Source: Variovorax paradoxus | GTDB lineage: Bacteria > Pseudomonadota > Gammaproteobacteria > Burkholderiales > Burkholderiaceae_C | NCBI RefSeq assembly: GCF_018614875.1 | Contig: NZ_JAGGNW010000011.1 | Span: 248,001-312,000 of the forward strand | Direction: 5' to 3' | DNA length: 64,000 nucleotides | In this document: piece by piece, positions 1 through 64,000 of the stretch | Layout: every line of letters begins with the position of its first letter | Position numbering within the stretch: the stretch's first letter is position 1 | Program-made: the position numbers and the translations under genes | Notes under the pieces: model-generated | Seen by the model: only the letters and a program-made list of their open reading frames with translations | What the model was told of the DNA's origin: nothing | Database searches by the model: none

Positions 1-1026
1 GGTACCGCATTGGCCGGCGCGGCCTGGCGCGGCGCGCTGGATGCCGGCGACGCGGTTCGCATCATGACGGGCGCGGTCATGCCCGAAGGGCTCGACACCG
101 TGATTCCGCAGGAATTCTGCAAGGTCGACGGCGACCGCGTGCGCTTTCCCGCCAAGGTGCTTCGCCGTGGCGACAACCGCCGCTTTGCCGGCGAAGACCT
201 CATGCAGGGCCAGCCGGCCTTGCGGCGCGGCGAGCGACTGTCGCCCGCCGCGCTGGGCATGGTCGCGAGCCTGGGACTGCCTTCGGTGCCCGCGCTGCGG
301 CGGCTGCGTGTGGCCTATTTTTCGACCGGCGACGAGATCCTGAGCCTCGGCGAGCCGCCGCGCGAAGGCGCGGTGTACGACAGCAACCGCTACACGGTGT
401 TCGGCCTGCTCACGCGGCTGGGCTGCGAAGTGCTCGACCTGGGGCTGGTACGCGACGATCCGGCCGCCCTCGCGGCCACGCTGCAGCGAGCCGCCAGCGA
501 GGCCGACGCCATCATCACCAGCGGCGGCGTGAGCGTCGGCGCCGCCGACCATACGCGCGCCGTGATGCAGCAGCTCGGCGACATGGCCTTCTGGCGCATT
601 GCGATGCGTCCCGGCCGGCCGATGGCGGTCGGGCTCGTTCCGCGCGAACAGGCTGCGCCGCGGCCAGGCTCCGCGGTGCTCTTCGGCCTACCCGGCAATC
701 CGGTGGCCGTCATGGTCACCTTTCTCGCCTTCGTGCGGCCAGCCTTGCTGCGCATGATGGGATGCCACGAGACGGCCGCGGCGCCGGCGCCCCTGCTGCG
801 CGCGCGCGCCGTGAGCGCCATCCGCAAGAAGCCCGGCCGCACCGAATACCAGCGCGGCTTCGTGCAGGCGGTGGCCGGTGCCCTGCCCGAGGTTCGCATT
901 GCCGGCAACCAGGGCTCTGGCGTGCTGAGCTCGATGGTCGAGGCCAACGGGCTCGTGGTGCTGCACCACGATCAGGGCAACGTGGCGGCAGGCGACGAAG
1001 TCGACGTGATGATGCTGGAGGCTTAG
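1..1026 (+). CDS. moeA: Molybdopterin molybdenumtransferase, 5'-truncated by the window edge
   Basis: The frame is open from base 1, so the N-terminus lies outside the window. MoeA inserts molybdate into adenylylated molybdopterin in the last step of molybdenum cofactor synthesis. The MoaB/Mog-like cofactor-binding domain is visible with TSGGVSVGAADHT (about residues 168-180 of what is present), followed by the FGLPGNPVAVMV motif and the C-terminal beta-barrel domain IV. It ends 12 bp from the convergent rnhA stop. Nothing is odd beyond the truncation. The assignment follows from clear MoeA motifs. Confidence 0.93.
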   Translation, partial: GTALAGAAWRGALDAGDAVRIMTGAVMPEGLDTVIPQEFCKVDGDRVRFPAKVLRRGDNRRFAGEDLMQGQPALRRGERLSPAALGMVASLGLPSVPALRRLRVAYFSTGDEILSLGEPPREGAVYDSNRYTVFGLLTRLGCEVLDLGLVRDDPAALAATLQRAASEADAIITSGGVSVGAADHTRAVMQQLGDMAFWRIAMRPGRPMAVGLVPREQAAPRPGSAVLFGLPGNPVAVMVTFLAFVRPALLRMMGCHETAAAPAPLLRARAVSAIRKKPGRTEYQRGFVQAVAGALPEVRIAGNQGSGVLSSMVEANGLVVLHHDQGNVAAGDEVDVMMLEA

Positions 1027-1038
1027 CTCGCGCCCGGC

Positions 1039-1488
1039 TCAGATCCGGCCCAGGGCCTTGTCCACGCCCCTGTTGGCGAGCATGTCGGCGCGTTCGTTGC
1101 CGACGTCGCCCGAGTGGCCCTTGACCCAGCGCCATTCGATCAGGTGGCCTCCGTCGGCCACCAGTTTGTCGAGTTTCTGCCAGAGCTCGACGTTCTTGAC
1201 CGGCTGCTTGGTCGAGGTACGCCAGCCCTTGGCCTTCCAGCCGCGAATCCATTCGGTGATGCCCATGCGCACGTACTGGCTGTCGAGGTAGAGGATGACC
1301 TTGCAGGGCCGCTTGAGCGCGGCCAGGCCCTCGATCACGGCGGTGAGTTCCATCCGGTTGTTGGTGGTGTTGAGTTCGCCGCCGAACAGTTCCTTTTCGG
1401 TGGCGCCCGACTTGAGCCACGCGCCCCAGCCGCCGGGGCCGGGGTTGCCTTTGCAGGCGCCATCGGTGTAGATCACGACTTCGTTCAA
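1039..1488 (-). CDS. rnhA: Ribonuclease HI, TTG start
   Basis: Cytoplasmic nuclease that degrades the RNA strand of RNA-DNA hybrids. The protein is 149 aa, close to the usual 150-155. The catalytic carboxylates are all visible: D9 in YTDG, E47 in NNRMEL, D69 in YLDS and D135 in NERAD, plus H125 in KGHSGD. There is no ATG near the family N-terminus; TTG at 1486-1488 gives the expected [10 protein letters not shown] start and has a purine-rich AAGAAGGAAAAG stretch upstream. The open frame continues much further upstream, but that part is the shadow of the methyltransferase gene. Convergent with moeA and 32 bp after the methyltransferase, so probably co-transcribed with it. Confidence 0.93.
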
Positions 1489-1520
1489 AGCGCTCTTTTC
1501 CTTCTTCTTCAATTCAATGT

Positions 1521-2297
1521 TCAATCGGTGCCGTCGGCCCTGGCCTTGTGCATCTTGCCTGCGATGGGTACCGGTGCGGTGGCGCGCGCCGCCGCGCGAC
1601 GCCAGTCGGCGCTGAGCAGGCGCATGCCGCGCACCCGCTTGACCGCCACCAGGAAATACGCCGCGCCGAAAATGGGCCACCACCGCTCGCCGGCGGTGTC
1701 CATCCAGCGGCAGCGTTCGAGCCACGCCTCGCTGCGCACCGCGGGCCGGTAGACGCCAAAGCGCCCCGACTCCACCTCGAAGCTCAAGAGCCGCAGCCAG
1801 TCGCGCATGCGCCAGTAGCCGATGAACTCGCCGCCCTCGGGCAGGAAGAGATCGCCGAACCCGAGCTTGCGGTACAGGTGCGCGCGGCGCTGCCGCATGC
1901 CCCAGAGGCTGGTCGGATTGAGCCCGCAGATCACCACGCGGCCCTCGGGCACCAGCACCCGCTCCACTTCCCGCAAGGCCGCGTGGGGGTCCTGGCTCAG
2001 TTCCAGCGCATGCGGCAGCACCACCAGGTCGAGGCTGTTGGCGGCAAACGGCAGCGCCGCAAAATCGGTGAACAGCGCCGCCCTTCTGGACTGCTGGTCG
2101 GGGTCGGGCAGAGCCAGCCAGCGGTGCGGCATGCGGTTGGTGCGCAGGCCATCGACCTCGGCGGCACCGAGCTGCAGCGCGTGATAGCCGAAAACATCCG
2201 CCACGGCCTCGTCGAACTGGGCCTGCTCCCACGCCAGCAGGTAGCGGCCGGGGGGGGTCGCGAACCAATCCTGCAAACCTATAATTTGACCGCTCAT
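1521..2297 (-). CDS. Class I SAM-dependent methyltransferase domain protein
   Basis: 258 aa. The N-terminal [18 protein letters not shown] stretch is typical of a betaproteobacterial methyltransferase-like family found beside gloB and rnhA. The SAM-binding fold is recognisable from [22 protein letters not shown] and the [16 protein letters not shown] strand-turn after it, but the classical GxGxG loop is weak, so the true substrate and even catalytic activity are uncertain. I start it at the ATG complementary to 2295-2297 because the family begins just before LQDWF. That start codon shares two bases with the gloB start on the other strand. It is probably transcribed together with rnhA. Confidence 0.8.
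2280..2285 (+). promoter_or_regulatory. Perfect -10 hexamer for gloB
   Basis: TATAAT ends 10 bases before the gloB ATG, so the transcript would have a leader of only a few bases. No convincing -35 was seen 16-18 bp upstream, in the GGGGGGGTCGCG stretch. Since the divergent methyltransferase starts here too, the promoter sits inside its first codons. Confidence 0.45.
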
Positions 2298-3075
2298 GAC
2301 CCTCGTTCCGCTGCCCGCCTTCGCTGACAACTACATCTGGATGCTGCAGGACGGCTCCAACGCGATCGTGGTGGACCCGGGCGACGCTCAACCGGTGTTC
2401 GACGCCTTGGCGCGCAACAAGCTGCAGCTCGCCGCGATTCTAGTCACGCATCATCACGCCGATCACACGGGTGGCGTGGCCGCGCTCCAGGCGGCAACCG
2501 GCGCACCGGTCTTCGGCCCGGCGCGCGAGCGCATTCCCGGGCCCTTCACGCCGCTGTCGCACGGCGACAGTGCCGATGTGCTCGGACTGCGCTTTTCGGT
2601 CATCGACGTGCCGGGCCACACGGCCGGCCACATCGCCTACTTCCTGCCCGCGCGCCAGGGCCGCGCGCCGCTGCTTTTTTGCGGCGACACGCTTTTCTCC
2701 GGCGGCTGCGGCCGGCTGTTCGAAGGCACGCCGGCGCAAATGCTGGCTTCGCTCGATGCGCTTGCGGCGCTGCCGGGCGACAGCCGTGTGTGCTGTGCGC
2801 ACGAATACACACTTGCTAACCTGCGTTTCGCCCGCGCGGTGGAACCCGGCAATGCCGATCTGACTCAGTACATCGCGCACTGCGAAAGCCTGCGCGCGCA
2901 AGAGCTGCCCACGCTGCCTTCGCAACTGGCCACCGAACGCCGAATCAACCCCTTTCTTCGCAGCCGCGAAGCCACTGTCCTTAGAGCGGTGCGCGAGCAC
3001 GCCGAGCTTTCCGCCGATGCGGCCGAAGCCGACGTGTTCGCCGCGCTGCGCCAATGGAAAAACGACTTCCGATGA
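2296..3075 (+). CDS. gloB: Hydroxyacylglutathione hydrolase (glyoxalase II)
   Basis: 259 aa metallo-beta-lactamase-fold hydrolase that converts S-D-lactoylglutathione to glutathione and D-lactate, the second step of methylglyoxal detoxification. The zinc-binding [10 protein letters not shown] motif is at residues 51-60, with further ligands in the GHTAGH and FCGDTLF segments and the [10 protein letters not shown] motif typical of glyoxalase II. The C-terminal helical substrate-binding domain ends in NPFLRSRE. Its ATG overlaps the divergent methyltransferase start by two bases, and its TGA overlaps the next gene as ATGA, so the two downstream genes are translationally coupled. Confidence 0.95.
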
Positions 3076-4685
3076 AACTTATCGCTGCTGCCTGCCTTGC
3101 AGGCTCACTGTTGCTCGCGGGCTGCGCGGGCACCACCAGCCCGACTTCCTCCACCACCTCCACGCAATCCACCGCCACCGCCGGCGGCACCGGCTCCAAG
3201 GCTTCCGGCAGCGCGGCTTCGGTCTATCCGGGCGGGCCGCTCACCCCCATCACCAGCAGCGAAGCCCATTCGCAGAGCGTCGTCACGCTGGCGCCGCCCG
3301 CCGACATGTGGGACCGCATCCGCCGCGGCTTCAAGATGCCGAACCTCGAAAGCGACCTGGTGCGCGACCGCGAGCAGTGGTATGCCAGCCGGCCCGACTA
3401 CATCCAGCGCATGACCGAGCGCTCGAACAAGTACATCTTCCACATCGTCGAAGAGCTCGAGCGGCGCAACATGCCGACCGAACTCGCGCTGCTGCCGTAC
3501 ATCGAGAGCGCGTTCAACCCGCAGGCCATCTCCAGTGCGCGCGCCGCGGGCATGTGGCAGTTCATGCCGGCCACCGGAACCGACTTCGATCTGAAGCAGA
3601 ACATCTTCCGCGACGACAGGCGCGACGTGCTGGCGTCGACGCGCGCCGCGCTGGACTACCTGCAGAAGCTCTACGGCATGTTCGGCGACTGGCAGCTCGC
3701 CCTGGCCGCCTACAACTGGGGCGAAGGCAGCGTGAGCCGCGCAATCGCCAAGAACCAGCGCCTGGGCCTGCCCACCACCTACAGCGATCTTTCCATGCCG
3801 GCCGAAACGCGGCTCTATGTGCCCAAGCTGCAGGCGGTGAAGAACATCGTGGCCAATCCGCAGGGGTTCAACACCGAGCTGCCGCTGATCGCGAACCACC
3901 CGTATTTCCAGACCGTGACGCTCACGCGCGACCTCGACGTCGAGCTGGCCGCCAAGCTGGCCGACGTCCGGCTCGAAGACTTCCGCGCCCTCAACCCGGC
4001 CGCGCACAAGCCGGTGCTGCTTGCCGCCGGCACACCGCAGATCCTGCTGCCCTGGGACAACGCGGCCGTGTTCCAGCGCAACTTCGATGCGTACACGCAA
4101 GGCCAGTACGCCAGCTGGACGGCCTGGGTCGTTCCCACCACGATGACGGTGGCCGACGCCGCCCAGCGGTCGGGCATGAGCGAGGCCGACCTGCGCGCGC
4201 TCAACAGCATCCCGCCGCGCATGCTCATCAAGAGCGGCTCGACGCTCATCGTGCCGCGCGGCGCCCGCGTCAAGGAAGACGTGACGGCACTGGTGGCGGA
4301 CAGCGGCCAGCTGAGCTTCCAGCCCGAAATCGTCAATCGCCGCACCACCGTCAAGGCGGGGCGCAACGACAGCGTGGCCAGCATCGCGCGCCGCTACAAG
4401 CTCAAGCCCGACAGCGTGGCCGAGTGGAACGACGTCAAGCTCAACCACGCGTTCAAGCGCGGCTACAGCGTGGTGGTGTACCTGCCGGTCCGGGCCGCGG
4501 CCGAAGCCCGTGTCGGCTCGGGCGCGGGATCGGCTCGCGGCCGCGCCGTCGCAACAACCGCGCGGCGCGGCAGCAGCCCGGTGAAGGCGGTTGCCGCACG
4601 CGGCGTCAATGTGGTGAAGTCGCCGGCGGGCAAGCAGGTCGTGCGCGAGAAGCGCGGCGGCACCCCGTCGAAGAAGAAGCGCTGA
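3072..4685 (+). CDS. mltD: Membrane-bound lytic murein transglycosylase D with LysM repeats
   Basis: 537 aa outer-membrane lipoprotein that cleaves peptidoglycan glycan strands. The signal peptide ends in the lipobox LLAGC (Cys18). A Ser/Thr/Gly-rich linker is followed by the SLT domain, with catalytic Glu145 in [11 protein letters not shown], then [12 protein letters not shown] and the [11 protein letters not shown] motif. At least two LysM-like peptidoglycan-binding repeats follow, at roughly 330-380 and 400-450, and the tail is Lys/Arg-rich. The ATG at 3072 is preferred to an in-frame ATG 18 bases upstream because it starts right at the signal peptide and forms ATGA with the gloB stop. Confidence 0.93.
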
Positions 4686-4722
4686 AACCCAACCGGCGGC
4701 AGCCCAAGGCCCTGGCGCGCCA

Positions 4723-5556
4723 CTAGAGTTTTTCGGTCTCCCCGCTGCGCGGCTGCCACTTCATCAGGCGTTTCTCGATCAGGCCGACAAGGCCGTCGAG
4801 CAGCAGCGCAAAGGCCGTCAGCACCACGATGCCGGCAAAGACGGTGTTCACGTCGAAGGTGCCTTCGGCCTGAAGGATCAGGTAGCCCACGCCGCGCGCC
4901 GAGCCCAGGTACTCCCCGACCACCGCGCCGACGAAAGCCAGGCCCACCGACGTGTGCAGGCTCGAGAACACCCAGCTCGTCGCGCTCGGCAGGTACACCG
5001 TGCGAAGCAGCTGCCGCTGGTTGGCGCCGAGCATCTTCGCATTGGCCAACACCACCGGGCTCACCTCGCGCACGCCCTGGTAGACGTTGAAGAAGACGAT
5101 GAAGAACACCAGCGTGACGGCCAGCGCCACCTTGCTCCAGATGCCCAGCCCGAACCACAGCGCGAAGATCGGCGCCAGGATCACGCGCGGCATCGAGTTG
5201 GCGGCCTTGATGTAGGGGTCGAGGATCAGGCTCGCCGTGGGCGCCAGCGCCAGCCAGAGCCCGCAGGCCAGGCCGAGCACGGTGCCGATGCCGAAGGCCA
5301 GCACCGTTTCGAGCAGCGTGGTGCCCAGATGCCGGTAGATGTCGGCATTGCCTTTCAGCCCCTCGGGGAACAGCAGGTTCGGCGGCACCTCGAACGGCAG
5401 GAACCAGCTCCAGACGCGCCCTGCCACCTGGATCGGCTCGCCAAGAAAAAAGGCGATCTGCTGGTTGCGCGACGCCACATGCCAGCCCACCAGGATGATC
5501 GCAAGCAGCATCAGCTGCCAGAAGCGCGCATTGCGTTCGTTCAGGCGCGGCATCAT
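4723..5556 (-). CDS. ABC transporter permease (nitrate/sulfonate/taurine-type)
   Basis: 277 aa inner-membrane protein with about six transmembrane helices and the BPD-type EAA loop (EVSPVVLANAKMLGANQRQL), which contacts the ATPase. The family is SsuC/TauC/NrtB-like. Its ATG overlaps the end of the ATP-binding gene by 4 bp (ATGA), so the two are translationally coupled. With the substrate-binding protein at 6414-7448 it forms a full importer. The substrate cannot be deduced: no sulfonate or taurine monooxygenase lies nearby. It converges with mltD across 37 bp without an obvious terminator hairpin. Confidence 0.88.
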   Translation of the reverse strand: MMPRLNERNARFWQLMLLAIILVGWHVASRNQQIAFFLGEPIQVAGRVWSWFLPFEVPPNLLFPEGLKGNADIYRHLGTTLLETVLAFGIGTVLGLACGLWLALAPTASLILDPYIKAANSMPRVILAPIFALWFGLGIWSKVALAVTLVFFIVFFNVYQGVREVSPVVLANAKMLGANQRQLLRTVYLPSATSWVFSSLHTSVGLAFVGAVVGEYLGSARGVGYLILQAEGTFDVNTVFAGIVVLTAFALLLDGLVGLIEKRLMKWQPRSGETEKL

Positions 5557-6368
5557 GCGGCCTTCCTCAGCTGCTGGGCGTAGCCCTTGAGCACCTCGTC
5601 GCGCAGCACCTCCCAGATCTGCGTATGCAGCTCGACGAAGCGCGGCTGCGTGCGCACCTCGGCCACGTCGCGCGGGCGTGCGAGATCGATGGCGAACTCG
5701 CCGATCGGATGCGTGGCCGGGCCGGCCGACAGCACCACGACACGGTCGCTCATCGCTATGGCTTCATCGAGGTCGTGCGTGATGAAGAGCACGGCCTTCT
5801 TCTTTGCGCTCCACAGATCGAGCACCTCGTTCTCCATCAATTGCCGCGTCTGGACGTCGAGCGCGCTGAAGGGCTCGTCCATCAGGATGATGTCGGGGTC
5901 GAGCACGAGTGTCTGCGCCAGCGCCACACGCTTGCGCATGCCGCCCGAGAGCTGGTGCGGATAACGGTCGCCAAAGCCCGAGAGGCCCACGCGCGAAAGC
6001 CACGCCTCGGCCTGCCCGCGCGCATCGGCATCGGGCACGCCGCGGTATTGCAGCCCCACCATCACGTTGTCGATGGCGCTGCGCCACGGCATCAGCGCCT
6101 CGGTCTGGAACATGTAGCCGGCACGCGCATTCACGCCCGACAGTGTCTGCCCGAAGACCTTGATGGTGCCCGACGAAGGCGCGAGCAAGCCGGCGCCCAC
6201 GTTCAGCAGGGTCGACTTGCCGCACCCCGTGGGTCCCACCACCGAGACGAATTCCCCTGCCCTCACGCGCAGCGTGGTGTCGGCCACCGCGGTGTAGCGC
6301 TGGCCCGGGTCGTCCTTCGAATGGAAGGTGCAGCTGATGGAGAGAAGCTCGAGTGCGTAGTCGGACAT
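5553..6368 (-). CDS. ABC transporter ATP-binding protein (nitrate/sulfonate/taurine-type)
   Basis: 271 aa ATPase of the SsuB/TauB family. Walker A is GPTGCGKST (about residues 45-53), the signature LSGGMRKR precedes Walker B IILMDEPFSALD, and the switch His is in FITHDLDEA. The ATG lies only six bases after the T-run of a minus-strand terminator hairpin and has no visible Shine-Dalgarno sequence, because the hairpin occupies that position. Expression of this gene and the permease should therefore be lower than that of the upstream substrate-binding protein. Confidence 0.9.
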   Translation of the reverse strand: MSDYALELLSISCTFHSKDDPGQRYTAVADTTLRVRAGEFVSVVGPTGCGKSTLLNVGAGLLAPSSGTIKVFGQTLSGVNARAGYMFQTEALMPWRSAIDNVMVGLQYRGVPDADARGQAEAWLSRVGLSGFGDRYPHQLSGGMRKRVALAQTLVLDPDIILMDEPFSALDVQTRQLMENEVLDLWSAKKKAVLFITHDLDEAIAMSDRVVVLSAGPATHPIGEFAIDLARPRDVAEVRTQPRFVELHTQIWEVLRDEVLKGYAQQLRKAA

Positions 6369-6373
6369 GGCAT

Positions 6374-6395
6374 AAAAAACCCGGCCGAGGCCGGG
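6374..6395 (-). terminator. Intrinsic terminator between binding protein and ATPase genes
   Basis: The minus-strand hairpin CCCGGCCTCGGCCGGG (6380-6395) is followed by six T residues (6379-6374). It sits inside the operon, after the substrate-binding protein gene and directly before the ATPase start, so it probably lowers transcription into the membrane components. Confidence 0.75.
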
Positions 6396-6413
6396 TCGCG
6401 GGGACGTTCGGAG

Positions 6414-7448
6414 TCAGGCTTTGAACCTGTCTTTCGCGCGCCTAGCAAAATCGTTGGTGTAGGTTTTCGTGAGGTCGATCTTGTCGGCCTTCACAGTGGT
6501 GTCGAAACTCGAGATGGCAGTGAGCGCCGTCTTGGGACCGTCGGCCGGCACGAGGCCGTCGGTGGCGATCGATTCGCGCACCTTGTCGAAAGAAGCAAGG
6601 TACAGCGCGCGGTCGCCGAGCAGGTAGGTTTCGGGCACCGTCTTGATGATGTCGCCGGGCCCGGCCGTCTGCAGCCACTTGAGGCCATGGACGATGGCAT
6701 TGGCCAGCGCCTGGCAGGTATTGGGATTCTTCTGGATGAAGTCCATCGGCGCGTAGAGGCAGGCCGCGGGCATCGGCCCGCCGAACACCTGCTGCGTGCC
6801 CTTGAGCGTGCGCGTGTCGCTGATGATCTTGACGTCGCCCTTCTGCTCGAGCATGGTCATGACGGGGTCGGTGTTGCTGATGGCGTCGATCTGGCCCGAG
6901 CGCAGCGCCGTGAGCGCGCCGGCCGCCACGCCCACGCCGATGTAGCTCACGTCGCTGGCCTTGAGGCCGCCGCGCGACAGCACGAGATTGGCCACCATGT
7001 TGGTCGAGGAGCCCGGCGCCGAGACACCGATCTTCTTGCCCTTGAGATCCGGAATGCCTGTGTAGCCCGCCATGTTCTTGGTCGACACGCCCACCGCGAT
7101 CTGCGGCGCACGGCCCTGCAGCACGAAGGCCTGGAAGAACTGGTTCTTGGCCTGCAGGTTGATGGTGTGCTCGTAGGCGCCGGAGCACACGTCCGCCGAT
7201 CCGCCCACCACGGCCTGCAGCGCGCGTGCGCCGCCGGCGAAATCGGAGATCTCGACGTCGAGGCCTTCGGCCTTGAAATAACCGAGCTGTTCGGAAATGG
7301 TGAGCGGCAAGTAGTAGAACGCCGCCTTGCCCCCCACCGCGATGGAAATCTTCGTCTTCTCGAGCTTGGCTTGCGCAAAGACCCGCGGCAACGCAATCGT
7401 TGCGGCAGCGACGGCGGACGCGGTCATGAGGGTTCTGCGATGGAGCAT
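6414..7448 (-). CDS. ABC transporter substrate-binding protein (NMT1/THI5-like)
   Basis: 344 aa periplasmic binding protein with an N-terminal signal peptide (MLHRRTLMTASAVAAATIAL, cleavage near VFA-QA); the RR pair could mean Tat export. The mature part has the SsuA/THI5-like fold: YYLPLTISEQLGYFKAEGLD, then GGSADV and the DLKGKKIGVSAPGSST hinge segment. It is the first gene of a three-gene importer operon and is separated from the rest by a terminator. The ligand is unknown; the family binds sulfonates, nitrate, pyrimidines or aromatic acids. Confidence 0.88.
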   Translation of the reverse strand: MLHRRTLMTASAVAAATIALPRVFAQAKLEKTKISIAVGGKAAFYYLPLTISEQLGYFKAEGLDVEISDFAGGARALQAVVGGSADVCSGAYEHTINLQAKNQFFQAFVLQGRAPQIAVGVSTKNMAGYTGIPDLKGKKIGVSAPGSSTNMVANLVLSRGGLKASDVSYIGVGVAAGALTALRSGQIDAISNTDPVMTMLEQKGDVKIISDTRTLKGTQQVFGGPMPAACLYAPMDFIQKNPNTCQALANAIVHGLKWLQTAGPGDIIKTVPETYLLGDRALYLASFDKVRESIATDGLVPADGPKTALTAISSFDTTVKADKIDLTKTYTNDFARRAKDRFKA

Positions 7449-7619
7449 GGAGCAATCCTGCGGGGCTCTTGATTCTGGTGGACTGAATCGAGCTTAGGGG
7501 TGCGCCCCCGTTGCCTGCATCGGGGTCATCCCGTGCGGGTTTCCACGTAAGCATGAAGGCCTCGACGAGGCCTGTGTCGAACGGCCAGTTGCGCAGCGCC
7601 GCAAAGGCTTTTTGCGCGC

Positions 7620-8012
7620 TTACCGCGCGACAAAAAGAATCGCGATATTGACCAGGAAACCCAGCGCCCAGACCGCGCTGCGCGCGGAGCCGATGCCCTT
7701 GATGTAGAGCGCGATATAGATCACACGCAATACGACATAGGCCGCCGCCAGCATGTCGAGCCGCGCCTGCGCGGCACCGAGCTGATGCGCAATGATCACC
7801 GCCCCGATGAAGAACGGAAGACCTTCGAAGCTGTTGGCTTGCGCGCAGTTGGCGCGCGCGCGCCAGCCGGTCTGCCTTGCCGCCCAGTCGCGCGGTTGCA
7901 TGTTGTCGTGCGGACCGAAACCGCCGGCCTTGGCGATCCATGCCGCGAAATACGGCAGGCCGCATGCGAGGAACACGCACCAATAGGCGACAGTGAGCAA
8001 GGAAAAGGTCAT
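7620..8012 (-). CDS. MAPEG family membrane protein
   Basis: 130 aa with about four transmembrane helices. The family signature is the arginine/asparagine-rich segment RARANCAQANSFEGLPFF followed by hydrophobic helices, as in MAPEG proteins (membrane-associated proteins in eicosanoid and glutathione metabolism). Bacterial members are mostly uncharacterised and may act on glutathione conjugates. A 171 bp stretch with no gene separates it from the upstream ABC operon. The start is the first ATG, in front of the first helix. Confidence 0.85.
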   Translation of the reverse strand: MTFSLLTVAYWCVFLACGLPYFAAWIAKAGGFGPHDNMQPRDWAARQTGWRARANCAQANSFEGLPFFIGAVIIAHQLGAAQARLDMLAAAYVVLRVIYIALYIKGIGSARSAVWALGFLVNIAILFVAR

Positions 8013-8057
8013 TTGGGGTTGTCTCCATCCGGCAGCGGCTGCAGCGGCCGCTGCACG

Positions 8058-8648
8058 CTATCGGCGGTCCACCAGGGCATGCGCAATGGTGCCGAGATCG
8101 ACGTACTCGAGCTCGCTGCCGGCGGGCACGCCGCGCGCGAGGCGCGTCACGTTGAGGCCGCGCTGCCTGAGCGCTTCGCCGATCACATGCGCGGTGGCTT
8201 CGCCCTCTGCCGTGAAGTTGGTGGCCAGGATGACTTCGCTCACCGTGCCGTCGAGCGCGCGGTCGAAGAGCTTCTGCAGGCCGATTTCCTTGGGCCCGAT
8301 GCCGTCGAGCGGGCTGAGCTTGCCCATCAGCACGAAGTAGTAGCCGCGGAAGGCTCCGGTGCGCTCGAGCGCGGCCTGGTCGGCGGGCGTTTCGACCACG
8401 CAGAGCTTGCCCGCGTCACGGCGCGTGTCGAGGCACACATTGCAGACCGGCGCTTCGGTGAAGGTGTTGCAGCGCTCGCAATGCCGCACGTTGCCGGCCG
8501 CCTGCTGCAAGGCGCGCGCGAGCAGCTGCGCGCCCTCGCGGTCGTGCTGCAGCAAGTGGAACGCCATGCGCGAGGCCGATTTGACGCCAACGCCGGGCAG
8601 GCGGCGCAATGCATCGACCAACGCGTCGAGCGAACTGGCGTCGGCCAT
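8058..8648 (-). CDS. recR: Recombination mediator protein RecR
   Basis: 196 aa protein of the RecFOR pathway, which loads RecA at SSB-coated gaps. Visible are the N-terminal helix-hairpin-helix ([16 protein letters not shown]), the C4 zinc finger (CERC to CNVC, about residues 56-71), and the Toprim domain beginning at [10 protein letters not shown] choose the ATG at 8646-8648; a TTG directly upstream is possible. It lies 7 bp after ybaB in the conserved dnaX-ybaB-recR operon. Confidence 0.95.
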
Positions 8649-8655
8649 CAATGAC

Positions 8656-8988
8656 TCAGAACGGCAGCTTCATGCCAGGCGGGAGGCCCGGCATGCCGGC
8701 AGTGAGCTTGCCCATCTTCTGCTCGCTGGTTTCCTCAGCCTTGCGCACCGCGGCATTGAAGGCCGCGGCCACGAGGTCTTCGAGCATGTCCTTGTCGTCG
8801 GCCAGCAGGCTCGGGTCGATGGTGATGCGCTTGACGTCGTGCTTGCAGGTCATCACGACCTTGACCAGGCCGGCGCCCGACTCGCCTTCGACCTCGATGG
8901 TGGCCAGTTCTTCCTGGGCCTTCTTGAGGTTGTCCTGCATTGCCTGCGCCTGCTTCATGAGGCCGGCCAGTTGTCCTTTGTTGAACAT
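8656..8988 (-). CDS. ybaB: Nucleoid-associated protein, YbaB/EbfC family
   Basis: 110 aa small DNA-binding protein. The start at [15 protein letters not shown] fits the family; an upstream extension of the frame is untranslated. The body has the conserved [20 protein letters not shown] and [14 protein letters not shown] segments, and the C-terminus is the Gly/Pro/Met-rich tail typical of YbaB. It lies between dnaX and recR on the minus strand. Confidence 0.94.
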
Positions 8989-9086
8989 TGTTGGTCCTGA
9001 TTGGTTGGAAATGGGGGAAGGATAAGAGAGATGGCGGTCGAACCGGAATGCCGCAAGAGCCGGCACGGGTTTTCAGTAGCGTTCTG

Positions 9087-10949
9087 TCAGGCCGGCTTCA
9101 GTGTTCCAGGCACGATCTTCGCATCGAATTCGCGCATCAGCATCTGCACTTCGGGATCGCTGCGAATGGCCTCCTCGGCCACGCGCTGGCGTTCGTCGGA
9201 CGCCTGCTTGTTGCGGCGCGCGGGGCTGTCGACCACGCCGCCGATTTCAATGGCGAGCTTCACGCCATGGCCCAGCGCGGCCAATGCATCGGTGAGCTTC
9301 TCGCGGGCGGAAGGCTGGTTGAGCAACTCGCGCTCCACGCGAAGTATCCACTGGTCGACATCGCGCGCCACCAGCTGCGACTGGAGCGCGAGTTCGCGCG
9401 CCAGGGCGTTGATGCTCTCGGCCGCAATCAACTGCGTGACGGTGGCGTGCCAGAAATCGCCGTCCTCGCTGGGCGGAATGGGCGGCGCCGGACCGCGCTG
9501 CTCGTCGGTTCGCGGCACGTCCCGCTGGCTCGGCGGCGGCTGAACGCGCATGGGAACGGCAAGCACCCTGGGCGCCTCGGCAGCCGTCGCGGGCTCGGCC
9601 ACGGCGGAAGGCCGGGAGCCATCCGGCCGCATGGGCTCGCTGACCACGGCCAGACGTTGACCGGCCGGCGCCGGGGTGGCTCGAGGCGCCGGTGGGGGGA
9701 CCGAAACCGAAACCGGCGATGCGGCGGCGATCTCCGTCGTTCCCCGAGCCGCCGCTACGGCCGCGGGGACCGAAACTGCCCTGGGGGCTTCATTCAGAGT
9801 TTTTTTTTCCGTGGAGGCCGGAGCAGCAGCCGCGCTGGAAGAAGGCTTGAAGGCCAAAAGCCGCAACAGCACCATGGTCAGCGCCGCGTACTCATCGGGT
9901 GCCAGGCCCAGTTCGCCGCGCCCGTGCAGGCAGAGGCTGTAGAGCAGCTGGGTTTCGTCGGCAGGCATCAGCGACGCGAGGCGCGCCGTATCGGCCGCGT
10001 CGGGGTCGGTGGCCGAATCGGCGGACTCCGCGCGCGAGGGCACCGCCTGCAGCACGGCCATGGCCTGCAGCACCGCCGTCATTTCTTCCAGCGTGGAAGC
10101 GGCGGACATGCCGTCGCGCCGCAGCGCCTCGGAGGTGTCGACCACCGTCTTGCCGTCGCCCTGCGCCAACGCCTCGATCAACTTGAACACATGGCCGCGG
10201 TCCACGCTGCCGAGCATCTGGCGCACGCCGGTTTCGAGCAGCTCGCCGTTGCCGAACGCGATGGCCTGGTCGGTGAGCGACAGCGCGTCGCGCATCGAGC
10301 CGCGTGCGGCACGGGCCAGCAGGCGCAGCGCCTGCGGCTCGGCCGGCACCTGTTCGGTCTGCAGCACGCTCGTGAGATGTTCGAGCACCGTCTCGGGCGC
10401 CATCGGCCGCAGGTTGAACTGCAGGCAGCGCGACAGCACCGTGACCGGCACCTTCTGCGGATCGGTGGTCGCAAGAACGAACTTGAGGTATTCCGGCGGC
10501 TCTTCGAGCGTCTTCAGCATCGCGTTGAACGCGGTGTTGGTGAGCATGTGCACTTCGTCGATCATGAAGACCTTGAAGCGCCCCTGCACCGGCTTGTAGA
10601 CCGCCTGCTCGAGCAGCGACTGCACCTCGTCCACGCCGCGGTTCGATGCCGCGTCGAGCTCGGTGTAATCGACGAAGCGGCCCGAGTCGATGTCCTTGCA
10701 GGCCTGGCACACGCCGCACGGCGTGGCCGTGATGCCGCCCAGCCCGTCCGGGCCCTGGCAGTTGAGCGACTTGGCAAGAATGCGAGAGACGGTGGTCTTG
10801 CCCACGCCCCGCGTCCCGGTGAAAAGGTAGGCGTGATGCAGGCGCTGCGTGGTCAACGCGTTCTCGAGCGCCTGCACCACGTGCCCCTGGCCGACCATCT
10901 CACCGAAGGTTTTGGGACGGAACTTGCGAGCGAGCACGAGATAAGACAT
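9087..10949 (-). CDS. dnaX: DNA polymerase III subunits gamma/tau
   Basis: 620 aa clamp-loader ATPase (tau). Walker A GTRGVGKTT is at residues 45-53, and the C4 zinc module is C64, C78, C81 and C84. DEVHML is Walker B, and sensor and lid domains I-III run to about residue 370. A Pro/Ala-rich linker is followed by a C-terminal tau-specific domain. At codons 381-384 an A9 run creates a slippery site from which both other frames stop at once, predicting a gamma form near 386 aa. The start is MSYLVLARKFRPKTF; the frame upstream runs into an intergenic repeat. First gene of dnaX-ybaB-recR. Confidence 0.96.
   Translation of the reverse strand: MSYLVLARKFRPKTFGEMVGQGHVVQALENALTTQRLHHAYLFTGTRGVGKTTVSRILAKSLNCQGPDGLGGITATPCGVCQACKDIDSGRFVDYTELDAASNRGVDEVQSLLEQAVYKPVQGRFKVFMIDEVHMLTNTAFNAMLKTLEEPPEYLKFVLATTDPQKVPVTVLSRCLQFNLRPMAPETVLEHLTSVLQTEQVPAEPQALRLLARAARGSMRDALSLTDQAIAFGNGELLETGVRQMLGSVDRGHVFKLIEALAQGDGKTVVDTSEALRRDGMSAASTLEEMTAVLQAMAVLQAVPSRAESADSATDPDAADTARLASLMPADETQLLYSLCLHGRGELGLAPDEYAALTMVLLRLLAFKPSSSAAAAPASTEKKTLNEAPRAVSVPAAVAAARGTTEIAAASPVSVSVPPPAPRATPAPAGQRLAVVSEPMRPDGSRPSAVAEPATAAEAPRVLAVPMRVQPPPSQRDVPRTDEQRGPAPPIPPSEDGDFWHATVTQLIAAESINALARELALQSQLVARDVDQWILRVERELLNQPSAREKLTDALAALGHGVKLAIEIGGVVDSPARRNKQASDERQRVAEEAIRSDPEVQMLMREFDAKIVPGTLKPA
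9800..9809 (-). other. A9 slippery run in dnaX, predicted gamma/tau frameshift signal
   Basis: On the coding strand the sequence is G followed by nine A, read as GAA-AAA-AAA-ACT-CTG in the tau frame. A -1 shift, or insertion of one A, gives AAC-TCT-GAA-TGA. A +1 shift, or loss of one A, gives CTC-TGA. Gamma would be 386 aa in the first case. The position, just after domain III, is where gamma forms end in other bacteria. Confidence 0.75.
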
Positions 10950-11020
10950 TGCGGGCATTCTAAAAGGCGCCACGCCAGTTCCTCGGCCCCACCCCGCAAT
11001 CAAAAAGGCCCCTTCTTTTC

Positions 11021-11113
11021 GTGGGATACCGCGGAACCGGCTTTGCCGGGCCGCTGGTATCGCCCCCAGCAGGGGGTGGGCGAAGCGACACGAAGTGCGC
11101 GCAGCCTGGGGGG
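11021..11113. repeat. Dispersed intergenic repeat, copy 1
   Basis: About 93 bp between dnaX and the SRP RNA gene, highly similar to 29592-29683. Shared blocks include GCGGAACCGGCTTTGCCGGG and AGCGACACGAAGTGCGCG. It contains two small hairpins, CCGGCTTTGCCGG and CCCCCAGCAGGGGG. It has no gene of its own and looks like a REP/MITE-type dispersed element. Confidence 0.75.
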
Positions 11114-11114
11114 T

Positions 11115-11120
11115 TACAAT
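11115..11120 (+). promoter_or_regulatory. -10 element of the SRP RNA gene
   Basis: TACAAT lies 10 bp upstream of the predicted 5' end of the SRP RNA, right after repeat copy 1. No clear -35 was seen; it would fall inside the repeat. Confidence 0.5.
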
Positions 11121-11130
11121 ACCCCCTGAC

Positions 11131-11219
11131 GGGCCTCCCTGCATGGTGAAGTGGCCAACCGGGTCAGGTGGGGAACCAAGCAGCCCTAACTGCGTAGTCA
11201 GTGCCAGGGGTAAGGCTCG
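11131..11219 (+). ncRNA. ffs: Signal recognition particle RNA (4.5S type)
   Basis: The universally conserved SRP apical domain is clear: GGTCAGG, then TGG-GGAA-CCA tetraloop helix, then AGCAGCC (11162-11185). The ends GGGCCTCCCTG and CAGGGGTAAGGCTC can pair, giving a small bacterial SRP RNA of about 90 nt. It binds Ffh and targets ribosomes to the membrane. The exact ends are estimated. Its position directly upstream of dnaX, on the opposite strand, is a known arrangement. A GAGTTCT-CA-AGAACTC hairpin follows at 11243-11258 without a T-run. Confidence 0.88.
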
Positions 11220-11312
11220 TCAACCTAACATCAAGAAGCCGTGAGTTCTCAAGAACTCGCGCGCTGAAAAGGGGTTACGGGCCCCAGCCCGCAGAGCCCC
11301 CTGTTCCCGTCC

Positions 11313-12185
11313 TCACGTACTTCCAGCGCCGACCAGCATCTCGCATGGCCCGACGAAGCCTTCACTGCCTTCGAACTGGCGCAGGGCCTCTTCGATCGCA
11401 TTCCAGGTGCTCGCGCGCTCGGCCTCGTCGAGCCCGACCATCATCTGGTGCAGCGCCCCGAAGGACTCGCGTTCGAAGCGCACGCATTCGGCTGCACTCG
11501 CCAGCCGCACCGGCGACGGCACCCGGCGCACCTCGATGTCGCGCAAGCCGGCTTTGGCAAACGCGGCCTCCAGGGCACCCTCGGCACCGAGCGAAAAGGG
11601 CCCGGGCTGCCCCGGCAGCGGCGCGGGAAGCCGCGCGCGTTCGCGGATGATCTTTACGGGGATCGAGAAGAAGGCATTGCGCTCGGGCGTCGAGTAGACG
11701 ACCGCCGACACCCGCCCGCCCGGACGCAAGGCCCGCCGCATGCCGGCGAGCGCGCGCTGCTGGTCGGGGAAGTAGATCAGGCCCACTCGGCTGATCGCCG
11801 CGTCGAAGCTTCCGGCGGCCAGCGTGTCGAGCGCCTCGCCGTCAAGTTCGAGAGTCTCCAGGTTCGACAGCCCCGCGGCTTTGGCATCCGCAGCCGCGCG
11901 CTCAAGCAAGGCCGGCGCGATGTCGGTTGCGAGCACGCGGCCGCTGGCACCTGCGCGCCGCGCGGCACCGATCGACTGCTCGCCCGCGCCGGCCGCGACG
12001 TCGAGTACCCGGGAGCCCGGTCCGATGCGCGCCAGCTCGAACATCGTCTCCGTCGCATCGCCCAGCCAGCGGCCGAGAAACGGTCCCCAGCGATGCCAGG
12101 CCTCGGCGGCAGCTTGCCATTGAGCGCGGGTGGTGGTCTTGAAGGCGACGGCGTCGAATGCGGGCGCGGCTGTGGCGGTGGTCAT
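11313..12185 (-). CDS. Class I SAM-dependent methyltransferase
   Basis: 290 aa. SAM-binding motif I is SRVLDVAAGAGEQSI (about residues 58-72), acidic loop ATDIAP follows, and motif III is in LRPGGRVSAVVYS. The fold resembles UbiE/COQ5-type methyltransferases, but the acceptor is unknown. It is divergent from an HxlR-type regulator across 109 bp that hold a near-perfect 21 bp palindrome, so the regulator most likely controls this gene. Confidence 0.85.
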   Translation of the reverse strand: MTTATAAPAFDAVAFKTTTRAQWQAAAEAWHRWGPFLGRWLGDATETMFELARIGPGSRVLDVAAGAGEQSIGAARRAGASGRVLATDIAPALLERAAADAKAAGLSNLETLELDGEALDTLAAGSFDAAISRVGLIYFPDQQRALAGMRRALRPGGRVSAVVYSTPERNAFFSIPVKIIRERARLPAPLPGQPGPFSLGAEGALEAAFAKAGLRDIEVRRVPSPVRLASAAECVRFERESFGALHQMMVGLDEAERASTWNAIEEALRQFEGSEGFVGPCEMLVGAGST

Positions 12186-12241
12186 GATGTGTCTCCATCG
12201 AGTGAGGGGACGCCAAGGATGGCAGCGCGGCCCCGGGTCCG

Positions 12242-12262
12242 CCAGTCCAGAATCTGTACTGG
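12242..12262. promoter_or_regulatory. Palindromic operator between methyltransferase and HxlR regulator
   Basis: CCAGTCCAGA, one central A, then TCTGTACTGG: 10 bp arms that match in 9 of 10 positions. It lies 57 bp before the methyltransferase ATG and 33 bp before the regulator ATG. Assigned by position to the HxlR-type protein, which binds such dyads as a dimer. Confidence 0.6.
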
Positions 12263-12294
12263 CCTCAAGCCGCTCCAGCGACTAAATTGGCGCC

Positions 12295-12984
12295 ATGATC
12301 GACTATGGCCAGTTCTGCACCGTGGCGCGCGGCGCCGAGGTGCTTTGCGAGCGCTGGACGCCCCTGGTGGTGCGCGAGCTGCTGTGCGGCAGCACGCGTT
12401 TCAACGACATCCGGCGCGGGGTGCCGCGCATGTCGGGCTCGCTGCTGGCGCAGCGCCTGCGCAAGCTCGAGGAAGCAGGTGTCGTCAAGCGGGTACGGGG
12501 CGACGGCAGCATGGCCGAATATCACCTGACCCCAGCAGGCGAGGAACTGCGCCCGATCGTGATGGCACTGGGCCATTGGGGTGCGCGCTGGATTGGCAGC
12601 CGGCTCAAGCGCGACCAGTTGGACGCCGGCTTCCTGATGTGGGACGTCCGCCGCTTCGTGCGGATCGACGAGTGCCCGCACGGGCGCTGTATCGTGATCC
12701 ACTTCCGCTTCACCGACGCACCCGAGGGCGAGCGGCGCTGGTGGCTGGTGGTCGACCATGGCAGCGCCGACCTCTGCCGCGACAATCCTGGCGAGGAGCC
12801 GACGCTGATCGTCGAATCGAGCGTGCTGACCCTGACCGAGATCTGGGTCGGCGACCTCGATGCCGAGGCTGCGCTGCGCGAGCGGCGCCTGCGCGTCATC
12901 GGCATGGAATCCGACACCCGCGACCTCTGGCGTTGGCTGGGGCGCAGCGCTTTCGCCGACACGCGGACCGCAGCTCGGCTCTGA
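12295..12984 (+). CDS. HxlR-type winged-helix regulator with C-terminal extension
   Basis: 229 aa. Residues 1-100 are an HxlR winged helix: CPV-like start FCTVARGAEVLCERWTPLVV, recognition region RFNDIRRGVPRMSGSLLAQRL, and wing EYHLTPAGEEL. The remaining roughly 125 residues resemble the SCP2-like extension seen in a subset of these regulators, possibly a lipid or small-ligand pocket. The usual redox Cys of HxlR is present near the N-terminus (Cys8). Divergent from the methyltransferase and likely autoregulated through the palindrome between them. Confidence 0.85.
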   Translation: MIDYGQFCTVARGAEVLCERWTPLVVRELLCGSTRFNDIRRGVPRMSGSLLAQRLRKLEEAGVVKRVRGDGSMAEYHLTPAGEELRPIVMALGHWGARWIGSRLKRDQLDAGFLMWDVRRFVRIDECPHGRCIVIHFRFTDAPEGERRWWLVVDHGSADLCRDNPGEEPTLIVESSVLTLTEIWVGDLDAEAALRERRLRVIGMESDTRDLWRWLGRSAFADTRTAARL

Positions 12985-13018
12985 GGTACTCGGCAGAAGA
13001 TCGAACGGCGCGGAGCCC

Positions 13019-14263
13019 TCAGAGGCCCAGCCGCTTGATCGCTCCGCGCGCCGCGGCCGCTCCGCTGGCCATCGACGCCGTCAGCAGGTAGCCGCCGGTC
13101 GGCGCCTCCCAATCGAGCATTTCTCCCGCCACGAACACGCCCGGCACCGCGCTTGCCATGAGCGCTTCGTCCAGCGTGTCGAAGCGCACGCCGCCTGCGG
13201 TGCTGATGGCTTCGTCGACGGGTCGGGTCGCGACCAGCCGCAACGGCACGGCCTTGATCGCTGCGGCCAGTTGCGCGGGGTCTTGCATGGCTTCGCGGCT
13301 CAGCGTCTCGTGCAGCACGCCGGCCTTGATGCCCTCCAGCCCCAGCCGGCTCTTCAGATGGCTGCTGAGCGAACGAGAGCCGCGCGGATGCTTCGCGGCG
13401 GCCAGCACCTGCTCGGCGCTGCGGTCAGGCAACAGATCGAGCAACAGCGTCGCGCTGCCGTGTGCGGCGATCTCGTCGCGCAGCAGTGCCGATGCCGCAT
13501 AGATCAGGCTGCCCTCGATGCCGCTGGCGGTTGCAACGAACTCGCCCTTGCGCGCGAAGCGGCGCCCCTGGCTGTCGGTGAACGAAATCGCGACCGACTT
13601 GAACGGCTGGCCCGCGAAACGGCTCGCGAAATGTTCGCTCCACCCTGCCCCGTCGAAGCCGCAGTTGGCGGGCAGCAGCGGCGCAACATCCACTCCCCGC
13701 GCCTGCAGCCACGGTGCCCACGCGCCATCGGAACCGAGCCGCGCCCAGCTCGCACCGCCCAGTGCGAGCACCACCGCATCGGCCTTCACCGTGGTCTCGC
13801 CGGCGGGGGTTGCGAACCGCAGCGAGGCTGCGTCGAATGGCGCGCTTGCATCGCCGAGCCAGCGATGGCGCATGTGAAACTGCACACCGGCTGCGCGCAG
13901 CCGGTGCAGCCAGGCACGCAGCAGCGGCGCGGCTTTCATGTCGGTCGGAAACACGCGGCCCGAGGTGCCCACGAAAGTCTCGATGCCAAGGCCGGCCGCC
14001 CATTCGCGCACTTGCTGCGGACCGAACTGCGCAAGCATGGGTTCGAGCTGCGCACGGCGTTCGCCGAACCGGCTCATGAACACGTCGAAGGGCTCCGAGT
14101 GCGTGAGGTTCAGCCCGCCGCGGCCGGCCAGCAGGAACTTGCGGCCCACCGAGGGCACGGCGTCGTACAGATGCACCTGCGCGCCGGACGCGCTCAGAAC
14201 TTCGGCCGCCATGAGGCCGGCCGGTCCGCCGCCGATCACGGCGACGGTATGGGAAAGAGTCAT
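13019..14263 (-). CDS. BaiN/HI0933-like flavoprotein (TIGR03862-type)
   Basis: 414 aa NAD(P)/FAD-dependent oxidoreductase family protein. The N-terminal Rossmann motif is VAVIGGGPAGLMAAEVL, followed by the family-typical GRKFLLAGRGGLNLTHSE. The C-terminal FAD-contacting segment is TAGGVRFDTLDEALM then GVFVAGEMLDWEAPTGGY. The cellular role of the family is not established. I start it at the ATG before TLSHTVAVIGG; this ATG overlaps the addA stop (ATGA), so it is translationally coupled to the addA gene upstream. Confidence 0.88.
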   Translation of the reverse strand: MTLSHTVAVIGGGPAGLMAAEVLSASGAQVHLYDAVPSVGRKFLLAGRGGLNLTHSEPFDVFMSRFGERRAQLEPMLAQFGPQQVREWAAGLGIETFVGTSGRVFPTDMKAAPLLRAWLHRLRAAGVQFHMRHRWLGDASAPFDAASLRFATPAGETTVKADAVVLALGGASWARLGSDGAWAPWLQARGVDVAPLLPANCGFDGAGWSEHFASRFAGQPFKSVAISFTDSQGRRFARKGEFVATASGIEGSLIYAASALLRDEIAAHGSATLLLDLLPDRSAEQVLAAAKHPRGSRSLSSHLKSRLGLEGIKAGVLHETLSREAMQDPAQLAAAIKAVPLRLVATRPVDEAISTAGGVRFDTLDEALMASAVPGVFVAGEMLDWEAPTGGYLLTASMASGAAAARGAIKRLGL

Positions 14264-17200
14264 TCGAGATTCACCAGTTCGCCCTGCCCGGTCAGGAACG
14301 CGACGCGCACCGAGGCACCGGGGTAGGCATGTTGCACTGCCGCGCGATAGCGCTGCATCTGTGCGATCAATTCCGCGTCCCGTTCGGGGCGCGCGGCGGA
14401 TTTGTAGTCGAGGATCCACCAGGCACCGCTGGCGCGCTCCCGCACCAGCCGGTCGATGCGCAGCGTCTCGCCTTCGTGGACCAGGGTCACTTCATTGCCG
14501 TGCCAGTCGATCATGCGCTCATCCCACGCCCATGCGCCGGCACCGATGCGAATGCGCTCGGCCAGCACGGCGGCGCCGCGCGCCTGCTGCGCGTCGAGCA
14601 TGAATTCGCGGGCCGCGGCGCGCACGTGCGCCGGCGGCAGCGCCTCGCCCGGCACGGCCCATTCGAGCAGCCGGTGCATCGCCTGGCCGAAAGCGGCAGC
14701 ACGTGCATCGATCGTGCCGCCCGGGGCTTTCCTCATGGCCGTGGGTTCCCTGGTCGCAGGTGCGAGGGCAGGCATCTTCTTCATCGAGAAACTGCCGGCC
14801 CCGGTCTGCACCGGCAACACGGGCAACGGCTCATCGGCTTCCACGGGCTCGCAGGCCGATTCGAGCCGCGACCACCAGCTCCCCTCGTTGGCACGTGCCG
14901 GCTGCACCGACGACAGCACCAGGCGCTCGCGCGCCCGCGTGGTCGCGACGTAGAGGCCGTTGAGCTCCTCGCGATGGCGCGCCCGCTGCTCTTCTTCGAG
15001 CAGCGTGGCCGCGCAGCCCGGCGGGGTCTTCTCGCTCGCCAGGAACACGAAGCGGGTGGGCGCGCTGTCGCTGCCTTTCCATTCGACCAGCACGCCCATG
15101 GTCTGGGCGCGCGGCGACGGGGCGTCGCAGTCGAGCATGAGCACGGTGTCGGCCTCCAGGCCCTTGGCGCCATGCACGGTCAGGAGCTGCACCGCATCGG
15201 GCACGGCGACAGATGGCGCCCTGACGCCGCCGGCACGCAGCGCACGCACCAGCGCATAGGGCGTGGCAAAGCGCGCGCCTTCGATCTCGAGCGAGGCCGC
15301 CAGCAGCCCGCGCAGATTGGCCAGCGCGCCCTGGCGCATGGCGGAGGGCACGGCGGCGCCGAACCTGGCCAGCACATCGCCATCGTGAAAGATCGCGTCG
15401 AGCGCGTCGTGCGGCGGCAATGCAGCGAGCCAGCGCTGCCATTGCCTGAGCCGGGCGCCGGCCTCGACCAGTTCCGCAGGCAGGCCCTCGCCTTTCCGGA
15501 TCAACGCGAACCAGCTCGACGAAGCCTGCTCGCGCTGGCGCAGCGCCAGCTGCACCAGCGCGCCGTCGCCGATGCCGAACAGCGGCGACTTGAGCGCACG
15601 CGCCAGGGAAAGGTCATGCGCGGGGGACACCAGCGCATCGATCAGCGCCACCACGTCCTGCACTTCGGGTGCATCGTGGAGTTCGTTCTTCTCGGGCTGC
15701 TGCACGGGGATGTGGCGCTGGCGCAGCGCGTCCTGCATGGCTGACAGCCGGTTGCGCCGGCGCGCCAGCACCATGATCTGGCGCGGCGGGGTGCCATCGG
15801 CAATGCGCTGCGCGACCCATCGCGCGGCCTGCTCGCATTCCTTTTGCAGCAGTTGCTCTTCGGGCAACACCCGCGGGGTGACGAGGCTGTCGCGCCAGTG
15901 CAGCATGCCGTCGTCCGCGGGCGCTGCTTCGGCCACTGCACCCAGCGCCTCGCGATCGATGGCAGGCAGCTTGAGCAGCTCGCCCTCGTCGTTGCGTTCG
16001 GTGGTGTGCGCGCGGTAGCCGTCGAACTCGCCGGCGTCCTGCGCGGCCAGCATGGCCTGGTTGACGAGGCCGACCACCGCACGCGCGTTGCGGTGCGTGT
16101 GGTCGCAGTTGAGCAGCTCGCCATCCAGCCCTTCGCGCACGAATTTCTTCGCGGCAATGAACACCTGTGGCTCGGCGCGGCGGAAGCGGTAGATGCTCTG
16201 CTTCGGATCGCCCACGATGAAAACGCGCGGTGCCCGCCCGCCCGCGCCGGTGTAGGCGCTGAGCCAGCCGTAGAGCGCCTGCCACTGCAGCGGATTGGTG
16301 TCCTGGAACTCGTCGATCAGCAGGTGCGCGATGCGCGCATCGAGCCGCTCCTGCACCCAGCCCGACAGGGCCGACTGGCCGAGCAGCAGTTGCGCGGCCT
16401 GTTCGACGTCGTTCATGTCGACCCAGCCATGGGCGCGCTTGACCTGGCCGAAGGCGGAGATCAGGAGGCGCGTGAGGCGGGTCATGCGCTGCTGGTAGAG
16501 CCAGGCGGCGTGCTGGGCCTGCGCGGCGCAGAGCATCTGGAGCTCGGCCTCGGCTTCTTGCGCGGCGGGATATTTCTGCAGGTTCTTGTTGAGCCGGTCC
16601 TCGGCCGCGACGAAGAAGTTCTTGCGCAGGTGCGCCAGCGCGGCCGCGCGCGACTCCCGGGGCGGCTCGCCGACACCGAACACGTCGATGATCGCCTCGG
16701 CTGCTTTCTGTGGCGTCTTGTTGGCTTCGCGGCCGAGCGCGGCGGCGCGGTCGAGCCAACGGCGCCGGATCGGTTCTCCTTGCAAGGCGTCGGTCGGCTC
16801 GTCCAGGCCTTCGAGCGAGGGATGCATGGCATTGAAGTGCCGCACCGCGGACGCCGGATCGGACAGCGAGAACTCGACCCGGCGCGTGAGCGCTTCGCCG
16901 AGCGCCTTGGCTGTTTGCGAACGGCCAAAGGTGGCAACCACGGCGTAGTAGTCGGCCAGCGCATCCTTGTCGGCCGTCACAGCCTCGAAGAACGGGCGCC
17001 AGGTGCGCAGCCGCGCCTCGGCATCGTCCTCGAGCAGTTCGTAGTTCGCAGGCAGGCCGAGTTCGCGCAGCACCGCCAGCGGCGCGTTGCGCAGCAGGCC
17101 GGCAAACCAGGCGTGGAAGGTGCGGAACTGCACCGGCCTGCCGCCCTCGAGCAAGCGCCTGTAGAGGCCTTGCAGGCGCGGCACGGCAGCAAGCGCGGCG

Positions 17201-17523
17201 GCAGGCTCGACACCGCGAACGACGAGCTCGCGCACCAGCTCCTCGGGGCTGCGCTCGGCGAATTGCTCGAGCCATTGATCGAGCCGCTCGCGCATTTCGC
17301 CAGCGGCTTTCTTGGTGAAGGTGATGGCCAGGATCTCGTGCGGCTCGCAGGCGGATTCGCCCTCTTCGAGCAGCGCGCGCAAGATGCGCGACACCAGCAT
17401 CCAGGTCTTGCCCGCGCCGGCACAGGCTTCGACGGCGACGGAACGCCGCGGATCGCAGGCAACGGTGTAGAAGGCCTCGCGCGTGACGTGCCGGCCGTTG
17501 TGTTCGTAGGCGGCGCCGTTCAT
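14260..17523 (-). CDS. addA: AddA-type UvrD-family helicase/exonuclease
   Basis: 1087 aa. Superfamily 1 helicase with Walker A EACAGAGKT (residues 32-40), motif Ia ITFTKKAAGEM, Walker B LLIDEFQDTNPLQW, and later motifs including LLTVHGAKGLEAD. The C-terminal part carries a RecB-type PD-(D/E)XK nuclease core (WWILDYKSA). With the following nuclease subunit it should form an AddAB enzyme for double-strand-break end processing and loading of RecA. Its ATG overlaps the addB stop by 4 bp. The start at MNGAAYEHNG is chosen by that coupling; the open frame upstream is addB shadow. Confidence 0.9.
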   Translation of the reverse strand: MNGAAYEHNGRHVTREAFYTVACDPRRSVAVEACAGAGKTWMLVSRILRALLEEGESACEPHEILAITFTKKAAGEMRERLDQWLEQFAERSPEELVRELVVRGVEPAAALAAVPRLQGLYRRLLEGGRPVQFRTFHAWFAGLLRNAPLAVLRELGLPANYELLEDDAEARLRTWRPFFEAVTADKDALADYYAVVATFGRSQTAKALGEALTRRVEFSLSDPASAVRHFNAMHPSLEGLDEPTDALQGEPIRRRWLDRAAALGREANKTPQKAAEAIIDVFGVGEPPRESRAAALAHLRKNFFVAAEDRLNKNLQKYPAAQEAEAELQMLCAAQAQHAAWLYQQRMTRLTRLLISAFGQVKRAHGWVDMNDVEQAAQLLLGQSALSGWVQERLDARIAHLLIDEFQDTNPLQWQALYGWLSAYTGAGGRAPRVFIVGDPKQSIYRFRRAEPQVFIAAKKFVREGLDGELLNCDHTHRNARAVVGLVNQAMLAAQDAGEFDGYRAHTTERNDEGELLKLPAIDREALGAVAEAAPADDGMLHWRDSLVTPRVLPEEQLLQKECEQAARWVAQRIADGTPPRQIMVLARRRNRLSAMQDALRQRHIPVQQPEKNELHDAPEVQDVVALIDALVSPAHDLSLARALKSPLFGIGDGALVQLALRQREQASSSWFALIRKGEGLPAELVEAGARLRQWQRWLAALPPHDALDAIFHDGDVLARFGAAVPSAMRQGALANLRGLLAASLEIEGARFATPYALVRALRAGGVRAPSVAVPDAVQLLTVHGAKGLEADTVLMLDCDAPSPRAQTMGVLVEWKGSDSAPTRFVFLASEKTPPGCAATLLEEEQRARHREELNGLYVATTRARERLVLSSVQPARANEGSWWSRLESACEPVEADEPLPVLPVQTGAGSFSMKKMPALAPATREPTAMRKAPGGTIDARAAAFGQAMHRLLEWAVPGEALPPAHVRAAAREFMLDAQQARGAAVLAERIRIGAGAWAWDERMIDWHGNEVTLVHEGETLRIDRLVRERASGAWWILDYKSAARPERDAELIAQMQRYRAAVQHAYPGASVRVAFLTGQGELVNLE

Positions 17524-20111
17524 TTCGCAGGCTCTCCGGCTGAAATCGAAAGCGGAGGCTGTTCGACCTCCCAGAAGTCCTTTCTGCAAAGGCCGCGCGC
17601 CGCGCAGTAGTCGCAGACCGCGCCCTCCCCCAGCGGCGGCAGCGCCGCGCCCTGGGCGATGCGGGTGAAGTCGTCGAGGATGCCGGCCACCAGCGCATCG
17701 CGCGCCTCCACCACCACGGGCTGCTCGACGGTCTGCGTGCCGGACGACTTCTCGCCGACATTGACGTAGGCCGCGCGCAGCGTGTCGTCGGCCACCAGCG
17801 CGGCGTAGAAGGCGAGCTGCGTGTCCTCGGTCGGGTCTTTCACGCGCTCCTTGGTCAGCGCGGCCGATTCGGTCTTGTAGTCGATCACGAAGGCCTGGCC
17901 GTCCGGCATGCGGTCGATGCGGTCCAGCCGGCCGACCAGTTGCAGGCCGCCAAGCGGCTGTTCCATCCAGGGCTCGGATTCGACGAAGACGGCGCCGCTC
18001 GCCTCGTGTTCGGCAAGCCATTGAAGGTAGCCGTCGCGCACCGCGGGCCAAGCCGCCGCGAACTGCAGAAACTCGGCATCGGACAGTCCGAACTCGCGCG
18101 TGGCGCGCTCGGCTGCGGCGGTGATGAGCGCAACGCGGTCGGCCAGGTCGCTGGTGGGCTCCTCTTTCAGCGCCTCATGGAAATGGCCCAGCACGGCGTG
18201 CAGCCAATTGCCGAAGTCGCGCTTGTCGACCTCGGCATCGAGCTCGTCGGCGCTGCGCAGGCCCAATTGCCGCAGTGCGAAGAAGCGGTAGGGACAGCGG
18301 CGCAGGTCTTCATAGACGCTGGTCGAGATGTTGCGCAATGGCAGCAGCGCCCCCGACGGGGTCGGGTACGCGGTCGGCTGCAGGGCCACCTCGCGCGGCG
18401 TGCGCGGATCCGCGGCCGGTTGCAAGGCATGGTCGAGCTGCAGCGCCTGGACCAGCGGGCTGGGCCGGACCGGCTCGCCGCTGGCATCGGACTGGCGCCA
18501 CAACAGTTCGCAGCACGGGTTGCACAAGGCCGCGGCCCACGCGGAACGTTGCGCGGCCTCGAGCGTTTCGCGCGCGGGCAAGCCCAGCTCGGCGCGCTGG
18601 GCGGCGCTCCAGTTGCCGGGCGGCTCGGGCGACGCGGGCAGGCGCCGATCGTCGCAGCCGGGAATGACCACCGCGCCGAATGCGCGGCCCAGCAATTGGT
18701 GCAGCGGCAACACCACCACCTGCGGCGCCTCGCTGCCGGCAGGCGGCACGAAGCTCGCGTCTTCGAGCACGTCGCGCACCCAGGCCGTGAACTCGGCCAG
18801 CGTGTGGCGTCCGCCGGGAAATTCGTCGTCGTCGCCATGGGTATCGGCATCGAGCCACAGCGCGCCGATCACCTTGGCGCCGGCCATGTCGGCCGCGAGC
18901 GCTTCCCATTGCCCGCCGGCCTCAAGCAGTTCGCGCACGGCGCGCAGCCAGTCGGCCAGGGGCCTCGACCGCGCCATGGCCATGCGGCGGCGTTCGACGG
19001 CCTCGGTGAAAGGCAGCAGCGCGATGTCCTGCGGCTTCTCGCTGCGCGCGGCCTGCCCGCACCAGGCGGACCACTCCCGCACGCCTTCGCGCCGCAGCCG
19101 GGCCTCGAGCGCCTGGACGGCAAGCGCGTCGCCGTCGGCGCCGCTCTTGAGCCATTCGAGCACCTGGTCGCTGCCGGCGTCGTGCGCGCAGGCACGCAGT
19201 GCGCTCATCACGGTGGCGGCGGCGCGCGTGGTGGAGAGCTTCCAGCCGGTTTCGTCGTGCGCCGTGACACCCTGCGCCTGGAGCTGCGCGCCGATGCGCC
19301 GCGTGAGCGCCCGATCGGTCGCGATCAGCGCCACCGGCGCGCGGCCCTCGGCCAGGTGGCGCAGCACGCAGGCGGCCGCCAGCTCCGCTTCGTCTTCGGG
19401 GTCGGCGGCGACATGCGCACCGGCCGTGGTGGCCGCAGGGCTCGCGGGCACCAGCGAGAGATGGATGGCGCGATCGCCCCACAAGCTGCAGAGCGTCTGG
19501 GTGAGCGGATCGGCCTGGAACCCTTCGAGCACGATCAGCGCATCGACCTGCGCACGCACGGCGTCGCGCAGCAGCACATCGGTGGCGTAGCCCGAATTGG
19601 CAGCCCAGGCCACCGCGACGCGGATCAGCGCGCTTTCGATGCGAAACCATTCCGACTCGCTGCCCGCTTCGGCCACGCGGGCCGCCCGCTGCGCCCATTC
19701 GCTGCCGCGCACCTCGGGCAGCGCCGCGGCCGCCAGCGGAGCCAATTGGTAAGCCAGTTCGACCACGCGCCCGGCCAGCGCGAAGCGCTCCGCGGCAAAG
19801 CCGGCCTGCGACAACAGCGCCTGGGCCGTGACCAGGTCGCGCGCCATGTCGAAAGCGATGTCGTACCCCGTGGGCAGGAAGCCGCCCGCGCTGCGTGCCC
19901 AGTTGCGCGTGGTTTCGAAGCGCGGCGCGAAGCCCGGGCTGCCGCAGCGCGACCACATGCCGTGGGCCACACCCATCAATTGCGCGTACGGCACCAGCAC
20001 CATGGTGCGCGCCGCATGCAGCTGGCGCTGCGCGATGGCGCCGGCAATGCGCGCGACGACGCCGTCGACGGGGTCGCACCACAGGGCCTGGACGGAGTGG
20101 CCTTCGTTCAT
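17520..20111 (-). CDS. addB: AddB-type PD-(D/E)XK nuclease subunit
   Basis: 863 aa. The long N-terminal region is an inactive helicase-like fold without a Walker A. The C-terminal nuclease has the RecB motif FVIDYKTES and GRLDRID upstream. An AddB-type iron-sulfur site is suggested by Cys in RRCPYRFF plus CDYCAARGLC near the end. It overlaps addA by 4 bp (ATGA), so both subunits are made together. Shorter than Bacillus AddB, in the range of betaproteobacterial forms. Upstream lies the divergent trxA gene. Confidence 0.87.
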   Translation of the reverse strand: MNEGHSVQALWCDPVDGVVARIAGAIAQRQLHAARTMVLVPYAQLMGVAHGMWSRCGSPGFAPRFETTRNWARSAGGFLPTGYDIAFDMARDLVTAQALLSQAGFAAERFALAGRVVELAYQLAPLAAAALPEVRGSEWAQRAARVAEAGSESEWFRIESALIRVAVAWAANSGYATDVLLRDAVRAQVDALIVLEGFQADPLTQTLCSLWGDRAIHLSLVPASPAATTAGAHVAADPEDEAELAAACVLRHLAEGRAPVALIATDRALTRRIGAQLQAQGVTAHDETGWKLSTTRAAATVMSALRACAHDAGSDQVLEWLKSGADGDALAVQALEARLRREGVREWSAWCGQAARSEKPQDIALLPFTEAVERRRMAMARSRPLADWLRAVRELLEAGGQWEALAADMAGAKVIGALWLDADTHGDDDEFPGGRHTLAEFTAWVRDVLEDASFVPPAGSEAPQVVVLPLHQLLGRAFGAVVIPGCDDRRLPASPEPPGNWSAAQRAELGLPARETLEAAQRSAWAAALCNPCCELLWRQSDASGEPVRPSPLVQALQLDHALQPAADPRTPREVALQPTAYPTPSGALLPLRNISTSVYEDLRRCPYRFFALRQLGLRSADELDAEVDKRDFGNWLHAVLGHFHEALKEEPTSDLADRVALITAAAERATREFGLSDAEFLQFAAAWPAVRDGYLQWLAEHEASGAVFVESEPWMEQPLGGLQLVGRLDRIDRMPDGQAFVIDYKTESAALTKERVKDPTEDTQLAFYAALVADDTLRAAYVNVGEKSSGTQTVEQPVVVEARDALVAGILDDFTRIAQGAALPPLGEGAVCDYCAARGLCRKDFWEVEQPPLSISAGEPAK

Positions 20112-20269
20112 GTTCTATCGAGGGGTTGGAGGGCGTGGAAGCGCGACGCGCAAAGGGCTTTTGCTATCGGTGCCATAGCGTTCCCGCATGGCACCCCACC
20201 CCTTGGTTTCTGTCACAATGACCAGCACTTTAGCTGCACCGAAACTCTCTGCGCACAAGGACACATCAC

Positions 20270-20602
20270 ATGGCCAGCGACCTGATCAAACACATCTCCG
20301 ATTCTTCCTTCGAAGCCGACGTGCTCAAGTCCAGCCAGCCCGTGCTGGTCGACTACTGGGCCGAGTGGTGCGGCCCCTGCAAGATGATCGCCCCCATCCT
20401 CGACGAAGTGTCGACGGCCTACGAAGGCAAGCTGCAGATCGCCAAGCTCAACGTCGACGAAAACCGCGACATTCCGGCCAAGTTCGGCATCCGCGGCATT
20501 CCCACTCTCATGCTGTTCAAGGACGGCCAGCTGGCCGCCACCAAGGTCGGCGCCATGAGCAAGGCACAGCTCACGGCCTTCATCGACCAGCAGCTCGCCT
20601 GA
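20270..20602 (+). CDS. trxA: Thioredoxin
   Basis: 110 aa disulfide reductase with the active site WCGPCK (Cys34, Cys37), the cis-Pro loop [11 protein letters not shown] and the standard single-domain length. An AAGGACA Shine-Dalgarno precedes the ATG. It is followed by an intrinsic terminator and then rho, a widely conserved order. It is divergent from addB. Confidence 0.97.
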
Positions 20603-20613
20603 GGCATTTCAAC

Positions 20614-20650
20614 CGGCCAGCGCGCAATGCGTTGGCCGGACGGTTTTTTG
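20614..20650 (+). terminator. Intrinsic terminator of trxA
   Basis: Stem arms CCGGCCA and TGGCCGG with an inner GC-rich part, followed by ACGG and six T (20645-20650). It separates trxA from the rho promoter region, where CATAAT at 20655-20660 could be a -10. Confidence 0.8.
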
Positions 20651-20707
20651 CTGTCATAATCTCCCACAGTTCACCGGCCCCTTCGAGGTAACCGGTTCGA
20701 GTTCCCC

Positions 20708-20741
20708 GGTTTGTGAGGCAGCTCTCGCCTCACACCAAACC
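20708..20741 (+). promoter_or_regulatory. Strong hairpin in the rho leader
   Basis: GGTTTGTGAGGC pairs with GCCTCACACCAAACC around a 7-base loop, with a small bulge. It is followed by a C-run and five T (CTCCCCCCGTTTTT), so it could work as a leaky terminator. The C-rich, G-poor stretch after it resembles a Rho loading site. rho genes are often autoregulated in the leader; this site is an inference. Confidence 0.4.
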
Positions 20742-20784
20742 TCCCCCCGTTTTTCCGATCGATTGCCCCGCAAGGGGTCATTCC

Positions 20785-22050
20785 ATGCACTTAAACGAAC
20801 TCAAGGCACTCCACGTGTCTGAAGTCCTCAAGCAGGCTGAAGCGCTTGAGATCGAAAACGTCGGCCGCATGCGCAAGCAGGAGCTGATGTTCGCGATCAT
20901 CAAGAAGCGCGCCAAGGCCGGCGAACAGGTCTTTGCCGACGGCGTGCTCGAAATCCTGCCCGACGGCTTCGGCTTCCTGCGCAGCCCCGACACCAGCTTC
21001 ACGGCCAGCACCGACGACATCTACATCTCGCCGAGCCAGGTGCGCCGCTTCAACCTGCACACCGGCGACATGATCGAAGGCGAAGTGCGCACGCCCAAGG
21101 ACGGCGAGCGCTACTTCGCGCTGACCAAGCTCGACAAGGTCAACGACGGTCCGCCGGAGCAGAACAAGCACAAGGTGATGTTCGAGAACCTGACGCCGCT
21201 GTTCCCCAAGGAACAGATGAAGCTGGAACGCGACGGCGTGAAGAGCGACGAGAACATCACGGGCCGGATCATCGACATCATCGCCCCCATCGGCAAGGGC
21301 CAGCGCGCCCTGCTGGTGGCGCCGCCCAAGAGCGGCAAGACGGTGATGATGCAGCACATCGCCCACGCGATCAGCGCCAACTACCCCGAAGTGCACATGA
21401 TGGTGCTGCTGGTGGACGAGCGGCCTGAAGAAGTGACCGAAATGCAGCGCACCGTCAAGGGCGAGGTCATTGCCTCGACCTTCGACGAGCCCGCGGCGCG
21501 CCACGTGCACGTGGCCGAAATGGTGATCGAGCGCGCCAAGCGCCTGGTCGAGCTCAAGAAGGACGTGGTGATCCTGCTCGACTCGATCACCCGCCTCGCC
21601 CGCGCCTACAACAACGTCGTGCCCTCGTCGGGCAAGGTGCTGACCGGCGGCGTCGACTCCAACGCGCTGCAGCGTCCCAAGCGCTTCCTGGGCGCCGCGC
21701 GCAACGTGGAAGAAGGCGGCTCGCTGACCATCATCGGCACCGCGCTGATCGACACCGGCAGCCGCATGGACGAAGTGATCTTCGAAGAGTTCAAGGGCAC
21801 CGGCAACTCCGAAATCCACCTCGACCGCCGCCTGTACGAAAAGCGCGTGTTCCCGTCGATCCAGCTCAACCGCAGCGGCACCCGCCGCGAGGAACTGCTG
21901 CTGGCTCCCGAGATCCTGCAGAAGACCCGCATCCTGCGCCAGCTCATGTACAACATGGACGAGATCGAGTCGATGGAGCTGATGCTCAAGAACATGAAGG
22001 CGACCAAGACGAATGTCGAGTTCTTCGACATGATGCGTCGCGGCGGCTGA
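20785..22050 (+). CDS. rho: Transcription termination factor Rho
   Basis: 421 aa hexameric RNA-dependent ATPase, almost the length of the E. coli protein. The N-terminal helix bundle ([19 protein letters not shown]) precedes the cold-shock-like RNA-binding domain ([10 protein letters not shown]). Walker A is VAPPKSGKT, Walker B is [17 protein letters not shown] (R-loop region follows with [14 protein letters not shown]). The ATG at 20785 is the family start; an upstream in-frame GTG would add unrelated residues. A bidirectional terminator follows. Confidence 0.98.
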
Positions 22051-22067
22051 GCATCACGCTCTCCCGC

Positions 22068-22103
22068 AAAAGCGCGTTGGCCCACGGGTCAACGCGCTTT
22101 TTT
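22068..22103. terminator. Bidirectional terminator between rho and the oxidoreductase gene
   Basis: AAAAGCGCGTTG and CAACGCGCTTTTTT form a 12 bp stem. The T-run serves rho on the plus strand and the A-run serves the convergent minus-strand gene, whose stop codon touches the T-run. Confidence 0.85.
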
Positions 22104-23170
22104 CATGGTCGTTCGATACGGACGGCGCGGCCTTCGGCTGCGCTCTGGCGGCCGATGTCGAGCAGTTCCATCAGCGCAACGGCCTGTTCGGGCGGCACGG
22201 GGTTCGAGCCGCTGCCCAAGATCGCATCGCGCACCGCGGCGTAGTAGTCGGCGTAGTTGCCCGCTCGTGTCGGCACGGTGCGGCGGTGCGGCACGCCGTC
22301 GGTGCCGATCAGCGTGATTTCGCCGTCGAGCGGGTCGGCGCCCCACCCCACGGCCGACGGCCGCTGCCCGGCGCGCAGCGCATCCTCCTGCGGATCGACG
22401 CCATGCTTGATGTAGCTGCCGCGCGTGCCATGCAAGATGTAGCGCGGCGCGGCATGGGCTGCGAGCGTGGTGGCGTGCAGCACCACGCGCAGCGGCGCAT
22501 GTGGGCCGCTTTCGTAGCGCAGCACGGCGTGGAAATAGTCCTCGACCTGCGCGCCCTCGCGCAAGGCCGCGGTGTCGAGCTGCAGCGTGTCGGGCGTTCC
22601 GAACAGCTGGACCGCCTGGTCGGCCAGATGGGAGCCCAGGTCGACCCAAAGGCCCGCGCCCGGCACCTTCTGTTCGCGCCAGCGGTCGCGCACCTCGGGG
22701 CGGAAGCGGTCGAAGTGCGATTCCAGATACACCAGCCGGCCGAGTTCTCCGCTCGCCAGCACGTCCTTGAGCGTGAGGAAATCGGCATCGAAGCGCCGGT
22801 TCTGATAGACCGCCAGCACCCGATTGTTGCGCCGAGCCAACAATTCGAGCTCTTTGGCCTCAGCCACGTCGAGCGTGAACGGCTTGTCCACCACCACGTG
22901 CTTGCCGGCCTCCAGGGCGGCCTTGGCCACCGGATGGTGCTGGGCGTTGGGCGTTGCAACCACCACCAGGTCGATGTCTGCCCGGGCCACGAGCGCGGCG
23001 GCGTCGGGCACCACGGCCACGCCTGGCCAGTCGGCGTGGACCTTGTGCGGACGGGAGCTTGCCACTGCCGCCAGTTCGAGCCCCGGCACGGCCGAAAGCA
23101 CGGGTGCATGGAAGGTCTGGCCGGCAAAGCCATAGCCGACGAGGCCGGCGCGCAACGTTCTCGAAGTCAT
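22103..23170 (-). CDS. Gfo/Idh/MocA family oxidoreductase
   Basis: 355 aa NAD(P)-dependent dehydrogenase. The N-terminal Rossmann motif is GLVGYGFAGQTFHAP, and the family EKP-like catalytic motif appears as VVVDKPFTLD (Lys in DKP). The C-terminal domain has the substrate-site segment WVDLGSHLADQAVQLFG. It resembles YdgJ/IolW-type inositol or sugar dehydrogenases, but the substrate is not certain. It is monocistronic, convergent with rho and divergent from rpmE2. Confidence 0.88.
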   Translation of the reverse strand: MTSRTLRAGLVGYGFAGQTFHAPVLSAVPGLELAAVASSRPHKVHADWPGVAVVPDAAALVARADIDLVVVATPNAQHHPVAKAALEAGKHVVVDKPFTLDVAEAKELELLARRNNRVLAVYQNRRFDADFLTLKDVLASGELGRLVYLESHFDRFRPEVRDRWREQKVPGAGLWVDLGSHLADQAVQLFGTPDTLQLDTAALREGAQVEDYFHAVLRYESGPHAPLRVVLHATTLAAHAAPRYILHGTRGSYIKHGVDPQEDALRAGQRPSAVGWGADPLDGEITLIGTDGVPHRRTVPTRAGNYADYYAAVRDAILGSGSNPVPPEQAVALMELLDIGRQSAAEGRAVRIERP

Positions 23171-23205
23171 CTGGAAGGCCGTCTTTCGCTCAAAACAACA
23201 CAGTA

Positions 23206-23214
23206 TGCGATAAT
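23206..23214 (+). promoter_or_regulatory. Extended -10 element of rpmE2
   Basis: TGCGATAAT is an extended -10 (TGN then GATAAT), about 115 bp before the rpmE2 ATG. The -35 is weak. The intervening leader holds no obvious regulatory structure that I can support. Confidence 0.4.
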
Positions 23215-23328
23215 CGCCGGCTCCGCGAAAAGTGCAGCCGGGCGTCTTGCCCTGCGATTTCCTCCCCGGAACGGCTTGCCCCTGCAGGGCACGCTTGTGG
23301 CTCTCGCATCGACCTCAAAGGAAAGACC

Positions 23329-23598
23329 ATGGCAAAAGAAGGCATCCACCCGAATTACCGCGAAATTCTGTTCGTCGACATGTCGAACGGCTTCAAGTTC
23401 GTGACCCGTTCGTGCGCGAACACCAAGGAAATGGGCAAGACCGACGACGGCCGCGAACTGCCGCTGTTCAAGCTCGACACCACGAGCGAATCGCACCCGT
23501 TCTACACCGGCACGCAAAAGTCGGTCGACAACATGGGCGGCCGCGTCGAGAAGTTCCGCAACCGCTTCGGCAAGACCACCGGCGCTGCTTCCAAGTAA
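23329..23598 (+). CDS. rpmE2: 50S ribosomal protein L31 type B
   Basis: 89 aa, the length of type B L31, with the N-terminal KEGIHPNYREILFVDMSNG and the C-terminal KSVDNMGGRVEKFRNRFG segments. The zinc-binding CxxC pairs of type A L31 are absent: only one Cys (RSCAN) is present, so this is the zinc-independent form. AAGGAAAG precedes the ATG. The gene is followed by a strong terminator. Confidence 0.96.
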   Translation: MAKEGIHPNYREILFVDMSNGFKFVTRSCANTKEMGKTDDGRELPLFKLDTTSESHPFYTGTQKSVDNMGGRVEKFRNRFGKTTGAASK

Positions 23599-23618
23599 AG
23601 CACGCGCTTTCGCATCGA

Positions 23619-23651
23619 GGGCAGCCCGGTTTACCGCGCTGCCCTTTTTTT
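23619..23651 (+). terminator. Intrinsic terminator of rpmE2
   Basis: GGGCAGC (23619-23625) pairs with GCTGCCC (23638-23644), followed by seven T. Confidence 0.88.
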
Positions 23652-23685
23652 CTTTCCCAAGACCGACGTTCGTACTTCTTCCCCT

Positions 23686-25425
23686 GTGAATCAGCCCACT
23701 CCCGCGATCGTTGCCCAGAGCGCCGTGCGCCGGTTGCCGCGCATGGCACTGCTGCTGCTGTGCGCCGCCTACCTCTTGCCGGGCCTCCTGGGGCGCGGCC
23801 CCTGGAAGAGCGCCGACATCACCTCGTTCGGCTACATGGCCGAACTGGCGCGCAACACCGAAGGCATCGCCCGCTGGTTCGACCCCCTGATGCTGGGCCT
23901 GCGGCCTGAAACCCCGGCGCTCATTCCCTACTGGATCGGTGCGTGGGCGATCAAGATCGCGCCGTCCTGGGTGCATCCCGACCTGGCGGTGCGCATCGTC
24001 TTTGCGCTGCTGCTGTGGGGCACGTTCACCGCCACCTGGTATGCCGTCTACTACCTCGCGCGCACCTCGCGGGCCCAGCCGGTGGCCTTTGCCTTCGGCG
24101 GCGAGGCACGGCCCACCGACTACGCCCGCGCCATTGCAGATGGCGGGCTGCTGGCGCTGATCGCCTGCCTGGGCCTGGCCCAGCTGGGCCATGAAACCAC
24201 GCCGGCGCTGGCGCAGCTGTATTTCGCATCGCACCTCTTCTACGGCGTGGCGGCACTGCCCTACCGGCGGATCGGCCCGGTCATCGCACTTCTGGTCGGG
24301 ACCATCGGCATGACCCTGAGCGGCGGTCCCACGGTCGGCCTGGCGCTGGCGGTGGGCAGCGCGCTCTTCATCGCCTATGAGCGGCGCACCGCCGGCGCCA
24401 TTTCCGACGCCAGCTCCGACGACAGTCCTGGCTATACCCGGGGCGCGCTTGCCACGATGAGCGCGGCCGCGCTGGTGGCCGCCGCGCTGGCCCTCGCGCT
24501 GGGCCTGCTGCAGTGGAAGATCCAGTTGCCGGGCCACCATCCGAGCAGCACCTCGGTGCTGGGCGATGTGCGCAGCCAGGCCAAGCTGCTGGTGTGGTTC
24601 ACCTGGCCGGTCTGGCCGCTCGCGATCTGGACGCTGTGGCGCTGGCGCCGCCAGCTCGCCGCGCGCCATGTGGCGCTGCCGTTCTGGTTTGCGATGGTGC
24701 CGCTGGCGGCGACCTGGACCACCGATTACTCCGACCGCTCGCTGCTGCTGGCGCTGCCCGCACTCGCCACGCTGGCCGCATTCGCCCTGCCGACTTTCCG
24801 GCGCAGCGCGGCGGCGCTGATCGACTGGTTCAACGTGCTTTTCTTCAGCGGGCTGGCCGTGCTGGGATGGATCTACTGGATCGCCATGCAGACCGGCGTG
24901 CCGCCCAAGCCGGCCGCCAGCGTGGCGCGGCTGGTGCCGGGCTTCGTGCCCGAGTTCTCCTCCATTGCGTTCGTCCTGGCGCTGGCCGCCACCATCGCCT
25001 GGTGCTGGGTGGTGCGCTGGCGCACCGGGCGCCACCGGGCGGCGCTCTGGAAAACGCTGGTGCTGCCGGCCGGCGGCACCGCGCTGTGCTGGATGCTGCT
25101 GATGACGCTGTGGCTGCCTTCCATCGACTACGCGCGCAGCTATGCACCACAGGTGCGCGCGGTGGCCGAACGCGTGGGACAGCCGAGCTGCATCGCCGAG
25201 CTCGCGTTGAGCCGGGCGCACATTGCGGCGCTGCGGCATCACGGCCAATTCAACCTGCAGCCGCTGCTGCTGGGCACCGATTGCCCCTGGCTGCTGGTCA
25301 GCCCCGAAACGATCGAGCGGCTGCACACCATCATTCCCCTGGAGCGATGGCGTTTCAGCGGCACCCTGCGGCGGCCGAGCAGCGCAGCCGACGACCTGTT
25401 GCTCTACCAGAAAATCGCGCCCTAG
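23686..25425 (+). CDS. GT-C fold membrane glycosyltransferase, ArnT/PMT-like
   Basis: 579 aa polytopic membrane protein with about 11-12 hydrophobic helices. The first periplasmic loop carries GRGPWKSADITSFGYMAELA, matching the acidic catalytic loop of ArnT/PMT-type (GT83/GT39) enzymes that use lipid-linked sugars. A soluble C-terminal part (from about residue 470) follows the last helix. It starts with GTG; no better ATG lies nearby. Three bases separate it from the MATE gene. The acceptor is unknown. Confidence 0.75.
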   Translation: MNQPTPAIVAQSAVRRLPRMALLLLCAAYLLPGLLGRGPWKSADITSFGYMAELARNTEGIARWFDPLMLGLRPETPALIPYWIGAWAIKIAPSWVHPDLAVRIVFALLLWGTFTATWYAVYYLARTSRAQPVAFAFGGEARPTDYARAIADGGLLALIACLGLAQLGHETTPALAQLYFASHLFYGVAALPYRRIGPVIALLVGTIGMTLSGGPTVGLALAVGSALFIAYERRTAGAISDASSDDSPGYTRGALATMSAAALVAAALALALGLLQWKIQLPGHHPSSTSVLGDVRSQAKLLVWFTWPVWPLAIWTLWRWRRQLAARHVALPFWFAMVPLAATWTTDYSDRSLLLALPALATLAAFALPTFRRSAAALIDWFNVLFFSGLAVLGWIYWIAMQTGVPPKPAASVARLVPGFVPEFSSIAFVLALAATIAWCWVVRWRTGRHRAALWKTLVLPAGGTALCWMLLMTLWLPSIDYARSYAPQVRAVAERVGQPSCIAELALSRAHIAALRHHGQFNLQPLLLGTDCPWLLVSPETIERLHTIIPLERWRFSGTLRRPSSAADDLLLYQKIAP

Positions 25426-25428
25426 CAA

Positions 25429-26772
25429 GTGACCGGCGAACGAGGCCTGATTGCGCGGCACGCCGGCACGGTGCTGGTGGGCCAGCTGGCCGTGATGGCG
25501 TTCGGCGTGACCGACACCATCGTGGCCGGCCGCTATTCCGAGAACGCGCTTGCCGCGCTGTCGGTGGGCGCGGCCATCTTCATCAGCGTGTTCGTCTCGC
25601 TGATGGGCGTGCTGCAGGCGCTGCTGCCGGTCTGGGCCGAGCTGCACGGCGCGGACCGAAGAAGCGAAGTCGGCCGCTCGGTGCGGCAGTCGCTCTACCT
25701 GAGCGCCATCACCATCGCGATCGGCATGGCCGTGCTGCTGCTGCCGGGCGCGGTGTTGCGCTGGACCCAGGTGCCGCCCGCCATGCGCGACGAGGTGGAA
25801 ACCTACCTTGCCGTGCTTGCCTTCGCATTGCCGCCAGCCCTGTTGTTTCGCCTGTTCAGCACCCTGAACCAGAGCCTGGGCAAGCCGCAGGTCGTGACCT
25901 GGCTCCAGCTGGGCTCGCTGTGCGTGAAGCTGCCGCTGTCGATCTGGTTCGCCTTCGGCGGCGCCGGCCTGCCGGCGATGGGCCTGGTGGGCTGCGCCTG
26001 GGCCACGCTGTGCGTGAACTGGGCCATGCTGGCCTGCGCCGTGTGGCTGCTGCGCGGCAGCACCTTCTACCGCGACTACCGGCTCTGGGAACGCATCGAA
26101 GCGCCCGACTGGCGCCAGATCCGCCAGTTTGCGAGCCTGGGCATCCCCGGCGGCCTGGCCGTGCTGGTGGAAGTGACTTCGTTCACCCTGATGGCGCTGT
26201 TCATCGCGCGCCTGGGCACGGCCGCGGCCGCGGCGCACCAGATCGCGTCGAACCTGCTGGCGGTGGCTTACATGGTGCCGCTCTCGCTGGCCATTGCCAC
26301 CAGCGCGCGCGTGAGCTTCTGGCTCGGCGCCGGCAATGCGGCCAAAGCCCGCCGCGCCTGCCGCATGGGCTTCGAGCTCACCGCCCTTTGCGCACTGTTC
26401 TTCGCGGGTGCCATGGTGGCGCTACGCTTCAGGCTGGCCCACGTGTATTCCGACAACCCGGCCGTCATCGCGCTCGCCGCGGCGCTGTTGCTGGTGGTGG
26501 CGGCCTATCACTTTGCCGATGCGCTGCAGACGCTGTGCGTGTTCGTGCTGCGCAGCTACCGCGTCACGCTGGTGCCGCTGGCGGTCTATTGCATGCTGCT
26601 CTGGGGCTTCGGCCTTGGCGGCAGCTACCTGCTGGCCTATCGCGGCCTGGGGCCCTGGCCCGCAATGCAGTCGCCGTTGGCGTTCTGGCTCATGAGCGCG
26701 GGAGCGCTCGCGGTCACGGCCTTGCTGTTCGGCGCACTGCTGCGCTGGACGATGCGCCGCTCACTTCGCTAG
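25429..26772 (+). CDS. MATE family efflux transporter
   Basis: 447 aa with 12 predicted helices in two homologous halves. Family features include the N-terminal GTVLVGQLAVMAFGVTDTIVAG and the mid-protein LGIPGGLAVLVEVTSFTLMALFIARLG. NorM-type proteins export cationic drugs using sodium or proton gradients; lipid flippase roles exist in the wider MOP superfamily. It starts with GTG, 3 bp after the glycosyltransferase stop, which suggests a functional pair. Its last 12 bp overlap the convergent phoR gene. Confidence 0.88.
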   Translation: MTGERGLIARHAGTVLVGQLAVMAFGVTDTIVAGRYSENALAALSVGAAIFISVFVSLMGVLQALLPVWAELHGADRRSEVGRSVRQSLYLSAITIAIGMAVLLLPGAVLRWTQVPPAMRDEVETYLAVLAFALPPALLFRLFSTLNQSLGKPQVVTWLQLGSLCVKLPLSIWFAFGGAGLPAMGLVGCAWATLCVNWAMLACAVWLLRGSTFYRDYRLWERIEAPDWRQIRQFASLGIPGGLAVLVEVTSFTLMALFIARLGTAAAAAHQIASNLLAVAYMVPLSLAIATSARVSFWLGAGNAAKARRACRMGFELTALCALFFAGAMVALRFRLAHVYSDNPAVIALAAALLLVVAAYHFADALQTLCVFVLRSYRVTLVPLAVYCMLLWGFGLGGSYLLAYRGLGPWPAMQSPLAFWLMSAGALAVTALLFGALLRWTMRRSLR

Positions 26773-28098
26773 CAGCCGCGCTTCCCGCACGCGGGTCGCC
26801 GGAAACAGCAGCGCGAAACGCGAGCCCTTCCCCACCGTGCTCTCGATCCGCAGTTCGGCGCCATGCCGCTGCGCAATGTGCTTCACGATGGCCAGGCCCA
26901 GGCCGGTGCCGCCCGTTTCCCTGGAGCGGCTGCGATCGATGCGATAGAAGCGCTCGGTCAAGCGCGGGATGTGCTCAGCCGCAATGCCGGGGCCGGTATC
27001 GCGCACCGCATATTCGCCGCGCCCGTCGGGCAGCAGCCGCCAGCTCACCGCCACCTCGCCACCGCCGGGCGTGTAGCGGATGGCGTTGCTCAGCAGGTTC
27101 GACATGGCGCTTTGCAGCTCGGTCGGCGCGCCCGAGATTTCGGATTCGGCATCGCTGCTGAAGGAAAGGCGGTGGCCCAGCGGCGCCAGCCGGCCCGACA
27201 GCCCGCGTCCCTCGTCTTCGCACTGGGCGAGCAGCGCACGCATGCGGATCCACTGGCTCCCTGAGGGTGCCGCGCTGCCCTCGAGCCGCGAGAGCGTCAG
27301 CAGGTCGTTGACCAGGGTTTCCATCCGGTGCGACTGCTGGCTCATGAGCGAGAGATAGCGCGCACGTTCGTCCGCATCGAGCGGCAGGTTCTGCAAGGTT
27401 TCCACGAAGCCGGCCAGCACGGTGAGCGGCGTCCGGATTTCATGCGAAACGTTGGCGACGAAGTCGCGCCGCATGGCTTCGGCCTGCTCAACCGCCGTGA
27501 TGTCGCGCGTCAGCAGCATGCGGCGATTGCCCGCATAGGGATGCACCTGCACCGACAGGCGCACCGGATGGCTGCGCTGGTGCGCCTGCCCCGGACCGGA
27601 AGCATCGATGACCACGTCGCGGCTGTAGTTCCAAGAGGCCAGGTAGGCCACGAAGGCAGGGTCGCGAACCAGGTTCGCGAGATGCTGCAGCAGGTCCCGC
27701 TCGGCGTCGATGCCGAACTGGCTGGCCGCCGTCTGGTTGCACCACTCGATGCGGCCCTGCTCGTCGAGCAGGATCACGCCGTTGGGAGACGCCTGGATGG
27801 CGGCCAGGAATTCCTGCAGCCGGTCTTCGGCCTGCCGGGTCTGCTGCTCGCGGTCGCGCAGCAGCTTGCGGATGCGCTCCGAGAGCTCGCCCCACACACC
27901 GGCGCCGCGGGTCGGCAGGCCCGCCGCGTTGTTGCGCAGCACCTGCAGCAGGCGCTCGGCACGCCACGCATCGAGCGCGAGCCACAGCACCGCGCCCAGC
28001 CAGGCGCCCAGCCATCCGAACTTCCAGCCAAAAATGGCTGCAGCGCCCGCTCCCATTGCGAGGGACGCTATTAGAAATGTAGCAATACGGAAAGGCAT
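26761..28098 (-). CDS. phoR: Phosphate regulon sensor histidine kinase
   Basis: 445 aa. Two transmembrane helices (about 4-24 and 28-46), a PAS domain (about 95-200) and a HisKA domain with His219 in NVSHEIRTPL. The HATPase_c domain has NLLSNAIRYTPGGG and DTGPGIA. This is the usual PhoR plan, with no large periplasmic sensor, so it senses phosphate through PstSCAB-PhoU. It is the last gene of the pst-pho operon, 44 bp after phoB, and overlaps the convergent MATE gene by 12 bp. Confidence 0.95.
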   Translation of the reverse strand: MPFRIATFLIASLAMGAGAAAIFGWKFGWLGAWLGAVLWLALDAWRAERLLQVLRNNAAGLPTRGAGVWGELSERIRKLLRDREQQTRQAEDRLQEFLAAIQASPNGVILLDEQGRIEWCNQTAASQFGIDAERDLLQHLANLVRDPAFVAYLASWNYSRDVVIDASGPGQAHQRSHPVRLSVQVHPYAGNRRMLLTRDITAVEQAEAMRRDFVANVSHEIRTPLTVLAGFVETLQNLPLDADERARYLSLMSQQSHRMETLVNDLLTLSRLEGSAAPSGSQWIRMRALLAQCEDEGRGLSGRLAPLGHRLSFSSDAESEISGAPTELQSAMSNLLSNAIRYTPGGGEVAVSWRLLPDGRGEYAVRDTGPGIAAEHIPRLTERFYRIDRSRSRETGGTGLGLAIVKHIAQRHGAELRIESTVGKGSRFALLFPATRVREARLLAK

Positions 28099-28142
28099 GG
28101 CGGGCGATTATCCGCGCCCGCGGCTCATGAGCGCGGCGCGGG

Positions 28143-28835
28143 TCAAACCGTGACTTGGGCCGTCAGGCGATAGCCGGCGCCGCGCACCGTCTCGACCATG
28201 AGCGAAGCGGCGCCCAGCGACTCGCGCAGGCGCTTGACGTGCACGTCGACCGTGCGTTCCTCGATGTAGACGTGGTCGCCCCAGACCTTGTCGAGCAGTT
28301 GCGCCCGGCTGTGCACGCGTTCCGCGTGCTGCATCAGGTAGGCCAGCAGCTTGAATTCGGTCGGCCCCACCTTGAGCGCGTTGCCCTGCCAGGTGACGCG
28401 GTGGGTGGCGGTGTCGAGCGCGAGCTCGCCGATCTCCACGCGTTCCGTGACCACCTCGGGCGCGCGCCGGCGCAGCACCGCGCGGATGCGCGCGAGCATT
28501 TCCTGGGTCGAGAACGGCTTGGTGATGTAGTCGTCGGCGCCCGCGTCGAGGCCAGCCACCTTGTCGGGCTCGTCGCCGCGCGCGGTCAGCATCAGGATCG
28601 GGACTGCCTTGGTGCGCGGATCCTTGCGCCACTGGCGCGCAAGCTGCAGGCCGCTCTGGCCGGGCAGCATCCAGTCGAGCAGGATCAGTTCCGGCAGGAA
28701 GGCATCGATCTCGCGTTGCGCTGCCGCACCGTCTTCCGACCAGATCGGCTCGAAGCCGTTGTGGCGCAGGTTGACGGCAATCAGCTCGGCGATCGAGGAC
28801 TCGTCTTCGACGATCAGGACTCGGGGTTTCTTCAT
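28143..28835 (-). CDS. phoB: Phosphate regulon response regulator
   Basis: 230 aa OmpR/PhoB-family regulator. The receiver domain has D11, phospho-acceptor D54 in LLDWMLPGQ and Lys in ITKPFS. The winged-helix DNA-binding domain has VGPTEFKLLAYLMQHAERV and RTVDVHVKRLRESL. It would bind the Pho boxes noted before pstS, ppx and ppk. It lies 27 bp after phoU in the operon. Confidence 0.97.
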   Translation of the reverse strand: MKKPRVLIVEDESSIAELIAVNLRHNGFEPIWSEDGAAAQREIDAFLPELILLDWMLPGQSGLQLARQWRKDPRTKAVPILMLTARGDEPDKVAGLDAGADDYITKPFSTQEMLARIRAVLRRRAPEVVTERVEIGELALDTATHRVTWQGNALKVGPTEFKLLAYLMQHAERVHSRAQLLDKVWGDHVYIEERTVDVHVKRLRESLGAASLMVETVRGAGYRLTAQVTV

Positions 28836-28862
28836 GCTTTCGGGGGAGTCTTGCGCTCGCTG

Positions 28863-29564
28863 TTACTTCAGCGCCGATTCGATCTCTTGCATCGAAGTGT
28901 GCCGCACATCGGCGCCCTTGACGATGTAGATGATGAATTCGGCGATGTTCTTGGCGTGGTCGCCGATGCGTTCGATGGCCTTGGCCAGGAACAGCAGGTC
29001 GAGGCTGGCCGAGATCGTGCGCGGGTCTTCCATCATGTAGGTGACCAGCTTGCGCACGAAGCCGTCGAACTCCTTGTCGATCAGGTCGTCGTCCTTCAGG
29101 ATCGACAGCGCCGCGGCCGTGTCCAGGCGCGCGAATGCGTCCAGCGCGGTACGCAGGAGGCCCGACGCCAGGTCGGCCGCAATGCGCAGCTCGCTCGAGG
29201 GCAGCGCGCGGGCCGAGCCGCTCTCGATGATCGACTTGACCATGCGCGCGATCTTGTTGGCCTCGTCGCCCACGCGCTCAAGGTTGGCCGTGGTCTTGGA
29301 GATGGCGATCAAGAGGCGCAGGTCGCGCGCGGTCGGCTGGCGCCGCGCAATGATCGACGACAGCTCGCGGTCGATCTCGATCTCCATGGCGTTGACGCGC
29401 GTCTCGGTTTCCATCACGCGGTCGGCAGCCTCGGGGTCGAACTGCAGCAGCGCGTAGACCGCCTGGTGGATCTGCGCCTCGACCATGCCGCCGAGTTCCA
29501 TCACCCGCGACGAAACGCCGTTGAGTTCGCTGTCGAACTGGCTGGATAAATGCTTTTCGGTCAT
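28863..29564 (-). CDS. phoU: Phosphate transport system regulatory protein PhoU
   Basis: 233 aa all-helical protein with two PhoU repeats, each with the metal-binding E/D-rich signature. ETETRVNAMEIEIDRE lies in the first, and IERIGDHAKNIAEFIIY near the C-terminus is the classical second repeat. PhoU relays phosphate status from PstSCAB to PhoR. It is separated from pstB by a dispersed repeat of about 92 bp. Confidence 0.96.
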   Translation of the reverse strand: MTEKHLSSQFDSELNGVSSRVMELGGMVEAQIHQAVYALLQFDPEAADRVMETETRVNAMEIEIDRELSSIIARRQPTARDLRLLIAISKTTANLERVGDEANKIARMVKSIIESGSARALPSSELRIAADLASGLLRTALDAFARLDTAAALSILKDDDLIDKEFDGFVRKLVTYMMEDPRTISASLDLLFLAKAIERIGDHAKNIAEFIIYIVKGADVRHTSMQEIESALK

Positions 29565-29591
29565 GTTGTTACCTCTCGAATGGATTCAGCC

Positions 29592-29683
29592 GTGGAACAC
29601 CGCGGAACCGGCTTTGCCGGGCCGCTGGTGTTGCCCCCTGGAAGGGGGTTGGCGCAGCGACACGAAGTGCGCGAAGACTGGGG
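29592..29683. repeat. Dispersed intergenic repeat, copy 2
   Basis: Second copy of the element at 11021-11113, inside the pst-pho operon between pstB and phoU. It keeps the CCGGCTTTGCCGG and CCCCCTGGAAGGGGG hairpins, with compensating differences in the second. In the operon mRNA it may act as a stability or attenuation hairpin. Confidence 0.75.
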
Positions 29684-29684
29684 G

Positions 29685-30464
29685 TCATCCAAATCTGCCG
29701 GTGATGTAGTCCTCGGTCTCCTTGCGCTGCGGCTTGAAGAACATCTGTTCCGTCGCGCCGAACTCGATCAGGTCGCCCAGGTACATGTAGGCGGTGTAGT
29801 CGCTGCACCGTGCAGCCTGCTGCATGTTGTGCGTCACGATGACCACGGTGTACTCGTTTTTCAGCTCGGCGATCAACTCTTCGATCTTTGCGGTCGAGAT
29901 CGGGTCGAGCGCGGAGCAGGGTTCGTCGAGCAGCAGCACTTCGGGCTTGATGGCAATGCCGCGTGCGATGCACAGGCGCTGCTGCTGGCCGCCGGAGAGG
30001 CCGGAGCCGCTTTGCTGCAGCTTGTCGCGCACTTCGGTCCAGAGCGCGGCCTTCTTGAGCGCCCACTCGACGCGGTCGTCCATTTCGCTGGCGCTCAGGT
30101 TCTCGAACAGCTTCACGCCGAAGGCGATGTTGTCGTAGATCGACATCGGGAACGGCGTGGGCTTCTGGAACACCATGCCGATCTTGGCGCGGATCAGCGC
30201 CACGTCCTGCTTGGACGTGAGCAGGTTCTCGCCGTCGAGCGCGATGGTGCCCTCGGCGCGCTGCTCGGGGTAGAGCTCGAACATGCGGTTGAAGGTGCGC
30301 AGCAGGGTCGACTTGCCGCAGCCCGACGGGCCGATGAAGGCGGTGACCTTGTTCTCGGGAATCTCGAGGTTGATGCCCTTGAGCGCGTGGAATTTGCCGT
30401 AGTAGAAGTTCAGGTCCTTGACCGAGATCTTCGAGCGCGACGGTTGTGCGACGGTAGTTGGCAT
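29685..30464 (-). CDS. pstB: Phosphate ABC transporter ATP-binding protein
   Basis: 259 aa. Walker A is GPSGCGKST (about residues 46-54), the signature LSGGQQQR and Walker [14 protein letters not shown] follow, and the PstB-typical [14 protein letters not shown] carries the switch His. It powers phosphate import through PstC-PstA. It starts 10 bp after pstA. Confidence 0.97.
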
Positions 30465-30474
30465 GGAAGCTTCT

Positions 30475-31359
30475 TCAGTGTTTGTTGCGCGTCAGCACGC
30501 GCGCCAGGATATTGAGGGCGAGCACGGCCACGGTGATCAGGAACACGCCGGCCCAGGCCAGCTGTTGCCAGTTCTCGTACGGGCTCATCGCGAACTTGAA
30601 GATCGTGACCGGCAGGCTGGCCATCGGCTGGCTCACGTCAGCGGTCCAGAACTGGTTGTTGAGCGCGGTGAAGAGCAGCGGCGCGGTTTCGCCCGCGATG
30701 CGCGCCACGGCCAGCAGCACACCCGTGACCACACCGGCGCGCGCGGCGCGCAGCGTGATGCTCATGATCACCTTCCACTTCGGCGTGCCGAGCGCATACG
30801 CCGCTTCGCGCAGCCCCGGCGGCACCAGCTGCAGCATGTTCTCGGTGGTGCGGATGACCACCGGAATCACGATCAGCGCCAGGGAAAGCGCACCCGCCAG
30901 GCCCGAGAAGGTCTTGAAGTACGCCACCACCACGGCATAGACGAACAGGCCGATCACGATCGACGGCGCCGACAGCAGGATGTCGTTGACGAAGCGCGTC
31001 ACCGATGACAGCCAGCCCTTGGGGTTGTACTCCGCCAGGTAGATGCCGGCCATGATGCCGATCGGCGTGCCCACGAAGGTGGCCAGCGCCACCATCACGA
31101 ACGAGCCGAAGATCGCGTTGGCGATGCCGCCCGCCTCGTTCGGCGGCGGCGTCATCTCGGTGAAGGTGGCGAGCGCCAGGCCACCGAGGCCAAGGCGCAG
31201 CGTTTCCCACAGGATCCAGACGAGCCAGAACACGCCGAACACCATCGCCGCGAGCGACAGCGTGAGCGCGATCTTGTTGACACGGTTGCGCGCGGCAAAC
31301 TTGGCCTGGCGCGTTTCGGCGAGCGCCTTGGCGTTCAGCAGATTTTGGGCGGTACTCAT
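30475..31359 (-). CDS. pstA: Phosphate ABC transporter permease PstA
   Basis: 294 aa inner-membrane permease with six helices and the EAA loop [16 protein letters not shown]. The N-terminus is a basic stretch before the first helix. It partners PstC, 55 bp upstream. The start at [11 protein letters not shown] is the first ATG after pstC. Confidence 0.95.
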
Positions 31360-31414
31360 TAGATAACCTCCGCGCTGTGCGCTACGGTATTCGCCTTGGG
31401 GGCGGCCCGGCGGC

Positions 31415-32494
31415 TCATGACTTGGTCCCTTCGCTCTTCTTCATCTGCGCCAGCAGCACCTTCGAGAGCGTCAGCACGACGAAGGTGATGAAGAACAGCA
31501 CCAGGCCCAGGTACATCAGCGCGGCCTGGTGCAGGCCCGCGCCGGCTTCGGCAAACTCGTTGGCGAGTGCCGAGGTGATGCTGTTGGCTGCCTCGAACAC
31601 GGAAAGCGAGTTGAGCTGGTTCATGTTGCCGATCACGAAGGTGACCGCCATCGTCTCGCCCAGCGCCCGGCCGAGGCCGAGCATGATGCCGCCGATCACG
31701 CCGGCCTTGGTGTAGGGCAGCACGACCTTCGACACCACTTCCCAGGTCGTGGAGCCGAGGCCGTAGGCCGACTCCTTCAGCAGCGGCGGCGTCACTTCGA
31801 ACACGTCGCGCATCACCGAGGCGATGAACGGAATGATCATGATCGCGAGGATGATGCCGGCCGAGAGAATGCCGATGCCCACGGGCGGGCCGGACACCAG
31901 CGCGCCGAGGTACGGCACGCCGGCCAGCAGCTTCTGCAGCGGCTGCTGCACCCAGGTGGAAAGAATCGGGCCGAACACCAGCAGGCCCCACATGCCGTAG
32001 ACGATCGACGGCACGGCGGCGAGCAGTTCGATGGCCGTGCCCAGCGGCCGCTTGAGCCAGTTGGGCGAGAGTTCGGTCAGGAACAGCGCAATGCCGAAGC
32101 TCACCGGCACCGCGATCACCAGCGCAATGATCGACGTGGCCAGCGTGCCGTAGATCATGACCAGGCCGCCGTACTCGTTCTGCACCGGATCCCAGACGCT
32201 GCTGGTGAGAAAGCCGAGGCCGTACTTCGAGATCGCGGGCCATGCGCCGGCAATCAGCGACAGCAGGATGCCGATCAGCATCGCGAGTGTCAGCAGCGCG
32301 GCACCCTTGGCGGCCCAGCCGAACAGGCGGTCGGCCATGGGGCCCGAACGCGGTGCCTTGGCGGGCGGCGGGGCGGCGGCGCGGCCGCGTTCGGCCGCGT
32401 GGCCGACCGTGGATGCGGAAGCAGGGAAAGTGGATGACACGGGTCGCTCCGGCAATGACGAAAGCGGCGCATCCTCGAGCGAAGTACTGCTCAT
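31415..32494 (-). CDS. pstC: Phosphate ABC transporter permease PstC
   Basis: 359 aa. The permease domain has about six helices and the EAA loop [16 protein letters not shown]. The N-terminal 52 residues are a low-complexity Ser/Pro/Ala-rich extension, longer than in E. coli PstC. An internal ATG at 32336-32338 ([12 protein letters not shown]) would remove it and give a normal length, so the start is uncertain. It follows pstS by 31 bp. Confidence 0.93.
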
Positions 32495-32525
32495 GGGCGC
32501 GCCGTCCTGGGCTTGATGGGCTTGC

Positions 32526-33563
32526 TTACTTGAACGCGACCGGCTTGCCCGATGCGTCCTTCACTTCGCCCCATGCCTTGGCGATCGTGGCCTTCACGCC
32601 GTCGGGCATCGGCACGTAGTCGAGGTCGTCGGCCGTCTTGTCGCCGCCCTTGTAGGCCCAGTCGAAGAACTTGAGCACGGTGGTCGCGTTGGCGGGCTTG
32701 TCCTGCACCTTGTGCATCAGGATGAAAGTGGCGCCCGTGATGGGCCATGCGTCCTTGCCGGCCTGGTTGGTCAGCACCTGGTAGAAGCTCTTGCTCCAGT
32801 CCGCGCCGGCGGCGGCAGCCTTGAAGGCCGTGTCTTCGGGGGAGACGAAGCTGCCGGCGGCGTTCTGCAGCTGGGCGTAGGTCATCTTGTTCTGCTTGAC
32901 GTAGGCGTACTCGACATAGCCGATCGAGTTGGGCAGGCGGTTCACGAAGGCGGCCACGCCTTCATTGCCCTTGCCGCCCGCGCCGGTCGGCCAGTTCACG
33001 GCCGTACCCTCGCCCACCTTGGTCTTCCACTCGGCGTTGACCTTGCTCAGGTAGTTGGTGAACAGGAAGCTGGTGCCCGAACCGTCGGCGCGGCGAACCG
33101 GCGCAATGGCGGCGTCCGGCAGAGCCAGCGAGCCGTTCAGCGCCTTGATGGCGGGATCGTTCCACTTGGTGATCTTGCCCAGGTAGATGTCGCCCAGGAC
33201 CTGGCCGTTGAGCTTCAGTTCGCCCGGCTTGATGCCGGGGATGTTCACCACGGGAATCACGCCGCCGATGACGGTGGGAAACTGCATCAGGCCCTTGGCC
33301 TGGAGTTCGTCGTCCTTCAGGGGCGCGTCGGAAGCGCCGAAATCGACTGTCTTGGCTTCGATCTGCTTCAGGCCGGCACCCGAGCCGACCGACTGGTAGT
33401 TGATCTTGACGCCGGTGGCCTTGTTGAAATCGGAGGCCCACTTGGCGTACAGCGGTGCCGGGAAGCTGGCGCCAGCCCCGGTCACGTCTTGTGCGAAGGC
33501 AGGAACTTGGGCGAAGACCGCGGCCACGAGGCCGGCGGCTGCAAACTTGAACGTCGTTTTCAT
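32526..33563 (-). CDS. pstS: Phosphate-binding periplasmic protein PstS
   Basis: 345 aa. The signal peptide [20 protein letters not shown] ends near AFA-QD. The mature protein starts with the typical [16 protein letters not shown], and the phosphate-site segments [15 protein letters not shown] and GKGNEGV are present. AAGGAAG lies 7 bases before the ATG; an in-frame upstream start would precede the signal peptide and is rejected. First gene of the operon and preceded by a Pho box. Confidence 0.97.
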
Positions 33564-33627
33564 GAGGGCTTCCTTTAGAAGTAAGAAGTAGTCCCTTTCG
33601 GGCTTGGAACGGACTCTAGAAAGCTTG

Positions 33628-33645
33628 TGTGACATCGGTGTGACA
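33628..33645 (-). promoter_or_regulatory. Pho box of pstS
   Basis: On the minus strand TGTCACA-CCGA-TGTCACA is two identical 7 bp half-sites at 11 bp period. A TCTAGA -10-like hexamer follows about 8-10 bp downstream, the spacing of PhoB-dependent promoters. It lies 65 bp before the pstS ATG. Confidence 0.8.
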
Positions 33646-33695
33646 CCCCGCTGTCGAGGGAAAATGCGGCTGTTTTCCCCGCGGCCTGTGTGACG

Positions 33696-33713
33696 CTGTC
33701 ACAGAACCGTCAT
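33696..33713 (+). promoter_or_regulatory. Pho box of ppx
   Basis: CTGTCACAGAACCGTCAT matches 14 of 18 positions of the E. coli Pho box consensus and points toward ppx, about 100 bp upstream of its ATG. It overlaps an inverted repeat TGTGAC-GCT-GTCACA (33689-33703), so PhoB dimers could bind in either orientation. Confidence 0.6.
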
Positions 33714-33815
33714 TCGCCGCTCCTAAGCTTCCGAGCCTCGCCACCGGCGATTCGGGAGGCAGCGCGCCCGCCACGGCGCTACGATCAAAGACACCGCCCT
33801 CCTCGCTACAACCAC

Positions 33816-35336
33816 ATGCAAAACGGCACCCGCCTCGCCGCAGTCGATCTCGGCTCGAACAGCTTCAGGCTCGAAATCGGACAGGTCGACCACGGCCAGA
33901 TCCACCGTACCGAGTATTTGAAAGAAACGGTGCGCCAGGGCAACGGCCTCGACAGCGCCCGCAACCTCACGACGGAGGCCATGCAGCGGGGCTGGGACGC
34001 GCTCGCGCGTTTTGGCGAGCGGCTGGCCGGTTTCAAGCGCTCGCAAGTGCGCGTTGTCGCCACCCAGACACTGCGCGAGGCACGCAACCGCGAAGAATTC
34101 CTTTTGCGCGCGCGCACCATCCTGGGCTTCGGCATCGACGTGATTCCGGGCCGGGAGGAAGCCCGCCTCATCTACCAGGGCGTGGCTCACATGCTGCCGC
34201 ACACCGATGCCTCCGAGCGCGAACGCAGGCTGGTGGTGGACATCGGCGGGCGCTCCACCGAAATGATCATCGGCCGCGCACTCGACGCCGAGCTGATGGA
34301 GTCCTACCGCGTCGGCAGCGTGGCCTGGTCGATGAAGCACTTCGCGGAGGGCCTTTTCACCCAGAGCGCATTCCGCGCCGCCGAGGTGGCCGCCAAGGCG
34401 GTGCTCGACGATGCGCTTTCGAGCTACACCCGCGACCAGTGGGACGTGGCCTATGGCGCATCCGGCACCATCGGCGCCGTGGGCGACGTGCTGGCCGCGG
34501 CGGGCGGCGAGCCCGGGCTGATCACCCGCCACGGCCTCGACTGGCTGGTCGACCGCCTTCTCAAGGCCGGCAGCACCGACAAGCTGCGCATCGACGGCAT
34601 GCGCGAAGACCGCAAGCCCGTCATCGGCGGCGGCGTGAGCGTGCTGCGCGCGGTGTTCGACCTGCTCGACATCGAAGAAATGAAAGTGGCCCAGGGCGCG
34701 CTGCGCCACGGCGTGCTCTATGAACTGCTGGAGCGCGACGAGAGCGTGGCCGACATGCGAACGGCCACCGTGGCGCGGCTGGCCAGCCGGTTCTCGGTCG
34801 ATGCGGCCCAGGCCGGGCGAGTGGGTGAAACCGCGGCGGCCTTGTTCGTGCAGCTCACCCCCGCGGCGCGCGGCGGCAGCCCCGGCAACCGCGCGGGGCG
34901 GGCGCTGCGCAAGCTGGGCTGGGCGGCGCAGCTGCACGAGATCGGCGCGCTGGTCTCGCACAGCGACTATCACAAGCACGGCGCCTACATCCTCGACAAC
35001 ACCGACGCCCCCGGTTTTGCCGTCAACGAACTGCATGCCCTCGGCCAGCTGGTGCTGGGACAGCGCGGAAAGCTGCGCAAGCTCGACGCCGCCCTCGAAG
35101 ACGAAACCTTCGTGATGCAGCTGCTGTCGCTGCGCCTGGCGGTGATCCTGTGCCACGCGCGCCGCGATCCCGATCCGCAGGCGCTGCATCTCGCAGCGCT
35201 GGGCGCCCGGGCCTTCACGATTGCCTGCGCGCCCGACTGGGCCGAGGCCTATCCGCAATCCGCGCACCTGCTGCGCGAGGAAGTGCTGGCCTGGCAGAAG
35301 ACCAGCAACTGGCGCGTGGAGCTCAGCGGAGCCTGA
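33816..35336 (+). CDS. ppx: Exopolyphosphatase, Ppx/GppA family
   Basis: 506 aa. Releases phosphate from polyphosphate chain ends. The ASKHA-fold motifs are AAVDLGSNSFRLEIGQ at the N-terminus and LVVDIGGRSTEMIIG, with the catalytic Glu region GREEARLIYQG. The C-terminal HD-like domain includes LHEIGALVSHSDYHKHG. The ATG at 33816 begins right before the first motif; the open frame upstream is not coding. Divergent from pstS with Pho boxes between. Its last codons are duplicated at 36411. Confidence 0.95.
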   Translation: MQNGTRLAAVDLGSNSFRLEIGQVDHGQIHRTEYLKETVRQGNGLDSARNLTTEAMQRGWDALARFGERLAGFKRSQVRVVATQTLREARNREEFLLRARTILGFGIDVIPGREEARLIYQGVAHMLPHTDASERERRLVVDIGGRSTEMIIGRALDAELMESYRVGSVAWSMKHFAEGLFTQSAFRAAEVAAKAVLDDALSSYTRDQWDVAYGASGTIGAVGDVLAAAGGEPGLITRHGLDWLVDRLLKAGSTDKLRIDGMREDRKPVIGGGVSVLRAVFDLLDIEEMKVAQGALRHGVLYELLERDESVADMRTATVARLASRFSVDAAQAGRVGETAAALFVQLTPAARGGSPGNRAGRALRKLGWAAQLHEIGALVSHSDYHKHGAYILDNTDAPGFAVNELHALGQLVLGQRGKLRKLDAALEDETFVMQLLSLRLAVILCHARRDPDPQALHLAALGARAFTIACAPDWAEAYPQSAHLLREEVLAWQKTSNWRVELSGA

Positions 35337-35352
35337 GCCGTTTCACTTCACG

Positions 35353-36204
35353 TCACTTCGCGTCGAGGCCGGCGGTGCGGGTGGCTTCCGCAGGGACCGT
35401 GCGCGGCTCGTCTCCACCGAACATCCCGGCATAGGCGGACTGCACGATCCGGTCCAGGCCGTGCTTCAGCCCTTCATGGGCACCCGCGGTGTCCTTGAGC
35501 AGGCCTTCATACAGAAAATAGGTCGGCTCGGTCACGTCGGCGGTATGGGTCGTCTGGTGCACGACGGACTGCTGTTCGTTCCGCAGCAACTGCTCCACCG
35601 AAATGAAGGGCTTGAAACTCGATGTTGCATCGGCCGCGCCGTAGGCCGTGGTGATCCGCAAGATCAACGTGCTGTAGCCATGCGTGGGCTGGAGTTCGGC
35701 TACCTTCATCTCGGCGAGCTGTCCGGTCGCGCGCATGAAAGGCGTCAGCTTCACCTCGCGGCCGCTCTCGCGCAGGCGCGCCGCGAGTCGCTCCGCGAAC
35801 TGCCTGTTGAGCGTCATGACCATTCCGCTGTTCTTCACCGCGGCCGTGAACTCCTTGCTGCGCTGGTCGGTCCGGGCGGCCATCGTCATCCGGCTGTTGG
35901 TATCGATGCTGAGCGCCACCAGCGCGCCGATCGGCCCCAGAAGAAGCCCGGCGAAGCCCGTCAGCCCCGAACCGCCGCCATCCGTGACGATCAGCTGGTC
36001 TTCCTCGTTGTAGATGAGTTCGACCTTCGCGGCCGACCGGGTGGCATCCTGGCGGGCCTGCAGCGCGGGCTGGGAGATGTTCGCCGCGCACCCTGCCAGA
36101 AGGGCTGCAGCGGCGAGCAGGGAAGTCAGCTTTTTCAACGACGTGCCCGCGTCTTCGCGCAGCAGGTTGGTGAAGCTTCTTGGCAGCGGGTTGAGCAGTT
36201 TCAT
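35353..36204 (-). CDS. Putative lipoprotein, copy A of a tandem pair, with grafted N-terminus
   Basis: 283 aa, function unknown. The lipobox LLAGCAA (Cys42) is unusually far from the start. Without the first 22 residues it would begin KKLTSLLAAAALLAGC, like its paralogue at 36440-37222; that position now holds a TTG codon. The extra N-terminus (NLLREDAGTS) and about 200 bp upstream match the 5' end of the Flp-like gene at 44805-44954. The body shares DGGGS, RSKEFTAA-KNSG, LNRQFAE, LTP and TTAYGA blocks with the paralogue and the C-terminal TRTAGLDAK. It may be made from either start. Confidence 0.75.
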   Translation of the reverse strand: MKLLNPLPRSFTNLLREDAGTSLKKLTSLLAAAALLAGCAANISQPALQARQDATRSAAKVELIYNEEDQLIVTDGGGSGLTGFAGLLLGPIGALVALSIDTNSRMTMAARTDQRSKEFTAAVKNSGMVMTLNRQFAERLAARLRESGREVKLTPFMRATGQLAEMKVAELQPTHGYSTLILRITTAYGAADATSSFKPFISVEQLLRNEQQSVVHQTTHTADVTEPTYFLYEGLLKDTAGAHEGLKHGLDRIVQSAYAGMFGGDEPRTVPAEATRTAGLDAK

Positions 36205-36363
36205 GGGTGTTCCCCAGTGATGTGGCCGATCGGCACCGCTTCTTTTCCCTTGCCGGGCCAAGGCGTCTTGCCGTGGGGTCACTGTAGGAATTGCGCCGCA
36301 TGCGCACATGAGCGCTGCGCACTTTCCCCAGGGAGACAAGTGCCCCGCCGCCTCTCCCCGCAG
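36146..36363 (-). repeat. Duplicated leader/promoter module, copy near lipoprotein A
   Basis: About 220 bp that aligns with 44897-45124. The best stretch is 36278-36314, with 2 mismatches in 37 against 45027-45063. It covers the upstream region and first ~22 codons of lipoprotein A. Both copies could encode RSAH-RMRRN-YSD-TA-RL in the same frame, so a leader peptide is possible but unproven. Confidence 0.7.
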
Positions 36364-36410
36364 CCATGACAAAGCGCCTGTCCGCAAGCGCGGAAAACGC
36401 TGCCGCCGGC

Positions 36411-36437
36411 GCGTCGAACTCAGCGGGGCCTGAGCCG
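36411..36437 (-). repeat. Duplicated 3' end of ppx marking a tandem duplication
   Basis: GCGTCGAACTCAGCGGGGCC and the next bases repeat 35314-35340, the final codons and stop of ppx (GCGTGGAGCTCAGCGGAGCC), with 3 mismatches in 27. The repeat lies just downstream of lipoprotein B, exactly as the ppx end lies downstream of lipoprotein A. The duplicated unit is therefore about 1.1 kb and began inside ppx. Confidence 0.75.
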
Positions 36438-36439
36438 TT

Positions 36440-37222
36440 TCACTTCGAGTCGAGGCCGGCGGTCCGGGTGGTTTCCGCACCGGCGAGGCGGGACGACGAC
36501 TCGTCTTCGCCGAACATGCCGGCATAGGCAGGCTGGACGATCTGGAAAAGCCCTCGCCGCAGGCCGTCCTGGGCCTTGGCCGTGTCCTGCAGCAGGCCGT
36601 CGTACACCAGGTAGGCCGGTTCTTCCAGGTCGGAGGTATGCGTCGTCTGGTAGAGAACGGCCTGCTGCTCGTTCTTCAGCAACTGCTCGATCGCCACGAA
36701 GGGCTTGAAGCTCGATGTCATGTCGGACGCTCCGTAGGCCGTGGTGACCCGCACGATCAATGTGCTGTAGCCCGGGGCGGGCTGAAATCCAGGGACCTGC
36801 ATCTGGGCGAGCTCGCCATCCACGCGCGCAGCGGGCGTCAGCTTCACTTCGCGGCCGCCGGTCCGCAGGCGCGCAGCCAATTGCTCGGCGAATTGCCTGT
36901 TGAGCGGGATCGCCCCGCTGTTCTTCGCGGCGGCCGTGAACTCCTTGCTGCGCCGCGCGATGCGGCTGGCCATCGTCGCCCGGGTGCCGACCTCGACGCC
37001 AAGGGCCACCAGCGTGCCTACTGGTCCGAAAACCCCGGCCCAGCCCACGATCGCGGAGCCACCACCATCCATGACGGACAACTGGTCTTGCTCGTTGTAG
37101 ACCAGTTCGATCCTGGTGATCGACCGGGTGGCGTCGCTGCGAACCTGCGGCGCGGGCTCGGGCGTGCTCGCGGCGCATCCGGCCAGGAGGGCGGCGGCCA
37201 ACAGGGAAACAAGCGCTTTCAT
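36440..37222 (-). CDS. Putative lipoprotein, copy B of a tandem pair
   Basis: 260 aa, function unknown. The signal peptide MKALVSLLAAALLAGCAAST has the lipobox LLAGC (Cys16). The mature part begins with a conserved TRSITRIELVYNEQDQLSV region, then a Gly-rich hydrophobic segment (GWAGVFGPVGTLVALGV) that could be a membrane hairpin, then a soluble domain ending TRTAGLDSK. Paralogous to 35353-36204 over most of its length, but its upstream region is unrelated to that of copy A. The ATG is the natural signal-peptide start. Confidence 0.8.
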   Translation of the reverse strand: MKALVSLLAAALLAGCAASTPEPAPQVRSDATRSITRIELVYNEQDQLSVMDGGGSAIVGWAGVFGPVGTLVALGVEVGTRATMASRIARRSKEFTAAAKNSGAIPLNRQFAEQLAARLRTGGREVKLTPAARVDGELAQMQVPGFQPAPGYSTLIVRVTTAYGASDMTSSFKPFVAIEQLLKNEQQAVLYQTTHTSDLEEPAYLVYDGLLQDTAKAQDGLRRGLFQIVQPAYAGMFGEDESSSRLAGAETTRTAGLDSK

Positions 37223-37447
37223 GGGGCATCCGTGGTGGGAGGCGGCTGCAGCAGCATCCGACCCGTCGCCCGGAATCCCGCGGCGCACAAGGCGCTTGCT
37301 GCAATCGCCTTGTGGTTGTAAGTTATCAATGCAATGTGTGACCAAATGCATCTGGCACGGCCATTGTGCCTACAAACCCCGCCGCGTCCCTGCGGATTTC
37401 GTCAATCAGTTTACAAATCCGGGCGAATTTCCGGCCCGATTGCGTTC

Positions 37448-37909
37448 TCAGAGAAGCTCGGGGGACTGCACCGTGACCACGACCGTCTGCACGTCGCCGT
37501 CGCGTTCGCGCGTCCGGATCCACCACAGCGAACCCTTGCGCACGGGACAGCTGTCCTGCTTCAGGCCAAGAAGAAGCGAAATCGCCTGCCCCACCGAGGG
37601 CTGGTGCCCGACCATCAGCACCACCGACTTTCCGTTCGGCCAGCCGGCCGCGGCCAGCATTGCCTCGGCCGTGGTGTCGGGTGCGAGTTCGGCGCGCAGC
37701 TTGTATTTGCGGCCGAGTGCGAGCGCCGTCTGCTCGCAGCGCCGTGCGGGGCTGCAGATGATGCGCGTGCCATCGGGCAGTTGCCGGTCGAGCCAGCTTG
37801 CCATGCGCTTGGCCTGTTTCTCGCCGCGCGCGGTAAGGGAACGCTGCAGGTCGTCGCAACCCTCGGTCCAGTCCTCGGCTTCGGCATGGCGCCAGAAGAT
37901 CAAGTCCAT
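37448..37909 (-). CDS. sixA: Phosphohistidine phosphatase SixA-type
   Basis: 153 aa histidine-phosphatase fold protein. The catalytic RHAEAED (His8) is at the N-terminus, with the second basic triad in SPARRCEQTA and MVGHQPSVGQAI. SixA removes phosphate from phosphohistidine of HPt domains or PTS proteins. It starts 19 bp after the ppk stop on the same strand, the common ppk-sixA pairing, so it should share ppk's PhoB-controlled promoter. Confidence 0.9.
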   Translation of the reverse strand: MDLIFWRHAEAEDWTEGCDDLQRSLTARGEKQAKRMASWLDRQLPDGTRIICSPARRCEQTALALGRKYKLRAELAPDTTAEAMLAAAGWPNGKSVVLMVGHQPSVGQAISLLLGLKQDSCPVRKGSLWWIRTRERDGDVQTVVVTVQSPELL

Positions 37910-37928
37910 GGCTATCGTCTTTCCATCG

Positions 37929-40067
37929 TCAGTTGCTGGATGCATCGGGGTGATGGCCTCGCGATGCATATCGGTTCATGAGCGCGGCCTGCGCGCCGTG
38001 CGCCTCGACGACGGGGGACGCGCCCGCCTCGCCGGAGTGGGTGTCGTGGTCGATGCGCGTGTAGATGCCGTCGCCTCCCAGGTCCCAGGCGTCGCGGCCA
38101 TCGTGCAGATAGGCGACCAGGCATTCGTCGATCAGGCGCTGGCGAAGGCTGGGGTCGGTCACCGGCCAGGCCAGCTCGATGCGCCGCATCATGTTGCGGT
38201 TCATCCAGTCGGCGCTCGACAGGTAGAGCGACTCTTCCTCGCCGTTGCGGAAGTAGAAGACACGCGAGTGCTCGAGAAAACGCCCGATCACCGAGCGCAC
38301 GCGGATGTTGTCGGTGAGCCCCGGCACCTGCGCGGGCAGCGTGCATGCACCACGCACGATGAGGTCGATCTTCACGCCGTTCTGGCCCGCGCGCATCAGC
38401 GCCGCAACCAGCGCGTCGTCGGTCAGCGCATTCATCTTGACAACGATGCGCGCGAGCACGCCGGTGGCGGCGGCCAGGCTCAGCGCGTCGATCTGCGATA
38501 CGAGGTTCTTGTGCAGGTCGAACGGAGCCAGCCACATGCGATTGAGCTTGGGCAGCCGGCTCTGGCTTGCCATATGCACGAACACCGCCTCCATGTCGGC
38601 CGTCAGCAGCGGGTCGGCCGTGAGGTGGCTGATGTCGGTGTAGAGCCTGGCGGTGCGCGGGTTGTAGTTGCCGGTGGAGAGATGGCCGTAGCGGCGCATC
38701 TGCTTGCCCTCTCGGCGTGTCACCAGCAGCATCTTGGCGTGCGTCTTCAGTCCCACCACGCCATACACCACCTGCGCGCCGATCGACTCGAGCATTTCGG
38801 CCCAGTTGATGTTGGCCTCTTCGTCGAAGCGGGCCTTGAGCTCCACCACCACCGTCACTTCCTTGCCGCGGCGCACGGCTTCGCGCAGCAGGTCCATCAG
38901 CTCCGAATCGGTGCCGGTGCGGTAGATGGTCTGCTTGATGGCCAGCACCTGCGGGTCGAGCACGGCTTCGCGCAGGAACGCGAGCACGCCGTCGAAGCTC
39001 TCGAAGGGCTGGTGGATCAGCGCATCGCCGCGCTGCAGCCGCTCGAAGAACGACTGCGCCGGCGACAGCGTCACCGGGTAGGAAGCGGAGTACGGCGGAA
39101 AGAGCAGCTGCGGCTCCTCCAGCAGATCGATCAGCTGCGTCAGCCGGGCCAGGTTGACGGGGCCGTGCACACGGTAGAGGGCCTGCGCGGGCAAATTGAA
39201 TTGCGCCAGCAAAAAGCTCGCCAGCGACTCCGCGCAGCTGGCCGACACCTCGAGCCGCACGGCCTGTCCGTAGTGCCGGTGCTGCAACCCCTGGCGCAAG
39301 GCGGTGCGCAGGTTCTTGACGTCTTCCTCGTCGACCGCAAGGTCGGAATGGCGCGTGACGCGGAACTGCGAGAAGTCGCCCACCTCGCGCCCCGGGAACA
39401 TGCTCGACAGATGGGCCCGCACCACGCTCGAAAGCGCCACGAACAGCGTCTTGCCGTCGGACACCTTGGCCGGCATGCGGATCACGCGCGGCAGCACGCG
39501 CGGCACCTTGACGATCTGGATCGGGTTCTCGCGCCCGAAGGCGTCCTTGCCGCCCAGCCGCACGATGAAGTTGAGCGACTTGTTGGCCACTTGCGGAAAC
39601 GGGTGCGCCGGGTCCAGCCCGACCGGAATCAGCAGCGGGCGCACCTCGCGCTCGAAATACTCGCTGACCCATTTGCGCTGGGCCGGATTGCGCTCGCCGT
39701 GCGAAATGATGTGGATGCCGCGCTTGGCAAAGGTCGGCATCAGCTCGTCGTTGTAGAGCGCGTACTGGCGCGCCACCATCGCGTGTGCCGCCTCGGCCAG
39801 CCGCTCGAACGATTCGATGGTGTAGCTGCCCTTCTGCTCGCCGGAGCTGCTGGCAATCAGGTGCGGCGCGGCGCGGACTTCGAAGAACTCGTCGAGGTTG
39901 GATGAAACGATGCAAAGGTAGCGAAGGCGCTCGATCAGCGGCACTTCGGGCCTGCGGGCCCAGTCGAGCACGCGCTCGTTGAAAGACAGGATGCTGTGAT
40001 CGCGGTCGAGCAGCGGAAGGGCCGATGCCGCGACCGCAAGCGTCCGGTCAGCGGAAGCAGGTTGCAT
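37929..40067 (-). CDS. ppk: Polyphosphate kinase 1
   Basis: 712 aa, slightly longer than E. coli PPK1 (about 690). It polymerises the gamma-phosphate of ATP into polyphosphate. The N-terminal domain has SILSFNERVLDWARRPEVPL and SSNLDEFFEVR, and the catalytic core has RYGHLSTGNYNPRTARLYTD with the autophosphorylated His. The C-terminal domain has SSADWMNRNMMRRIELAWPV. The ATG at 40065-40067 lies close before the first conserved block; the frame upstream runs through the Pho-box region and is non-coding. sixA follows. Confidence 0.95.
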   Translation of the reverse strand: MQPASADRTLAVAASALPLLDRDHSILSFNERVLDWARRPEVPLIERLRYLCIVSSNLDEFFEVRAAPHLIASSSGEQKGSYTIESFERLAEAAHAMVARQYALYNDELMPTFAKRGIHIISHGERNPAQRKWVSEYFEREVRPLLIPVGLDPAHPFPQVANKSLNFIVRLGGKDAFGRENPIQIVKVPRVLPRVIRMPAKVSDGKTLFVALSSVVRAHLSSMFPGREVGDFSQFRVTRHSDLAVDEEDVKNLRTALRQGLQHRHYGQAVRLEVSASCAESLASFLLAQFNLPAQALYRVHGPVNLARLTQLIDLLEEPQLLFPPYSASYPVTLSPAQSFFERLQRGDALIHQPFESFDGVLAFLREAVLDPQVLAIKQTIYRTGTDSELMDLLREAVRRGKEVTVVVELKARFDEEANINWAEMLESIGAQVVYGVVGLKTHAKMLLVTRREGKQMRRYGHLSTGNYNPRTARLYTDISHLTADPLLTADMEAVFVHMASQSRLPKLNRMWLAPFDLHKNLVSQIDALSLAAATGVLARIVVKMNALTDDALVAALMRAGQNGVKIDLIVRGACTLPAQVPGLTDNIRVRSVIGRFLEHSRVFYFRNGEEESLYLSSADWMNRNMMRRIELAWPVTDPSLRQRLIDECLVAYLHDGRDAWDLGGDGIYTRIDHDTHSGEAGASPVVEAHGAQAALMNRYASRGHHPDASSN

Positions 40068-40137
40068 GGGCACTGATTCTGGAGCAAGGGGCACGGGAGC
40101 ACACGTAGGCGGAAATATGACAGTGTCGCCCTCGTTT

Positions 40138-40164
40138 GTGACGTTTTCGTGACCGCCATGTGAC
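40138..40164 (-). promoter_or_regulatory. Triple Pho box upstream of ppk
   Basis: Three minus-strand GTCAC units (plus-strand GTGAC at 40138, 40149 and 40160) lie at exact 11 bp period, the repeat geometry bound by PhoB. CTGTCATATT follows downstream and could supply a weak -10. The array is 71-97 bp before the ppk ATG. Confidence 0.75.
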
Positions 40165-40240
40165 GCCTGCCGGCCGCTTTGGGGCAAGCCGGTGTCGAGC
40201 GAAGAGGCGGGCCCGGCACCGGGCTGGGCGGCCGCCGGCT

Positions 40241-41107
40241 TCATGCGCCGAGGAAGTGCTTGCGGTAGCGCGCCGGCAAGTCGTCGATGCGCATCAGCAT
40301 CGGCAGGTCGGCGGTGTTGAAGTCCGGGTCCCACGCCGGGGCGCCCAGCACTTTGGCCCCCAGGCGCAGGTAGCCCTTGATGAGCGCCGGCGGCTCGACG
40401 TCGAGCCCGCCATCGAGCCGTTCGACCGGCAGCGGCAGGCGCGGCTGCACCTGGTACTGGATCGGCGCCATGTGGCTGGCCGACAGCTGCCGCCAGATGC
40501 TGGCTGCCGCATCGCCGCTGGTCACGCCGTTGTGCGACATGGGAATGCTCGCGCAGCCGATCATGGTGTCGAGCTTGTTGCGGTGCATGAAGCCCGCCAG
40601 GGCGCCCCACAGCGCGAGGATCACGCCGCCCTGCCGATGGTCGGGATGCACGCAGCTGCGGCCCAGTTCGACCATGCGCTCGCGCAGGTCGCGCAGCCGG
40701 GTCAGGTCGAACTCGGTGTCGCTGTAGGTGCTGCCCACGCGCCGGGCCTGGGCCGGCGTGAGCACGCGGTAGGTGCCGATCACCTGCTGGGTCAGCTCTT
40801 CGCGCACCAGCAGGTGCTCGCAGAAGTCGTCGAACAGGTCGATGTCGTGGCCGGCCAGCGGCGTGCTCACGCGGGCGCCCATTTCGCCGACGAACACCTC
40901 ATGGCGCAGGCGCTGCGCGGCGCGCACGTCGTCCAGGTGGCGCGCCCAGCTCACGGTGATGCCTTGCCTGGCGTCGACGACCGGTGGCACCAGCACGGCG
41001 GCGGGCGCCTGAGGCACCGGCGTGGACGCGATTGCGGGAGCGGGCCACAGGGCGGCGCGCAGTCCGATCTGCGACAGCGGGAACGTCGGGTTGGGCAGTT
41101 CTTTCAT
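40241..41107 (-). CDS. GNAT-family N-acyltransferase, OlsB/hemolysin-like
   Basis: 288 aa of the Acetyltransf_5 type found in ornithine lipid synthase OlsB. The core has VRAAQRLRHEVFVGEMGA, VIGTYRVLTPAQAR and ELGRSCVHPDHRQGGVILALW, followed by MIGCASIPM. OlsB transfers a 3-hydroxyacyl chain to ornithine; ornithine lipids replace phospholipids under phosphate limitation, which fits the neighbouring pho and polyphosphate genes. No olsA partner lies here and no clear Pho box was found upstream, so the exact product is unproven. Divergent from the fused reductase gene. Confidence 0.7.
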   Translation of the reverse strand: MKELPNPTFPLSQIGLRAALWPAPAIASTPVPQAPAAVLVPPVVDARQGITVSWARHLDDVRAAQRLRHEVFVGEMGARVSTPLAGHDIDLFDDFCEHLLVREELTQQVIGTYRVLTPAQARRVGSTYSDTEFDLTRLRDLRERMVELGRSCVHPDHRQGGVILALWGALAGFMHRNKLDTMIGCASIPMSHNGVTSGDAAASIWRQLSASHMAPIQYQVQPRLPLPVERLDGGLDVEPPALIKGYLRLGAKVLGAPAWDPDFNTADLPMLMRIDDLPARYRKHFLGA

Positions 41108-41253
41108 GGGGACCCTTTCTGCAGAGGGAGTCTCGGCACGCGCGGTGAAACCGGTATGTCAGCCGCATTGCACTTGCATGACGGTGTTACCGCGTGCTTT
41201 GGGGCCCGCCTGGATGTCTAATGCGATGGGTCCGCGACATGGAGCTTTCTCAA

Positions 41254-42933
41254 ATGGCCACAGCCGCAAGCAGCAATTTCGACAACCGCCTTCACCAGAC
41301 CTTTCCCGTGCTGAGCGATGCGGAGATCGCGCGCATCGCGCACTTCGGAACGGTGCAGCGCTTCGCGCGCGGGGAGCGGCTGTTCACCGCCGGCGAAACA
41401 AGCCCCGGCATGTTCGTGCTGCTCAAGGGCGTGGTGGCCGTCACGCAGCGCGACGGCCTTGGGCACGTGGTACCCATCGTGCGCCAGGGACCGGGCGAGT
41501 TCCTTGCCGAAGTGGGCCAACTGAGCGGCCGCCCTGCCCTGGTCGACGGCCATGCCGAAGAAGAAGTGGAAGCACTCATCGTGCCGCCGGCACAGTTGCG
41601 TGCGCTTCTGGTGGCGGAAGCCGACCTGGGCGAGCGCATCACCCGCGCGCTGATCCTGCGGCGCGTGGCGCTGATCGAATCGGGCGCCAGCGGGCCGGTG
41701 CTGATCGGCCAGCCGCAGTCGCCGGACATGGCGCGGCTGGAGAACTTCCTGCGCCGCAACGGGCATCCCTACCACCTGGTCGATGCGGCCCAAGACCCGG
41801 GCGCCGCCGCGCTGCTGGAACAGTACGGCACCTGCAAGCTGCTTGCCGTGTGCCCCGACGGCTCGGTGCTGGTCAACCCGGCCGAAGACGCGTTGGCCCG
41901 CTGCCTGGGCATGGTCGACACCGCGGAGCACAACGAACTGTTCGACGTGGCGGTGGTCGGCGCCGGCCCTGCCGGCCTGGCGACCGCGGTGTATGCGGCC
42001 TCCGAGGGCCTGCGCGTGATCGTGCTCGACTGCCGCGCCTTCGGCGGGCAGGCCGGCGCGAGCGCGCGCATCGAGAATTACCTGGGCTTTCCCACCGGCA
42101 TTTCGGGGCAGGCGCTCGCGGGCCGGGCCTTCGTGCAGGCCCAGAAGTTCGGCGTCGAAATGCTGATCCCGGCCAAGGTCATGTCGCTGGACTGCACGCG
42201 CGACAATCCCATGGACAGCCTGCGCATCGCCCTTGCCGACGGCCGCATCATCCAGGCGCGCACGGTGGTGATTGCAAGCGGCGCGCGCTACCGGCGCCCC
42301 GACGTGCCGAGGCTGGCCGAGTTCGAGGGCCGCGGCATCTGGTACTGGGCATCGGCCATCGAGGCCAAGCTCTGCGCGCAGCAAGAAGTTGCGCTGGTCG
42401 GCGGCGGCAACTCGGCGGGCCAGGCCGCGGTGTTCCTGTCGCGCCACGCGGCCAAGGTCAATGTGCTGGTGCGCGGCCCGTCGCTGGCGGCCAGCATGTC
42501 GCGCTACCTGATCGACCGCATCGAGGCCACGCCCAACATCGAACTGCATCCGCACACCCAGCTGGTGAAGCTCAACGGCGGCTCGGACGAAGGCCTGACG
42601 GGCGCAACCTGGCGCTGCCAGGCCACGGGCAACGAGCACGACTGCGCCGCACGCAACATCTTCCTCTTTGTCGGCGCCGAGCCCGAGACCAGCTGGCTCG
42701 AAGGCTGCGGCGTCTCGGTCGACAAGCACGGCTTCGTGCTGACGGGCGCTGCGGCCAGCAGCGGCTTTCCGGCGCGGCCCGCCACGGCGCTGGAATCCAG
42801 CGTGCAGGGCGTCTTTGCCGTGGGCGACGTGCGCTCGGGTTCGGTCAAGCGCGTGGGCGGCGCCATCGGCGAAGGCGCGGCCGTGGTCGCGCTGATCCAC
42901 CAGCACCTGTCGTCCGCTTCGGCCGTTGCGTGA
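41254..42933 (+). CDS. Cyclic nucleotide-binding domain fused to thioredoxin-reductase-like flavoprotein
   Basis: 560 aa. Residues about 20-135 are a CRP-type cyclic-nucleotide-binding domain (GTVQRFARGERLFTAGE). About 140-220 look like a cysteine-free thioredoxin-like domain. The rest is a two-Rossmann flavoprotein with VAVVGAGPAGLATAVYA, GGQAGASARIENYLGFP and VALVGGGNSAGQAAVFLS. The dithiol CxxC of thioredoxin reductases is missing: its place holds GIWYWASAIE. Reduction of thioredoxin is therefore doubtful. The ATG at 41254 has GGAG 9 bases upstream; longer in-frame starts exist at 41239, 41221 and 41194. Confidence 0.82.
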   Translation: MATAASSNFDNRLHQTFPVLSDAEIARIAHFGTVQRFARGERLFTAGETSPGMFVLLKGVVAVTQRDGLGHVVPIVRQGPGEFLAEVGQLSGRPALVDGHAEEEVEALIVPPAQLRALLVAEADLGERITRALILRRVALIESGASGPVLIGQPQSPDMARLENFLRRNGHPYHLVDAAQDPGAAALLEQYGTCKLLAVCPDGSVLVNPAEDALARCLGMVDTAEHNELFDVAVVGAGPAGLATAVYAASEGLRVIVLDCRAFGGQAGASARIENYLGFPTGISGQALAGRAFVQAQKFGVEMLIPAKVMSLDCTRDNPMDSLRIALADGRIIQARTVVIASGARYRRPDVPRLAEFEGRGIWYWASAIEAKLCAQQEVALVGGGNSAGQAAVFLSRHAAKVNVLVRGPSLAASMSRYLIDRIEATPNIELHPHTQLVKLNGGSDEGLTGATWRCQATGNEHDCAARNIFLFVGAEPETSWLEGCGVSVDKHGFVLTGAAASSGFPARPATALESSVQGVFAVGDVRSGSVKRVGGAIGEGAAVVALIHQHLSSASAVA

Positions 42934-43047
42934 TCGTCCTGCTGCACCGCAGGAACCGGTCGCAATTCCCGGCGCTGCACGCGTCCGGATGGCCGCGTAT
43001 ATGCTGCCTGCCTCGCATCACAACCCCAACATCGGAGCCCGCGACAC

Positions 43048-43752
43048 ATGCCTGCATCGCCCATCGAGGTCTATTCCTGGCCCACGCCCAACGGCCACAA
43101 GATTCACATCATGCTGGAGGAGTGCGGCCTGCCGTACAACGCCCGTCCGATCAACATCGGCAAGGGTGACCAGTTCTCTCCCGAGTTCCTGCAGATCAGC
43201 CCCAACAACAAGATTCCCGCCATTGCCGACCCCGACGGTCCGGACGGCAAACCGATTTCGCTCTTCGAATCGGGCGCCATCCTCGTCTACCTGGCAGGCA
43301 AGACCGGCAAGCTGCTGCCCAAGACAGATCGCGAACGCTACGACGTTCTGCAGTGGCTCATGTTCCAGATGGGAGGCGTCGGCCCCATGCTCGGCCAGGC
43401 GCATCACTTCCGCATGTATGCCCCTGAAAAGATCGGCTACGCCATCGAGCGCTATAGCAACGAAGCCAAGCGCCTCTATGGCGTGATCGACAAGCAGTTG
43501 TCGAAGAACAGGTTCATTGCCGGCAAGACCTATTCGATTGCCGACATCGCGATCTTCCCGTGGCTGCGCAGCTGGGAAAACCAGGGCATCACGCTCACCG
43601 ACTACCCGCACCTGAAGGCCTGGTTCGACGGCATTGCCGCGCGCCCCGCCGTGCAGCGCGGCGTGAAAGTGCTGGCCGACCTGCGCCAGCCGATCACCGG
43701 CGACAAGGAGCGCGAGATCCTTTTCGGCAAGACCCAATACGAGAAGCGCTGA
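43048..43752 (+). CDS. Glutathione S-transferase family protein, YfcG/YghU-like
   Basis: 234 aa. The thioredoxin-fold N-terminal domain begins [20 protein letters not shown], with TPNG in the catalytic position as in the nu-class disulfide-bond reductases YfcG and Ygh[19 protein letters not shown] is the glutathione gamma-Glu site. The helical domain includes [14 protein letters not shown]. It probably reduces disulfides with glutathione. Monocistronic, directly upstream of tRNA-Pro. Confidence 0.9.
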
Positions 43753-43770
43753 GGGCGCAGATATTCGGGC

Positions 43771-43776
43771 TAGAAT
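43771..43776 (+). promoter_or_regulatory. -10 element of tRNA-Pro
   Basis: TAGAAT lies 11 bp before the mature tRNA 5' end. The -35 would fall near the 3' end of the GST gene and is weak. Confidence 0.5.
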
Positions 43777-43787
43777 AGAAGGCTTGT

Positions 43788-43864
<77 letters not shown>

Positions 43865-43873
43865 AAAAATGTG

Positions 43874-43916
43874 AACGGTGACAGTGGCTCAGGCCGCTGT
43901 CACCGTTTTGCTTTTT
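43874..43916 (+). terminator. Intrinsic terminator of tRNA-Pro
   Basis: AACGGTGACAG pairs with CTGTCACCGTT across a GC-rich loop, followed by TTGCTTTTT. Confidence 0.85.
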
Positions 43917-44049
43917 GGGCCGCCTGTCCACGTGACTCCTACGCCGGATGGCTAGGTGCGACATGCCGTGCTTGAGGCTACATTTCGTAGCCCAAAAAAC
44001 AAGCCGGCATTTTGGGCAGAGCACGCGCCGGCAATCGGAGGGTCGTCGA

Positions 44050-44325
44050 ATGCCACTCTTGTTCTTGATGAGGCTGCAGCAAGTGCAGCTTCCGGTTCGA
44101 GTCGCCAACCCGGAGGAAATCCGGCACGTCTCGGTGCTTTTGGCGACCGGTTTGATCGAAGCCGAGATCCGGGCTTCCGAGCCAACCGGACGATACGCTG
44201 CATCCAGCGTGGCAACGGTGACTCGCATCACGGAGGACGGTCTCGCCGAGATCGCGAAGATGGGCGACTTGCCCAAGTTCGTGAAGACCTCCATGCGATT
44301 CGCCCGGGGATTGCGTTTGATGTGA
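44050..44325 (+). CDS. Small protein, paralogue of 44348-44638, possible winged helix
   Basis: 91 aa, family unknown to me. GGAGGG lies about 7 bases before the ATG. The layout is a short hydrophobic N-terminus (MPLLFLMRLQQVQLP), a helix-turn-helix-like stretch (EEIRHVSVLLATGLIEAEI) and a beta-hairpin-like stretch (ASSVATVTRITEDGLAEI). This resembles a minimal winged helix. It shares HVSVL-ATGL-EA-I and VTRITE-G-AEI-KM with the neighbour on the opposite strand. Lies in the decayed island between tRNA-Pro and its duplicated 3' end. Confidence 0.65.
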   Translation: MPLLFLMRLQQVQLPVRVANPEEIRHVSVLLATGLIEAEIRASEPTGRYAASSVATVTRITEDGLAEIAKMGDLPKFVKTSMRFARGLRLM

Positions 44326-44347
44326 CCTTGCGAATCGAATGTTCAAG

Positions 44348-44638
44348 TCAGCGAAGCGCTCCGATTCGATTCCCGGCCATTTGAAACGTCCTGCGCATTC
44401 GCCTGGGTTCGTTGAGCATCTTGTCGATTTCCGCCATGCCTTCTTCGGTGATGCGAGTCACGACAGCCGTTCGGGCCACGTTGTACTTGCCGGCCGAGTC
44501 CAATGCGGGTGCGATGTCCGCTTCGACAAGGCCGGTCGCTTTCAGCACGCTCACATGCAGGACATCTTCGGGCCTCGTCGCGACCTTGGGCAGGGCGATG
44601 TGCTGCAGGCTAAGCAAATAGAACAACGGCATGGTCAT
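44348..44638 (-). CDS. Small protein, convergent paralogue of 44050-44325, possible winged helix
   Basis: 96 aa. GAGGT lies 9 bases before the ATG. The first residues (MTMPLFYLLSLQHIALP), the EDVLHVSVLKATGLVEADI helix region and the ARTAVVTRITEEGMAEIDKM hairpin region match the convergent gene 22 bp away. The two have diverged strongly, so the pair is old rather than a recent inversion. No known domain is recognised with certainty; a small MarR/wHTH-like DNA-binding role is an inference. Confidence 0.65.
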   Translation of the reverse strand: MTMPLFYLLSLQHIALPKVATRPEDVLHVSVLKATGLVEADIAPALDSAGKYNVARTAVVTRITEEGMAEIDKMLNEPRRMRRTFQMAGNRIGALR

Positions 44639-44804
44639 GGTCGTTACCTCGCTTGATGCATTTTTCTTTTCGAAGATTGGCGCTTGCTCGCACGGCTCCT
44701 TCGAATGAGGAGCTAAAAGGTATGCCCCACTGCCTTGGGGAGACTGTCAGACATCAGCCAGCCGATCTGTAGCTCAACGAACCTGCTCAGGTCGCGCTTC
44801 ACGT

Positions 44805-44954
44805 TCAGGTGCTGAACCGCACGCCAAGCAGCAGCAGCAAATAGATAAACACCACGAGCGCGCTGATGACAGCGAACTCCGTGGACGACATGCCCACGTC
44901 TTCACGCAGCAGGTCCATGAAGAAATTTCCCGGCGGCAGGTTGTGCGATTCCAT
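44805..44954 (-). CDS. Flp/type IVb prepilin-like small membrane protein
   Basis: 49 aa. After a short leader (LLREDVG) comes G-MSSTEF: Gly followed five residues later by Glu and then an aromatic, the pattern of the Flp prepilin cleavage site (usually G-xxxxEY). A single hydrophobic helix (FAVISALVVFIYLLLLLG) follows and the protein ends in RFST. No tad/flp assembly genes are nearby, so it is an orphan. GGAG precedes the ATG by 7 bases. Its upstream region and first codons are duplicated before lipoprotein A at 36146-36363. Confidence 0.6.
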   Translation of the reverse strand: MESHNLPPGNFFMDLLREDVGMSSTEFAVISALVVFIYLLLLLGVRFST

Positions 44955-45124
44955 GCGTTTTCTCCAATGAGGCGGCCAACCGGCGCCGCTTGCTACCCGT
45001 CTTGGAACAAGGCGTTTCGCCGTGAAGTCACTGTAGAAATTGCGCCGCATGCGCGCATGAGCGGAGCGCACCTTCTCCACCGAGACAATCGCCCCGCCGC
45101 CCCTGCTGCCGCCCGTGACAAAGC
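44897..45124 (-). repeat. Duplicated leader/promoter module, copy near Flp-like gene
   Basis: Counterpart of 36146-36363. It spans the first ~20 codons of the Flp-like gene and about 170 bp upstream. The most conserved part, 45027-45063, contains ATTGCGCCGCATGCGC. Confidence 0.7.
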
Positions 45125-45125
45125 G

Positions 45126-45485
45126 CCTCGCGGAGGCAGGAACCGGTGACCTCTTACAAGTGCAATACACGCGCCGTCGACGGCGCGGGCATAGTGATCC
45201 GACACCTCGCTAGCGTCTCGGCAACTCGCTTCCGACTCCTGATCCACGCCATTGCTCGGCCTTCGCCGAGTGATCAATCGGAGCACAGATCATGTCGTTC
45301 GATGTTTCTGGGCAGTTGGCGTCAGAGAACCGTTCCCCGCAGGCGGGCTCGAAAGGAAATTCGGGACGCGAAAAAGTAGAACTTTTTTGTTGCTTTCGCG
45401 TAACGACGACGGATCGAGCCACTGTTCTTGGTCGAGCTTTCCGTCATCCAAGAGACATTCGGCCGCCGCATGAAGGGGCGCCATC
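45126..45485. other. 360 bp without a supported gene
   Basis: Short frames exist on both strands but none has a ribosome site or protein-like composition that I trust. GC is somewhat lower than in the flanks, with an AAAAAGTAGAACTTTTTTG patch near 45370. It probably holds the promoter of the secreted protein gene at 45486. Confidence 0.5.
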
Positions 45486-45875
45486 ATGCCCACCGGTCGC
45501 ATGATCTGCCTGCTGTTGTGTGCCTCTGCCATCTCCGCCGTCTCCGAGGAGCGGGTGGCAACCGATGATCGGGAGTTTCTCAGCAAGGCTGAAATCGAGA
45601 GCACCTTGATTGGCAGGGCCATCGTTTCAAACAATCTTGCGACCGGCATGGTTTCGCGCTGGCAATTCCATCCGGACGGCCGCGTGGATTTTGTCAACCG
45701 AAGCGGCCCCGGCAGAGCGTCCGGCACATGGTTCTTCCAAGCCGATGGTTCGATGTGCGTGAAGATGGCCTTGAGAACCGGCTGCCGCTACTGGTTCAGA
45801 AAAAACGGCGCCATCGCGAACGCAAATACCAAGGCGTCGAACGCCCCGACGGTGGCCGAAATCAGCTTCGAATAG
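45486..45875 (+). CDS. Small secreted protein of unknown function
   Basis: 129 aa. A signal peptide (MICLLLCASAISAVS) begins a few residues after the start. The mature part resembles DUF995-like secreted proteins: FLSKAEIESTLIGRAIVSNN, then SRWQFHPDGRVDF, GTWFFQADGSMCVKM and CRYWFRKNG. This looks like a small beta-rich domain with two Cys (in SMCVKM and TGCRYW) that could form a disulfide. Lies inside the decayed island; no partner gene is obvious. Confidence 0.65.
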   Translation: MPTGRMICLLLCASAISAVSEERVATDDREFLSKAEIESTLIGRAIVSNNLATGMVSRWQFHPDGRVDFVNRSGPGRASGTWFFQADGSMCVKMALRTGCRYWFRKNGAIANANTKASNAPTVAEISFE

Positions 45876-45970
45876 CACCGCGAGTCTTGCCAAGACTTTG
45901 CCCAAACCATCCCAGGGGCGGATTCATCGCGTACAGTCGAAATTCAACATTCACCGACGCAGGCTTGGCC

Positions 45971-46219
45971 GTGCCCTACTACGAACTGAAGATTGGCAAC
46001 CAGACCGGCTTGGTCCAGGTCACCCAGGACCTCGTCTCCTACACGGCGACCTTGTACTGGATGCCCAATCGCCGAGCCCCGCGTGCCACGGACGAGGTCA
46101 ATTCCACGCCGCTGGCGCACCACCAGACCTTCGGCCAATCGGAGACCGAAGCGCTTGGGTTGCTCCGTGCCTGGGCCGTCGAGAACTTCGAGCCGGTCAG
46201 CAACTTCATCCAGATCTGA
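45971..46219 (+). CDS. Small hypothetical protein, GTG start
   Basis: 82 aa from a GTG codon: PYYELKIGNQTGLVQVTQDL, then SYTATLYWMPNRRAP and a C-terminal helix ETEALGLLRAWAVENF. No known domain is recognised. The frame is open for about 240 bases upstream but that part overlaps the secreted protein gene in another frame, so the GTG is the likely start; the ribosome site is weak. Last gene before the duplicated tRNA end. Confidence 0.5.
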   Translation: MPYYELKIGNQTGLVQVTQDLVSYTATLYWMPNRRAPRATDEVNSTPLAHHQTFGQSETEALGLLRAWAVENFEPVSNFIQI

Positions 46220-46328
46220 TCGCCTTCCGGCGCTCGGGCCTCGGACGTGGATGTGGGTAGAATTCGGCCTTCCCGGTCAGAAGCAGAAGCGGCCAAGTCG
46301 TTGATCTGCTTGGTATGTCTCCCTGCTC

Positions 46329-46371
46329 TGGGGCCAGAGGGTCGAAGGTTCAAATCCTTTCGCGCGACCCA
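46329..46371 (+). repeat. Duplicated tRNA-Pro 3' end (att-like remnant)
   Basis: GGGGCCAGAGGGTCGAAGGT and onward matches tRNA-Pro from the anticodon stem to the acceptor with about four differences, but ends CGCGCGACCC, so it cannot make a tRNA acceptor stem. Islands that integrate in tRNA genes leave exactly such a copy at their far end. The upstream flank is only loosely tRNA-like. Confidence 0.75.
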
Positions 46372-46395
46372 GTTTTCTTCTGTCCGGCCCGGAAT

Positions 46396-46472
46396 CTGCC
46401 CGTAGCTCAGTTGGATAGAGCACCTGCCTTCTAAGCAGGTTGTCGGGGGTTCGATCCCCTCCGGGCAGGCCA
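46396..46472 (+). tRNA. tRNA-Arg (anticodon TCT)
   Basis: 77 nt with encoded CCA. Acceptor CTGCCCG pairs with CGGGCAG, the anticodon loop CTTCTAA in CCTGC...GCAGG shows TCT, and the T arm is GGGGGTTCGATCCCCTC. It is followed by a terminator and a P4-type integrase gene, as expected for an integration target. Confidence 0.95.
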
Positions 46473-46505
46473 ATTTCCAGTCCCGAACCGCTCCAAATCG
46501 TCCTG

Positions 46506-46540
46506 AAACCCGCCCTCCTTCGAGGAGAAGCGGGTTTTTC
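46506..46540 (+). terminator. Intrinsic terminator after tRNA-Arg
   Basis: ACCCGC, then CTCCT-TCG-AGGAG, then GCGGGT and TTTTC: a two-part stem with a T-run. It isolates tRNA-Arg from the integrase gene. Confidence 0.75.
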
Positions 46541-46653
46541 TTTGCTCCACGACAGATCGGGGCATAGCATGTCTTGTCGGTACTTTGTCGGTACTTCTGC
46601 AGGTATTTGCCCTGTCGCCGAAACCAGGTACCGACAGCAAGGAGAAAAACCCA

Positions 46654-47892
46654 ATGCTGACAGACACTTTCGTGAGGCAAGTGAAGCACAAGGGCACCGA
46701 GATCGGCGAGCGCTACGCGGACGGTGGCGGCATGTACCTGCGCGTCAAAGCCGCAGGCAAGTACTGGCGCATGGACTATCGGTTCAACGGCAAGGCGAAG
46801 ACGCTGGCCTTGGGCGTCTACCCTGCGGTATCGCTCGCGAAGGCCCGGCAGCGACGCGACAAGGCTCGCGAGCTGCTTGCAGACAACGTCGATCCCGGCC
46901 TGGCGAAGCGCGCGGAGAAACTGTCCCGGGCGGTGGAAGCAGCCAATACCTTCGAGGCCTTGGCGCGGGAATTCCATGCGACCAAGGCCAGCAGTTGGAG
47001 CGCGTCCTATTCGGAGCGCTGGCTGCGCATCATGGACAAGGACCTGTTCCCCTACATCGGCAAGCTGCCCATCTCCTCGATCCAAGCCAGGGACCTTCTG
47101 CACGCGCTCAAGCGCATCGAGGGCCGGGGCGTGATCGAGACGGCCCACACCCTGCGCCAGTGCGCCGGACAGGTGTTCCGCTACGGTGTGCAGACAGGCC
47201 GGTGCGCGAGCAATCCGGCCCCGGACCTGCACGGCGCGCTCCGACCTGTGCTCACAAAGAGCATGGCCGCCGTTCTGGAGCCCCAGAAAGTGGGCGAATT
47301 GATGCGCGCCATCTACGGCTACAGCGGGCAACCGATCACCCGTGCCGCCCTCCTCCTGTCCGCCCTGCTCTTTCAGCGCCCGGGCAACATCCGTGCGATG
47401 GAATGGGCCTGGATCGACTTCGAAAAAGCGATGCTGACCATCCCGGCGCAGGACATGAAGCGCAGGCTCCATGAAAAGCTCAACGGCCGACCCCACTTTG
47501 TGCCGCTGGCGAAGCAGGCCCTGCAGACACTGGAGGAAATTGAGCCATTGACCGGACATGGCCGATACGTATTCCCCAGCATCCGCACGGGAGAACGCCC
47601 CATGAGCGAAAACACCGTGAACGCTGCATTGCGAAGGCTGGGGTACACCAACGACGAGATGACCGCCCACGGTTTTCGTGCAATGGCCCGCACGGTCATG
47701 GCGGAGCAATTGCACGGCATTTCGTCTGACGTCATCGAGGCACAGCTTGCCCATGGCAAGAGCGGGCCGCTGGGTACGGCCTACGACCGCGCGGAGTTCA
47801 TGGACAAGCGCAAGGACATGATGCAGCGCTGGGCGGACTACCTGGGCCAACTTGCCGCAAGCGCGCAAATCCTGGCGCTCAAGGCAGCCTAG
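46654..47892 (+). CDS. P4-type tyrosine site-specific integrase
   Basis: 412 aa. The N-terminal DUF4102/Arm-binding domain (GERYADGGGMYLRVKAAGKY) is typical of P4-like integrases that insert islands into tRNA genes. Catalytic residues are visible: Arg in RPGNIRAMEW, HGFRAMARTVM (His, Arg) and the nucleophile Tyr in GTAYDRAEF. AAGGAG lies 9 bases before the ATG; in-frame upstream starts lack it. The gene lies 181 bp downstream of tRNA-Arg, the standard place. It appears intact. Confidence 0.93.
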   Translation: MLTDTFVRQVKHKGTEIGERYADGGGMYLRVKAAGKYWRMDYRFNGKAKTLALGVYPAVSLAKARQRRDKARELLADNVDPGLAKRAEKLSRAVEAANTFEALAREFHATKASSWSASYSERWLRIMDKDLFPYIGKLPISSIQARDLLHALKRIEGRGVIETAHTLRQCAGQVFRYGVQTGRCASNPAPDLHGALRPVLTKSMAAVLEPQKVGELMRAIYGYSGQPITRAALLLSALLFQRPGNIRAMEWAWIDFEKAMLTIPAQDMKRRLHEKLNGRPHFVPLAKQALQTLEEIEPLTGHGRYVFPSIRTGERPMSENTVNAALRRLGYTNDEMTAHGFRAMARTVMAEQLHGISSDVIEAQLAHGKSGPLGTAYDRAEFMDKRKDMMQRWADYLGQLAASAQILALKAA

Positions 47893-48029
47893 TTGCGCCT
47901 CGGCAAGGCGTTCATTTCTTACGAACGACGTCGAGGCTTCCGGAGCGATACGCCGATGCCTCGATGCAGGCGATTTGGGCGACTGCCCCCTTGACGCGCA
48001 ACGCGCGGCACCGGATTGCGTCCGTACAG

Positions 48030-48296
48030 TCAACTCACTCGACGCGTGTGCGTGAGCGAGGCATCCGCGTAACCCTCCGGATCATCGATCCAGCGCTGAA
48101 TCGCCGCACGCGGCCAACCACAAGCGCGGCCGCCCAGGTGCACGGGAGGGGGAAACTTTCCTCCAGCAATTCTTCGGTACACGGTGGTGCGACTCAGTGC
48201 GGTGATGCGTACCACATCGGCCATGCGAAAGAACGCGGGAACGCCGACAGTCTGTGGACCAAGTTCGCGACGGTTGACATGGTTTCCAACTTGCAT
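48030..48296 (-). CDS. AlpA-family helix-turn-helix regulator
   Basis: 88 aa. FFRMADVVRITALSRTTVYRRIAGGKFPPPVHLG is the AlpA/MerR-like helix-turn-helix, followed by WPRAAIQRWIDD. Such proteins are encoded next to P4-type integrases and control excision or island genes. It converges with the integrase across 137 bp without other genes. Confidence 0.88.
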   Translation of the reverse strand: MQVGNHVNRRELGPQTVGVPAFFRMADVVRITALSRTTVYRRIAGGKFPPPVHLGGRACGWPRAAIQRWIDDPEGYADASLTHTRRVS

Positions 48297-48887
48297 GACA
48301 GATCCTTCATGGGTGCCGTGCTTTCAAGCAGCAATTGTTCGGGATGAAATGTCTCGCTTGAAGAGCCCGAATAGGGGCGGAACAGCGCCCGGGCCAGAAC
48401 AAACAATGCCGTGCGCCGGGCTTGACAGTCGCAGTCCACCCAATGGCAGCCTCCTCCTCGAATTCGTCCTCCGCTGGGTTTACGTTTAGCGTGCGACGAA
48501 GTGCGACCTCAGACAACTATCACTTTTGACAGCCCTCCAGGCCTCCGAAAAATCATGGATGGTCTTGCGAAGACGTGACGGCGACGGCCCCCAACGAAGC
48601 GGACGTGGAACTGGTGAACTGTGTGGAACTGCCGCACGTACGGATCCGTGCGGGGGCGAGGAGTAATCGCCGTCCGTATCGCGATCGATTCAACAGTCTT
48701 GGAGGTTGAGTCGCTCGTCGCCGAGGTATGCGAAGGCCTTTGGGAATCGCATCTTCTCCGAATCTCGGGGAAGAATCGGGGAAGAATTGCGCTCTGGTTC
48801 TGATTGTCAGCCTATCTTCGGCAGCCCAAATCCGAACCCGAACATGGACCCGCTCTTCTTGGCCATCGCCGGCTCGGGTTCATCCTT
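48297..48887. other. 591 bp without a supported gene
   Basis: Only short frames with no ribosome site or sensible composition occur; the longest plus-strand one (48621-48803) looks random. The left part must hold the promoter of the AlpA-like gene. A 29 bp stretch at 48745-48773 recurs with four mismatches at 50737-50765. The region may be remains of lost island genes. Confidence 0.5.
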
Positions 48888-49088
48888 TCACGGCCCGACA
48901 TCGAGATCCTCGACCATCTTCTGTAGCTCGAGCAGGCCGGCAGCCATCGCTGCCTTGTAGGTCTTCATGGATCGCGACTGCTGGTTGCGGACGTGCCAGC
49001 CCTCGCCTTCGAGTTTGACCAGGCGCCAGCGGAAGGCACCCTCTTCCTCTTCGATCACGGTGACGGCAATCCTGCGGAGTGGCTGCAT
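48888..49088 (-). CDS. Small hypothetical protein, island-associated
   Basis: 66 aa from the ATG at 49086-49088: MQPLRRIAVTVIEEEEGAF, then WRLVKLEGEGWHV and a C-terminal KAAMAAGLLELQKMVEDL helix. Looks like a small alpha-beta protein; I know this type only from plasmids and islands of Burkholderiales, without function. The longer frame upstream crosses a terminator and is rejected. Separated from 49270-49503 by that terminator, so it probably has its own promoter. Confidence 0.6.
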   Translation of the reverse strand: MQPLRRIAVTVIEEEEGAFRWRLVKLEGEGWHVRNQQSRSMKTYKAAMAAGLLELQKMVEDLDVGP

Positions 49089-49153
49089 GGCCCGATAGTC
49101 ATCCCGATCCTGACCGCGGCCTGTCGGACGAGCCGCCCACCTGTCGCACGGAC

Positions 49154-49181
49154 AAAAAAACGCCCAGCACGCGGCTGGGCG
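49154..49181 (-). terminator. Intrinsic terminator downstream of the LexA-box gene 49270-49503
   Basis: CGCCCAGC-CGCGT-GCTGGGCG on the minus strand followed by seven T (49160-49154). It ends the leftward transcript from the LexA-box promoter. Confidence 0.8.
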
Positions 49182-49269
49182 GAATCCTTGACCATGTCGC
49201 CACATCAAGGGCCCCACAACCAAGATTCGGGGCAACTGCAAATTCGGGTTTGAGCAACGGCTCGAGATG

Positions 49270-49503
49270 TCAGAGGTGGCCGACTTCCAGGCCGGCAGCC
49301 AGTCGGCCGGGCGGCTCAGTGATCGGTTTCAGCCACTCCACAGCCGCCTTGTCGGGCGGCATTCGTCGCAGCCGTTCGTCGCGCCACAAATCGCGCGCGA
49401 CATCCTCCAACTCAAGCGGGTCGACGGTGTGCCACTGTTGCTGCAACCGGTGCGCGCAGGCGGCAATCCAGAGGGTGGCAGGCATTGTTTCCATGGTTTG
49501 CAT
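49270..49503 (-). CDS. Small hypothetical protein behind a LexA box
   Basis: 77 aa: PATLWIAACAHRLQQQWHTV, then LELEDVARDLWRDERLRRMPP and KAAVEWLKPI. Mostly helical and acidic-basic mixed, without a known domain. The composition (WRDERLR, PPDKAAVEWL) resembles small proteins of Burkholderiales plasmids and islands. A LexA box lies 14-31 bp upstream of its ATG, so DNA damage should induce it. A terminator follows. Confidence 0.65.
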   Translation of the reverse strand: MQTMETMPATLWIAACAHRLQQQWHTVDPLELEDVARDLWRDERLRRMPPDKAAVEWLKPITEPPGRLAAGLEVGHL

Positions 49504-49514
49504 TCTACCAAAAG

Positions 49515-49534
49515 AACTGTATATTTAACCAGTA
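49515..49534. promoter_or_regulatory. LexA (SOS) box between divergent small genes
   Basis: AACTGTATATTTAACCAGTA matches TACTGTATATATATACAGTA in 16 of 20 positions, including the essential CTG-N10-CAG. It lies 11 bp upstream of the minus-strand gene 49270-49503 and 33 bp upstream of the plus-strand gene 49568-49846; TATATT inside it could be the -10 of the latter. Confidence 0.75.
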
Positions 49535-49567
49535 GTTTTGAAGGCCACGAATGCCACGGAGGGCCCC

Positions 49568-49846
49568 ATGAAAGAGGTCCAGTACTTCTTTTTTTTCCAG
49601 CCCGCCCCGGCCGGCACTCGAAAGAAGCCGAGCCTTACACGCTGGAAATTGAGCATGGAAGACGCGATGCAGAACCACCCGACTTGGTGGCCCGACCTGG
49701 CCAGCCGCGAGGTCCGGCGGATTCCCGAAACCAGCGAGGAGCTGGCAGAGCGTTCCAAGTGGATCGAGGGCTATGGCGCGCGACAGAAGACCGAAGCGGA
49801 GCTCGACTTTGAGACCCGCACATGCGGCAAAGGAAATGAACCATGA
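49568..49846 (+). CDS. Small hypothetical protein, LexA-box controlled, first of a coupled pair
   Basis: 92 aa. GGAGGG lies about 6 bases before the ATG. N-terminal MKEVQYFFFFQPAPAGTRKK, then PSLTRWKLSMEDAM and an acidic helical C-terminus. An unusual run of four Phe begins the protein. No known domain. Its stop overlaps the next gene as ATGA, so both are made from one message under the LexA box. DNA damage response is inferred from the box only. Confidence 0.65.
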   Translation: MKEVQYFFFFQPAPAGTRKKPSLTRWKLSMEDAMQNHPTWWPDLASREVRRIPETSEELAERSKWIEGYGARQKTEAELDFETRTCGKGNEP

Positions 49847-50250
49847 ATCAAGCTGAGCTTTTCTACCCAGAGGCGCCTGCGCCGGCGCGCCCGGCCATCG
49901 TTCCTCGGGTTGCGCCAACCCCCGACGCTCGGCCCCAGGTAGAAGGCCCGGAAGCTGAATCGCGGTGCGCGTACACCGTGCGGCTCACCGACTATCCGTA
50001 TCCCTCGGCCGACGCCGTCAAGGTGTCGGAGCAGCGTTTTAGACGGGAGCTCGACCGGCAGTTGGGCGATGACGTGGCGCGGTCGCTCCGTGCGTACCGG
50101 AACGTGACCGAGTCCAGTGAAGGGGACCTCACGAAGGAAGAAGTCGCGCTCGCCTCGCGCTGGGCGAAGGCCTATGAGGCAGCCAGGACCGCTGGCTTCC
50201 GCGACTTGGGCGACACCGACGAGGCGCACTTCGAGGTTCGCCCGATCTGA
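49843..50250 (+). CDS. Hypothetical protein, second of a LexA-box pair
   Basis: 135 aa. The N-terminus is Pro/Ala-rich and probably disordered (EAPAPARPAIVPRVAPTP). The rest is charged and helical (SEQRFRRELDRQLGDDVARS, then KEEVALASRWAKAYEAARTA). No known domain; it does not resemble UmuD, UmuC or ImuA. Translationally coupled to 49568-49846. Confidence 0.65.
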   Translation: MNQAELFYPEAPAPARPAIVPRVAPTPDARPQVEGPEAESRCAYTVRLTDYPYPSADAVKVSEQRFRRELDRQLGDDVARSLRAYRNVTESSEGDLTKEEVALASRWAKAYEAARTAGFRDLGDTDEAHFEVRPI

Positions 50251-50271
50251 GATCCTGTTCATGCCGTCCTC

Positions 50272-50670
50272 CTAGTGGTTGATGGTGCAGGTGCCGGTGG
50301 CGATGCCGCCGCGTCCGTTGTTCTCGACGAAGCGCAGCGACCTGAAGATCTGCAGGTCAAACTGCGAGCGGAAGACGTAGAACTTCTTGAAGTCGTTGAA
50401 GGTGTCGTGCGCAATATGGTCGACCGGATAGCGGTCGCAGGTGACCTTGCCGACGCTCGGTTCGAACGAGCAGCGTGACATGACGGCGCCGTTGCCGGCG
50501 TTGCCCTCATTGATTTCGGCGGTGGGTTTCAGGCGTTCCAGCTCGGCCGGTGGTGAACGGCGGTCTTCGCTGAAGCGGTGCTCGACGGTGCAGTGGTAGC
50601 TCGCGGCAAAGGCCGGGTTGGCAAACAGCACCAACGCCAGCAGCGCCGACGTGAAGAAGACAAAGTTCAT
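50272..50670 (-). CDS. Small secreted protein of unknown function
   Basis: 132 aa. A clear signal peptide (NFVFFTSALLALVLFANPAF) with cleavage near AFA-AS. The mature part has four Cys (YHCTVEH, SRCSFEP, VTCDRYP, GTCTINH), probably two disulfides. The fold is unrecognised. The ATG at 50668-50670 is the natural signal-peptide start; a longer frame upstream is not needed. Lies 107 bp after the cytochrome c gene on the same strand. Confidence 0.7.
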   Translation of the reverse strand: MNFVFFTSALLALVLFANPAFAASYHCTVEHRFSEDRRSPPAELERLKPTAEINEGNAGNGAVMSRCSFEPSVGKVTCDRYPVDHIAHDTFNDFKKFYVFRSQFDLQIFRSLRFVENNGRGGIATGTCTINH

Positions 50671-50777
50671 GCGATCGCCAGCGCCGTAGCGCAGGATGTC
50701 TTGGGCATTCGCGGCGGCCATCCATCCTCCTCTGTCAATCGCATCTTCCCAAAATCTCAGGGAAGCTCCCGCGACGT

Positions 50778-51308
50778 TCATCCGGGAAACTGCACCACCG
50801 GGCCGCCAGGCTTGGTACCCGGCGGAACAAAGGCGGGTGCCGGGTCGCCGCCGCGGCCGAGCGAGCGGGTGTAGGCGTAGATGGCCTTCAAGTCCGCGTC
50901 GGTCATGGGGCGCACGTTGAACCATGGCATGGGCGGACGGGGGGTCATGGTGCGCGCATGCTTCACCCACTGCTGCTGGCTCATGTCGGCCATGAACAAG
51001 CGCAGGTTGACCGGGTATGTGGTACCCCACGGGCCGGACCATCCCAAGGCGTCGCCAGTCAACCACAGCTTCTCGTCCACCTCGCCGTTCTTTGCGGCGT
51101 AACCAGGCGTGTGGCAATCGTTGCAGCCCGCGATCATCACCAGGTAGCGGCCGCGCTGGATCTCGCCCTTGTTCGCCTTCTGGCCGCTGCCCGTTTGCGC
51201 CCCTGCCAAGGCCGAGGACAGGAGGATGGTCAACACGGCGGTGGAGCGCGCGATGCGGCGAATCAGGTGAGCCGTTGGAGCGGCATGTGGACTCATGCGA
51301 TTCTTCAT
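50778..51308 (-). CDS. Periplasmic c-type cytochrome
   Basis: 176 aa. Signal peptide (IARSTAVLTILLSSALAGAQ) and a single heme-binding CNDCH, with Met ligand candidates in MADMSQQQW and WFNVRPMTDADLKAIYAYTRSL. The latter matches the C-terminal helix of cytochromes fused to or paired with dehydrogenases (SorB/GMC-partner type). No dehydrogenase lies nearby. The ATG at 51306-51308 has GGGGAG upstream. Confidence 0.85.
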   Translation of the reverse strand: MKNRMSPHAAPTAHLIRRIARSTAVLTILLSSALAGAQTGSGQKANKGEIQRGRYLVMIAGCNDCHTPGYAAKNGEVDEKLWLTGDALGWSGPWGTTYPVNLRLFMADMSQQQWVKHARTMTPRPPMPWFNVRPMTDADLKAIYAYTRSLGRGGDPAPAFVPPGTKPGGPVVQFPG

Positions 51309-51600
51309 GGCTGGCTCCCCAGTCTGGCGTTCATTCATGTCGAAGTAGACATGGCACCACGGTAGCGATCGGTTCTGAGCCGCGCATGGGCGCTTTGACC
51401 TGTTTCTGCCTGGTAGTTTTGTCACGGGCACCCGGCGGCGAACAACGAATGGGGGAACACCTGGCCGCCCGGTAACGCCAAGGCCTATGCCAAATGTGGA
51501 ATCGATAGGCTGCATCGACTGAGGTATCTTCCGAACCCGACCGGTGCGCTGATGATGGTGCCCGTGTCGCCCATTCCATCTTCCGGTCGGGAGTCGCAAC

Positions 51601-51879
51601 GTGGCGCATGCGCTTTTCAAGCAGATCCTGGCGACGCCGCTGCCAATGCGGTTCCACAGTCCATCCGAAATAGATCGGCTCAAGGACCTGCGAGATGCGG
51701 GGTACGTCAAGGTGGCGTTCTCGCCGCCGCAAGGCGCGACGCCACCCTGCGCCACGGTGCTCGAGGTCACGAATCTGGGACGCGCTGCAGCGCGCTACTT
51801 CGGATCGACCTACGGGCCGCATCCTGATCTGCCTTCGCTCGCCTTCGTGCTTCCTTCCCGGCACAATCCGGCCGGTTGA
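51601..51879 (+). CDS. Hypothetical protein, GTG start
   Basis: 92 aa. PMRFHSPSEIDRLKDLRDAG followed by YVKVAFSPPQ and ATVLEVTNLGRAAARYF. The layout suggests a small winged-helix-like domain, as in wHTH proteins where a helix pair is followed by a hairpin and a terminal helix. The function is unknown. The 292 bp upstream, shared with the divergent cytochrome gene, show no strong site. Confidence 0.6.
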   Translation: MAHALFKQILATPLPMRFHSPSEIDRLKDLRDAGYVKVAFSPPQGATPPCATVLEVTNLGRAAARYFGSTYGPHPDLPSLAFVLPSRHNPAG

Positions 51880-51908
51880 TCTTCCGACCCGATGTTGGCC
51901 GCGCTCGC

Positions 51909-52847
51909 CTACGGCACCGGCTCCAGAAACTCGAAGCCCATGGTCCGCGCGTGATAGTGCAGCCCGCCGTCCTGCACGATCAGGAAGCGTGCGCTCATCT
52001 TGCCCGCGTTGTGATGCGAATGCGGCGCGCCCGGCGGCGTGACGAGCGTCGCCCAGGGCTCCCATGGACAGCGCGCTCCGGCGATGATCGAATGGCATGC
52101 CTCACCCCGGACCACCAGCGTGACGGCCGCGGAATTGTGGCGGTGCGATCGCTGGTGCGTACGCGGCTCCAGGGTGTTGAAGCTCAAGGTCAGCGTGGGC
52201 GTCAGGTTGCGCGCTGCCTGTTGCCGGTCAGACGAAAAAATCAGCGCACGGCCCGAAGTCGTGTCGCTCGTGGCCATGGAAAAGATCAGTGCGAACTGCC
52301 GCTCGATCTCGTCGGCGGGATAGTGCACCGCATCGACGGGCGCGTTCGCAGCCGCCGGCGGCTGCGATCCGTCGAAGGCCAGCTGCGGCTCGTTGCCCAC
52401 AGTCCACAACAGAGCGCCCGCGGAGCCGGCGGTGAGGCGGTAGTCCCATGCCGCGGGCAGCAGGAAGACGTCGCCCGTGCCGAATGCGAAGCTTTGCGCC
52501 GATCCGCCGAGCTCGCCGCCCCCTGCAATCACGTACCAGACCGAGCCGGTGCCGCGCACGTCGAGCGGCAGTGCGTCGCCGGGCGCAACGCGCAGGTAGC
52601 GCGCGAGCATGAGTGGCGTGGTGGCAGCAAATCCGCAGCCCAGCGCATCGGACTGGTCGCAATCGAACACGCCGAACGCGTCTTCGCGCGGTGGCACGAA
52701 AAGCCGCGCGGGAACCTCGGGCAGCTTCACGTTGAACGCGTTGCCGGAGTTGAAGAACCGCGCGCGGGCCTGCGCCGCGTTCGCGGGCGCTGCGGGCCGC
52801 TGCGCCGGCAGGTCTGCCATGTCGGCGATCGGCGAGTTCGTTTTCAA
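51909..52847 (-). CDS. Bicupin-like protein
   Basis: 312 aa. Two cupin-type halves are suggested: the first around VWYVIAGGGELGGSAQSFAF and FGTGDVFLLPA, the second with RSHRHNSAAVTLVVRGEACH and LVTPPGAPHSHHNAG, which supply His metal ligands. It could be a dioxygenase, isomerase or aminohydrolase of the cupin superfamily. Last gene of the catabolic cluster, coupled to the amidase by ATGA. Confidence 0.78.
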   Translation of the reverse strand: MKTNSPIADMADLPAQRPAAPANAAQARARFFNSGNAFNVKLPEVPARLFVPPREDAFGVFDCDQSDALGCGFAATTPLMLARYLRVAPGDALPLDVRGTGSVWYVIAGGGELGGSAQSFAFGTGDVFLLPAAWDYRLTAGSAGALLWTVGNEPQLAFDGSQPPAAANAPVDAVHYPADEIERQFALIFSMATSDTTSGRALIFSSDRQQAARNLTPTLTLSFNTLEPRTHQRSHRHNSAAVTLVVRGEACHSIIAGARCPWEPWATLVTPPGAPHSHHNAGKMSARFLIVQDGGLHYHARTMGFEFLEPVP

Positions 52848-54118
52848 GCGCTACCCTCCCGGCCCGCACAGGACAGCAACACGTGCAACAGCACGTTCGC
52901 ACCGGCCGCCACATGCGCCGGCTCGGCCCACTCGTGCTCCGCATGGCTCACGCCGCCGCGGCATGGAATGAAGATCATCGCGCTCGGGCACAGCGCCGCC
53001 ATGTGGCGCGCGTCATGGCCCGCGGCGGAAAGAATGGGCATGTGAGGCTCTGCCAGCTGCTGCGCCGCGGCGGCAACGGCCGCCTGCAGCGCTGGATCGA
53101 AAGCATTGGACGGCGCATCGACCAGCCGAGTCGCGGTGGCCTTGCAAGGCGCGGCATGCATGCCGCACAGCGCAACCAGCCGCTGGCCCAGGAAGTCGAG
53201 CACCTCGTTGTCGGGATGGCGCAGATCGATGCGCAGCGTGACGCGCTCGGGCACCACCGAGGGCGCATTCGGCTCGACCTGGAGCCGGCCGATGGTGAAC
53301 TTCACCGCACCGTCATGGCCGCCGATCTCGCCGTACAGCGCTGCCGCGATGCGCGCGAAGGCGGCGAGCGCGTCGCGCCGGCCGGCCATGGCGAGCGTGC
53401 CCGCATGGCCTCGCTCGCCATCGATCACGACGTCGAATGTCTTCTTGCCCTGGATGCCGGTGACGACACCGATCACTCGGCCCTCCGCCTCGAGCACCGG
53501 GCCCTGCTCGATGTGCGCTTCCACGTAGGCCTTCAATGGAAAGCCGAGCGGCCTGCGCCGCAGCGACGGGAACGCGGCATGCAAGGCATCGAGTGCCTCG
53601 GCCACCGAGACGCCATCGGCATCGCGCGCCGCGCGCACGGCCTCGAGGGTGCGGACGCCAGCGAAAGCTTCGGAGCCCATCATGCCGGGCGCGAAGCGCG
53701 AGCCCTCTTCGTTCATCCACGCCACGCAGACGATGTCCATCGCCGGGCGCACGCCCCGCTCCGCGAGCACGGTCAGAACCTCGAGCGCCGCGAGTACGCC
53801 GTACACGCCGTCGAAGCGGCCGCCGCCGGGCTGGCTGTCGAGATGGCTGCCCGCAAGCACCGGCGGCGCCTCGCGATCGAGGCCGGGCAGCGCGATGAAG
53901 AGATTGCCTGCCGCATCGGTCGCGGGTTCCAGTCCCGCCGCCCTGGCCCAGCCGATCATCACGTGCCAGGACTCGATCTCTTCCGCGCTGAGCGCCTGCC
54001 GATCGACGCCGCCTCCGGCGGTGGCGCCACAGCGCGCGAGCGCCATGAGCCGGTGCCAGAGACGGTCGGCATTGACGCGGCACGCAGCCGGCGCCCGGTC
54101 CAAGGCTGCCTGCGCCAT
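52844..54118 (-). CDS. M20-family N-carbamoyl-amino-acid hydrolase/allantoate-amidohydrolase-type enzyme
   Basis: 424 aa zinc hydrolase. The metal-site motifs are GSHLDSQPGGGRFDGVYGV, then WMNEEGSRFAPG and the central AYVEAHIEQGPVLE, which are typical of carbamoylases, beta-ureidopropionases and allantoate amidohydrolases. GHDARH and GVSHAEHE carry the remaining ligands. It hydrolyses an amide or ureido C-N bond; the substrate is open. The ATG shares a base with the previous stop (TGATG). Confidence 0.88.
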   Translation of the reverse strand: MAQAALDRAPAACRVNADRLWHRLMALARCGATAGGGVDRQALSAEEIESWHVMIGWARAAGLEPATDAAGNLFIALPGLDREAPPVLAGSHLDSQPGGGRFDGVYGVLAALEVLTVLAERGVRPAMDIVCVAWMNEEGSRFAPGMMGSEAFAGVRTLEAVRAARDADGVSVAEALDALHAAFPSLRRRPLGFPLKAYVEAHIEQGPVLEAEGRVIGVVTGIQGKKTFDVVIDGERGHAGTLAMAGRRDALAAFARIAAALYGEIGGHDGAVKFTIGRLQVEPNAPSVVPERVTLRIDLRHPDNEVLDFLGQRLVALCGMHAAPCKATATRLVDAPSNAFDPALQAAVAAAAQQLAEPHMPILSAAGHDARHMAALCPSAMIFIPCRGGVSHAEHEWAEPAHVAAGANVLLHVLLSCAGREGSA

Positions 54119-54999
54119 CAGTCCGTCTTCATGATCTGGCCGGGCAGCGCGCGCGGATCGCGCGGCTTCCACTGGCCGGCCTCGACCTGCGCGAAGAACT
54201 CCGCCAGCAAGGCATTGAACGCGGCCGGCTCTTCCAGGTTGAGCGTGTGGCCGGTCTTCGGCATCACGGCCAGGCCGCAGGCCGGAATGGTCTTCTTGAG
54301 GAAGATGCCGGGCTGCAGGCAATGATCGTCCTCGTCGCCGACCACCACCAGCGAAGGCGCGCCCATCGCGCGCAGTTCGGCCTCCAGGTCGTAGATCGAC
54401 GGACGCCGCGCCTGCACGCCGCGCATGGTGTTGGCCGCGCCGACCGCGTCGTGCTGGCCGAGCCAGGTCGCAAACTCCTGCCAGCCGCGCGGGTCCTTGT
54501 TCTGGAACTGCACGCGGCTCGCGCCCAGGGAATAGGTGCGTGCGAAACGCTCGGCGCCCTGCACTTCGAACTGCCGCGCCACCTCGAGCGAGACGCCGCG
54601 GAAATATTCCTCGTGCTCCTTCTCGGCGCCGTAGCCCGCGCCGGCAATCACCAGCGAAGCCGCGCGCTCGGCGTGGCGCAGGCCGAAGTGCAGCGTCGCG
54701 AAGCCGCCCATCGAAAGGCCGACGACGTGGGCGCGCGGCAGTTGCAGTGCGTCCATCACGGCGGCGATGTCATCCGCGGCAATGGCCTGCGAGTAGCGTT
54801 CCATGTCCTTCGGCACGTCCGATGGCGGATAGCCGCGCGCGCCGAAGGTCACGCACTGGTGGCGGCGCGAGAAGTAGCGCACCTGCGGCTCCCAGCTGCG
54901 ATGGTCGCCGCCGAACTCGTGCACGAACACGATGGGCGTGCCGCTGCCGGCAGTTTCGTAGTACAGGCGGACGCCGTCCGTGGTGGTGGCGAAGCTCAT
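54118..54999 (-). CDS. Alpha/beta hydrolase
   Basis: 293 aa. The oxyanion-hole region VFVHEFGGDHRSWEPQ, the nucleophile elbow GLSMGGFATLHF (Ser) and the C-terminal His in MPKTGHTLNLE with acid in VVGDEDDH give a complete triad. It resembles enol-lactone hydrolases and ring-cleavage-product hydrolases. Located between the aminotransferase and the amidase in the cluster. Confidence 0.88.
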   Translation of the reverse strand: MSFATTTDGVRLYYETAGSGTPIVFVHEFGGDHRSWEPQVRYFSRRHQCVTFGARGYPPSDVPKDMERYSQAIAADDIAAVMDALQLPRAHVVGLSMGGFATLHFGLRHAERAASLVIAGAGYGAEKEHEEYFRGVSLEVARQFEVQGAERFARTYSLGASRVQFQNKDPRGWQEFATWLGQHDAVGAANTMRGVQARRPSIYDLEAELRAMGAPSLVVVGDEDDHCLQPGIFLKKTIPACGLAVMPKTGHTLNLEEPAAFNALLAEFFAQVEAGQWKPRDPRALPGQIMKTD

Positions 55000-55008
55000 G
55001 GCTGATCC

Positions 55009-56184
55009 TCAGAAAAGCGCCGCGGTGGCGGGCAGGCTGCGCGCACGCTCGACGGCTTGCGGCAGCACGTCGCACAGGGCCTGCGCCCAGGCCTTGGGCA
55101 CGGTGGTCGAGATCTTCACGAAGCGATGGCCGAAGCGCGGCGTGTGGTACGTGCCTTGGCGCACCATGATGTCGTGCTCGCCCAGCGCGGTCACCAGCGC
55201 CTCGGGCGTCACGCCTGCGCCGCTGCACTCGACCACGATGAAGTTGGCCTGCGACGGAAACACCGGCACCTCGAAGCCCGGCAGTTTCGCAAAGGCGTCG
55301 ACGATCATCCGCTGGTTCTCGCGCTGCTGCGCAATGACGTCGGCCATCCACTCGTCCTTCACGGCAAGGCCCGCAATGGCCGCGCGCTGCGCGAGCACGC
55401 TGGCGCCGAGCGGCGCCTGCGAGTGCGGCAGGATGTGCGCGAGCATTTCGGGCGAGGCGACCAGCGCGCCCAGCCGCAGTCCGGCCAGGCCCAGCCACTT
55501 CGAGAAGCTCACGATGGTCACCGTGCCTTCGGGATAGAAGCGCGAAGCCAGCGTGTGGCTGTCGGCGAAATCGCGGTAGGTACAGTCGTGGATCAGCACG
55601 GCGCCGATTTCTCGCGCGCGCATTGCAAACGCACGAATTTCGTCTTCGGTGTAGGTGGTGCCGAGCGGGTTGTTGGGGTCCACCAGGTAAATGACCGCGG
55701 TGTTCCGGTCGGTGGAAGCCGCAAGTGCCTCGGCCGAGAGCCTGAAGCCGTATTCCGGCCCGTAGATCGGAATCTCGGTCACCACCGAACCGGCCTTGGC
55801 CGCAAACTGCAGTGGCCATTTCCAGCCGGGGTCGGTGGTGACGAAGCCCTTGCCTTCCTTGCAAAAGGCGCGGCACGCCAGCGCCAGCGCGGACACCGCG
55901 CCGTCGGTCACCACCGCCGACTGGTCCGGCACGCCCAGGTCGGCCGCGATGGCCGCGCGCAGGGCTTCCATGCCCAGCGGCGGCGCATAGGCGTGAAAGC
56001 TCTCGTCGTCGATGGCGTCGTGCAGCGCCTTGCGGACGGCGGGATGCAGCGGAAAGTGGTTGGTGTTCTGGCCCAGCCACATCAGGTCCGGGTTGGTGAA
56101 CAGGCGGTCGAAATACCGGTTGCGGGCTTCGGCATCGCTCGTTGCGGCCGGCGCGGCAGCCGCAGGGTTCAGCACCGCATTCAT
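55009..56184 (-). CDS. PLP-dependent class I/II aminotransferase
   Basis: 391 aa. Fold-type I PLP enzyme: substrate region NTNHFPLHPAVRKALHDAI, PNNPLGTTYTEDEI, and the Schiff-base Lys in VTIVSFSKWLGLAGLRLG. The C-terminal Arg is in HTPRFGHRFVKIS. It is similar to histidinol-phosphate/aspartate-type aminotransferases; the substrate is unknown. The start at MNAVLNP overlaps the SDR stop (ATGA); the long frame upstream is SDR shadow. Confidence 0.88.
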   Translation of the reverse strand: MNAVLNPAAAAPAATSDAEARNRYFDRLFTNPDLMWLGQNTNHFPLHPAVRKALHDAIDDESFHAYAPPLGMEALRAAIAADLGVPDQSAVVTDGAVSALALACRAFCKEGKGFVTTDPGWKWPLQFAAKAGSVVTEIPIYGPEYGFRLSAEALAASTDRNTAVIYLVDPNNPLGTTYTEDEIRAFAMRAREIGAVLIHDCTYRDFADSHTLASRFYPEGTVTIVSFSKWLGLAGLRLGALVASPEMLAHILPHSQAPLGASVLAQRAAIAGLAVKDEWMADVIAQQRENQRMIVDAFAKLPGFEVPVFPSQANFIVVECSGAGVTPEALVTALGEHDIMVRQGTYHTPRFGHRFVKISTTVPKAWAQALCDVLPQAVERARSLPATAALF

Positions 56185-57014
56185 GCCGCGAGCCTCCGGG
56201 CCTGCTCGGCCTCGATCACCTTCTTGCTGGTCTTGATGATCGAGCCGCGCGCCGCAATACCGCCATCGATGGTCACCACCGTGCCGGTGATGTAGCCCGC
56301 GCGTGGCGAGGCCAGGAACACCATCAGTTCCGCGACCTCCTCGGGCGTGGCCGGGCGGCCGCCGGGGTAGTTGTCGAACAGCTCTTCCCAACGGCCTTCG
56401 TCTCCGTGGGTGTCGAACGCGCGGCGCTTCATGAGCTTGACCATGCGGTCGGTCGCCACCGGGCCGGGATTCACGCCCACCACGCGGATGCCGTCGTCCA
56501 GGCTCACGCCGCCGAGCGCGCGCGTGAAAGCCATGACGGCCGCATTGCCGGTGGAGCCGGCGATGTAGTTGGCGTCCCAGTTCTCGCCGGAGTTGCCGAT
56601 GTCGTTGACGATGACGCCGCCGCCCGCGGCCTTCATGCGTGCGTAGTAGATCTGGCTCAGCTCCATGTAGCCCAGCACCTTGAGCTGGAAGCCGCGCCGC
56701 ACGGCCGCGAAGTCGAGCGACTCGATCGGACCCGAAGGAATGTCGCCTGCGTTGTTCACGAGAATGTCGACGTGGCCTGCCACCTCGGCGAGCTGGTTCA
56801 TGGAGCCGGCCGCGGCCAGGTCCATCGGATGGACCCTCACGTTGATCGGATGGATCTTCTCGATCTCTTCCTTCGCGGCAGCGAGCGCGACGCCGTCGCG
56901 CGCCGCCAGGTGCAGGTGGCAGCCTTCGGCGGCGAATGCGTGCGCGGCTGCAAGGCCAATGCCCTTGGAGGCGCCGGTGATGAGAACGGTCTTGCCTTCG
57001 AGTTCGAGTTTCAT
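56181..57014 (-). CDS. Short-chain dehydrogenase/reductase
   Basis: 277 aa. The NAD(P)-binding TGASKGIGLAAAHAF, NNAG, and GVNPGPVATDRMV are clear. The catalytic Tyr-x3-Lys appears altered: NYIAGSTGNAAV has Tyr but Gly or Asn instead of the Lys (usual YxxSK), so activity may be changed. The SDR fold is otherwise complete, with GGIAARG near the end. Coupled to the aminotransferase gene. Confidence 0.87.
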   Translation of the reverse strand: MKLELEGKTVLITGASKGIGLAAAHAFAAEGCHLHLAARDGVALAAAKEEIEKIHPINVRVHPMDLAAAGSMNQLAEVAGHVDILVNNAGDIPSGPIESLDFAAVRRGFQLKVLGYMELSQIYYARMKAAGGGVIVNDIGNSGENWDANYIAGSTGNAAVMAFTRALGGVSLDDGIRVVGVNPGPVATDRMVKLMKRRAFDTHGDEGRWEELFDNYPGGRPATPEEVAELMVFLASPRAGYITGTVVTIDGGIAARGSIIKTSKKVIEAEQARRLAA

Positions 57015-57061
57015 GGATTCGGGTCCTGGGATGCGATCGGAGAAATGAGTTGGGAGGTAGG

Positions 57062-57805
57062 TCAGCTTGCGCCGGCGTCCTGCTCGGACAGCGCAGCAAT
57101 CAGGTCGACGATGTCGTCCTCGAGCAGGCTCACGTGGTCGATGGCGGCGTTGAATGCAGCCTTCGGATCGTTGCGATGGATGGCGTCGAGAATGGCGCCG
57201 TGCTCGCCGATGGTGGCCGTCATGCGGCCGGGCTGGAAAGTCACGTAGCGCCGGTACACACGCACGCGCTTTCTGAGCGCGCGCGTCTGCTCGGCCAGGT
57301 AGTGGGTGTTGGAAGCCTCGTACAGCGCGTCGTGAAAATTTTGGTTCACGTCGTAGAAGCGCGAGTGGTCGCCCGACGCAAGAATGCTCGTGAGCTCGTC
57401 GTGCAGCGCGCCCATGCGCGCCTTCTGCGCCTCGGTGGCGCGGCGCGCCGCGAACTTGGCGCACAGGCCTTCCATCACCGCCATCATCTGGAACATCTCG
57501 ATCAGCATCGGCAGCGAGATGCGCGCCACGCACACACCGCCCTGGCGGCTGCGCAGGTCCACCAGGCCGGTGGCGGCCAGCGCCTTGAGCGCCTCGCGCA
57601 CCGGCGTGCGCGACACCTTGAAGCGCTCCGACAGCTCGGCCTCGTCGAGCCGGGTTCCGGGCTTGAGAACGCCGCTCACGATCAGGTCTTCGAGCGTGTC
57701 CTTGAGCTCGTCGGACAGCGTGGCGCCGCCCTTCACGCGCAGCCGGTCGCGGCCGCGCAGCACCGCGGGCTGGGCGGTATCGGATTCGTCGGGTTCCATG
57801 CTCAT
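57062..57805 (-). CDS. GntR family regulator, FadR (FCD) subfamily
   Basis: 247 aa. The winged helix has LIVSGVLKPGTRLDEAELSE then RFKVSRTPVREALKALAATGL, and the FCD domain has ENHxFH-like NFHDALYEASNT with metal-binding His. It probably controls the surrounding cluster in response to a carboxylate. I start at ATG 57803-57805 after GAAGA; an ATG at 57799 and one at 57856 are alternatives. Embedded in the operon it may regulate. Confidence 0.88.
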   Translation of the reverse strand: MSMEPDESDTAQPAVLRGRDRLRVKGGATLSDELKDTLEDLIVSGVLKPGTRLDEAELSERFKVSRTPVREALKALAATGLVDLRSRQGGVCVARISLPMLIEMFQMMAVMEGLCAKFAARRATEAQKARMGALHDELTSILASGDHSRFYDVNQNFHDALYEASNTHYLAEQTRALRKRVRVYRRYVTFQPGRMTATIGEHGAILDAIHRNDPKAAFNAAIDHVSLLEDDIVDLIAALSEQDAGAS

Positions 57806-57863
57806 GTCTTCTTTCTTGTGGTTGTCGGGAAATGATGCCGCCGGACCGGTTGCCATCGCCGGC

Positions 57864-58703
57864 TCAAAAGGGACGGTCGCCAGCCACGGTGGTGCGGTGC
57901 ATCACGCGGCGGTAGGCCGCGTCGTCGTAAGGCGTGGCGCGGTGCATGGTGCAGCGGTTGTCCCAGATCAGCAGGTCGCCGGCGAGCCACTGGTGGCGAT
58001 AGCTGAACTCGGGCGAGATGGCATGGGCATTGAGCTCGGCCAGCAGCGCGGCGCTTTCCTGCGGCGACAAGCCATCGATCTGCTTCACGACGTCCTCGCC
58101 CACGTAGAGCGACAGGCGGCCCGTCTCGGGATGCGTTCGCACCAGCGGATGCACCACGTCGGGCGTGGCGGCAAGCTGCTCGGGAGTGAGCGGATTGCGG
58201 TCGGCAAAGGCCTTGCCGTAGTAGTTGGCATAGCTGTGCGTGGCCGTCAGATGGCGGATGCGCGCCTTCATGCCGTCGTCCAGCGCGTCGTAGGCCGCGT
58301 GCATCGAGGCGAAAAACGTGTCGCCCTCCACGGGCGGCACTTCGAGCGCGTAGAGCAGCGCGCCCATCGAGGGCTCGGCCTTGTACGAGAGGTCCGAATG
58401 CCAGTTCCAGCCCTCCTTGTGGTTGCCGATGGGCTTGCCGTTCTCCGACACGTTGGACAGCACGTACACCTCGGGGTGCTCCTTCTTCAGGAACTGGGTG
58501 AGCACATGCCCAAGCAGCGGGCCGAAGCGGCGCGAGAACGCGACGTGCTGCGATTCGTTGATGCGCTGGCCGCGGAACAGCAGCAGCGAGCGCTGGTTGA
58601 GCGTGTCGCGCAGCAGCGCAAAGTCGGTATCGCTCACCGGCTCGCGCAGGTCGATGCCCTTCACTTCGGTGCCGATGAAAGAGCTGAGATTCTCGAGTTG
58701 CAT
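57864..58703 (-). CDS. TauD/TfdA-family alpha-ketoglutarate/Fe(II) dioxygenase
   Basis: 279 aa. The iron triad is visible: NWHSDLSY (His, Asp) and the distal His in CTMHRATPYD, with the 2-oxoglutarate-binding Arg in YRRVMHRTTV. The N-terminal RSLLLFRGQ and FSRRFGPLLGH segments are family-typical. It hydroxylates an unactivated C-H or cleaves a C-heteroatom bond as in taurine or 2,4-D; the true substrate is unknown. Confidence 0.9.
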   Translation of the reverse strand: MQLENLSSFIGTEVKGIDLREPVSDTDFALLRDTLNQRSLLLFRGQRINESQHVAFSRRFGPLLGHVLTQFLKKEHPEVYVLSNVSENGKPIGNHKEGWNWHSDLSYKAEPSMGALLYALEVPPVEGDTFFASMHAAYDALDDGMKARIRHLTATHSYANYYGKAFADRNPLTPEQLAATPDVVHPLVRTHPETGRLSLYVGEDVVKQIDGLSPQESAALLAELNAHAISPEFSYRHQWLAGDLLIWDNRCTMHRATPYDDAAYRRVMHRTTVAGDRPF

Positions 58704-58745
58704 GGTAGGAAACGTGTTCGCAGGATTGAGGGGAAGGCACAGGCC

Positions 58746-59516
58746 TCAGAGGCTGTAGTCGGGCTGAGTGCGCTCCAGCATGCGCAGGAACGCAGGCCAT
58801 TCGCGCGTGCCGGGCGGCAGGATGTCGCCGGCAAATTCAGTGAACTGGCGTGCGGCCAGCGCGCTCACTTCGGGCTGCGGAAGCACCAGCGCTTCGCCGG
58901 GCGCGAGCCCACACTGGGCAAGCAATTGCACCTTGGCGGCCTTCTCGAAGTAGTACATGAGGATGAAGGCTTCGGGGATCGTGCGGCCCACCGTCAGGAT
59001 GCCGTGGTTGCGCAGCACCAGCGTGTTGTGCGGGCCCAGGTCGCGCACCAGCCGCTCGCGTTCCCCCGTCTCCAGCGCCACGCCTTCGTAGTCGTGGAAT
59101 GCCGTGTGGCCCTGGTAGCGCATCGCGAACTGGCTCAGCGGCGCCAGGCCGTTGGGCATGGCCGCGATCGCGGTGCCTGCGTCGGAGTGGGTGTGCAGAA
59201 CGCACAGTGCGTCGGGCCGTCCCGCGTGAATGGCGCTGTGGATCACGAAGCCGGCCTGGTTGACCTCTGCATCGGTGTCGTCCACCTTGTTGCCGTCGAG
59301 ATCGATCTTCACCAATGATGAAGCGGTCACTTCCGGGAACAGCAGTCCGTAGGGGTTGATGAGAAAGTGGTGCTCCGGCCCCGGCACGCGTGCCGAGATG
59401 TGGTTGTAGATGAGATCGTCCATGCCGAAGTGCGCGACCAGCCGGTAGCAGGCCGCGAGCTGCACGCGCAGTGCGGCTTCGGTCTCGGGATATGCAGCGG
59501 CATTCGTCTTCATCAT
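58746..59516 (-). CDS. Class II aldolase/adducin family protein
   Basis: 256 aa. Zinc-site motifs are LCVLHTHSDAGTA and LVLRNHGILTVG, with NHISAR upstream, as in fuculose-phosphate aldolases and related decarboxylases. Without a sugar-kinase neighbour it could be a non-sugar aldolase or decarboxylase. The ATG overlaps the permease stop (TGATG); a second ATG follows directly. Confidence 0.88.
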   Translation of the reverse strand: MMKTNAAAYPETEAALRVQLAACYRLVAHFGMDDLIYNHISARVPGPEHHFLINPYGLLFPEVTASSLVKIDLDGNKVDDTDAEVNQAGFVIHSAIHAGRPDALCVLHTHSDAGTAIAAMPNGLAPLSQFAMRYQGHTAFHDYEGVALETGERERLVRDLGPHNTLVLRNHGILTVGRTIPEAFILMYYFEKAAKVQLLAQCGLAPGEALVLPQPEVSALAARQFTEFAGDILPPGTREWPAFLRMLERTQPDYSL

Positions 59517-60274
59517 CAGCGCCACCACACCAGTTTTTGATCGATCCAGACGAGCACGCCGTAGAAGACCATGCTCGCCACCGAAGCAACCAGCACCGCC
59601 GACCACACGCTCAGCAGGTCGACCTGTTGGGTCGATTCATAGATCATTCGCCCGAGCCCCGCGTAAGCGCCGAGCATCTCGCCGACGATGGCCACGATCA
59701 TGCTGCGCGGCACGCCGATGCGCAGCGCCGTGACCACCGAAGGCATTGCCACCGGCAGGCGCAGGCGCCACACGATCTTGAGCGGCCCCGCGCCAAAGCT
59801 GCGCATCAGGTTCACGGCGGCCAGGTCGGCCTGCTTGAGTCCGTGCAGCGCATTGACCAGCATCGTGAAGCCGACAGCCAGCGCCACCAGTGCGATCTTC
59901 GATGCGGCGCCAAGGCCGAACCAGATCAGGAACAGCGGCGCATAGGCCACGGTCGGCACTGCGTTCACGGCCACGGCCAGCGGCATCACGACGCGCTCGA
60001 GCGGCGGCGCGAGCAGCAGCACCACCGCCACCAGCAGGCCGAGTATGCTGCCCAGCGCATAGCCTCCAAGCGCCTCGCCGAGCGTGGCCAGCAACGCCGC
60101 CATGAGACGGCCGGTGTCGGTGAAGGCATGCTGCACGATCGCGCCCAGGCTCGGCAGCACGAAGGGCGGAATCCTGAAAAGCAGGATCGCGCCTTCCCAC
60201 ACCGCGAGCAGCACGATGACGCTCAGCACCACCGGCACCACGGGCGATGCGCTCAGCTTTCGCTTCGCCACCAT
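59516..60274 (-). CDS. ABC transporter permease 1 (nitrate/sulfonate/taurine-type)
   Basis: 252 aa, about six helices. The EAA loop is LAAVNLMRSFGAGPLKIVWR. Begins 22 bp inside the end of permease 2. Two different permeases suggest a heterodimeric channel, unlike the single-permease importer at 4723-7448. Confidence 0.88.
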   Translation of the reverse strand: MVAKRKLSASPVVPVVLSVIVLLAVWEGAILLFRIPPFVLPSLGAIVQHAFTDTGRLMAALLATLGEALGGYALGSILGLLVAVVLLLAPPLERVVMPLAVAVNAVPTVAYAPLFLIWFGLGAASKIALVALAVGFTMLVNALHGLKQADLAAVNLMRSFGAGPLKIVWRLRLPVAMPSVVTALRIGVPRSMIVAIVGEMLGAYAGLGRMIYESTQQVDLLSVWSAVLVASVASMVFYGVLVWIDQKLVWWR

Positions 60275-61007
60275 ACGAGCCTCCTTTCCACGAAGGTGAG
60301 CAGCCCGTAGAGCAGCGCACCCATCAGCCCGCAGGCGAACATCACGACCCACAGGCGCAGCACCAGGTCGGCGTTCATCGCCTCCATCAGCATCACGCCC
60401 AGGCCCACGGTCTCGCCGAACCACTCGCCCACCACCGAGCCGATCAGGCTCAGGCCGATGGCCACGCGCAGGCCCACCATGATCTGCGGCAGTGCCGAGG
60501 GCACGGCCAGCTTGAAGAACATGACGAGGCGACCGGCGCCGAAGCTCTTCATCAGCGCGATGCGCTGCGGGTCGCACGACTTGAGGCCGCGCAAGGTGTT
60601 CACCGTCACCGGGAAGAAGGTGAGGAAGAACGCGGTCATCACCTTCGCGAGCAGCGAGTTGCCGAACCAGATGACGATCAACGCTCCGAAGGCCACCACC
60701 GGCACGGTCTGCGAGACCACGAACAGCGGAAACACCGAACGCTCCATCCAGCGCGAGTAGGTGAACACGGTGCCACAGAGGCAGCCGAACACCGCGCCCA
60801 TCGCGAAGCCCAGCACAGTCTCCAGCAGCGTGCGGCCGAAGCCGCGAATGAGCTGCGGCCACACCGACCACGCATCCTGCGCGATGGCACTCAGCGCAGG
60901 GAGATAGCGAGGCGACGGCGCGAAAGCATGCACCGCAATCTCCCACACGATGGCGAGCCCGGCGAAGGCCAGCACGGGCGAGCGCAGCACGCGTTGCATC
61001 GGCAAGC

Positions 61008-61011
<4 letters not shown>
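60253..61011 (-). CDS. ABC transporter permease 2 (nitrate/sulfonate/taurine-type)
   Basis: 252 aa with about six helices and the EAA loop PQRIALMKSFGAGRLVMF. I choose the GTG at 61009-61011, which overlaps the ATPase stop as GTGA; an ATG four codons later (60999) is the alternative. Its stop is inside the next permease gene. Confidence 0.87.
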
Positions 61012-61862
<851 letters not shown>

Positions 61863-61876
61863 GATGGCGAGGCGGC

Positions 61877-62884
61877 TCAGAACTTCTTGTCGGTGGCCGG
61901 CACCTGCGTCCAGAAGCTCGGGTCGTAGGCCTTCGACAGGTCGGCCGGCGCCTTCAGTGCCTTGTAGCCCACCAGCTGGGTCTGCATCTTCTCGACCGTC
62001 GGCAGGTCGATGGCGAGGATGCCGTCGGTCGTGCCCTTGCCGGCCTTCACGAGCTTCTCGAATTCGTCGAGCATCGCTTCCTGGTGCGCGCGGTTCAGGC
62101 TCGGCGATGCGGCCATGACGATGTCGATGGCTTCCTTCTTGTTCTGCAGCGCGTACTTCCAGCCCTTGATGGTCGCGTTCATGAAGGCCTGCACCTGCTG
62201 CGGCTTTTCGTTGCGGTATTTCTCGGACACGAGCACCGTGTCCTGCTGCACGATCACGCCGTAGTCGTCGGGCTTGATGAGCGTGAGCTTGTCGCCCAGG
62301 CCCTGCGCCTTGAGCGTGTTGAGTTCGTTGTAGTAGGTGGCGGCGGCCACGTCGAACTGCTTCTCGACGAAGGGCGCCATCGAGCCCGACTGCGGCACGA
62401 TGGTCAGGTCGCCCTGCTTCACGCCGGCCGAAGCGAGCATCGAATAGAGCGTGTACTGCGTGCCGGTGAACCACGTGGCCACCTTCTTGCCCGCGAAGTC
62501 CTTCACCTGGGTGATGCCCGAATCCTTGTAGGTGACATAGGTGAAGGGCGTGGTCTGTACGGTGACGCCGATGCACACCAGCGGCAGGCCCTTCTCGCGC
62601 GCCAGCAGCACCGTCTCCGTGCCGCCGGCCAGGCCGAAGGTGTCGTTGCCGGAGGCGACGAGGGTCTCGACATTGAGGTTGGGGCCGCCGGGGTTGATCG
62701 TCAGATCGAGGCCGCCCTGGTCGTAGAAGCCCTTGGCCTTGGCCACGTAGAAGCCGGCGAACTGCGCCTGCGCCAGCCATTTGAGGCGCAGCGACACCTT
62801 CTCCGCAGCGGATGCGGGCAGGCTCGCAAGAAGCGCCATCGACGCCGCGGCGAGAGTCAGGAAACGCAAGGACTTGAAAGACAT
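61877..62884 (-). CDS. ABC transporter substrate-binding protein (NMT1/THI5-like)
   Basis: 335 aa. Signal peptide (MSFKSLRFLTLAAASMALLA) with cleavage near ASA-AE. The mature protein starts VSLRLKWLAQAQFAGFYVAK and has GGLDLTINPGG, as in the pyrimidine-binding THI5/ThiY-like proteins. That is a hint, not proof, that the cargo is a pyrimidine- or pyridine-like ring. First gene of the cluster; a 9 bp inverted repeat lies just upstream. Confidence 0.9.
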   Translation of the reverse strand: MSFKSLRFLTLAAASMALLASLPASAAEKVSLRLKWLAQAQFAGFYVAKAKGFYDQGGLDLTINPGGPNLNVETLVASGNDTFGLAGGTETVLLAREKGLPLVCIGVTVQTTPFTYVTYKDSGITQVKDFAGKKVATWFTGTQYTLYSMLASAGVKQGDLTIVPQSGSMAPFVEKQFDVAAATYYNELNTLKAQGLGDKLTLIKPDDYGVIVQQDTVLVSEKYRNEKPQQVQAFMNATIKGWKYALQNKKEAIDIVMAASPSLNRAHQEAMLDEFEKLVKAGKGTTDGILAIDLPTVEKMQTQLVGYKALKAPADLSKAYDPSFWTQVPATDKKF

Positions 62885-62895
62885 TTGGAAGGCCT

Positions 62896-62929
62896 CATGG
62901 ATACAAAAACTCTCTAAGCAGTATCCATG
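62896..62929. promoter_or_regulatory. Inverted repeat in the divergent promoter region
   Basis: CATGGATAC and GTATCCATG are perfect 9 bp arms separated by 16 bp, starting 12 bp upstream of the binding-protein ATG. A candidate operator for the GntR-type regulator or part of the transcript leader. Confidence 0.55.
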
Positions 62930-63036
62930 CCACTAGTTTTTGGGCGGTTTTTCGGCTTTTGCAGCGATGAATTGGCCCAGAACATGCACTCCCGCATGGC
63001 ACCTGCCCCAACTTGAATCCTCCATGAACCGAATCC

Positions 63037-64000
63037 ATGCGCTCACTGACTGATCTCTCCGCCCGCGAGGCCGCCGAGCAGATGGCGCGGGGCGACCTGG
63101 GCGCCGCCGACTATGTGGATGCGCTGTTGCAGCGCAGTGCCGCCGCCGCCCCTCTCGGCGGCATGCTGCACCAGGATGCGCATCGCCTTCGCGGCGAAGC
63201 CCTGGCGCTCGACGCGGCACCCCGACCCGCCGCGGGCACGCGTCCCCTGCATGGCGTGCCGCTCGCGTTCAAGGACAACATCGACGTGCTCGGCCTTCCC
63301 ACCACCGCCGGCAGCCCGTGGATGGCGGACCACCGTCCGCGCCGCGCGGCGGGCGTGACGCAGCGGCTCCTGGCCGCCGGTGCACTGGTGTTCGGCAAGA
63401 CAAACCTGCACGAGTGGTCGCAAGGCGTCACCGGCCACAACCACGCTTTCGGCCCGTCGCGCAACCCTTTCGATCCATCGCGCATTTCCGGCGGCTCCAG
63501 CGGGGGCAACGCAACATTGCTTGGCATGCGCGCCGTTCCCGCGGCCATCGGCACGGACACGGGCGGCTCCGTCCGGGTGCCCGCCGCCCTGTGCGGCCTG
63601 GTGGGTTTCAGGCCCACCACCGGCCGCTGGCCTGGAGATGGACTGGTGCCTATCTCGCCCACTTTCGACACCGCAGGCGTCATGGCGCGCAACGTGGACG
63701 ATTGCGTGCTGATCGACCATGCGGTCGCCGATGGCCCCCTCCGGCTGGCGCCAGCGCCGCTCGCGGGCGTGCGCCTGGGCGTGCCGCAGCGCTATTTCTG
63801 GGAAGAGATCGATCCGCCGGTGGCCGCATTGGCACAAGGCGCGCTCGACCGGCTGCGCGGCGCCGGCGCGGTGCTGGTGCCTTGCGACTTGGGCGAGGCC
63901 GGGGCGCTGTTCCAGGAGGGCTCGATGTCGATCTCTCTCTACGAGATCCTGCCTGCGCTGAAGGCCTACTTCGCGCGCCACGCGCGCCCCTTCGATGCCC
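63037..64000 (+). CDS. Amidase signature family enzyme, truncated by the window edge
   Basis: 321 codons are present; the 3' end lies outside. The Ser-cisSer-Lys triad is complete: Lys79 in LAFKDNIDV, Ser154 in SGGSSGGN and Ser178 in DTGGSVRVPA, with the spacing seen in fatty acid amide hydrolase. It hydrolyses an amide; the substrate is unknown. The ATG at 63037 starts in frame; an ATG at 63025 is in another frame. Divergent from the transport-catabolism cluster, so likely part of the same pathway. Confidence 0.88.
   Translation, partial: MRSLTDLSAREAAEQMARGDLGAADYVDALLQRSAAAAPLGGMLHQDAHRLRGEALALDAAPRPAAGTRPLHGVPLAFKDNIDVLGLPTTAGSPWMADHRPRRAAGVTQRLLAAGALVFGKTNLHEWSQGVTGHNHAFGPSRNPFDPSRISGGSSGGNATLLGMRAVPAAIGTDTGGSVRVPAALCGLVGFRPTTGRWPGDGLVPISPTFDTAGVMARNVDDCVLIDHAVADGPLRLAPAPLAGVRLGVPQRYFWEEIDPPVAALAQGALDRLRGAGAVLVPCDLGEAGALFQEGSMSISLYEILPALKAYFARHARPFDA

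Follow-up and report, generated by a model that had tools for sequence, protein, structure and literature searches.

The window, that is, the whole stretch of 64,000 nucleotides that was analysed, carries dnaX on the minus strand (9087..10949), with an open reading frame whose translation gives a zero-frame product, tau, of 620 aa and 66.3 kDa. Upstream of the gene lies a small SRP RNA gene (11128-11224, + strand), which was the sole match when positions 9000-11500 were compared with Rfam at gathering thresholds. Downstream, the stretches at 8058-8651 and 8656-9066 resemble recR and ebfC/ybaB. Within the dnaX product, Pfam recognised the ATPase part and its lid, domain III (PF12169, residues 240-366, 9852..10232, minus strand), and tau domain V (PF12170, residues 495-612, 9114..9467, minus strand), the last being the alpha-interacting domain according to its Pfam description.

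Between domains III and V, the gene contains nine consecutive A's in the sense direction (9800..9808, minus strand; T9 on the + strand), next to the G of GAA at 9809. The sense sequence around the run reads ACG GAA AAA AAA ACT CTG AAT GAA GCC and is translated as ...STEKKTLNEA.... Counted from the dnaX ATG at 10949, GAA is codon 381; codons 381-387 are GAA AAA AAA ACT CTG AAT GAA, and the run falls within codons 381-384 (9809-9798). A preliminary description of this DNA had proposed that the run is a slippery site with a stop close by in each of the other frames, and the sequence bears out the parts of this claim. The in-frame GAA-AAA-AAA-ACT-CTG is there with its nine A's (9808-9800); a lost A or a +1 shift leads to CTC TGA (9799-9794), and an extra A or a -1 shift leads to AAC TCT GAA TGA (9801-9790). 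The +1 frame, that of transcripts with A8 or A11, ends at the TGA at 9794..9796, and the -1 frame, that of A10 transcripts or of a -1 ribosomal shift, at the TGA at 9790..9792, both on the minus strand. The proposed placement of codon 381 after domain III agrees with the Pfam match to this domain, which extends up to residue 366. The zero frame does not end at the site; tau is encoded by a single frame that crosses the run and stays open for 620 codons.

Two proteins could be made from such a gene by slippage. RNA polymerase would slip on A9 and produce dnaX mRNAs with 8, 9, 10, 11 and so on A's. The mRNAs with 9 (or 9+3n) A's would give tau, of 620 aa, and the other A counts would lead to a stop within a few codons in either off frame, giving a gamma of 384 aa from A8, 385 aa from A11, or 386 aa from A10, whose stop is at 9792-9790. 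The predicted mass is 41.3-41.5 kDa. For the shortest form, the computed coding stretch is 9794..10949 (minus strand), which is a prediction only. Since domain III ends at residue 366 and domain V starts at residue 495, the short product would consist of domains I-III, with domain V absent.

The A9 run by itself is unremarkable, and it is its conservation that exceeds chance. The window has 66.7% GC, with one A/T run of nine and one of eight. The genome (5.59 Mb) contains 8 distinct runs of at least nine A's, a count that is not lower than the ~3.4 expected per 5.59 Mb under a first-order model using the dinucleotides of the window, so a lone run is not remarkable. Judged by third-position GC alone, four of the other seven genomic runs are seemingly intergenic and three touch a coding-like frame, one of them (L008) only at its edge. 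Another of these three, the A10 run L010 (G000 contig C36, 46678-46687), lies in a frame that resembles an insertion-sequence transposase by eye; some genes of this kind use slippage according to the excerpts of PMC1088944.

Within the genus, 58 of the 61 sampled genomes had a usable locus (all but G012, G021, and G036), and re-querying 8 genomes yielded 2 new usable loci, for 60 in all. The string GAAAAAAAAACTCTGA occurs exactly in 57 of the 58 loci, the remaining one (G004) having A8. The preliminary description had staked its proposal beforehand on conservation of the A-run in close relatives, and the comparison did not refute it: A9 was present in 59 of the 60 loci, all taken regardless of the run. 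In one of the 59, L208, different codons follow A9. As independent genomes carry the same run, it is very unlikely to be an error of sequencing in the window. A loose pattern, kept out of these counts, was found in 98 of the 101 same-genus genomes among the matches listed. One member of the genus (G316), rated 99% complete, gave no DnaX match at E 1e-20, perhaps owing to an assembly gap.

The linker is variable in the genus, with the site lying between codons 371 and 385, and the kept string opposes the codon preference of the gene: in codons 1-360 of same-genus dnaX, Lys is encoded by AAG in 87.5% of cases and by AAA in 12.5%, ACT accounts for 2.0% of Thr, and AAT for 11% of Asn. Both Lys codons of the site are nevertheless AAA in 59/60 loci. 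In 58 of the 59 same-genus A9 loci, each of the two off frames reaches a stop within 10 codons, versus 0.3% of control positions. These codon choices speak against the explanation that the run is kept for its amino acids (EKKT/EKKS) or as some other DNA or RNA element, with stops that are coincidental or act as error guards. Such an explanation would account for the single codon phase seen throughout, and close off-frame stops would also be selectable as a guard at an accidentally slipping site; however, it gives no evident reason for a slippery run in a variable linker, and two genera have another frameshift-type signal in this same linker. We regard it as improbable, on a par with or slightly below the sliding of ribosomes discussed further on.

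Single genomes depart from the run length of nine. In G004 (locus L062, A8) and L289 (A10), the zero frame ends shortly past the run, at 387 and 385 aa, and another frame stays open, as tau would require. These are either homopolymer errors or natural swaps of the tau and gamma roles.

At the level of the family, 114 genomes had a match. We read 111 loci, sampled as one genome per genus plus L071, with G272, G290, G301, and G304 left out. A9 is present in 60 of these loci and A10 in one more, always in the same codon phase. Domain III had a recognisable end in 59 A9 loci, and the run follows that end by 4-42 codons. When the 60 A9 loci are aligned, conservation is high from GAA to CTG and GCT/GCG is weakly preferred immediately upstream; in codons 1-360 of the A9 genes, AAA encodes 23% of Lys on average. 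The 50 loci without A9 include one A8 (L163), two A_AAA_AAG (L113 and L178), and three that were hard to judge (L204-L206, whose frames are cut or broken, and which were counted as lacking the run and excluded from the tree). Gamma is therefore either not needed everywhere in the family or made in another way.

A tree of DnaX domains I-III (117 rows, quick search, simple model, with 49 of 114 inner branches weak) placed every A9 locus in one clade of 66 genera (SH-aLRT 99), and label shuffles on the tree never matched so few changes. This clade, defined without the site, comprises 60 A9, 1 A10, 1 A8, 2 A_AAA_AAG, and 2 members without the run (L190 and L185, the latter on a long branch of unsure place). 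In the 51 rows outside it, codons 350-430 hold no run. Named relatives agree: the best 80 listed loci, which are those nearest to the family member L126 and not to the window, include 77 A9, 2 A10, and 1 A_AAA_AAG, under titles of Acidovorax, Alicycliphilus, Comamonas, Curvibacter, Delftia, Diaphorobacter, Extensimonas, Hydrogenophaga, Polaromonas, Pseudacidovorax, Ramlibacter, Rhodoferax, Variovorax, and MAGs. The eight loci titled Variovorax all carry GAAAAAAAAACTCTGAATGA, as does the window, which is therefore probably from Variovorax.

The stops are kept together with the run. Among the 61 genera with A9 or A10, a +1 stop follows after at most 1 sense codon in 52 (2.9% of control positions) and after at most 3 in 57 (5.7%), no more than 7 sense codons precede the -1 stop in 58 (15.6%), and the two stops are both reached within 10 codons in 58 (4.1%), the controls being other linker positions of the same genes (n=6461). 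The stops are retained in these loci although the downstream codons vary. Exceptions are L208 and L108, which miss the near +1 stop (38 and 67 codons), and L122, with its -1 stop at 15 codons. On this evidence the A9 is, with little doubt, a selected recoding site, whichever route the recoding takes.

As for the route, -1 programmed ribosomal frameshifting is the first alternative to slippage by RNA polymerase. It would operate on the A_AAA_AAA contained in the run and give a gamma of 386 aa, much as E. coli dnaX shifts on A_AAA_AAG. The heptamer is in phase within the run, the -1 stop is conserved as described above, and two genera of the clade carry the E. coli heptamer itself. However, the +1 stop is nearer than the -1 stop and equally well kept, and frameshifting needs no +1 stop. 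The ninth A points the same way: it is present in 61 of the 62 clade genera having AA AAA AAA, although an A_AAA_AAA ribosomal heptamer would not need it, and its retention counts for transcriptional slippage. To avoid circular counts, AAA AAA and the ninth A were counted only where sampling was independent of the run, namely among the same-genus loci and across the clade, as loci picked for A9 hold them by construction. Transcriptional slippage predicts stops in both frames and a rule on run length, and both hold.

The two genera with the E. coli heptamer provide a contrast within the clade. The genus of G288 gave a match in 36 of 41 genomes, of which 30 were read; in 30/30 of these loci, and in 5/5 of the genus of G218, xxA AAA AAG replaces A9. 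Loci of this type are L113, L212-L245, and L280. At a fixed distance upstream of the heptamer they have an element with the consensus GGG RGY GCC GYC GAG CCN, in which GGG is found in 31/35 loci and GAG in 32/35. L280, titled Polaromonas, has the same upstream element, so the larger genus, that of G288, is probably Polaromonas. The full form of the element pattern matched 27 of the 36 loci of this type and a relaxed form all 36; among 377 other loci the relaxed form alone matched, in L178, from the genome of L213. Pairing of GGGRG with the anti-Shine-Dalgarno tail averages -7.4 kcal/mol at -19, and a 7-mer of -6 kcal/mol or lower is found between -30 and -8 in 35/35 loci, versus 9 in a control stretch. 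The GCC GYC GAG CC that separates the heptamer from the Shine-Dalgarno-like part is as strongly conserved as the purine run.

Stop placement in these genera follows a different pattern. A -1 stop lies within 7 codons in 35/35 loci (control 24.7%), and a +1 stop within 7 codons in only 9/35 (control 23.5%). Judging from these sequences, the A_AAA_AAG group retains the -1 stop alone, which is what ribosomal -1 frameshifting requires. The A9 group, in contrast, retains both stops, and this comparison favours transcriptional over ribosomal slippage on A9. In the tree, the free search set the two genera apart, and constraining them to one clade gave a better likelihood (+25; p-AU 0.81), so a single exchange to A_AAA_AAG suffices.

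No conserved stimulator of ribosomal frameshifting was found in the A9 loci, in line with a third prediction of transcriptional slippage, which has no need of one. Upstream of the run, the 61 A9 loci show no peak of anti-Shine-Dalgarno pairing (best mean -1.9 kcal/mol between -30 and -8), and a 7-mer of -6 kcal/mol or lower occurs there in 7 of them versus 15 in the control stretch, far from the 35/35 of the A_AAA_AAG group. The preliminary description had seen no clear stem-loop downstream, and none that is conserved was found by folding the A9 group against codon shuffles: the 61 loci fold no better than their shuffles (mean z -0.23 and -0.19), and the sequence downstream in the window is GC-rich and folds, yet not beyond shuffles (z -0.19). 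Taking these points together with the stops and the ninth A, we think it unlikely that -1 frameshifting is the route on A9.

Some folding was detected upstream. Over the 60 nt that precede the run, folding is somewhat better than in dinucleotide shuffles (mean z -0.56, sem 0.16) and codon shuffles (-0.95), and the same place in 41 loci without the run gave -0.18 and -0.40, respectively; the 30 nt adjoining the run do not stand out (z -0.16; -0.33). The better folding of the 60 nt leaves room for an upstream RNA element, and hairpin-driven slippage at A9 is a possibility that these values do not establish.

A ribosome could also slide on the A run and enter both off frames with the mRNA unchanged. 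Sliding may run forwards and backwards, and in an E. coli system truncated products arise from as few as three AAA lysines, according to the excerpts of PMC4363877. The same excerpts describe A11 as robustly truncating and state that two or more AAA codons are normally translated without sliding; the zero frame of the window gene has two AAA codons. We hold sliding to be rather less probable than -1 frameshifting.

Cleavage of tau by a protease could yield a gamma-like protein with no role for the run. A product of this kind is made by proteolysis from Caulobacter dnaX, where no recoding is needed (PMC5009743, in excerpt), and family members without the run may use this route. Proteolysis, however, leaves the conserved run and stops unexplained, and we give it hardly any weight.

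Collectively, the evidence makes it likely that A9 is a selected recoding site at which transcriptional slippage of the Thermus type is the main route to gamma. The preliminary description had seen in the site the design for such slippage, a view supported by the run, its length, and both off-frame stops being kept together. From these patterns we infer that RNA polymerase slips rather than the ribosome, and that gamma is present in the cell and makes up a share of its DnaX.

The best comparison is with Thermus thermophilus, whose dnaX transcriptional slippage is said to have been described by Larsen et al. in 2000. According to the excerpts of PMC1088944 and PMC5009743, its transcripts slip on A9 and the arrangement is the same as in the window, with a zero-frame tau ORF, a sense A9, near stops in both other frames, and a short product without the C-terminal part. 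In these excerpts, the Thermus run lies seven-eighths of the way through the gene, versus codon 381 of 620 in the window; the position between domains III and V is that of the window gene. Thermus is also a distant lineage. Conservation throughout a clade and a second type of signal inside that clade are what is seen here relative to Thermus. The A9 dnaX with double stops is thus of the Thermus kind, and what is new is a clade-wide member of it.

In E. coli, dnaX reaches the same outcome by a -1 frameshift on A_AAA_AAG with a Shine-Dalgarno-like element and a stem-loop, gamma ending after domain III. The window gene, in contrast, has A_AAA_AAA_ACT and no AAG heptamer, with neither a Shine-Dalgarno-like element nor a conserved stem-loop found. 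The Polaromonas-type genera combine the E. coli heptamer with a Shine-Dalgarno-like element ~15 nt upstream, whereas that of E. coli dnaX lies ~10 nt upstream. Two-ORF dnaX genes (Chlorobium and others; GeneTack, PMC3711429, in excerpt) share a poly-A site with the window gene; there tau needs a shift, whereas in the A9 genes tau is in the zero frame, with the exception of the single genomes G004 and L289. In a limited literature search, we found no description of the A_AAA_AAG exchange within the clade or of the GGGGAG gene described below. In the excerpted main text of PMC3711429 and PMC5009743, Acidovorax, Comamonas, and Polaromonas are absent and Delftia appears for magnesium chelatase only.

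Beyond the family, we read 80 of 124 matching genomes of the order. A run of at least eight A's between codons 345 and 530 is present in 13 of these 80 loci, among them L365, with 29% GC, and L078, with its run at codon 519. One origin of the run is therefore too simple an account of the order as a whole. In family f49 (L336, L404, L405), the linker has A9, as CAA AAA AAA ACT, and the -1 frame stops one codon later; in family f12 (L348, L354) it has A10, as GAA AAA AAA AAG CTG A, and here it is the +1 frame that stops one codon later. Given the near off-frame stops of these runs, A-run recoding may be recurrent in the order, and the f49 and f12 sites may be independent.

Members of family f19 displayed an inverted dnaX (L088, L091, L367, L368, L370, L371, L379, L380, L383, L391, L392, and L394-L399). 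In these loci, the zero frame ends at 423-473 aa and the +1 (= -2) frame is open, in 9/9 loci of genus g21 and 8/8 of g212. The tau C-terminus was located in the +1/-2 frame by tblastn in 11 loci and by eye in 6, and in L088 Pfam recognised domain V there (PF12170, E 1.1e-8). GGGGAG is found near the zero-frame end in 17/17 loci, as nGG GGA GAR in 16 and as TGG GGG GAG in L398. In a manual comparison, 17/17 loci are compatible with tRNA-Gly making a -2 step from GGA or GGG onto GGG, and 16/17 with tRNA-Glu making one onto GAG. Thus, g21 and g212 appear to make tau by a +1/-2 shift near the candidate site GGGGAG. Known cases of -2 frameshifting include phage Mu (PMC5009743, in excerpt). Among 19 other f19 loci that were read, the tau C-terminus is in the zero frame in 12, and 7 were not placed.

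Based on these findings, we lean towards the view that one order makes the same protein pair by at least three routes that replace one another. A9 slippage would have been gained once, at the base of the 66-genus clade. Within the clade, a Polaromonas-like genus and a relative would have exchanged it, probably once, for -1 frameshifting on A_AAA_AAG with the fixed upstream element (GGG RGY GCC GYC GAG CCN NNA AAA AAG). In f19, the gene would be inverted, with gamma in the zero frame and tau made by a +1 or -2 shift near GGGGAG.

If true, this three-route reading would make dnaX a natural experiment on the substitution of slippage by RNA polymerase and slippage by the ribosome for one another. 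The two stops, the run length, and the neighbouring group with another signal amount to a test of the sort set out in an excerpted passage of Baranov et al. Gamma production by slippage, if true, would be fixed throughout a large group, many of whose members are in culture, including Variovorax, Acidovorax, Comamonas, Delftia, Hydrogenophaga, and Rhodoferax, and the reason why cells retain gamma would become testable outside E. coli.
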